A DNA stretch of 37,116 nucleotides from Flavobacterium sp. (GTDB lineage: Bacteria; Bacteroidota; Bacteroidia; Flavobacteriales; Flavobacteriaceae), in assembly GCF_028712645.1 (NCBI RefSeq), contig NZ_JAQTPQ010000004.1, positions 1 through 37,116 on the forward strand, given 5' to 3'. The position numbers and the translations under genes were made by a program. Under the pieces are notes generated by a model, which did no database searches, had not been told where the DNA came from, and saw only the letters and a program-made list of their open reading frames with translations. Shown here piece by piece: positions 1 through 37,116 of this stretch (the stretch's first letter is position 1; each line of letters starts with the position of its first letter).

Positions 1-1
1 T

Positions 2-142
2 AATTGTTTAAAGGAAATTTACTTGTTTAGAAAACACAACCATATTAAGTTTGATGCTTCATCAGAAAAAGTAGCGCCTAAATTAGTTCCTTACGATTTA
101 GTGCTTTACAATTTCCATAAGAACGCCTTATTTATGGCATAA
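2..142 (+). CDS. C-terminal fragment of an unidentified protein (NCLKEIYLFRKHNHIKFDASSEKVAPKLVPYDLVLYNFHKNALFMA*), truncated by window start
   Basis: Open frame from base 2 to TAA at 140-142, followed by a hairpin terminator. Confidence 0.4.
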   Translation, partial: NCLKEIYLFRKHNHIKFDASSEKVAPKLVPYDLVLYNFHKNALFMA

Positions 143-160
143 TTTATTTTGAAAAACATA

Positions 161-192
161 AAAAAAAGACTGTTCATTGAGCAGTCTTTTTT
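161..192. terminator. Bidirectional intrinsic terminator
   Basis: AAAAAAAGACTG-TTCATTGA-GCAGTCTTTTTT hairpin between convergent genes. Confidence 0.75.
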
Positions 193-210
193 ATATTAAT
201 ACATCTTCTA

Positions 211-729
211 TCAAAAAGTTTTATGAAGCACTTTTTCAAATGCTTTTCTCGGACTTCCTCTGAAATATACTTCTCCACAGTAAGTGTAACCTGATTTTTC
301 AAAAATTTTCAACATTGCAATATTGTCGTAATTGGTGTCTGCTTTTACACTTAGAATATTGTTAGTAATCGCAAAATCTTCTATAAATTTGAATATCATT
401 TTAGCCAGACCTTTTCCTAAATATTTTTCAGAAATAGCTAATCGGTGAAACACAATAAAATCATCATTGGTTAACCACTTTCCCTCAATTTTTTTATATG
501 CAGGTTCGTTATTGACTACTACTGCGCAATAACCTACGATGGTTTTTCTATCAGTGAGAACATATCCTTCTCCTTTTTTAATGTCATTTTGCACAACTTC
601 AGGATTTGGATAACCATCTTGCCATTGATTACTACCGTCTGCTTTTCTTCGTACTATGGCTTGTTGTAAAATGTTCCATATTTGAGAGATTTCAGAAATT
701 TCAGCTTTTCTAAAGTGATAATTCATCAT
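211..729 (-). CDS. GNAT family N-acetyltransferase
   Basis: 172-aa ORF with GNAT-like motif (FHRLAISEKYLGKGLAKMIFKFIEDFA...NIAMLKIFEKSGYTYCGEVYFRG). Confidence 0.85.
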   Translation of the reverse strand: MMNYHFRKAEISEISQIWNILQQAIVRRKADGSNQWQDGYPNPEVVQNDIKKGEGYVLTDRKTIVGYCAVVVNNEPAYKKIEGKWLTNDDFIVFHRLAISEKYLGKGLAKMIFKFIEDFAITNNILSVKADTNYDNIAMLKIFEKSGYTYCGEVYFRGSPRKAFEKVLHKTF

Positions 730-774
730 TGTAATTCGTTGTATTTTAGACTTTCGATTTTCATTCTGCCATTT

Positions 775-946
775 TTAAACATCGTCGAAATTTACAAAAA
801 TTTAGAAGAACGTTGTACAAGCTTGACAAGTAAGAATTAAACTTTCGGCAATTTCACTATCAGTCAAAATCGAGTTTTTTGTCTTTTTAGAGGCACCTGT
901 TTTTATTCGAGTTAAATAGCCACAGCAAACACCAACTTAGTAAGAA
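775..946 (-). pseudogene. Decayed 3' end (2Fe-2S ferredoxin domain) of a PaaE-like reductase, relic A
   Basis: Minus-strand translation GVCCGYLTRIKTGASKKTKNSILTDSEIAESLILTCQACTTFF*IFVNFDDV* aligns with GICSSCLARVKSGTAEMKKNSILTDKEVADGLVLTCQAHPTSAEIVVDFDDV* of the intact gene at 5227-6279; in-frame stops present. Confidence 0.85.
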
Positions 947-1127
947 AAATCTTAACTTTTTAATAACTAAAAAAATTAATTTTTTTGGTGGGAATAATAC
1001 TATTTTTGTTTTAAGTGCGTTAGATTTTGCACTCAAAGCTAACTTGAGGTGAAAGAGAATCGCTTTTTTGGATTAAGTTGCTTTTAGAAATCTTGAAATG
1101 CTAATACCATAAAAATAGAAACTATTT

Positions 1128-3914
1128 ATGTCAAAAACTACACTATTAATTACAATTTTATTTTTATTTTCTTTTTCCGTCTTTTCTCAAAAAGCAAACA
1201 TTTCAGGTGTTTTAACGGATGGTAACGAAAACACACCTGTTTATAATTCAGTTATTGCTTTACTAACTCCTAAAGATTCTATTTTATATAAGTTTACTCG
1301 ATCGGATAAAAAGGGAAACTTTGACATCAAAGATGTAAAAGCTGGAAATTATATTATGATGACATCACATAGGCAATATGCCGATTATTTAGAGGATATA
1401 ACCATTAATGAAACCGAAAAAAACCTAGGAACAATTGTTTTGATAAGCAAAATTAATGCGCTAAGAGAAGTAATTATAAAGACGGGTTCAATTAGAATTA
1501 AAGGAGACACAACCAGTTACAGAGCAAGTGATTTTGTTGTAAGTGCTAATGCTAATGTAGAAGAATTACTAAAAAAACTACCAGGAATACAAGTGGATAA
1601 AAATGGCACTATAAAAGCAATGGGTGAAACGGTACAAAAAGTATTGGTAGATGGAGAAGAATTTTTTGGAGATGATCCAGGTATGGCAGTGAAAAATTTG
1701 CGAGCCGATGCAGTAAAAGAGGTTCAAGTTTTTGATAAAAAAAGTGATCAAGCCGAGTTTACAGGGATAAATGATGGAGAAACTAAAAAGACAATTAACC
1801 TAAAATTAAAAGAAGATAGAAAGAAAGGGTATTTTTGTAAAATAGACGCGGCAAATGGACCATTAACAACTATCGATTCCAGATACAATAGCAATCTTAT
1901 GTTTAGTAGTTTTAAAGGAAAAAGAAAACTATCCGCTTTTTTATTAAATGGGAACACAGGACAAGATGGACTTGACTGGCAAGACAGTGATAAATATGGA
2001 GCACGAGATAATAATGTGAGTATGAGTATGGATGATGATGGAAATGTGAATTATGAATGGACTGGCGGCAATAATGACGAAGAACCTTATGTTGACACTC
2101 AAAATGGTTTTATCAAAAACACTAACGCAGGATTGCAGTACAGTAACAAGTGGAATGACAAACAAACATTGAATTTATCGCCAAAATATAATAATCAAAT
2201 TTACACAAACAATAATAGTAAGATTACCCAAACGCAAGTAGGAGAAACCCAATTAAACGAAAACAAATCCACGGCAAGCAATGTAAACAGAAGTAATTTT
2301 AAACTTAATGCTACTTATGACGTAAAGTTAGATTCTATAAACTCCTTAAAAATTACCGCTAAAACCAATTTTTATACTACCGATAGCGATGAATTTACAA
2401 ATGGAACTACAACAGGAGATGGTGGATTGTTAAAAAACAAACAACAAAAAACATTTATAACTAATTCTGACAAAACATCTTTGTCTGCAAGTGTTTTGTT
2501 TAAACATAAATTCGCCAAAGCACGTCGTACATTTTCTGTAAACAGTAGTTGGAACACTTTGAATACCAATTCAAATAATTTTTTAAAGTCTTCCAATGAA
2601 AGTTATGATGGAGGTATTTTTTCCTCTAAGGAAGATGTAGATCAAAATAAAATAGGAGAAAAAACAAATCAAAATATTGCCCTAAACGTTGCTTATACAG
2701 AGCCTATTGGCAAGAGATTTGCATTGCAAATTGCCCATCAAATTACATATAATAATGGCGAAAGTAATTATTTAACTTATGATTATTCAGATATTACAGG
2801 TAAGTATGATTTGGTTGTGAATTCTTTATCAAACCAGTTTAAACAGGCAATAACAACAAATAAGCCTAATATAAAATTGAGTTACAATTCCAAAAAAATA
2901 AATTATAGTTTTGGAAGTGGTTTTGGTTTTACTTCGTTTGATTTGCAAGATCAAACTTTAAACAAAGAATACAAGCGAAGCTATACCAATTTTTATCCAA
3001 ATGCGAATTTTTCCTATAAGTACAAAAGCAATAGTAATTTGCGTATCAATTATCAAGGTGCAACTACACAGCCGACTATCGATCAATTACAACCTTTAAG
3101 AAACAATCAAGATTTTTTCAATCAAATAGTAGGTAATCCAGATTTAAAGCAATCCTTTACCAATAGTGTAAGTATATTTAATAGTAGTTATAGTATTTTA
3201 ACCGAATCCCATTTTTACCAAAGTATTTTTCTTAGAGCCACGTCCAATTTAATTTCTTACAACAAAGATATAGATCCAGAAAGCGCTAAAACAATTACCA
3301 AACCCATAAACACAAACGGAAATTTCTCTGGAAATTTTTATTTTGGATATGGATTTAAGATAAAAAAAATTGATTTACAAGTAAGCCTTAATCCAACTGT
3401 TAGCTATAATAAATCAGTACTTAGTATTAACAATAAAATCAGCAATTCCAATACTTTAAATTCAGGATTTAGAGTTTATTTAAATAAATCAAAAGAAAAG
3501 AAATACGAAATTAGTTTAAGTAATAATTTTTCAAATAGCAGGAGCAGTACTTCTCAAAACAATGAAAAAAAATCATTTAACACCAATAATTTGGACTTGG
3601 ATATAGGGGTTTATTTCAATGAAAAATGGAAATTATCTACAGACTACAATTTATCTACAAGACAAAAAACAATCGATTTTCAGGACAATCTTACTAATCA
3701 ATTATGGAATGCAAGGCTACAACGCACTTTCAAAAACGATGAGTTTACAGCTTATATAATGGTTCGAGATATTTTGAATCAGAATATTGGCATAAAAAGA
3801 TCTGTATATGAAAATACAATTTCAGAAGAACAAAACGATAGACTCAAAAGATATGCTATGATAGGATTTACCTGGAATTTTAAAAACAAAGGCGAAAAAA
3901 CAAAAAATAAATAA
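1128..3914 (+). CDS. Outer-membrane beta-barrel / TonB-dependent receptor-like protein with N-terminal carboxypeptidase-regulatory-like domain
   Basis: Signal peptide, CarboxypepD_reg-like N-terminus, plug-like segment (VEELLKKLPGIQVDKNGTIKAMGETVQKVLVDGEEFFGDDPGMAVKNL), long beta-barrel C-terminus. Confidence 0.88.
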   Translation: MSKTTLLITILFLFSFSVFSQKANISGVLTDGNENTPVYNSVIALLTPKDSILYKFTRSDKKGNFDIKDVKAGNYIMMTSHRQYADYLEDITINETEKNLGTIVLISKINALREVIIKTGSIRIKGDTTSYRASDFVVSANANVEELLKKLPGIQVDKNGTIKAMGETVQKVLVDGEEFFGDDPGMAVKNLRADAVKEVQVFDKKSDQAEFTGINDGETKKTINLKLKEDRKKGYFCKIDAANGPLTTIDSRYNSNLMFSSFKGKRKLSAFLLNGNTGQDGLDWQDSDKYGARDNNVSMSMDDDGNVNYEWTGGNNDEEPYVDTQNGFIKNTNAGLQYSNKWNDKQTLNLSPKYNNQIYTNNNSKITQTQVGETQLNENKSTASNVNRSNFKLNATYDVKLDSINSLKITAKTNFYTTDSDEFTNGTTTGDGGLLKNKQQKTFITNSDKTSLSASVLFKHKFAKARRTFSVNSSWNTLNTNSNNFLKSSNESYDGGIFSSKEDVDQNKIGEKTNQNIALNVAYTEPIGKRFALQIAHQITYNNGESNYLTYDYSDITGKYDLVVNSLSNQFKQAITTNKPNIKLSYNSKKINYSFGSGFGFTSFDLQDQTLNKEYKRSYTNFYPNANFSYKYKSNSNLRINYQGATTQPTIDQLQPLRNNQDFFNQIVGNPDLKQSFTNSVSIFNSSYSILTESHFYQSIFLRATSNLISYNKDIDPESAKTITKPINTNGNFSGNFYFGYGFKIKKIDLQVSLNPTVSYNKSVLSINNKISNSNTLNSGFRVYLNKSKEKKYEISLSNNFSNSRSSTSQNNEKKSFNTNNLDLDIGVYFNEKWKLSTDYNLSTRQKTIDFQDNLTNQLWNARLQRTFKNDEFTAYIMVRDILNQNIGIKRSVYENTISEEQNDRLKRYAMIGFTWNFKNKGEKTKNK

Positions 3915-3987
3915 CACGTTTATTGGGTTGTAACTATTGCAAATTTCAATGGCAATTTCTCAACCCTCAAAACATTACCCACAACCT

Positions 3988-4749
3988 ATGAAATCAACCC
4001 TTTTTTTTATAGCAGCACTAATTTTTACAACTACATCAATAGCGCAGCAATTTATAGATAAAGCTGTAATTGAATATGAGGTAAATACCAATCTCAAAAA
4101 AACGATGAGCAATGATAGTTGGGACGAGATGATGAAAGACAACATCTCAGACCTAAAAACATCTTATTACACCTATACTTTTGCAGACAACAAAAGCATC
4201 TATAAATTTGATAGATGGAGTCCAAAAACAAGAGTTTCTAAACGCGAAAAAGATGCAGATGAAGAAAATATCTGGTATTTTGATTTTGGAGCCAAAAAAA
4301 TGATAATGCAAAAACAAATAGTAGGAACTAATTTTGTGATAGCAGATAGTATACAAAATATTCAATGGAAAATCACCAATGAAAACAGAGAAATAGCAGG
4401 TTATAACTGCCGAAAAGCCGTGGGCAAAATAATGAATGACGTGTATGTATTTGCTTTTTACACAGACGATATTACCATTTCCGGCGGTCCATGCTCTATA
4501 AATGGATTACCAGGTTTGATTTTGGGACTTTCAATACCAAGATTATACACCTCATTTATAGCAACAAAAATAGATTTAAATAACAATAATTCATCTGATA
4601 TAAAACCAATTACAGCCAAAAAAACCTATAACTTAATAGGTCTAAAGACCGAGATGGAAGAAAAAACGAAGGATTGGTTCAGTTATGGCGAGGATAAAGA
4701 AGAAAACAAAAGACAAAAAAATCTTTTTTTGTGGAATGCTTTTTTATAA
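3988..4749 (+). CDS. GLPGLI family protein
   Basis: Contains the eponymous motif (CSINGLPGLILGLSI) and a signal peptide from M at 3988; ORF-track start at 3937 looks over-extended. Confidence 0.88.
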   Translation: MKSTLFFIAALIFTTTSIAQQFIDKAVIEYEVNTNLKKTMSNDSWDEMMKDNISDLKTSYYTYTFADNKSIYKFDRWSPKTRVSKREKDADEENIWYFDFGAKKMIMQKQIVGTNFVIADSIQNIQWKITNENREIAGYNCRKAVGKIMNDVYVFAFYTDDITISGGPCSINGLPGLILGLSIPRLYTSFIATKIDLNNNNSSDIKPITAKKTYNLIGLKTEMEEKTKDWFSYGEDKEENKRQKNLFLWNAFL

Positions 4750-4757
4750 AATTTTTA

Positions 4758-4842
4758 TCATTCCACCTTTTTTAAACATCGTCGTAATCCACAAAAATTG
4801 CTGCGGATGTAGGACGTGCTTGACAACTAAGAATTAAACCTT
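4758..4842 (-). pseudogene. Extreme 3' end of a PaaE-like reductase, relic B
   Basis: Minus-strand translation AEGLILSCQARPTSAAIFVDYDDV* versus intact ADGLVLTCQAHPTSAEIVVDFDDV*; no upstream coding homology. Confidence 0.8.
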
Positions 4843-4862
4843 CGGCGTTCCTGACAATGACG

Positions 4863-5189
4863 CTATAAATAAATCTTTTCGTCTTGGCAACGCTTTAAAA
4901 TATAGCTTTTCAGGTTCGAAATGGTTGCAGGATAATGGGGCGCTTCAAAACCAAAACGCTCGTGTTCCATTTGTTCTTTCTCGATGGCATTGCAGCCTTT
5001 AATCACTTCTTTGAGCATATCGAGCATCGCCAATTCTTTATTGTTGGTTTTCTGAAATTTAAACTCCACGATTTCATCCTGCAATTGCTCGCAATAGTCC
5101 AAAAGTTGCGCCACTTCGAGTTCATCGAGTAGGGAAGGATTGGTTTTGAATATTTCTCGGGTGGATTTCATATAAAATGGCGATTTCAA
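4863..5189 (-). CDS. Conserved hypothetical protein (108 aa)
   Basis: Intact ORF with Bacteroidota-like codon usage, same strand as and downstream of the reductase; start could be the internal M at about 5171. Confidence 0.65.
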   Translation of the reverse strand: MKSPFYMKSTREIFKTNPSLLDELEVAQLLDYCEQLQDEIVEFKFQKTNNKELAMLDMLKEVIKGCNAIEKEQMEHERFGFEAPHYPATISNLKSYILKRCQDEKIYL

Positions 5190-5226
5190 TAATTGGAATT
5201 TGGAATTTCAACATTGGAATTTTACC

Positions 5227-6279
5227 TTAAACATCATCAAAATCCACCACAATTTCTGCGGAGGTAGGATGTGCTTGGCAAGTTAAAACCAAACCATCGG
5301 CGACTTCTTTATCGGTTAGAATGGAGTTTTTTTTCATTTCGGCCGTTCCTGATTTTACTCGGGCGAGACAGCTGCTGCAAATTCCACCTTGGCAAGAATA
5401 GGGAGCATCGATGCCTTGTTTTAGGGCTGCTTCGAGGATGGTTTGTTTTTGCGACATTTCGAAAGTCGTTTCCTCATCGTCAACGAGAATGGAGATTTTC
5501 GTGTGACCTTCCAATGATTTTTCGATTTTATTTTCGGCAGTTGAAGTTGAAAATAATTCGAACTTGATATTTTTTTCAGCAATGTTATGTTCTTTTAAAA
5601 CAGTCGAAACGGTGTTAATCATTTCTTCGGGACCACACAAATAGAACTTGTCGAATTCCAATTCCTTGTGTTTGTTATTCAAGACAAAATTTACCACAGA
5701 TTTATCTATTCTTCCAAATAATTCGCCATTAACATTCGCTTGACTGAAAACATAATGCACAAATAATCGTCCTGTATATTTGAATTGTAAATCGTGTAAT
5801 TCTTGATGAAATATAGTTTCGTCAGCTGATTTATTTCCGTAAACCAAAACAAAAGAACTTCGAGGTTCGCTTTTCAAAACCGATTTTAGAATGGAAATTA
5901 CAGGAGTGATTCCGCTTCCAGCCACAAAAGCGGCGTAGTTTTTTTGTCGGTCAACTTGAGGTTCAAATGTGAATTTCCCTTCAGGTTTTCCTACCTCAAT
6001 TAAATCACCAACTTTTAGTTTTGTATTGGCAAATTGGGAGAAATTCCCGTTTTTAACTGCTTTTACAGCAATTCGCAATTCGCCACTATCGGGTGAAGAA
6101 CAAATAGAATAAGCTCGGCGAATTTCCTGTCCGTCAAGGGTCAATCTTAAATTAACATATTGACCTGCAATGAAGTTATAATTGGATTTTAATTCCTCGG
6201 GAATATTAAAAAGGATGGAAACTGCGGATGAAGTTTCGCGTTTTATCTCTTTTATAACAAGTTTCTTGAATGATGGCAT
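5227..6279 (-). CDS. Ferredoxin--NAD(P)H reductase with C-terminal 2Fe-2S domain (PaaE-like)
   Basis: FAD-binding RxYS (RRAYSICS), NAD-binding GSGITPVISI, C-terminal plant-type 2Fe-2S motif CQGGICSSCLARV. Confidence 0.9.
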   Translation of the reverse strand: MPSFKKLVIKEIKRETSSAVSILFNIPEELKSNYNFIAGQYVNLRLTLDGQEIRRAYSICSSPDSGELRIAVKAVKNGNFSQFANTKLKVGDLIEVGKPEGKFTFEPQVDRQKNYAAFVAGSGITPVISILKSVLKSEPRSSFVLVYGNKSADETIFHQELHDLQFKYTGRLFVHYVFSQANVNGELFGRIDKSVVNFVLNNKHKELEFDKFYLCGPEEMINTVSTVLKEHNIAEKNIKFELFSTSTAENKIEKSLEGHTKISILVDDEETTFEMSQKQTILEAALKQGIDAPYSCQGGICSSCLARVKSGTAEMKKNSILTDKEVADGLVLTCQAHPTSAEIVVDFDDV

Positions 6280-6379
6280 TTTAATAGTTTTTTACAAAGA
6301 TAGTAAACGCTTCAGGTTTCTAAAAATCAAAATTATTGAAAATTTTATACCTAAATTAATTATGTATAAGTTTCTTATG

Positions 6380-6387
6380 TATATTTG
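6380..6387 (+). promoter_or_regulatory. Candidate Bacteroidota -7 element (TATATTTG) for the PadR operon
   Basis: Matches TAnnTTTG, 16 nt upstream of ATG; no clear -33 TTTG seen. Confidence 0.4.
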
Positions 6388-6403
6388 TGATTCAAAATTG
6401 AAA

Positions 6404-6745
6404 ATGAAGATGAAAAACTCACAATTATACAAAGGAAGTCTCAACACCATTATTATGAAATTGCTGGAAGAAAACGGCAAGATGTACGGTTACGAAATTA
6501 CCCAAAAAGTAAAAGCCATTACACAAGGCGAACTTAATATTACCGAAGGAGCCTTGTATCCTGCTTTGCATAAATTGGAAGCCGAAGGCTTGCTGGATGT
6601 TGAGATTGAAAAAGTGGATAATCGTTTGCGAAAATACTATAAACTCACCGAAACTGGAACAAAAGAAACGGTGAACCGTTTGAGCGAATTGGAAGATTTT
6701 ATTAGGAATATGCAGAGTTTAGTGAACCCAAAATTTGAATTTTAA
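6404..6745 (+). CDS. PadR family transcriptional regulator
   Basis: MKMKNSQLYKGSLNTIIMKLLEENGKMYGYEITQKV...ITEGALYPALHKLEAEGLL...RKYYKLTETGT is a classic PadR winged helix; ORF start at 6182 is over-extended. Confidence 0.92.
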   Translation: MKMKNSQLYKGSLNTIIMKLLEENGKMYGYEITQKVKAITQGELNITEGALYPALHKLEAEGLLDVEIEKVDNRLRKYYKLTETGTKETVNRLSELEDFIRNMQSLVNPKFEF

Positions 6746-6748
6746 TGC

Positions 6749-6781
6749 AAACCTAACAGGTTTTTAAAACCTGTTAGGTTT
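6749..6781. repeat. Near-perfect palindrome AAACCTAACAGGTTTT-T-AAAACCTGTTAGGTTT
   Basis: 16-bp arms, 1-nt centre, in intercistronic gap. Confidence 0.9.
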
Positions 6782-6793
6782 AAAACAATAAAT

Positions 6794-7465
6794 ATGAAAC
6801 TATCCACCCAACAAATCGCTACAATAGACGAGACCTTAGTGTTGAACGGACTCATTTATGACGACATCAAACTAGAAGTTACGGATCATATTGCATCTGA
6901 AATTGAAACGAAAATGAAGGAAAACAAACTTTCGTTTGAAGATGCTTTGTATAAAGTTTTGCTGAATTGGAAAGAGCAAATGAAACCGAGTTACTCTTTT
7001 TGGTTAGGGAGTAAAAATGTGGCTCCTAGGATTGTGATTGATAAATTGATTTTAAATTCAAAACAACAACAATTAAAAGGAGTATTAATTGCATTTTTCA
7101 TTGCTGTTTTATTGACCATTTTTTCGAGAAATATAGATAATGAAATAGTATTTACAAATATGAGAATGGTATTAAAAACCATTTTTTCATTAGAACTTTT
7201 GTTGTTATTAGTGGGCAAATATCTGATTTGGAAATCAATAACAACAACATCTTTTGGATTTTTTTATAAAAAATTAGGATTTTCAATTATGTTATTCCTT
7301 TTTTATTTGGCAATAGGGATAATGCCAATGAGATTTGTTAATCCTGATTTAGTTTTAAATTTAGTTTTTAATTTTTTCCCAAGTTTATATTTAGTTCTTC
7401 CAATATATTATTTACAACTCGCTTACAAACATTTTCAATTCGAGAAAAAATTTAAATTATATTAA
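6794..7465 (+). CDS. Membrane protein with N-terminal HAAS-like soluble domain
   Basis: MKLSTQQIATIDETLV...DDIKLEVTDHIASEIETKM followed by about 4 TM segments; paralogous N-terminus to next ORF. Confidence 0.65.
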   Translation: MKLSTQQIATIDETLVLNGLIYDDIKLEVTDHIASEIETKMKENKLSFEDALYKVLLNWKEQMKPSYSFWLGSKNVAPRIVIDKLILNSKQQQLKGVLIAFFIAVLLTIFSRNIDNEIVFTNMRMVLKTIFSLELLLLLVGKYLIWKSITTTSFGFFYKKLGFSIMLFLFYLAIGIMPMRFVNPDLVLNLVFNFFPSLYLVLPIYYLQLAYKHFQFEKKFKLY

Positions 7466-7483
7466 AAACGAATCGTATCTCAC

Positions 7484-7516
7484 AAACCCGACAGGTTTTA
7501 AAAACCTGTCGGGTTT
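7484..7516. repeat. Near-perfect palindrome AAACCCGACAGGTTTT-A-AAAACCTGTCGGGTTT
   Basis: 16-bp arms, 1-nt centre, in intercistronic gap. Confidence 0.9.
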
Positions 7517-7528
7517 AAAACAACAACA

Positions 7529-8227
7529 ATGAAATTAACCACCGAACAAATAGACCAATTATACACTTTTACCCGCCAGCATTATGTAGAATGGTATGAT
7601 TTGCAATCCGAACTAGTCGATCATTTGGCGAATGCCATAGAAACGCAATGGCAAGAAAACCCCAAACTTACTTTTGAAGAAGTCTTGAATAAGGAATTTG
7701 GAAAATTTGGTGTCTTTGGTTTTATGGATGTGGTCGAAGAAAAGCAAAAATTCTTGGGAAAGAAATACAATCGGTTGGTGTTCTCTCATATTGCAACATT
7801 TTTTACGCTTCCAAAGATTCTTTTGACAATTACGGCAACTTGGGCTTTGTTTCTCGTGTTTAAATGGAGTCGTTTCAACGGAGAATTTATTTTATTTTTT
7901 TATGTTTTGTTACTTGGGTTTGCTTTTTACGCCATTATTAAAAACCGAATGCAACGAAAACAGCAAATAAAGGAAAACCAAAAATGCTGGCTGTTTGACG
8001 AAATTATGAATCAATACGGCAGTTTTACTGGAACTATTATTTTTCCGCTCAATTTTTTCTTGCAAATTTTTAATCACGGAAATCGATTTTTAAGTAATGA
8101 TTATGCAATTGGTTTCACGAGTTTTTTTCTAGTTTTGATGACTTTGTTGCTTTATGTAATGTTTGTTTTAATTCCATCTAAATCAAAAGAGTACTTGATG
8201 CAAACTTATCCAGAATATTCTGTTTAA
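7529..8227 (+). CDS. Membrane protein with N-terminal HAAS-like soluble domain (paralog of preceding ORF)
   Basis: MKLTTEQIDQLYTFTRQHYVEWYDLQSELVDHLANAIETQWQ..., then several TM segments. Confidence 0.65.
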   Translation: MKLTTEQIDQLYTFTRQHYVEWYDLQSELVDHLANAIETQWQENPKLTFEEVLNKEFGKFGVFGFMDVVEEKQKFLGKKYNRLVFSHIATFFTLPKILLTITATWALFLVFKWSRFNGEFILFFYVLLLGFAFYAIIKNRMQRKQQIKENQKCWLFDEIMNQYGSFTGTIIFPLNFFLQIFNHGNRFLSNDYAIGFTSFFLVLMTLLLYVMFVLIPSKSKEYLMQTYPEYSV

Positions 8228-8284
8228 TCTTTGTAACTTTTTTCTACTTTTATTAACTAATCACGAAATCCAAAACCACAATAT

Positions 8285-9769
8285 ATGTTCAAACATTTTA
8301 TCAATCTCGAATTTAAAGCTTTTTTCCGTTCGGCAAGTTTAGGGAAAAGCATCGGTCTAAAAATCCTGATGGGATTCTTGGCGGTTTATTTTTTGCTTTC
8401 TTTTCTAGTTTTGGGAATTGCGCTTTATCCCATTTTAGAGAAAAGTTTCCCAGGACAAAAACCTTTAACCATCGTAAATAATTTTGTAATTTTCTGGATG
8501 GCTGCTGATTTAATTTTGCGTTTTTTTATGCAAAGTTTGCCAGTTATGAACATTAAACCTCTGATGGTTTTGCCTATAAAAAAAGAAAAAGTAATTCACT
8601 TTGTGTTGCTAAAAAGCTTGACTTCGGTGTATAATATTTTCCCTCAATTGATGATTATTCCTTTCGGGATATTTTGTATTTTGAACGGGAATTATACCAC
8701 AATCAACATTATCGTTTGGATGTTGGCGATGTATTCATTGGCTTTAATTGTAAATTACACCAATTTTTTAATCAAGAAGAAGTTTGCCGAAAACATAAAA
8801 TTATTTCTTGTTTTCGTGGCTTTTGGGTTAGTTTTAGCAGCGTTGGAATATTTTGAAATTTTCAAAATCAGTACAACTATTGGTGCCGTTTTAAACACAT
8901 TGGTCGAACAACCGGTTTTGGCTCTTGTTCCAATTTTGATTTTGGTGGGAATGTACTTTTTGAATTTCAATTATCTAAAAAACAACTTTTATTTAGATAA
9001 CAGCTTACAATCAAAATCAAAAGAAGCAACAACAACTGATTTGGGCTGGACAAAACGCTTTGGCGAAATTGCTCCCTTTTTGCAATTGGATTTAAAATTA
9101 ATTTGGAGAAACAAACGACCACGAACCACGGTTTGGATGTCATTTATATTTTTGGCTTACGGATTAATTATTTACACCAATCCGCATTATAAAGATATGT
9201 CGGCCTTTTTTGTAGTTGTTGGTATCTTGATGACGGGAATTTTTATGCTCAACTTTGGGCAATTTATTCCTTCGTGGGACAGTAATTATTACGGAATGAT
9301 GATGTCGCAAAATATTCCTTTGAAACAATATTTAGCTTCAAAAGCGGGACTAATGTCAGTTTCGGTTGTTGTTTTGGCGATTTTGAGCACGCCTTATTTG
9401 TATTTTGGATGGCGAGTTTTGGCAATTAATTTAGCGTGTGCCACCTATAATTTGGGTGTGAATATTCCAGTTTTATTATTTGCAGGATCTTATAACAAAA
9501 AGAAAATCGACTTAGAGAAAAGTCCGTTTATGAATTATCAAGGAACAGGGGCGACTCAATGGATTGTAGGATTGCCTTTGATGGCATTGCCAGCATTGCT
9601 TTTTTATGGTGTTTCAACTATTTTTAATCCAGAAATTGCCATAATTGTTTTGGCATTATTAGGCATCATAGGAATTGGAATGAGAAATTTCCTGATTGAT
9701 AAAATCGCACAAGGTTTTCGTAAAAGAAAATATGCCACCATTGATGGCTTTAAACAACAAGAAAGCTAA
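8285..9769 (+). CDS. ABC-type transporter permease, DUF5687-like
   Basis: 494-aa polytopic protein directly upstream of an ABC ATPase; family name from recall. Confidence 0.7.
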   Translation: MFKHFINLEFKAFFRSASLGKSIGLKILMGFLAVYFLLSFLVLGIALYPILEKSFPGQKPLTIVNNFVIFWMAADLILRFFMQSLPVMNIKPLMVLPIKKEKVIHFVLLKSLTSVYNIFPQLMIIPFGIFCILNGNYTTINIIVWMLAMYSLALIVNYTNFLIKKKFAENIKLFLVFVAFGLVLAALEYFEIFKISTTIGAVLNTLVEQPVLALVPILILVGMYFLNFNYLKNNFYLDNSLQSKSKEATTTDLGWTKRFGEIAPFLQLDLKLIWRNKRPRTTVWMSFIFLAYGLIIYTNPHYKDMSAFFVVVGILMTGIFMLNFGQFIPSWDSNYYGMMMSQNIPLKQYLASKAGLMSVSVVVLAILSTPYLYFGWRVLAINLACATYNLGVNIPVLLFAGSYNKKKIDLEKSPFMNYQGTGATQWIVGLPLMALPALLFYGVSTIFNPEIAIIVLALLGIIGIGMRNFLIDKIAQGFRKRKYATIDGFKQQES

Positions 9770-9828
9770 ACTTTTTTTAGTTTAATTTCAGAACAAACAA
9801 TCTAATTAACCGAATAAACATTTTAATA

Positions 9829-10524
9829 ATGATACAAGTCAATCAACTTTCAAAAAAATACAACGGAACTACGGTTTTAAAAATAGATTCTTTAGAAATT
9901 CCTAAAGGACAAAGCTTCGGGCTGGTAGGTAATAATGGCGCAGGAAAAACCACTTTTTTCAGTTTGTTGTTGGATTTAATTCAACCTTCAACAGGAAATA
10001 TAATTAACAACGAAGTTCAGGTAAATATTTCTGAAAATTGGAAACCTTTTACATCTTCCTTTCTTGACGAAAGTTTCCTGATTGGTTATTTGACTCCCGA
10101 AGAATATTTTTATTTTATTGGTGATTTGCGCAATCAAAACAAAGCTGATGTTGATTCTTTATTAGCGAAACACGAGGAATTTTTTAATGGAGAAATCCTG
10201 AAAAACAAAAAATATCTTCGCGATTTATCCAAAGGGAATCAAAAGAAAGTGGGAATTATCGCCACACTCATTGGCAATCCAGAAGTGGTGATTCTTGACG
10301 AGCCTTTTGCTAATTTGGATCCAACAACGGTGAACCGATTAAAAAAAATTATCAAAGAACTCGCCGAAAACCCAGATGTTACTGTTTTGGTTTCAAGTCA
10401 CGATTTACAGCATACAGTTGAGGTTTGTGACAGAATAGTAGCCTTAAATAAAGGTGAAATTGTAAAAGATATTCAAACATCAACAGAAACCTTGCAAGAG
10501 TTGGAAACGTTTTTTGCGGTTTAA
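9829..10524 (+). CDS. ABC transporter ATP-binding protein
   Basis: Walker A GNNGAGKTT, signature LSKGNQKKVGI, Walker B VVILDEPFANLDP, H-loop SSHD. Confidence 0.95.
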   Translation: MIQVNQLSKKYNGTTVLKIDSLEIPKGQSFGLVGNNGAGKTTFFSLLLDLIQPSTGNIINNEVQVNISENWKPFTSSFLDESFLIGYLTPEEYFYFIGDLRNQNKADVDSLLAKHEEFFNGEILKNKKYLRDLSKGNQKKVGIIATLIGNPEVVILDEPFANLDPTTVNRLKKIIKELAENPDVTVLVSSHDLQHTVEVCDRIVALNKGEIVKDIQTSTETLQELETFFAV

Positions 10525-10601
10525 ATTTCCATATTTCAAAAAGAAACGTATTTTTACCAGTCATTATACTAAAACCGACTTTTAAAAGTTAAATGAAATA
10601 A

Positions 10602-13385
10602 ATGTTTCCATTGAAAACCAGCACTTACAAACACCTATTTTTTTTAGGATTTTTATTTTTCTTGATAGCTTGTTCTACCAAGAAAGACACTTTTTTGGCT
10701 AGAAAATCACATGCTCTAAGCACAAAATACAACATTTTATTTAACGGAGAAATAGGATTAGACAAAGGAATTGAAGGAATAAAAGCGAATAGCAAAGACA
10801 ACTTTTGGAAACGATTGCCTATCGAAAGAATGCAAATCAATGAGGATTTAGCTGGGGCAGACAAACCAAAAAATACTGATTTTGAACTTGCCGAAGCCAA
10901 AGCCACCAAAGCGATTCAAAAACATTCGATGAACATTGGTGGAAGAGAAAAAAACAGCCAAATTGACGAAGCTTATTTACTGCTTGGCAAGGCTCGTTAT
11001 TATGACCAAAGATTTATTCCTGCCTTAGATGCTTTCAATTATATTTTATACAAATATCCCAACAGTAGCAAGATTTATGAGGCTAAAATTTGGAGAGAAA
11101 AAACCAATATGCGTCTTGGTAATGACGAACAAGTTATAAAAAACATTAGCAAACTATTAGACGAAAAAAAGTTAAAAAATCAAGTTATTGCTAATGCTAA
11201 TGCATTACTTTCAGAGGCTTTTTTAAACATAGAAGAAAAAGACAGCGCTATTTCGAAATTAAAAATTGCTGAAAATTACACTAAAATAAATTCTGAAAAA
11301 GCTAGATATCGTTTTATTCTTGGGCAATTGTATCAGGAATTAGGCAAAAAAGACAGTGCTGTTTATTGCTTTCAATCGGTAATAAATAGGAATAGAAAAT
11401 CCGAAAGGAAATATGTAATTCAGGCTTATGCCAAAAAAGCTGAGCTGTTTGATTATGAAAGTGGAGATAAAAATGCTTTTGTAAAAACATTCGATAAACT
11501 TGCTGCCGATAGAGAAAACCGTCCATTTTTAGATATTATTTATTATGAAACAGGAGTGTTTTATGACAAAAACGACAATCAAAAATTAGCAAAAAAGTTT
11601 TATAATTCTTCCTTAAAAAGCAGATCGACAGATACTTATTTAGAAGCATCGAACTATAGAAATTTAGGAAATATGCATTTTAAAAATGCTGAATATCCTA
11701 TTGCTGCAAAATATTATGACAGCACATTAGTTAAACTTGAAGCTAAAACAAGAGAATTCATTCACATTCAAAAAGTCAGAAAGGATTTAGATGAAGTTAT
11801 TGAATACGAATCTATTGCTACAAGGAATGATAGTATATTAAATGTAGTTTCGAAGTCTGATGCTGATAGAATTTTATACTTTGAAGATTATATTGTTAAG
11901 TTGAAAAAGTCTGATGAAGACAAAAGAATTGCCGAAGAAAAACAAAAAAAGCTTCTTGAAAACATTGACAGGTTCAATAAAATTGGCTCTGACGATCCCG
12001 CTACAAGTGCTCAAGTTTTGGGAAAACAAACAAAAAAACCAGGACTTGCTCCACCTTCATTTGCTGATGCTTCTGCAAAAGCGGCAGCAAGCGTTTTTTA
12101 TTTTTACAATACTTCAACAGTTGCTTTTGGAAAATTAGAATTCAAAAAAAGATGGGGAAACAGGTCTTCAAATGGCTACTGGAGATTACCAAACATCAAA
12201 ATAGAATCTAGTGTTAATGACACTATCAATAGTGATAAATCAATAGCTAATAACAAATTAGCTGACGCAAAAATAATCGAAGTATACACAGTCGATTATT
12301 ATTTAAAACAACTTCCGAAAACACAAGCAGAAATAGACAGTATTGCTAAGGAACGAAATTTTTCCTATTATCAATTGGGAGTTATTTATAAAGAAAAATT
12401 CAAGGAGTATGAATTGGCTAGTAATAAATTGGAACAGTTATTAAAAAACAATCCAGAAGAAAAACTGGTTCTTCCATCGATGTACAATCTGTATAAAATT
12501 TATCAGATTACCGATAACGCTATGGCGGAAGATATGAAAATCAAGATTTCTAGTCAATTTCCGAATTCTCGTTATACACAGATTATCAACAACTCCAACT
12601 CGAATAACGCATTGTCAGGCGGAACACCAGAAGGAGTTTATGACGAATTATATAATCTGTTTCAAGAAGAAAGGTTCGTCTCTGTATTAAACAAAATTGA
12701 TGATCTGATTAATCAATTTTCAGGAGACGAAATTGTATCGAAATTCGAATTGCTAAAAGCAAACACCATCGGAAAACTTCAAGGATTAGAAGCCTATAAA
12801 AAAGCAATGCAAAATGTTGCTGATAATTATCCAAACAGTGAAGAAGGCAAGAAAGCACAAGAGATTTTAACGACTGAAATACCGTCTTTAGAACAAGTTA
12901 GTTTTAACAAAGTTGATACAAAAAAATGGAAAATTTTATATAGAATTAAAGCTTTAGACGATAAAACAGCAAATTCAATAGAAGAAAATATCAATAAATT
13001 TATTACCACTGAAAACCACAAAATTCTAACCTATTCGTGTGATAATTATACCGAAAAAGAAATGTTTATTGTTATTAACGGTATCAATTCAGAAGAATAT
13101 GCAAAGGCAATAGCCAAAACTTTAAATGAAAAATATAAGGTTACTGAACCTGTAATTACAATAACGAATGACAATTACAAAGTAGTTCAAATTAATAAAA
13201 ATATAGAAGAATATTTAGCTCCGCCAAAAGCAGAAGCGGTTCCTCAAACAGCAATTCCTCAATCAGTAATTCCAGAAAAAAGAACCCCAGCTTCAAAAAA
13301 ATCAGAAGCAAAAACACCTCCGGCAGGTATTCAAAACAGGCAGGATAAGAATAATCCAAATCCTAATTCACCTCAAATGAAATAA
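10602..13385 (+). CDS. sprE: TPR-containing lipoprotein resembling gliding/T9SS protein SprE/PorW
   Basis: Lipobox LIACSTKKDT, N-terminal FLARKSHALSTKYNILFNGEIGLDKG, multiple TPR-like repeats. Confidence 0.72.
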   Translation: MFPLKTSTYKHLFFLGFLFFLIACSTKKDTFLARKSHALSTKYNILFNGEIGLDKGIEGIKANSKDNFWKRLPIERMQINEDLAGADKPKNTDFELAEAKATKAIQKHSMNIGGREKNSQIDEAYLLLGKARYYDQRFIPALDAFNYILYKYPNSSKIYEAKIWREKTNMRLGNDEQVIKNISKLLDEKKLKNQVIANANALLSEAFLNIEEKDSAISKLKIAENYTKINSEKARYRFILGQLYQELGKKDSAVYCFQSVINRNRKSERKYVIQAYAKKAELFDYESGDKNAFVKTFDKLAADRENRPFLDIIYYETGVFYDKNDNQKLAKKFYNSSLKSRSTDTYLEASNYRNLGNMHFKNAEYPIAAKYYDSTLVKLEAKTREFIHIQKVRKDLDEVIEYESIATRNDSILNVVSKSDADRILYFEDYIVKLKKSDEDKRIAEEKQKKLLENIDRFNKIGSDDPATSAQVLGKQTKKPGLAPPSFADASAKAAASVFYFYNTSTVAFGKLEFKKRWGNRSSNGYWRLPNIKIESSVNDTINSDKSIANNKLADAKIIEVYTVDYYLKQLPKTQAEIDSIAKERNFSYYQLGVIYKEKFKEYELASNKLEQLLKNNPEEKLVLPSMYNLYKIYQITDNAMAEDMKIKISSQFPNSRYTQIINNSNSNNALSGGTPEGVYDELYNLFQEERFVSVLNKIDDLINQFSGDEIVSKFELLKANTIGKLQGLEAYKKAMQNVADNYPNSEEGKKAQEILTTEIPSLEQVSFNKVDTKKWKILYRIKALDDKTANSIEENINKFITTENHKILTYSCDNYTEKEMFIVINGINSEEYAKAIAKTLNEKYKVTEPVITITNDNYKVVQINKNIEEYLAPPKAEAVPQTAIPQSVIPEKRTPASKKSEAKTPPAGIQNRQDKNNPNPNSPQMK

Positions 13386-13387
13386 AT

Positions 13388-13795
13388 ATGTTCGAATCAA
13401 AACCAAAAAAATATACAGAACTTTTAGGAAAGACGAATAGAATTGTAGAGGGAACAATTATCAAAGGAGATATTATTTCTCAAGCTGACTTTAGGCTTGA
13501 CGGAGAATTAATAGGAAATTTTCAATCGAAAGGGAAAATAGTTATTGGTCCAACAGGAAGTGTTACGGGTGATATTATTTGCAAAAATGCTGATATTGAG
13601 GGTAAATTTAATGGCAAGATTCAGGTTATCGAAATATTGAACGTAAAATCAAAAGCAAGTATTTACGGCGAAGTAACAGTCGGAAAATTATCTGTAGAAC
13701 CGGGTGCTGATTTTAGTGCTTCTTGTATGATGAAGACTAACACAAAAAACCTCAGTTTAAATGAAGGAAAGCCAAGAACCGAAGAAGCAAGCTAA
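13388..13795 (+). CDS. Bactofilin / polymer-forming cytoskeletal protein
   Basis: IVEGTIIKGDIISQADFRLDGELIGNFQSKGKIVIGPTGSVTGDIICKNADIEGKFNGKI repeats. Confidence 0.92.
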   Translation: MFESKPKKYTELLGKTNRIVEGTIIKGDIISQADFRLDGELIGNFQSKGKIVIGPTGSVTGDIICKNADIEGKFNGKIQVIEILNVKSKASIYGEVTVGKLSVEPGADFSASCMMKTNTKNLSLNEGKPRTEEAS

Positions 13796-13994
13796 TAATA
13801 AGTGGCTCGCCTTTATAAATATTCCTATACAAATGGGGGCAATCATTTTTTTGTTCTCCTATTTTGGAAATTGGCTGGACGAAAATTATCCAAATTCGCA
13901 TAATGTATTCGTCAAAATACTGACATTGGTGGGAGTTGCACTTGCCTTTTATAATTTAAACAGACAGTTAAAAGACATCAACAAATCTTCATAA
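13761..13994 (+). CDS. AtpZ/AtpI family protein
   Basis: Short two-TM protein immediately upstream of Fo genes (WLAFINIPIQMGAIIFLFSYFGNWLDE...); overlaps bactofilin 3' end by 35 nt. Confidence 0.8.
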   Translation: MKESQEPKKQANNKWLAFINIPIQMGAIIFLFSYFGNWLDENYPNSHNVFVKILTLVGVALAFYNLNRQLKDINKSS

Positions 13995-14000
13995 ACCTAA

Positions 14001-14399
14001 ATGAATTTAAAAAAATATCAGCCCTTACTTGAGGTTTTAGTGATTTCTCTTTTGTTTTACCTCTCCCACAAACTGTTTTTCATCCTGAATGAAACCAATC
14101 CAAAATTTCAAGATTTCCATTTTCCAATTGAATACATTTATGGTTTTTTCTTTACTTGCTCACTTGTTATTATTCTTATATTGATAAAAGTGAAGGAAAA
14201 AAGTATTGATAATGTAGGCAATACCTTCTTATTAACTACCTGTATCAAGATGGCAATTTCATATACGATTTTGTTGCCAATTTTACAATCTAAAAATTTA
14301 AATAGGGATGTCGAAAAAATTGATTTTTTCATCATTTTTGCCTTGTTTTTAACAATTGAAACCATTGTAACCATAAGAATTTTAAACAATAAGCAATAA
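14001..14399 (+). CDS. Small membrane protein associated with ATP synthase operon (DUF6168-like)
   Basis: 132-aa, about 4 TM segments, between AtpZ/I-like and atpB; family name from recall. Confidence 0.5.
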   Translation: MNLKKYQPLLEVLVISLLFYLSHKLFFILNETNPKFQDFHFPIEYIYGFFFTCSLVIILILIKVKEKSIDNVGNTFLLTTCIKMAISYTILLPILQSKNLNRDVEKIDFFIIFALFLTIETIVTIRILNNKQ

Positions 14400-14445
14400 A
14401 TCGTATTTAAAACGACAATTCTTCCATTTTTTTTTATTTAATGCT

Positions 14446-14475
14446 TTTGGCATATAAATTTAAAATGTACCTTTG
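14446..14475 (+). promoter_or_regulatory. Candidate Bacteroidota promoter for atpB: TTTG-N18-TACCTTTG
   Basis: Matches TTTG(-33)/TAnnTTTG(-7) consensus, about 40 nt upstream of atpB ATG. Confidence 0.6.
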
Positions 14476-14516
14476 CACCCAATTTCAGAAAGTAAAAATT
14501 AAGATATTTAACAGAT

Positions 14517-15689
14517 ATGGTGATTTCAAACAAACCACTTAGATTTATAATAGCAATTTTAATAGCCTGTTTACCAATATTTGGTTTTGCAAACAATCCA
14601 TCAGAAGGTACTCCTGTACAAACTGAAACGACAGTCGTTGCGAATGAAGTTGCTCCAAAAGAAGCTGATGAATCTTCCGAAATTAAAGAACAAATTAAAG
14701 AAGTAATTGGTCATCACGTTCTTGATGGTCACGAATTTTCTCTTTTTGCAGACAAAGAAACAGGAGCTCACTACGGATTTGCATTGCCAATCATTCTTTG
14801 GGATAATGGAGTTCACTTTTTCTCTTCTTCAAAATTCAATCACGGAGAATCAGTTGCCGAATCTAACGGTAACTACTACAAATTACACCACGAAAAAATA
14901 TTCAAATCTGATGCTACAGGAAAAATTCTTGTTGAAGAGATAAAAACAATTAAAGACGGTAAAGAGATTGTTACTGAAAAAGAACTTCAGCCTATTGATT
15001 TGTCAATCACAAAAGGGGTTTTGACAATTATGGTTGTGGCAATGTTGATGTTTTTATTGTTTACCAGTTTAGCAAAATCATATACTAAAAACGGTGGAAT
15101 TTCTTCTGGTTTTGGAAGGCTTTTTGAACCAATTGTATTGTACATTCGTGATGAAATTGCTATTCCTAACATTGGCAAAAAGCACTATAAAAAATATATG
15201 AGCTATTTGTTGACCATCTTTTTCTTTGTTTGGTTTTTAAATATCTTTGGATTGACTCCGCTAGGAATCAACGTTACAGGAAATATTGCAATAACTTTTG
15301 GTCTTGCAATCATCACTTTTATAATCACAAATACTACCGCTAACAAAAATTATTGGGGACACATTTTCTGGATGCCAGGCGTGCCAGTTCCGATGAAAAT
15401 TATTTTGGCTCCAATAGAACTTTTGGGAGTATTTATTAAACCATTTGCTCTAATGATACGTTTGTATGCGAATATTTTTGCAGGACATATTGTATTGATG
15501 AGCTTAATTGGATTAATGTTTATTTTCAAAAATTGGTTGGGAAGTAGTTTGTCCTTTATGTTGTCATTCGCCATTTCAACAATTGAGATATTAGTTGCAC
15601 TGTTGCAAGCTTATATTTTCACAATGCTATCTGCCTTATATTTTGGATCGGCAGTAGAAGAACACGGGCACGAAGAGTCGCACGTTTAA
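14517..15689 (+). CDS. atpB: F1Fo ATP synthase subunit a (with signal peptide and N-terminal extension)
   Basis: C-terminal subunit-a motif (KPFALMIRLYANIFAGHIVLMSLIGL), position in atp operon. Confidence 0.95.
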   Translation: MVISNKPLRFIIAILIACLPIFGFANNPSEGTPVQTETTVVANEVAPKEADESSEIKEQIKEVIGHHVLDGHEFSLFADKETGAHYGFALPIILWDNGVHFFSSSKFNHGESVAESNGNYYKLHHEKIFKSDATGKILVEEIKTIKDGKEIVTEKELQPIDLSITKGVLTIMVVAMLMFLLFTSLAKSYTKNGGISSGFGRLFEPIVLYIRDEIAIPNIGKKHYKKYMSYLLTIFFFVWFLNIFGLTPLGINVTGNIAITFGLAIITFIITNTTANKNYWGHIFWMPGVPVPMKIILAPIELLGVFIKPFALMIRLYANIFAGHIVLMSLIGLMFIFKNWLGSSLSFMLSFAISTIEILVALLQAYIFTMLSALYFGSAVEEHGHEESHV

Positions 15690-15720
15690 TCAGAATGTTT
15701 AATTTTTAATACATATTTTT

Positions 15721-15915
15721 ATGGAAATTCCTAAAATCATTGGAGCAGGATTAGTAGTTATTGGAGCAGGTATTGGTATCGGTAGAATCGGTGGTTCTGC
15801 AATGGATGCTATCGCTCGTCAACCAGAAGCTACTGGAAAAATTCAAACAGCTATGCTTATTGCAGCTGCGCTTATTGAAGGTATTGGTTTTGCAGCTTTG
15901 TTTGCAGTAAACTAA
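15721..15915 (+). CDS. atpE: F1Fo ATP synthase subunit c
   Basis: GAGIGIGRIGGSAMDAIARQPEATGKIQTAMLIAAALIEGIGFAALF. Confidence 0.95.
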   Translation: MEIPKIIGAGLVVIGAGIGIGRIGGSAMDAIARQPEATGKIQTAMLIAAALIEGIGFAALFAVN

Positions 15916-15922
15916 AAAAACA

Positions 15923-15951
15923 AAAAGCTGCAACGGTTGGTTGTGGCTTTT
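15923..15951 (+). terminator. Intercistronic hairpin with U-rich tail (possible partial terminator or processing site)
   Basis: AAAAGCTGCAAC-GGTTG-GTTGTGGCTTTT, 12-bp stem with two G-U wobbles, followed by TGTTTCTT. Confidence 0.6.
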
Positions 15952-15994
15952 GTTTCTTAAATTAAATTAAAAGATTACAATATAAAGATATATT

Positions 15995-16495
15995 ATGGAA
16001 AAGTTAATAAGTGATTTTTCGTTTGGGTTATTCATCTGGCAAACAATAATATTTGTAGGATTGGTTTTGCTATTGAAAAAATTTGCTTGGAAACCAATTC
16101 TTGATGCCGTTAACGAAAGAGAAGAAGGAATTAAAAATGCTTTGCTTTCAGCTGACAATGCTAGAAAAGAGATGCAAAATCTTCAATCTGACAATCAACG
16201 TATTTTGCAAGAAGCAAGAATGGAACGTGATTCTTTATTAAAAGATGCACGTGAAATGAAAGACAAAATGGTTGCTGATGCAAAAAACGAAGCTCAAGCA
16301 CAAGGTTTGAAAATGATCGAACAAGCAAAAGCAGCTATCGAAAGCGAAAAAAATGCAGCTATGGCAGAATTGAGAAAACAAGTTTCTAATTTGTCAATCG
16401 AAATTGCCGAGAAGTTATTAAAAGAAGAACTATCTAACAAAGAAGCTCAAGTAAAATTAGTGGAAAAAATGTTAGGCGACGCTAAATTAAACTAA
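15995..16495 (+). CDS. atpF: F1Fo ATP synthase subunit b
   Basis: N-terminal TM then long coiled coil; operon position. Confidence 0.95.
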   Translation: MEKLISDFSFGLFIWQTIIFVGLVLLLKKFAWKPILDAVNEREEGIKNALLSADNARKEMQNLQSDNQRILQEARMERDSLLKDAREMKDKMVADAKNEAQAQGLKMIEQAKAAIESEKNAAMAELRKQVSNLSIEIAEKLLKEELSNKEAQVKLVEKMLGDAKLN

Positions 16496-16496
16496 T

Positions 16497-17033
16497 ATGT
16501 CAAGTACAAGAGCAGCAATTCGTTATGCAAAAGCTATTTTAGATATAGCAGACTCTAAAAAAGTCGCTTCTGAAGTGAGTGCTGATATGGCATTGATTGC
16601 ATCAACTATAACATCGAATTCAGAATTGAGTTCTTTCATCCAAAATCCGCTAATCGTAACGGAAACTAAAAAGGATGTTGTTTCAGAGGTTTTTGTTTCA
16701 GTAAATGTTGTAACTAAAAGTCTTTTCCAATTACTATTGGAAAACAAAAGATTTGAAATTTTGGACGGCATTGCAGTAGAATATAACAAATTGTTTGATA
16801 TTATGAATGGTGTGGAAGTAGCGAAAGTTACTACAGCTATTCCAATGGATGCAGCTTTGGAAGCTAAAGTTTTGGCTAAAATAGCAACATTTTCATCAAG
16901 CAAAAAAATTACAATTGAAAACACGGTAGACCCTTCAATCATTGGAGGATTTATTTTAAGAATAGGCGACAAGCAATACAACGCTTCCATTGCCGACAGA
17001 TTACAAGTATTAAAGAGAGAATTAAGTAACTAG
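16497..17033 (+). CDS. atpH: F1Fo ATP synthase subunit delta
   Basis: RAAIRYAKAILDIADSKK... C-terminal DPSIIGGFILRIGDKQYNASI. Confidence 0.95.
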   Translation: MSSTRAAIRYAKAILDIADSKKVASEVSADMALIASTITSNSELSSFIQNPLIVTETKKDVVSEVFVSVNVVTKSLFQLLLENKRFEILDGIAVEYNKLFDIMNGVEVAKVTTAIPMDAALEAKVLAKIATFSSSKKITIENTVDPSIIGGFILRIGDKQYNASIADRLQVLKRELSN

Positions 17034-17049
17034 TTATTTATAAATAATT

Positions 17050-18627
17050 ATGGCGGAAATTAAACCTGCTGAGATTTCAGCAATATTAAAAAAGCAAGTA
17101 GAAGGTTTTGAATCTGGTGCTACATTAGAAGAAGTAGGTTCTGTACTTCAAGTTGGGGATGGAATTGCTCGTGTTTACGGACTTTCTAATGTTCAATACG
17201 GTGAGCTTGTAGAATTTGACAATGGTCTTGAGGCTATTGTATTGAATCTTGAAGAAGACAATGTTGGGGTTGTACTTTTAGGACCATCAACAGGAATCAA
17301 AGAAGGTTCTACTGTAAAAAGAACACAACGTATTGCATCTCTAAAAACAGGAGAAGGAATTGTAGGTCGTGTAGTTAACACACTTGGTCAACCAATTGAT
17401 GGTAAAGGACCAATTGCTGGTGAATTATTCGAAATGCCATTAGAAAGAAAAGCTCCTGGAGTTATCTTCCGTCAGCCAGTAACTGAGCCATTACAAACAG
17501 GTATCAAAGCAGTAGATGCAATGATTCCAGTAGGTCGTGGACAACGTGAGCTAGTTATTGGTGACCGTCAAACAGGTAAATCAACTGTTTGTATCGATAC
17601 TATCTTAAATCAAAAAGAATTTTACGATGCAGGAAAACCTGTATTCTGTATATATGTTGCAATTGGACAAAAAGCGTCAACTGTAGCAGGAATCGCTAAA
17701 ATGTTGGAAGAAAAAGGTGCAATGGCTTATACAGTTATTGTTGCTGCAAATGCTTCTGATCCAGCTCCGATGCAAGTATATGCTCCTATGGCAGGTGCTG
17801 CAATTGGAGAATATTTTAGAGATTCAGGTCGTCCAGCTTTAATTGTTTATGATGATTTATCTAAACAAGCTGTTGCTTACCGTGAGGTTTCTCTTTTATT
17901 AAGAAGACCACCGGGACGTGAAGCATATCCTGGAGACGTTTTCTACTTACACTCTCGTTTATTAGAAAGAGCTTGTAAAGTAATTGCTGATGATGATATT
18001 GCTAAAAATATGAATGACTTGCCAGATACTTTAAAAGGTATCGTAAAAGGTGGTGGTTCATTGACTGCTTTGCCAATTATCGAAACTCAAGCTGGTGACG
18101 TTTCTGCATACATCCCAACTAACGTAATTTCGATCACAGATGGTCAGATTTTCTTGGATGGTGATTTGTTTAACTCAGGGGTTCGTCCAGCGATTAACGT
18201 AGGTATTTCTGTATCTCGTGTTGGAGGTAACGCTCAGATTAAATCAATGAAAAAAGTAGCGGGTACATTAAAATTAGACCAAGCACAATACCGCGAATTA
18301 GAGGCGTTTGCAAAATTTGGTTCTGATTTGGATGCTGTTACTTTGAACGTAATTGAAAAAGGAAAAAGAAACGTTGAGATTTTGAAACAAAATCTTAACG
18401 ACCCTTATACTGTTGAAAACCAAACTGCCATTATCTATGCAGGTTCTAAAAACTTGTTGCGTAATGTTCCTGTGAATAAAGTAAAAGAATTCGAAAAAGA
18501 TTACTTGGAATTCTTGAACAACAAAAACAGAGCAACACTTGATGCTTTGAAAGCAGGAAAACTGACTGACGAAATCACAGATGTTCTTGAAACAGTAGCA
18601 AAAGAAGTTTCGGCGAAATATAACTAA
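17050..18627 (+). CDS. atpA: F1Fo ATP synthase subunit alpha
   Basis: [10 protein letters not shown]-loop, strongly conserved alpha subunit throughout. Confidence 0.98.
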
Positions 18628-18632
18628 ATATA

Positions 18633-18678
18633 GTTTATTGTTTTTAGTTTATTGTTTGTGGTTCGCCCAACAATAAAC
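18633..18678 (+). other. Intercistronic inverted repeat between atpA and atpG
   Basis: GTTTATTGTT (18633-18642 and 18647-18656) with reverse complement AACAATAAAC (18669-18678). Confidence 0.6.
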
Positions 18679-18708
18679 GGAAAACAACAAACAACAAACA
18701 GCATATAA

Positions 18709-19569
18709 ATGGCAAATTTAAAGGAAATCCGTAATAGAATTACTTCCGTTTCATCGACGATGCAGATTACTGCTGCGATGAAAATGGTTTCTGCAGCAAA
18801 GCTAAAGAAGGCACAAGATGCCATCACAGCAATGCGGCCTTATGCCGAAAAATTAACGGAATTACTACAAAATCTTTCAGCTACTCTTGACGGAGATGTT
18901 GGGGGAGAATTCACAAAACAACGTGAAATCAAGAAAGTATTGGTTGTTGCCATCACTTCGAATAGAGGTTTGTGTGGTGCTTTCAATACCAATGTTATCA
19001 AAGAAGTTAAAAACCGTGCTGATTATTACGCAGGAAAGCAAGTTGATGTTTTTGCTATCGGAAAAAAAGGAAATGATATTTTGACTAAAACGCTTACGGT
19101 TGTAGACAATCAAAGTCACGTTTTTGATGCATTAACTTTTGAAAATGTTACTGTAATTGCTGAGACATTGACTCAGAAATTTGTTACTGGTGAGTATGAC
19201 AAAATAGAATTGGTATACAATCAATTTAAAAATGCTGCAACTCAAATCGTTCAAGTAGAACAATTTTTGCCTTTGGCTCCAATACAATCTGATAAGCCAG
19301 CTTCAACAGGTGATTATATCTTCGAACCTTCAAAAGAAGAAATTGTTTTGACTTTGATTCCAAAATCATTGAAAACACAATTGTACAAAGGAGTTAGAGA
19401 TTCATTTGCATCTGAACACGGAGCGCGTATGACTGCAATGCACAAAGCAACAGACAACGCAACCGAATTGAGAGATCAATTGAAATTAACATACAACAAA
19501 GCACGTCAAGCTGCGATTACTAATGAGATTCTTGAAATCGTTGGTGGAGCGGAAGCTTTGAAAGGATAA
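18709..19569 (+). CDS. atpG: F1Fo ATP synthase subunit gamma
   Basis: MANLKEIRNRITSVSSTMQITAAMKMVSAAKLKKAQ...SNRGLCGAFN. Confidence 0.97.
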   Translation: MANLKEIRNRITSVSSTMQITAAMKMVSAAKLKKAQDAITAMRPYAEKLTELLQNLSATLDGDVGGEFTKQREIKKVLVVAITSNRGLCGAFNTNVIKEVKNRADYYAGKQVDVFAIGKKGNDILTKTLTVVDNQSHVFDALTFENVTVIAETLTQKFVTGEYDKIELVYNQFKNAATQIVQVEQFLPLAPIQSDKPASTGDYIFEPSKEEIVLTLIPKSLKTQLYKGVRDSFASEHGARMTAMHKATDNATELRDQLKLTYNKARQAAITNEILEIVGGAEALKG

Positions 19570-19591
19570 TATTTTTTTTAGAATATATATT

Positions 19592-19621
19592 AAAAAGTCC
19601 CGCAATTGCGGGACTTTTTTT
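19592..19621 (+). terminator. Intrinsic terminator after atpG
   Basis: AAAAAGTCCCGCAATTGCGGGACTTTTTTT. Confidence 0.92.
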
Positions 19622-19778
19622 GCTTTTTGTATTTTATTAAGGATATAAAATTTACATAAAATTGAATTTAACTCAAATTCAACAAATAATTATTGTTAAG
19701 CTCACAATAAATTAACCTTTAAGGTTTTTATTGAGAATTTGTTAATGTACAATTAACATTCACGATTTTCATTAAAAG

Positions 19779-19786
19779 TACTTTTG
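19779..19786 (+). promoter_or_regulatory. Candidate -7 element TACTTTTG for TonB-dependent receptor
   Basis: TAnnTTTG match upstream of ORF 19825; no well-spaced -33 TTTG found. Confidence 0.4.
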
Positions 19787-19824
19787 TACCATATTTTAAG
19801 AGTTTTTTAATCAATATTATTTCA

Positions 19825-22797
19825 ATGAAACTATCTTTCCTTATTCCTTTTTTATTTCTTGTTTCTTCTGTGTTTTCTCAAAACTCATTTAAAGAGGAGA
19901 AAAAAGAATTTTCAAGAACTTTAACTAATACTAACGATGGCTCAATAATAAAAGGTACAGTGATTGAAGAAGCTACTGGAAAACCATTACCAGGTGTTCA
20001 AGTTATAGTAGTGGGAACAAAGTTGTTTACTGTTACAGATTCTGACGGGAGCTTTAACTTGAGAAAAATGGAAGCAGGTAAATACAACTTGCAATTTTCG
20101 TTATTTTCTTTTTCAACCAAAATTATTTCAGATGTAGAAGTTATTAATAACGAAGCAACAGTATTGACTGTTTCTTTATCGGAAATGAATGGAGTTCTTG
20201 ATGAAGTTGTAATAAAAACTGTTAAGGCAAAAGCAGAATCAATCAATTCACTTTTGACAATGCAAAAAAACAGTATTCGAGTTTCTGATGGAATTTCGGC
20301 CGAAAGTATAAAAAGAACCCCAGATAAAACTACTTCTGATGTTTTAAAACGTATTAGTGGTGCTAGTGTTCAAGACAACAAATTTGTTATTGTTAGAGGT
20401 TTGAATGAGCGTTATAATACGTCGTATTTAAATGGAGCTCCTCTTCCTAGTTCTGAACCAGATAGAAAAGCTTTTGCATTTGATATTTTTCCGGCTAATA
20501 TGATAGATAACTTAGTTATTTATAAAACAGCATCTCCAGATTTACCTGGAGAATTTGCAGGTGGTGTAATTGAAATTAATACAAAGGCAACTCCAGATAA
20601 AAATTTTCAAACAGTTTCAATTGGAGGTTCTTATAATACCATTACTACAGGTAAAAACCGATTATATTCTCAAGACACAAAAACAAGATTACCTTCCGAT
20701 TTTCCATCAACTGAAGCATTTCAAAGCATTCAAAAGAATCGTACAGAGAGCAATCTTTTGAATATTGCTGATTTATCCAAAACCTATCAAACGGATTGGA
20801 GCTTGAAATATAAAACTTTTAGTCCTAATACTAGTTTTCAATACACATTGGGTAGGTATTTTAAATTAAAAGGAGACGAAAGAGTAGGGATGTTACTTTC
20901 TGTAACCAATAATGTTTCTAATGATTATAATGTAATAATTAAAAGAACTTATGAAACTCCAGGAGCACTAAACAAAGACTTGGTGTTAAATAAATATAAC
21001 ACACAAAAGCTTTTTGCTGCTATTGCCAACGTTTCTTTAAAATTAAACACAAGAAATTCATTTAGTTTTAAAAACTTGTATAGTGTAAATAGTTTAAACA
21101 AAGTGATAGACGAAGATGGACGCTTGTCTCAAAATGATCCTATTTATGCTAGTACAACTACTCGATTTTATTCAATTAATAAGATTTATTCTGGACAATT
21201 AATTGGCGAACATTTCTTGCCAGTAAGTAAAATAAAAATAAACTGGGTTGGTTCTTATAATGCTGTAAATAGAGAGGTTCCTAATGAGCGCAGAAATTCC
21301 TATATCTATGTAAAAAATGATGACGGAACATTTACAACACCCTCTGCTTCATTTTCATTAAATGCCATAGGAAGTGAATATCCAGGTTCAATCTTTAGTT
21401 CAAAAAATGTAGAATCTATTTTTAGTACTAAAGTTGATGTAAGCAAAAAAATAAATTTTTCAGATTCTTTTAGCGCTGATATAAAAATTGGTGGTTTAAC
21501 TCAAGCAAGAAATAGAGACTTTCAAGCTAGACAATTGGGATATGTGAAGTTCAATGGTAGAATAGGGAATGTAAATTATGGTAATAGCACATTTTTATCT
21601 CCAATTTCTACTCAAGGAAACGAAACTATTTTTAACGCTTCGAATATGGGAATTCTTGGACCAAAATCTAGTGGATTAGTACTTTATGATGGTACAAAAG
21701 GAACAGATGCCTATACAGCAGAATCTAAATTAGACGCTGCCTATGTTATGGTAGATAATGCTTTTAATAAATTTAGGGTTATTTGGGGAGCAAGATTAGA
21801 AAATTATTCTCAAAAGTTAAATTCAAAAGAAGACTCTGGAAAACCAATTTTAGTTGACAAGTCTAAACTTGATATCTTGCCGTCTATAAATATAATTTAT
21901 AGTCTTAACAAAAAACAAAATATTAGATTAAGTGGTTCAAAAACTTTAAACCGTCCAGAGTTTAGAGAATTAGCACCATTTGTTTTTTATAATCCTGAGA
22001 CCGCACATAATACTGAGGGAAATCCAAATTTGAAAATTGCTACTATTGAAAATGCTGATTTGCGATATGAACTTTTCCCGGGGAAAGGGCAAGTATTTTC
22101 TGTTTCTACTTTTTATAAACGTTTTACAAATCCTATAGAAATTCAAGCCAAAGCGAATAATACTGATAAGTATGAAAATGCAAAATCAGGACGAAATTTT
22201 GGAGTAGAGCTTGAATATAGGACTTTATTCAGTTCCATATTTGGATCTAAAGAAACAAAAATATTAGATGATTTAACGTTTTTTACCAACTTGGCTGTTA
22301 TACGTTCTAAAGTAGATATTTCTAATTTAGTGAATTCTCCTACACTGGTAGATATTCCAATGCAAGGACAATCACCTTATGTTTTTAATGCAGGATTACA
22401 ATATATGAATAAAGAAAAAGGTTGGTCTTCGGCTTTAAATCTTAACAAAATTGGAAATAGAATTAATATCCACGGAAACCAAACAACAGGTAGTTCAACA
22501 CCAGCTTATTGGGAAAAAAGCAGAGCTTTTTTAGATTTTCAATTAGCTAAAAGTTTCTTGAAAAATAAATTAGAATTGAAACTTAATATTCAAAATATCT
22601 TGGCTCAAGATTTAATTATTTATCAAAATAATGATTTAGAAAGCACCCCAAAAATAAAAGGATTCAAATCAGTTATGAATTCAGTTTTTACGGGAGACTC
22701 TCAAAATAAAAATGGGTATAATAGCAAGGAAGACGATTTGAACTTTAGTACAAAATTTGGACAATCTTTTTCACTTACATTAAACTATAGTTTTTAA
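19825..22797 (+). CDS. TonB-dependent receptor with carboxypeptidase-regulatory-like domain
   Basis: CarboxypepD_reg-like N-terminus (IKGTVIEEATGKPLPGVQVIVVGT), plug domain (RTPDKTTSDVLKRISGASVQDNKFVIVRGLNERYNTSYLNGAPLPSSEPDRKAFAFDIFPANMIDNLVIYKTASPDLPGEFAGGVIEINTK), barrel C-terminus ending in F. Confidence 0.93.
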   Translation: MKLSFLIPFLFLVSSVFSQNSFKEEKKEFSRTLTNTNDGSIIKGTVIEEATGKPLPGVQVIVVGTKLFTVTDSDGSFNLRKMEAGKYNLQFSLFSFSTKIISDVEVINNEATVLTVSLSEMNGVLDEVVIKTVKAKAESINSLLTMQKNSIRVSDGISAESIKRTPDKTTSDVLKRISGASVQDNKFVIVRGLNERYNTSYLNGAPLPSSEPDRKAFAFDIFPANMIDNLVIYKTASPDLPGEFAGGVIEINTKATPDKNFQTVSIGGSYNTITTGKNRLYSQDTKTRLPSDFPSTEAFQSIQKNRTESNLLNIADLSKTYQTDWSLKYKTFSPNTSFQYTLGRYFKLKGDERVGMLLSVTNNVSNDYNVIIKRTYETPGALNKDLVLNKYNTQKLFAAIANVSLKLNTRNSFSFKNLYSVNSLNKVIDEDGRLSQNDPIYASTTTRFYSINKIYSGQLIGEHFLPVSKIKINWVGSYNAVNREVPNERRNSYIYVKNDDGTFTTPSASFSLNAIGSEYPGSIFSSKNVESIFSTKVDVSKKINFSDSFSADIKIGGLTQARNRDFQARQLGYVKFNGRIGNVNYGNSTFLSPISTQGNETIFNASNMGILGPKSSGLVLYDGTKGTDAYTAESKLDAAYVMVDNAFNKFRVIWGARLENYSQKLNSKEDSGKPILVDKSKLDILPSINIIYSLNKKQNIRLSGSKTLNRPEFRELAPFVFYNPETAHNTEGNPNLKIATIENADLRYELFPGKGQVFSVSTFYKRFTNPIEIQAKANNTDKYENAKSGRNFGVELEYRTLFSSIFGSKETKILDDLTFFTNLAVIRSKVDISNLVNSPTLVDIPMQGQSPYVFNAGLQYMNKEKGWSSALNLNKIGNRINIHGNQTTGSSTPAYWEKSRAFLDFQLAKSFLKNKLELKLNIQNILAQDLIIYQNNDLESTPKIKGFKSVMNSVFTGDSQNKNGYNSKEDDLNFSTKFGQSFSLTLNYSF

Positions 22798-22828
22798 AAA
22801 CAGAAAAAGTTTTAAAAATTTAATTATA

Positions 22829-22859
22829 AAAAACCTTGAAGTTATGCTTCGAGGTTTTT
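22829..22859 (+). terminator. Intrinsic terminator after TonB-dependent receptor
   Basis: AAAAACCTTGAAG-TTAT-GCTTCGAGGTTTTT. Confidence 0.8.
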
Positions 22860-22944
22860 GCTTTATTAGTCAACTTAACAATTAAATAACTTAATAATGA
22901 TGTTTCTATATTATTAAGATAACCCTGATTTTACATATCGACTC

Positions 22945-22952
22945 TATTTTTG
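22945..22952 (+). promoter_or_regulatory. Candidate -7 element TATTTTTG for the T9SS cargo gene
   Basis: TAnnTTTG match 25 nt upstream of ATG; -33 not clear. Confidence 0.35.
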
Positions 22953-22977
22953 CTTTATAACATAACAAAAAAACACA

Positions 22978-25900
22978 ATGAAAAAAATTTACGTTTTATC
23001 AATGCTTTTATTAGTAAGTTGCGTTGGTTTTGCACAATTCACCTCAACAACTTATCGAGGAGCATTTGCACCAGCACCAACTCCAATGTGGACAGACACT
23101 TGGACTAACTTCGACCCACAAAATGCAGTTTATCCAGCAACAAATGTTGATGTAACAGCAAATATTACAGTAGACACACACTGGACAGTAGGAAACACAT
23201 ACTATTTGAAAAATCAAATTTATGTAAAAAACAACGCGACTTTAACCATTGATGCAGGAGTAGTTATCAAAGGAGATCATCTTGCAACAGGAGCAGGTTT
23301 ATTTGTTACTAAAGGGTCAAAAGTTAATGCCATAGGAACAGCAACTAATCCAATTGTATTTACTTCAGATCAAGCTCCAGGAAATAGAGCAGCAGGAGAT
23401 TGGGGAGGAATAATATTGTTAGGAAAAGGATCATTTAATATCAATGGAGGTGTAAACAATATTGAAGGTATTACAGCCTCAGCAGATACACAATACGGTG
23501 GAGGTTCAACACCAGATGACAATGACAATTCAGGAACATTAAAATATGTTCGTATAGAATTTGCAGGATATGTTTATGCAGTAAATTCTGAAATCAATGG
23601 ATTGACATTTGGAGCAGTAGGAAGAGGAACGACAGTTGATTATGTTCAGGTTTCTTTTGCTAATGATGATTCGTTCGAATGGTTTGGAGGAACAGTAAAC
23701 TGTAAACACTTGGTAGCTTTTAGAGGATTAGATGATGATTTTGATACGGATAATGGATTCAGCGGAAACGTTCAATTTTGTTTAGGAGTAAGAGATCCAC
23801 AAATTTCTGATGTTCCAGCAATTTCAACATCAAATGGATTTGAATCAGACAATAATGCAACAAGTGATGCTGTATCACCATACACAAGTGCATTATTTTC
23901 AAATGTAACGATAGTTGGGCCACATAAGAGAGTTACTTTGCCAAATGGAGGAACTTTAGCAGTTGGTTTTGGTAGAGATGCGCAGTTGAGAAGAAACACT
24001 AAACAAAAAATATTCAACACTATCTTTATGGATTACAACAACGGTATTAACGTTGATGGTGAAACTACTGAAACAAATGCGTTTAATAATGAGTTAAAAT
24101 TCAAAAACAACATTATAGCAGCAACTGTTACAGGTAAAACTTATTACAAAGCAGCAGCGCCAAATAATGCAAGTTTTGATATTGCTTCTTGGTTCACAAC
24201 AAGCAACAATACAGCAGTAGCTTTAAGCGATGGAATACTTATTAAACCTTACGATTTGACAGATGCTCAAGTTTACACAGGATTAGATTACAGACCATCA
24301 ACAAGTTCAATTGCTGCAACTGGTGCTGATTTTACTGATGCAAGTCTAGTAGGAAATATTCAATCTACTTTCTACTACGTAGATGTAGATGGTGATGGAT
24401 ACGATTCAGGTACTGCAGTACTAAGCGATGCAACTCCGCCAACTGGGTATTCACTTACTACATTGGGTTCGGATTGTGATGATACAAATTCAGCTATACA
24501 CGCTAATTGTCCTACAATTACAACGGTTCCTTACAGAGGAGCATTTGCACCAGCTCCAATTCCAATGTGGACAGACACTTGGACTAACTTCGACCCACAA
24601 AATACAGTTTATCCAGCAACAAATGTTGATGTAACAGCAAATATTACAGTAGACACACACTGGACAGCAGGAAACACATACTATTTGAAAAATCAAATTT
24701 ATGTAAAAAACAACGCGACTTTAACCATTGATGCAGGAGTAGTTATCAAAGGAGATCATCTTGCAACAGGAGCAGGTTTATTTGTTACTAAAGGGTCAAA
24801 AGTTAATGCCATAGGAACAGCAACTAATCCAATTGTATTTACTTCAGATCAAGCTCCAGGAAATAGAGCAGCAGGAGATTGGGGAGGAATAATATTGTTA
24901 GGAAAAGGATCATTTAATATCAATGGAGGTGTAAACAATATTGAAGGTATTACAGCCTCAGCAGATACACAATACGGTGGAGGTTCAACACCAGATGACA
25001 ATGACAATTCAGGAACATTAAAATATGTTCGTATAGAATTTGCAGGATATGTTTATGCAGTAAATTCTGAAATCAATGGATTGACATTTGGAGCAGTAGG
25101 AAGAGGAACGACAGTTGATTATGTTCAGGTTTCTTTTGCTAATGATGATTCGTTCGAATGGTTTGGAGGAACAGTAAACTGTAAACACTTGGTAGCTTTT
25201 AGAGGATTAGATGATGATTTTGATACGGATAATGGATTCAGCGGAAACGTTCAATTTTGTTTAGGAGTAAGAGATCCACAAATTTCTGATGTTCCAGCAA
25301 TTTCAACATCAAATGGATTTGAATCAGACAATAATGCAACAAGTGATGCTGTATCACCATACACAAGTGCATTATTTTCAAATGTAACGATAGTTGGGCC
25401 ACATAAGAGAGTTACTTTGCCAAATGGAGGAACTTTAGCAGTTGGTTTTGGTAGAGATGCGCAGTTGAGAAGAAACACTAAACAAAAAATATTCAACACT
25501 ATCTTTATGGATTACAACAACGGTATTAACGTTGATGGTGAAACTACTGAAACAAATGCGTTTAATAATGAGTTAAAATTCAAAAACAACATTATAGCAG
25601 CAACTGTTACAGGTAAAACTTATTACAAAGCAGCAGCGCCAAATAATGCAAGTTTTGATATTGCTTCTTGGTTCACAACAAGCAACAATACAGCAGTAGC
25701 TTTAAGCGATGGAATACTTATTAAACCTTACGATTTGACAGATGCTCAAGTTTACACAGGATTAGATTACAGACCATCAACAAGTTCAATTGCTGCAACT
25801 GGTGCTGATTTTACTGGAGTTAGTCTTGGAACTGATAATTTCATAGCAAGTTCTGAATTTTCTTTAGTGGTTTATCCAAATCCATCTGCAAGTACTTTCA

Positions 25901-26100
25901 AACTAAACTATATCTCATCTAGTAATGAAAAGGTAAAAGTTGATGCTTATGATCTTACAGGTAGATTATTAGAATCTCGTAATGTAGAATATACTAATAT
26001 CAACAATCAAGAAATAGGTAATGGATATGCTCCAGGAGTTTATATAGTTGTTTTAAAACAAGGGAACATTACTAAATCTGTTAGAGTTATCAAAAACTAA
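22978..26100 (+). CDS. Secreted multidomain protein with duplicated (likely beta-helical) module and T9SS type A C-terminal sorting domain
   Basis: Signal peptide MKKIYVLSMLLLVSCVGFAQ; two near-identical about 427-aa modules; C-terminus FSLVVYPNPSASTFKL...VDAYDLTGRLLESR...GVYIVVLKQGNITKSVRVIKN. Confidence 0.9.
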   Translation: MKKIYVLSMLLLVSCVGFAQFTSTTYRGAFAPAPTPMWTDTWTNFDPQNAVYPATNVDVTANITVDTHWTVGNTYYLKNQIYVKNNATLTIDAGVVIKGDHLATGAGLFVTKGSKVNAIGTATNPIVFTSDQAPGNRAAGDWGGIILLGKGSFNINGGVNNIEGITASADTQYGGGSTPDDNDNSGTLKYVRIEFAGYVYAVNSEINGLTFGAVGRGTTVDYVQVSFANDDSFEWFGGTVNCKHLVAFRGLDDDFDTDNGFSGNVQFCLGVRDPQISDVPAISTSNGFESDNNATSDAVSPYTSALFSNVTIVGPHKRVTLPNGGTLAVGFGRDAQLRRNTKQKIFNTIFMDYNNGINVDGETTETNAFNNELKFKNNIIAATVTGKTYYKAAAPNNASFDIASWFTTSNNTAVALSDGILIKPYDLTDAQVYTGLDYRPSTSSIAATGADFTDASLVGNIQSTFYYVDVDGDGYDSGTAVLSDATPPTGYSLTTLGSDCDDTNSAIHANCPTITTVPYRGAFAPAPIPMWTDTWTNFDPQNTVYPATNVDVTANITVDTHWTAGNTYYLKNQIYVKNNATLTIDAGVVIKGDHLATGAGLFVTKGSKVNAIGTATNPIVFTSDQAPGNRAAGDWGGIILLGKGSFNINGGVNNIEGITASADTQYGGGSTPDDNDNSGTLKYVRIEFAGYVYAVNSEINGLTFGAVGRGTTVDYVQVSFANDDSFEWFGGTVNCKHLVAFRGLDDDFDTDNGFSGNVQFCLGVRDPQISDVPAISTSNGFESDNNATSDAVSPYTSALFSNVTIVGPHKRVTLPNGGTLAVGFGRDAQLRRNTKQKIFNTIFMDYNNGINVDGETTETNAFNNELKFKNNIIAATVTGKTYYKAAAPNNASFDIASWFTTSNNTAVALSDGILIKPYDLTDAQVYTGLDYRPSTSSIAATGADFTGVSLGTDNFIASSEFSLVVYPNPSASTFKLNYISSSNEKVKVDAYDLTGRLLESRNVEYTNINNQEIGNGYAPGVYIVVLKQGNITKSVRVIKN
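23057..24337 (+). repeat. Direct repeat copy 1 (1281 bp)
   Basis: Matches 24536-25816 with offset 1479; four mismatches seen, all within 23076-23189. Confidence 0.95.
24536..25816 (+). repeat. Direct repeat copy 2 (1281 bp)
   Basis: See copy 1. Confidence 0.95.
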
Positions 26101-26164
26101 ATAGTTTTTAAATTTGTCTCGTCCTAAAAAAACGATACAGATTATTAGATATAAATTAACTATT

Positions 26165-26198
26165 AAACAGTAGCAAAAACGTTTTTGCTACTGTTTTT
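26165..26198 (+). terminator. Intrinsic terminator
   Basis: AAACAGTAGCAAAAACGTTTTTGCTACTGTTTTTT, perfect hairpin. Confidence 0.92.
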
Positions 26199-26530
26199 TG
26201 TTTTATAAGTTCTCATCTTACTTTTGTTTTGAGAATGCCTTTTGTTTTTTTAAAAGCTTGACGGATCCCCTAAAACCTATGGAGTAGCAAAATTTAAGCA
26301 TAAATATTAGTTAGCCTGAAAAGGAAGAATTCGGAGCCTCTTATGTTTAAACAAAAAACAAAACATCTCATAGACTATAATTCCCTTTAAAATTCATAAT
26401 AGTTAGACTAAAAATTGTCGATAAATTGGGTTATTAGTATTAAATGAAGTAGATTTTTACAGAATATTTACGTTGTTTTAAAGCGTATTTGTATAAATTG
26501 CGACACAGAATATTTAGAATTAAAGTCGAC

Positions 26531-29179
26531 ATGTCAAATATAAATGCAGAAAGATTACGTTTAAAATTAAGGAAAGATAATAAGGGTTGGAAAAAATGGG
26601 GACCCTACTTAACCGAACGTCAATGGGGAACGGTTAGAGAAGACTACTCAAATAATGGCGATGCTTGGAATCATATAACACACGATATGGCACGCTCTAA
26701 AGCCTATCGCTGGGGAGAAGAAGGCATTGGAGGAATTTCAGATAATAAACAACATATTTGTTTTGCTTTTGCTTTCTGGAATCATAAAGATCATATTCTA
26801 AAAGAACGCTTTTTTGGTTTAACCGGAAGCGAATCGAATCACGGGGAAGATGTAAAAGAAATCTATTTTTACCAAGATTCCACTCCCACTCATTCCTACC
26901 AAAAAATGCTCTACAAGTATCCGCAAGGTGCTTTTCCGTATAAAAAATTGGTTGATGAAAGCAGAAAACGCTTTCGATTAGAACCCGAATATGAATTGCT
27001 TGATACTGGAATTTTTGATAAAGATGCCTATTTTGACATTTCTATGGAATATGCTAAAGCGGATGAGCAAGATCTTTTAATTAAAGTTACCGTTGAAAAT
27101 CGCTCAAAAATTGCTGCGCCAATTACTGTTTTACCAACCGTTTGGTTCAGGAACACTTGGTGTTGGGGCTATGAAAAATACAAATACAAACCAAATTTAA
27201 AAGGTGTTGGCAATTCACATATTGAGGTAAATCACCAAGTGGTGGGTCGTTTCAAATTGTATGCTGAAAATGCAGATGAATTTCTGTTTTGCGATAACGA
27301 AACAAATTTCGAAAAATTATACCATTCTCCTAATCTAACGAATTATACCAAAGACGGTATCAATAACTACGTTGTAAATAAAGTTAATGAAGCAGTAAAC
27401 CTAAATCATATCGGGACTAAAGCTTCTGCAAAATATACTAAAACCATTCCCGGTAACGGAAAAAAAGTATTTAGACTTCGTTTTACCAATAAAACTTCAG
27501 CAAATGCTTTTGAAGATTTTGACGATGTTTTTGAACAACGCAAGATCGAAGCCGACGAATTTTATGCTGCTTTACAAAAAGGGATTGAAGACGAAAATTT
27601 AAAATCAATTCAACGTCAATCTTATGCAGGAATGCTTTGGACAAAACAGTGGTATTATTACAATGTTTTCGAATGGATAAAAGGGGATCCATCGATGCCC
27701 AAACCACACAAAGACAGAAAAAGAGGAAGAAACAACACTTGGAAACACCTTTATACGGCCAATATTATCTCGATGCCAGACAAATGGGAATATCCCTGGT
27801 TTGCTGCTTGGGATTTAGCTTTCCACACCTTGCCTTTGGCACGATTAGATCCCGATTTTGCCAAAAGACAATTGTCGGTTATTTTAAGAGAATATTACAT
27901 GCATCCTAATGGTCAAATTCCTGCCTACGAATGGTCTTTTTCGGATGTAAATCCTCCCGTACATGCTTGGGCAACATGGAAAGTCTATGAGATTGACAAA
28001 GAAATGAATGGAGGAAAAGGAGATACTGCTTTCTTAGAACGCATTTTTCATAAATTGTTACTCAATTTCACTTGGTGGGTTAATTTAAAAGATGAAGGAG
28101 GTAACAATATTTTTGGAGGCGGATTCCTCGGGATGGACAATATTGGAGTATTTGATCGTTCGGCTGATTTGCCAACAGGGGGTCATTTAGAACAAGCTGA
28201 CGGAACAGGCTGGATGGCGATGTACAGCTTAAATATGTTGCGTATAGCCTGTGAAATTGCCATCGAAAATCCGGTTTATCAAGATATGGCTTCTAAATTT
28301 TTCGAACATTATTTGCACATTGCAGGAGCTATGCAGTCTATCGGCGGAAGCAAATTAAATCTTTGGGACGAAGATGATCAATTTTATTATGATATGCTTC
28401 ATAAAGAAAATGGGGATGCCGAATTACTCAAAGTTCGTTCGATGGTAGGGTTAATTCCTTTATTTGCCGTTGAAGTATTAACACCAGAATTGTTAGAAAA
28501 ATTACCTGATTTTAAACGCCGTGTAGAATGGGTTTTAAATAACCGACCAGACTTAGCGAGTTTAGTGTCAACTTGGCATAATACAGGAACAGGAGAAACC
28601 CGATTACTAGCTATTTTGAGAGGACATCGAATGAAAATGATTATGAAACGGATGTTTGATGAAACCGAATTTTTATCCGATTATGGCATTCGTTCCCTTT
28701 CTAAATATCATAAAGAAAATCCATACAAGTTTAGTTATGAAGGCGGAACCATTCAAGTAGATTACACCCCTGCTGAAGCTACTGGTGATATGTTTGGAGG
28801 AAACTCCAACTGGAGAGGCCCTATATGGTTCCCAATGAACTTTTTGATTTTAGACTCATTAGAGAAGTTTTATAACTATTATGGTCCTGAATATGAGGTA
28901 GAATATCCAACTAACTCTGGAAATGTAATGACTATTGATGCTGCTGCAAAAGAAGTTTCTAAACGATTGTTGAGTATTTTTGTCCCAAATTCAGATAAAA
29001 AAATTCCAATGTATGGAGACTATGATAAGTTTCAAAAAGACCCTATGTTTAATCAAAATCATTTATTCTTCGAATATTTTGATGGTGATACCGGAAAAGG
29101 TCTCGGTGCCAATCACCAAACTGGATGGACAGGACTTATTTCAGAAATCATCCGTCATTTGTATGTAAAAAAGGAATAG
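26531..29179 (+). CDS. Glycoside hydrolase, GH63/MGH1-like (alpha/alpha toroid glucosidase)
   Basis: RLRLKLRKDNKGWKKWGPYLTERQWGTVREDYSNNGDAWNHITHDMARSKAYRWGEEGIGGISDN, typical bacterial GH63-like N-terminus; start at internal M (26531) preferred. Confidence 0.82.
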   Translation: MSNINAERLRLKLRKDNKGWKKWGPYLTERQWGTVREDYSNNGDAWNHITHDMARSKAYRWGEEGIGGISDNKQHICFAFAFWNHKDHILKERFFGLTGSESNHGEDVKEIYFYQDSTPTHSYQKMLYKYPQGAFPYKKLVDESRKRFRLEPEYELLDTGIFDKDAYFDISMEYAKADEQDLLIKVTVENRSKIAAPITVLPTVWFRNTWCWGYEKYKYKPNLKGVGNSHIEVNHQVVGRFKLYAENADEFLFCDNETNFEKLYHSPNLTNYTKDGINNYVVNKVNEAVNLNHIGTKASAKYTKTIPGNGKKVFRLRFTNKTSANAFEDFDDVFEQRKIEADEFYAALQKGIEDENLKSIQRQSYAGMLWTKQWYYYNVFEWIKGDPSMPKPHKDRKRGRNNTWKHLYTANIISMPDKWEYPWFAAWDLAFHTLPLARLDPDFAKRQLSVILREYYMHPNGQIPAYEWSFSDVNPPVHAWATWKVYEIDKEMNGGKGDTAFLERIFHKLLLNFTWWVNLKDEGGNNIFGGGFLGMDNIGVFDRSADLPTGGHLEQADGTGWMAMYSLNMLRIACEIAIENPVYQDMASKFFEHYLHIAGAMQSIGGSKLNLWDEDDQFYYDMLHKENGDAELLKVRSMVGLIPLFAVEVLTPELLEKLPDFKRRVEWVLNNRPDLASLVSTWHNTGTGETRLLAILRGHRMKMIMKRMFDETEFLSDYGIRSLSKYHKENPYKFSYEGGTIQVDYTPAEATGDMFGGNSNWRGPIWFPMNFLILDSLEKFYNYYGPEYEVEYPTNSGNVMTIDAAAKEVSKRLLSIFVPNSDKKIPMYGDYDKFQKDPMFNQNHLFFEYFDGDTGKGLGANHQTGWTGLISEIIRHLYVKKE

Positions 29180-29224
29180 ATAAAAATTAAGGAAAAGACT
29201 TTTTTAAATGTGCCGTCCCCAAAA

Positions 29225-29690
29225 AGTTAAGCACTATTTGAGGACACGTCAAAAATAGCAATCAATGCAATATGTGATGGATGTGGTGGCAAAAAAGTAT
29301 GCCAACATAGGAAGTCTAACCAGCATTGGCGAAATTTTATATTGGTACATCAAGAAAAAAATATTGGAATCACAAGAATAAATCCAATGTTATAAAAAAG
29401 AGGAACACCTAATTATAAATCCCGTAAGCAACTTTCCCTACTGACTATATTTTCTTCCAAAAAGCTGAATTATACAATCCGCAATTACCTTTGCCGCGGC
29501 ACTTTTTGCTACTAACTTTCCTATCATTTCGCCAATACAAATAACAATTACTATTGAGCCATCCTATCACCAATCCCTTTTTGTACCGCAACTGTAATTT
29601 TCGAATAAGGAATCCCAAGTGCAAGTCCCGCAATTTTAGATAAACTTATAAAAAAAGTCGTTTTTGTATTGGATAACATTGTTGTTCAAA
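29225..29690 (-). pseudogene. Decayed N-terminal part of a GntP-family gluconate permease
   Basis: Minus-strand pieces in shifting frames: TFFISLSKIAGLALGIPYSKITVAVQKGIGD; IVIVICIGEMIGKLVAKSAAAKVIADCIIQLFGRKYS; LGVPLFYNIGFILVIPIFFS; FLPPHPSHIALIAIF, in the same order as in GntP. Confidence 0.8.
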
Positions 29691-29917
29691 AAAAATAAAT
29701 AAAATTCCGAACTCAATGTTTGTGGCACATACTGACAGTTCGCTCCTCTGGAGCTTGTTTTGGGCGAGACTCACTTTTTCTACAAACAGTCTGTCCCGAT
29801 GGGACTGAAATAGCTCCGTTAGGAGTGAACTGTTTGTAGAAAACAGTAATTTTTGTTGAATAAAGCTCCGAAGGAGCGACCTGTTGATTATTCATAAAAT
29901 TTTATCGGACAACAATG
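29677..29917. mobile_element. MITE-like 241-bp non-coding element
   Basis: Terminal inverted repeats CATTGTTGT (29677-29685) / ACAACAATG (29909-29917), directly flanked by perfect 9-bp direct repeats ATTGGATAA (29668-29676 and 29918-29926); palindromic interior. Confidence 0.75.
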
Positions 29918-30104
29918 ATTGGATAAATAGTAATACTCTAAAAATAAACCCTTTGTTTTATTGCGCAATTTGCATATAAAAATACGCAGAACAAGTATTT
30001 AAAATCGAGAAGTTATGGTATTATTGCACAGTCTGATGGTGTATTCCTAATGAATAATTTGTGAAAAAAAAGTAATTTGTGGAAAACCATAAATTCAAAA
30101 AAAT

Positions 30105-31367
30105 ATGGAAAAAAATACTTCCCAACATAAAATTTATTACTCAATTATTGCACTGATAATGCTGATATTTTTTGTAATCTCATTTATTACTAATATCCTT
30201 AACTCTATCATAGTAGATGTTAAAACAAGTTTTGACCTGAGCTTGACACTTACTGGTTTGTTGCCATTCTCATTCTTTATTGCTTATGGTGTAATGTCAA
30301 TTCCTGCGGGATTTTTGTCCGAAAAATATAGTGATAAAAAATTATTAGCTGTTGCTTTCTTTGTAATGATGCTAGCGTCGTTACTTTTTGTTGTTTTCCC
30401 AGGGTATGCAGTCTTTAGCTTGACGCTTTTTAGTTTGGGATGTTGTATGGCGGTGCTGCAAGTAGTCATTAATCCAATGTTGCGAGTTGCGGGAGGTGAG
30501 GAACATTTTGCATTTAACTCCGTATTAGCACAAGTAGTTTTTGGTTTGGCCTCATTCGCCAGTCCTTATTTATATCAAAATTTGGGAGGCACGGTTACGA
30601 ATGATAATTATATAAGCAAGTTATTAAGAAGTTTAGTTCCCGAAAATCTGCCTTGGGCCTCTTTATATGTTGTTTTTTCCTTAATCTGTCTGGTGTTGTT
30701 TCTGGTTGTACTCTTAACTAAATATCCCGATTTTGAAAAGAATGAGGACGAAAGAGCCGGTGATTCAGGTTCTTATTGGAGTCTTTTGAAAAACAAATGG
30801 ACACTTCTTTTTTTCATTTCCATCTTTTGCTATACAGGAATAGAACAAGGAATAGGAAATTGGATTTCACAATTTTTAAAAGAATATCACGGCTTCGACG
30901 AAAAAATCATTGGCGCAAATACTGTAGCCTATTTTTGGGCAATGCTTACCATTGGTTGTTTATTAGGATTAGTCTTGTTGAAGATAATAGATAGTCGAAA
31001 GCTTTTAATAATAGCGTCAATTGCTGCAATCACGGCCTTGCTCTTTGCATTAAACGGAAGTGCAGAAGTCGCTTTGATTTGCTTTCCAATGGTTGGTTTT
31101 TTTATATCCGTTATGTGGTCGATCATTTTCTCTTTGGCCTTAAATTCTGTTAGCAGCCATCACGGCTCTTTATCCGGAATTTTATGTACTGGGATTGCTG
31201 GTGCTGCCATAATTCCTTTTATTGTGGGTTGGATAGGAGAATTGACAACACTAAAAATGGGGATGTTTTTCCTTTTAATTCCAATGGGTTTTGTTTTATC
31301 TATAGGATTTTGGGCGTCACCATTAGTAAATAATAAAACAATAAGTTTAAAAAAATCGGATTCATAA
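30105..31367 (+). CDS. MFS sugar transporter, FucP-like
   Basis: 12-TM MFS protein; FFVISFITNILNSIIVDVKTSFDLSLTLTGLLPFSFFIAYGVMSIPAGFLSEKYSDKK resembles FucP/sugar MFS N-terminus. Confidence 0.82.
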   Translation: MEKNTSQHKIYYSIIALIMLIFFVISFITNILNSIIVDVKTSFDLSLTLTGLLPFSFFIAYGVMSIPAGFLSEKYSDKKLLAVAFFVMMLASLLFVVFPGYAVFSLTLFSLGCCMAVLQVVINPMLRVAGGEEHFAFNSVLAQVVFGLASFASPYLYQNLGGTVTNDNYISKLLRSLVPENLPWASLYVVFSLICLVLFLVVLLTKYPDFEKNEDERAGDSGSYWSLLKNKWTLLFFISIFCYTGIEQGIGNWISQFLKEYHGFDEKIIGANTVAYFWAMLTIGCLLGLVLLKIIDSRKLLIIASIAAITALLFALNGSAEVALICFPMVGFFISVMWSIIFSLALNSVSSHHGSLSGILCTGIAGAAIIPFIVGWIGELTTLKMGMFFLLIPMGFVLSIGFWASPLVNNKTISLKKSDS

Positions 31368-31369
31368 TT

Positions 31370-32212
31370 ATGAATAGTATAGTATTAGGGATTGACATTG
31401 GAGGTACCGAATTAAAAATTGGAAGAGTTGAGAATGGTTTAATTGTAGAACAAATTTTTAGAACCGTTGATACAAAAGCGACAAAAGAGGAAACGCTTTC
31501 TTCTCTTTTTGAAGCAATAGATAGCACAATTAATTCAGAGGTAACTGCCATTGGAATTGGGGTTCCAGCAGTTGTTGATCCTGTTACTGGGATTGTATAT
31601 GATGTACAAAACATCCCTTCTTGGAAAGAAGTGGAACTGAAAGAACTAGTCGAGCAACGCTATAAGCTACCAGTTTTCATCAATAACGACGCTAACTGTT
31701 TTGCCTTGGGCGAAAAAATATATGGAAAAGGAAAGCATTATGAGAATTTCATAGGTCTTTCCATAGGAACTGGAATAGGAATGGGAATAATAATCAACGG
31801 ACGTTTATACAATGGCGTTCTTTGTGGTGCTGGTGAAATAGGTATGCTGAACTACAAAGATGGTATTATGGAAGATTATTCCAGCGGCCATTTCTTTACA
31901 TCTATTTACAAATCGAGTGCTAAGGAATTGAGTCAAAATGCTGCCGAAGGAAACGAAACTGCTCTAAAATCCTTCAATGAATTTGGATTCCATTTAGGCG
32001 AGTGTTTAAAAGCTATTTTATACACTTACGCGCCCGAAGCCATTATTTTAGGGGGTTCTATTAGTAAAGCATTTCCCTATTTCAAAAAAACAATGGAATT
32101 GTCTCTTCAATCATTTGCTTACCAAAAACAAATTCAGAATCTAAAAATAGAAACTTCAAACTATGAGGGAATTGCCATTTTGGGTGCTGCTTCTTTATGT
32201 TTACAGGAATAA
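31370..32212 (+). CDS. ROK family sugar kinase (glucokinase-like)
   Basis: IGIDIGGTELKIG phosphate motif, NNDANCFALGE, LSIGTGIGMGIIINGRLYNG. Confidence 0.9.
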   Translation: MNSIVLGIDIGGTELKIGRVENGLIVEQIFRTVDTKATKEETLSSLFEAIDSTINSEVTAIGIGVPAVVDPVTGIVYDVQNIPSWKEVELKELVEQRYKLPVFINNDANCFALGEKIYGKGKHYENFIGLSIGTGIGMGIIINGRLYNGVLCGAGEIGMLNYKDGIMEDYSSGHFFTSIYKSSAKELSQNAAEGNETALKSFNEFGFHLGECLKAILYTYAPEAIILGGSISKAFPYFKKTMELSLQSFAYQKQIQNLKIETSNYEGIAILGAASLCLQE

Positions 32213-32520
32213 AATAGTCACTTTTATAATAACAATTAACTTAACGTTATTTATTGCCAAAGAGAAAACAGTTCTTTAGGTTTTAAAGTAATGTACTGAG
32301 TTATTATATTTATAGTCTATTTATACTCCTGAAAACAACAAACTATTTTATTACTAAAACCATACTCTTCTTCTCAATCACTCTATAAAGTTAATGGCCA
32401 AATATGCAAATAAAAACCTAGCTTTATTTTCATCTACTTTTTGGTTTTTTGATTATAAATAAACCGTAAAATTTTAATTAATCTCATTCTAAATTAAGGT
32501 AAAAATCATACGGTTTTAAA

Positions 32521-32542
32521 AAGTATGATTTAAATCATACTT
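32521..32542. promoter_or_regulatory. 22-bp perfect palindrome AAGTATGATTTAAATCATACTT, possible operator
   Basis: Perfect dyad; half-site ATCATAC also at about 32505-32511. Confidence 0.4.
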
Positions 32543-32788
32543 TAAATATCAGATAAACGGTAATTTTATCGGATAAACAGCAAGTATTGTTCTTTTAATT
32601 CAGATTTGGTTAGTAAATATTACATACGCAATACTGAAGATAAATAGAATTTAAAAATTGTTACATATTATTAGTCAAAGCCCCTAGCTATGAAAAACTA
32701 TCCCCTTTTTTTTATATGTGCTTACTGTACTTATTGTGTAAATTTTATACATATCAAATTTCTGTCTAAACTTCGTCTTAAGCAATGA

Positions 32789-32827
32789 GGTAATTCAATT
32801 TGTAACATTGTGTTAGATTAAATTACC
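32789..32827. other. Imperfect inverted repeat / hairpin
   Basis: GGTAATTCAATTTGTAAC ... GTTAGATTAAATTACC. Confidence 0.4.
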
Positions 32828-32931
32828 GCCTCCCTCAGTTCCAAATAAAAACTACTTGTTCTAAATGAATGACTGCATTTTACGCACCATCATATTAGGA
32901 TGAGACAATACGAATTAACAAATAACAAATA

Positions 32932-33369
32932 ATGAAAAAAATTTATTTATTTCTGTTATGTGGTATTATATTCCACGTACAATCGCAAACATCAGCTAAT
33001 TCTAATTTTTCATCCCCAGATAAAGATCAGCTAATTCAAAAATGTTTAGTATTTCAACCTTTAGTAGATAAAATACCAGTCGAAGTTCAAGCAAGAATTT
33101 CGGATTATTATATTCTAAATCACGGAATGGAGATTACTTTTTCTCAAGTTCTTAAAGTGAATGGTAAGGGAGTTTCCTTTCTGACCAAAGGCGAATTAAC
33201 CCCCACAAAACCTTATTTTCTTTTCCACACATTGAATATTGAAAATGATAAGGCATTCGTTAGATATTATTTTATTTACACTAATAATGGAAAGGAAACT
33301 ACAATTCCTATAACTATAGATTTTGTAAAAATAAACTCAGTATGGCAAGTGTTTAATTATACCATTTAA
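32932..33369 (+). CDS. Small secreted hypothetical protein
   Basis: 145 aa with signal peptide MKKIYLFLLCGIIFHVQSQ. Confidence 0.75.
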   Translation: MKKIYLFLLCGIIFHVQSQTSANSNFSSPDKDQLIQKCLVFQPLVDKIPVEVQARISDYYILNHGMEITFSQVLKVNGKGVSFLTKGELTPTKPYFLFHTLNIENDKAFVRYYFIYTNNGKETTIPITIDFVKINSVWQVFNYTI

Positions 33370-33381
33370 AAGAAATAGATT

Positions 33382-36300
33382 ATGATACGAAAAATTACAT
33401 CAACCAATATTGTTTTAAAAATGATATTTGTTTTTTTGCTATTTTCTTTGCAAATAAACGCACAGTTTAAGATTTTAAATAACGGACAAAGAAGAATTGG
33501 AAACGGAGCAGAAAATTCAATAAACTCTTCCGGAAATATGCAACAACCGTTTTATTACAACAGTGCTTTAAGTACTTGGAGACAGTTAACTTATAGTACT
33601 TACCCATTAGATATTAGATGGGGAGTTGGCGGAGACGGCACCAATAATTGGAATATTAACGGAAGTATGCAAGATAACCCAATAGTGTCTAATCCTGTAT
33701 ATGACTACACAGGGTTTACAACTACAAATGCTGTCACTGGTGATGGTTATGGCGTCATTAAATTTTCTGGAAATATAACAATCAATTCTCAGTTATTTCT
33801 TTTAGAAAACACCTATACCCTTTTACAACCCGATGGGTTTTTTAGAATAAAAGTAAAAATCACTAATTTAAGCGGCACAACTGCTAGTAATGTTAGGCTT
33901 TGGGTGGGCACCCGTGACGATTGGGTTGGAGGTTCAGATGGACCAACTAAAGAGAGGGGTAATTTAGTTAATGGTGTATTTACATTAATACCAACTATGG
34001 CAACCCAAGCAAAAGCAATTAAGGTGTCTTCTGGAACAGAGGCTATTTTGTTTTTTAGTAATTCTCCTAGGGCATATTCAACTATAAATAGTTGCTGTTC
34101 CTTTACAAATGCTACAAACCAAGATCCCGCAACAAATACCATAACCCAAACAGGCGATGGTTCTTACGCTACGTATGTTCGATTTAATGATTTATTGTCA
34201 GGGCAAAGTGATGAACTAGATTGGTATTATGCTTCAGGAACATTAGTTGAAATTGCCGACATCATTCTTAAAGTAGCAGAAGCTGCATCTGCAGTAAGTA
34301 ATATTTCTTATACTTCGGCAGATTATTCTTATTCTGCTTCACAAACTGGAACGACAAGTTATCTTTTAGTTCCTGCTGGATCAACCGTGCCTACTGATGT
34401 GCAAATTGAAGCTGGAGTAAACTATTCTGGAGGCACCGTGATTTCTAGCAGCTCTATCCCTAGTGTTGCCAATGTGGCTCATATCTATAATTTTACAGGG
34501 CTTACCTATGATTCAAATTATAGTGTATATGCAGTTACAAAATTTTTTAACGGAGTTAGCAATGTATTCACTTCGGTACAGGCTACAAATTTTGCAACTC
34601 TTGCTAATGACTTACCTGTTGGTTCAGCAATTGCTAATCAAACAACTTGTATCAATGGTTCTATTAGCGACCTTTCTTTAAACATTACAGATGCATACCC
34701 TGGCGATAATACCTATACTGTTACCGGAAGTTCTTCTAATACTAGTTTAGTTCCTAACAGTAATATTGTTATTACAGGCACAGGTAGCTCAAGATCTATC
34801 GCTATAACACCAAGTGCCGGGATAAGCGGCACAAGTACTATTACAATTTTAATGACTGATAGTTTAGGGGCAATAGGAACACGAACCTTTAATGTGACTT
34901 TTAATGATATTATAGCACCAACAATTACAGCACCTTCAGCAGTTTCGGCAAACACAAATGTTGGTTGTACAGCTACAGGTGTTTCACTTGGAACTCCAGT
35001 AACAGCAGATAATTGCGCAGTGGTATCCGTAACAAACAATGCGCCTGTAGCTTTCCCAAAAGGAGTAAACACAGTTATATGGACTGTTACTGACATTGGA
35101 GGAAATACCGCAACCGCATCACAAATAGTAACTATTTTAGATGCACAAAATCCAACAATAGCAACATTGACAGCAATAAGTGTCAATGCTAGTGCTGGAG
35201 TTTGTAGCTATGACAGTTCACTATTAACCCCACCTACAACTGCAGATAATTGTAGTGTTGCAAGTGTGATAGCTTCTCCCGCAAGTTTAGTGCTAGGTGC
35301 AAATACCGTAACTTGGACAGTAACTGATAGTTCGGGATTAACAGCAACTTCTACGCAAACAGTAACCGTGGTAGATACCCAAAATCCAACAATTACAGCT
35401 CCTTCGGCCGTTTCTGCAACTACAAATTCAGGGTGTACTGCAACAGGTGTTTCACTTGGAACTCCAGTAACAGCTGATAATTGTACTGTTGCATCCGTTA
35501 CTAACAATGCTCCAATAGCTTTTCCTTTAGGAGCAACAACCGTAACTTGGACAGTAACAGATGGAGCAGGAAGAACTGCCACAGCGACCCAAACAGTAAC
35601 AGTAACAGACAATGTAAATCCAACGATTACAGCTCCTGCAACAGTAAATGCAACAACAAATTCAGGATGTACTGCAACAGGTGTTTCACTTGGAACTCCA
35701 GTAACAGCTGATAATTGTTCTGTTGCAAGTGTAACAAACAATCACGCATCAACCACCTATCCATTGGGAGTGACAACCGTAACTTGGACCGTAACTGATG
35801 GTTCAGGAAGAACAGCTACAGCTACTCAAACGGTAAATGTTACTGATAATGTGAACCCAACAATAACAGCTCCTGCTGACGTTTCTTCAGATGTAAATGG
35901 TTCTTGTGTGTCATCATCAGTAGTTTTAGGAACACCAGTAGCGACCGACAACTGTTCTGTTTCGAGTGTAACAAATGATGCGCCATCAACTTTCCCATTA
36001 GGTGTTACAACTGTAACTTGGACCGTAACTGATGGCAATGGTAATACCGCAACAGCGACACAATTAGTATCTGTCGGTGATGTGATTTATCCTATTGTCA
36101 AAACAAAAAATGCTACTGTTTATCTTAATGATTTAGGTCAAGCGTTAGTAACACCAGCAATGATAGATAATGGAACGACTGACAATTGCGATTTTTCACT
36201 TATCGTTTCGCCTAACAACTTCGTTTGTGGAAATGTGGGTGTAAATAATGTGATTCTTATAGCAACAGATGCTAGTGGAAACCAAACCATTAGACCTGCA

Positions 36301-37116
36301 TTTGTAACCGTTGTAGATAATCTACCACCTACAATAACAGCCCCAGCAGCGGTATCGGCTATAGCCAATGCCTCTTGTGGTGCAACAGGTGTTGTTTTAG
36401 GAACACCAATTACTGCCGATAATTGTTATATAGATACACCAGCGGTAAATAATGCTCCAGCTACTTTCCCACTAGGAGCTACAACAGTAACTTGGACGGT
36501 AACAGATCGTAATGGAAACAATGCAACGGCTTCACAAATTGTAACCGTAACAGATACTCAAAATCCAACCGTAGCTACATTAGACCCAATTAGTGTCAAT
36601 GCTGATGCTGGAGTTTGTACCTATGCAAGTTCTCAATTGACAGCACCAACAGCTACAGATAATTGCAGTATAGCAAGTGTTGTGTCTACCCCAGCTGTTT
36701 TAAGTTTAGGTGATAATACAGTAACTTGGACTGCAACTGATGGAAGTGGAAACACAGCAACCTCTACTCAAACCGTAACAGTTATTGACACTCAGAAACC
36801 AACAATTGCATTATCAAATGTTATAGTTTCAGCCAATGCTTCTTGTGAGGCAACAGGTGTAGATTTAGGAATTCCGGTTACAACTGACAATTGTTCTGTT
36901 GCAAGCACTTCAAATGATGCGCCAACTACTTTTCCTTTGGGAAATACAACTGTAACTTGGACTGTAGCTGATGGTAGCGGAAATACGGAAACTTCTACTC
37001 AAACAGTAACAGTTATTGATGCTCAAAATCCAACAATTGTTACATTAGTCCCAATTAGCGTAAATGCAGATGAAGCTGTTTGTACTTATGCAAGTTCACA
37101 ATTGACAGCTCCAGCA
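33382..37116 (+). CDS. Large secreted surface/adhesin-like protein with tandem HYR-like domains, truncated by window end
   Basis: Open frame from ATG 33382 (MIRKITSTNIVLKMIFVFLLFSLQINAQ) to the last base, at least 1245 codons; missing from the ORF track, apparently because no stop lies in the window; repeats such as NPTITAPSAVSATTNSGCTATGVSLGTPVTADNCTVASVTNNAPIAFPLGATTVTWTVTDGAGRTATATQTVTVTD. Confidence 0.92.
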   Translation, partial: MIRKITSTNIVLKMIFVFLLFSLQINAQFKILNNGQRRIGNGAENSINSSGNMQQPFYYNSALSTWRQLTYSTYPLDIRWGVGGDGTNNWNINGSMQDNPIVSNPVYDYTGFTTTNAVTGDGYGVIKFSGNITINSQLFLLENTYTLLQPDGFFRIKVKITNLSGTTASNVRLWVGTRDDWVGGSDGPTKERGNLVNGVFTLIPTMATQAKAIKVSSGTEAILFFSNSPRAYSTINSCCSFTNATNQDPATNTITQTGDGSYATYVRFNDLLSGQSDELDWYYASGTLVEIADIILKVAEAASAVSNISYTSADYSYSASQTGTTSYLLVPAGSTVPTDVQIEAGVNYSGGTVISSSSIPSVANVAHIYNFTGLTYDSNYSVYAVTKFFNGVSNVFTSVQATNFATLANDLPVGSAIANQTTCINGSISDLSLNITDAYPGDNTYTVTGSSSNTSLVPNSNIVITGTGSSRSIAITPSAGISGTSTITILMTDSLGAIGTRTFNVTFNDIIAPTITAPSAVSANTNVGCTATGVSLGTPVTADNCAVVSVTNNAPVAFPKGVNTVIWTVTDIGGNTATASQIVTILDAQNPTIATLTAISVNASAGVCSYDSSLLTPPTTADNCSVASVIASPASLVLGANTVTWTVTDSSGLTATSTQTVTVVDTQNPTITAPSAVSATTNSGCTATGVSLGTPVTADNCTVASVTNNAPIAFPLGATTVTWTVTDGAGRTATATQTVTVTDNVNPTITAPATVNATTNSGCTATGVSLGTPVTADNCSVASVTNNHASTTYPLGVTTVTWTVTDGSGRTATATQTVNVTDNVNPTITAPADVSSDVNGSCVSSSVVLGTPVATDNCSVSSVTNDAPSTFPLGVTTVTWTVTDGNGNTATATQLVSVGDVIYPIVKTKNATVYLNDLGQALVTPAMIDNGTTDNCDFSLIVSPNNFVCGNVGVNNVILIATDASGNQTIRPAFVTVVDNLPPTITAPAAVSAIANASCGATGVVLGTPITADNCYIDTPAVNNAPATFPLGATTVTWTVTDRNGNNATASQIVTVTDTQNPTVATLDPISVNADAGVCTYASSQLTAPTATDNCSIASVVSTPAVLSLGDNTVTWTATDGSGNTATSTQTVTVIDTQKPTIALSNVIVSANASCEATGVDLGIPVTTDNCSVASTSNDAPTTFPLGNTTVTWTVADGSGNTETSTQTVTVIDAQNPTIVTLVPISVNADEAVCTYASSQLTAPA
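34914..37116 (+). repeat. Tandem HYR-like domain array (nine full units plus a partial tenth, about 75-80 codons each)
   Basis: Recurrent C...DNC...FPLG.TTVTWTVTD..GNTATATQ.VTV.D pattern. Confidence 0.9.

Follow-up and report, generated by a model that had tools for sequence, protein, structure and literature searches.

The window analysed here is a stretch of 37,116 nucleotides of Flavobacterium DNA, which lies on contig C150 of an assembly of 3.6 Mb (389 contigs, 92% complete). It contains a short intergenic element of 241 bp at positions 29677-29917, flanked on both sides by a 9-bp direct repeat and followed downstream by a transporter gene. The intergenic region before the element (29180-29660) looks decayed, with short broken frames ('gtgccgtccccaaaaagttaagcac'), and is possibly an old insertion-sequence or gene remnant. 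Elsewhere in the window, positions 22978-26100 encode a predicted secreted protein of 1040 aa with two halves that are almost the same (TTYRGAFAPAPTPMWTDTWTNFDPQN.. twice) and, behind them, a C-terminal sorting-type tail. The repetition would stem either from a tandem duplication that is recent and in frame, or from the assembly.

Boundaries and copies of the element

Read directly from the window, the layout at 29668-29926 is ATTGGATAA immediately followed by the left end CATTGTTGT and, on the other side, the right end ACAACAATG immediately followed by the second ATTGGATAA (Table 1). The perfect 9-bp target-site duplication, which abuts the inverted repeats without a gap, is present exactly as claimed in the preliminary description of this DNA. 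The inverted repeats themselves had been described as perfect over 9 bp. This is correct for the outer 9 bp, but the true repeat is 18 bp long, with the consensus CATTGTTGTCCGATAAAA. Compared with this consensus, the left end of the window copy carries 3 mismatches within its first 17 bases. Since it is decayed after position 9, only the outer 9 bp of the two ends pair perfectly, which is why 9 instead of 18 bp were seen at first. Due to this decay, the window copy may no longer be able to move. The interior, described as free of any credible protein, indeed contains a longest ORF of only 60 aa, which lies on the minus strand, spans the hairpin and shows no sign of being a gene.

Table 1. Sequence features of the element and its flanks in the window.
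Feature	Position	Strand	Basis or remark
Target-site duplication, left copy, 9 bp, ATTGGATAA	29668-29676		
Left terminal inverted repeat, decayed, CATTGTTGTTCAAAAAAA vs CATTGTTGTCCGATAAAA	29677-29694	+	consensus of other copies
REPIN-like core, inverted pair of two-part units, <-[B..A][A..B]->	29735-29885		fold and units flanking Y1 genes
Unit B, left arm, AGCTCC-AGA-GGAGCGAACTGT on minus strand	29735-29756	-	terminator-like hairpin on + strand
Unit A, left arm, ACTGTTTGTAGAAAA on minus strand	29776-29790	-	15/15 complementary to 29829-29843
Central small palindrome GTCCCGATGGGAC	29793-29805		
Central small palindrome GCTCCGTTAGGAG	29813-29825		
Unit A, right arm, ACTGTTTGTAGAAAA	29829-29843	+	
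Unit B, right arm, AAGCTCCGAAGGAGCGACCTGTT	29863-29885	+	terminator-like hairpin on - strand
Right terminal inverted repeat, intact, 18 bp, CATTGTTGTCCGATAAAA on minus strand	29900-29917	-	identical to both ends of IS4-family L137, L140, L141, L159
Target-site duplication, right copy, 9 bp, ATTGGATAA	29918-29926		

Within the window, no other exact 9-bp inverted repeat with a span of 50-1000 bp abuts a direct repeat that is also exact over 9 bp. Dinucleotide shuffling of the window gave a comparable arrangement in 3 of 200 cases, and therefore the 9-bp repeats alone are only moderately significant.

The own genome harbors four full-length copies of 241-244 bp including that of the window, to which the other three are 95, 94 and 85% identical. 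All four have the same terminal bases and unrelated flanks, and their homology stops at the proposed ends. Furthermore, each copy is bordered by its own duplication, which is perfect in the window copy (C150, ATTGGATAA) and the C15 copy (ATCGAAATA) and near-perfect in the C225 copy (ATTTTTTT(T), one mismatch) and the C388 copy (TTAAAATAT, one extra A at the right end). A search of the genus revealed matches in 18 of 300 genomes, and many of the copies elsewhere share the ends as well as 9-bp duplications, for example ATTTTATAT, ATTATTTAT, AAACCAAAA and ATTTTAATT. These results are in line with the dispersed copies of constant boundaries and different 9-bp flanks that had been predicted. The preliminary description had also named homology beyond the proposed ends, or the lack of a duplication around every copy, as observations that would speak against a mobile element; the full copies end where proposed and several of them carry their own duplications.

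Comparison of the central palindromes with named genomes yielded nine stretches, all from Flavobacterium or Flavobacteriales, including F. flevense DSM 1076, and no match to the element was found in plasmid and phage records or in Rfam. Among the copies examined, ends of the window type without a core, hence an empty shell, were not seen. For the downstream transporter gene, no close homologue was present among the genus relatives searched, and because this neighboring gene is not conserved in the relatives, no empty target site was found.

Some loci deviate from this picture. Two near-matches to the terminal inverted repeat in the own genome are not IS copies. The one at C26 is a chance match within a coding sequence, and the one at C362 (15430-15446; L013 1501-1517) is a lone intact CATTGTTGTCCGATAAA end beside the apparent 3' part of an rRNA operon and represents a one-ended remnant. 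In genome G227, a 488-bp tandem pair (L101 1501-1988) arose where a partial element and its right flank are duplicated, which creates an apparent outer 9-bp duplication; the pair seems to result from a tandem duplication in place that included the flank and does not count as an independent element. A compound element of 342 bp (L166 287-628, also L091) contains an extra left-type end inside and is bordered by a perfect outer ATTACCAAT duplication.

The duplications were surveyed in 39 elements bounded by the terminal inverted repeats, comprising MITEs and IS copies (the tandem pair L101 is included; its removal leaves the conclusion unchanged). An exact 9-bp duplication was present in 17 of the 39 and one with at most one mismatch in 24, compared to 1 and 12, respectively, of 1482 control pairings, in which the left flank of one element was combined with the right flank of another. 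For the MITE-type elements, the values are 10/25 (exact) and 16/25 (at most one mismatch), and 7 of 13 IS copies have an exact duplication. The exact duplications of the whole set display a symmetric sequence preference close to ATTNNNAAT, to which the window duplication ATTGGATAA shows only a partial fit.

An IS4-family transposon with the same ends

It had been suggested that the terminal inverted repeats could identify the partner transposase and that an autonomous IS with ends of the same type should exist. Here, the DDE_Tnp_1 genes in genomes bearing the MITE were checked for the ends of the element. This revealed one IS with related ends in G272 (CATTGTTGTCCGACTAAA at the better end), and relatives of its transposase are present in 28 of 300 genomes. 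In other Flavobacterium genomes, IS4-family elements of 1.39-1.45 kb are bounded by CATTGTTGTCCGATAAAA-type ends. The identity to the terminal inverted repeat is 18/18 at both ends in L137, L140, L141 and L159; in L132, L133, L135 and L158, it is 18/18 for one end and 16/18 for the second. Perfect 9-bp duplications flank seven of these (L132, L133, L135, L137, L140, L158 and L159); those of elements with 18/18 identity at both ends are ATTTGCTTT, ATTTGCAGA and TATTAAATT. Both expectations were thereby borne out, as the shared ends led to an IS4-family transposase and to autonomous elements with identical ends and 9-bp duplications.

The transposase of L137 is a single ORF of 406 aa without a frameshift. 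It scores 216 bits against the NCBIfam model IS4_1 (NF033592, cut-off 115) and contains the complete YREK signature, Y-2-R-3-E-6-K (YKIRWQIELLFKQIK), the hallmark of the IS4 family (PMC2266710). The relative L106 displays the DDE_Tnp_1 and DUF4372 domains. Direct repeats of about 10 bp are described for the IS4 family and of 8-10 bp for the IS4Sa subgroup (PMC2266710). The partner IS resembles the IS4Sa-like elements in its CA start, the T at position 9, the length of about 1.4 kb and the 9-bp duplication, and it fits this subgroup by end sequence, size and duplication length only. In contrast to such IS4 elements, the window element lacks a transposase.

Within the own assembly, which is fragmented and 92% complete, no intact partner transposase was found. 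Four DDE_Tnp_1 genes were found in it, not one of which is enclosed by the ends of the element, and the partner is represented only by a decayed, frame-broken fragment at C360 (12838-13102), which shares 48-54% identity with two parts of the IS transposase. The organism may have lost the partner IS, or the assembly may lack it. G272 is the only one of the MITE-bearing genomes followed in which a transposase of the IS group with matching ends is present as well. MITE and IS have the 18-bp ends in common and share no subterminal sequence, which gives no support to an origin of the MITE by simple internal deletion from those IS copies that were found.

The palindromic core and Y1/HUH transposase genes

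Between its ends, the window element harbors an inverted pair of palindromic units (Table 1), each composed of ACTGTTTGTAGAAAA (A), a spacer and AGCTCC-NNN-GGAGCGA-CTGT (B). As DNA, this core forms a long predicted hairpin (fold z = -6.3), and the whole element also folds as RNA (z = -8.6). Each unit contains TTTGTAG, with the next palindrome about 20 or more bases off. The terminator-like hairpins, one per strand, could possibly have a side effect on the neighboring genes. Unit B has 12 matches in the own genome, 8 of them in the four MITEs, 3 at C165 and 1 at C271; a high copy number of solo units, as is typical for REP/REPIN, was therefore not observed in this genome.

Core units without the shell are present at C165, where they border a gene for a Y1/HUH transposase of 139 aa on either side. 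Five other Flavobacterium genomes contain this Y1 gene with 87-93% identity in the same arrangement, [A..B]->gene<-[B..A]. Thus, in six genomes including the own, the gene is placed between inverted units at nearly equal distance and without the 18-bp repeats. The C165 protein scores 91 bits for Y1_Tnp, with HVH and Y motifs present, and is above the cut-off for IS200 (NF033573, 70.4 bits, cut-off 55) but below that for REP_Tyr_transpos (NF047646, 36.8 bits, cut-off 80). Due to the latter, the core is called REPIN-like and is not filed as a member of the REP/REPIN group. With the motifs DHVH, WQ and YILNQ, the protein resembles subclass 1.2, by motif only, whose members are reported to be generally without terminal structures (PMC6006769). 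Of the three strong Y1 genes in the own genome (C165, C158 and C219), only the one at C165 has a window-type unit beside it.

The same shell was also found around other cores, in two further species. In G139, one element of 292 bp has the same ends, the duplication ATTCAAAAC and a different palindromic core. This core (query 88-229) is present alone at dozens of places, with 70 matches when both strands of the palindrome are counted, and the eleven best solo cores, when checked, showed no terminal inverted repeat above background. G102 contains about eight copies of a 220-bp element with a third core, which likewise occurs alone (about query 70-205). Several of the partial copies in G102 keep one recognizable end, and some may be decayed full elements. 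By blastn, the three core families are mutually unrelated, and the surroundings of cores of the second and third type revealed no relative of the C165 Y1 gene. Since different cores lie within the same ends and are also found alone, the pattern is one of IS4-type ends placed around palindromic REP-like repeats, with three core families.

Origin of the element and relation to known systems

The element is best explained as a non-coding MITE of the IS4 family with a REPIN-like core of HUH type, which would be moved in trans by an IS4-family transposase; based on the sequence comparisons, we assign a probability of roughly 0.88 to this reading. The constant ends, the dispersed copies with their own duplications and the autonomous IS4 elements with the same ends agree well with the non-autonomous MITE proposed at the outset. 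The 18-bp end, the partner family, the insertion preference, the REPIN-like core and the shell-and-core pattern have been added to that proposal.

Mechanistically, an IS4-family DDE transposase acting in trans would recognize the 18-bp ends CATTGTTGTCCGATAAAA, and presumably moved the window copy as well. By analogy with the IS4 family, it would cut out the element and paste it into AT-rich sites resembling ATTNNNAAT, and staggered cuts 9 bp apart would give rise to the 9-bp duplication. The most likely history is that a palindromic repeat of HUH type became enclosed by two IS4-type ends, after which the whole spread as a passenger of IS4. The core itself might descend from a repeat processed by an HUH enzyme, and the Y1 protein might still recognize it.

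A more far-reaching reading is that IS4-type ends in Flavobacterium serve as a general carrier for HUH-type repeats, that the three unrelated families were captured independently and that the resulting elements can be substrates for DDE cut-and-paste at the ends as well as for HUH single-strand processing of the core. This is tentative, and we regard it as the less probable outcome. If it were true, the Y1 enzyme encoded next to the window-type core would be of a subclass 1.2-like type for which a cognate hairpin repeat is visible.

On the other hand, the core could be an ordinary MITE interior, which was selected as a terminator or RNA hairpin and has no HUH role, its likeness to the sequences beside the Y1 genes being the result of copying or recombination of MITE interiors. 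The two opposite-facing terminator-like hairpins and the very strong fold would fit to this, and so would the finding that a unit accompanies just one of the three strong Y1 genes of the own genome. However, the Y1 genes of six genomes (87-100% identity) lie between inverted units at a similar distance without terminal inverted repeats, and two unrelated cores behave likewise, alone and in the shell. This explanation is judged to be rather unlikely.

Far less probable is that the core is the original mobile element, of REP/REPIN type and moved by HUH enzymes, with the 18-bp ends being a fixed part of some copies and the duplications stemming from another process. Although the cores are indeed found alone, without ends, and beside HUH transposases, the shells carry 9-bp duplications. 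To our knowledge, the HUH transposases of the IS200/IS605 group make no target duplications. Furthermore, the same ends and the same duplication length are present on bona fide IS4 elements, which largely refutes this possibility. Finally, a mere intergenic hairpin bordered by repeats that fell into place by chance, as happened in 3 of the 200 shuffled windows, is refuted by the dispersed full-length copies, whose ends agree and which have duplications of their own, and deserves practically no credence.

Besides the IS4Sa-like insertion sequences, the IS4-type MITE with its palindromic core is comparable to three known systems. Mobile insertion cassettes carry passenger genes. Those such as MIC231, which has the ends of the IS4-family element IS231, are non-autonomous, and their movement is believed to occur in trans (cited in PMC2266710). 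The window element is likewise non-autonomous with IS4-family ends; in contrast to the cassettes, its cargo is a non-coding palindromic repeat, and it has the ends of a different IS4 subgroup. With the REP, REPIN and BIME repeats and their RAYT or TIRYT transposases (PMC3733652, PMC6006769), it has in common an inverted doublet forming a long hairpin, whose units flank a Y1 gene. It differs from these in that the window copy sits inside an IS4-type shell and the Y1 protein scores as IS200, not as REP_Tyr_transpos. The BrickBuilt element of Porphyromonas gingivalis (PMC4596501) is also a MITE of Bacteroidota with a repeat interior, but has IS5-type ends, a minisatellite interior and duplications of inconsistent length. 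A search of the open-access literature, with subscription papers and ISfinder outside its scope, yielded no description of the element family or of the end sequence.

Through the exact ends and the duplication length, an anonymous intergenic repeat is tied to a named transposase family, and this pairing is directly testable. Furthermore, how REP-like repeats spread is still debated, and the palindromic cores point to one way in which they could do so, namely as passengers of a DDE transposon.

The two remaining strong Y1 genes of the own genome are flanked by inverted palindromes as well, with sequences different from that of the window type. At C158 (L169 1254-1936), these are inverted GTTCC-TAAC-GGAAC palindromes with arms of 29 nt that are 90% complementary. 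At C219 (L170 1240-2022), the flanking repeats combine the palindrome CAACGGATTAAAATCCGTTG with an adjacent GCTACAA/TTGTAGC tag, and represent a second, different palindrome system that is closer to the layout of the GTAG-tagged REPs.
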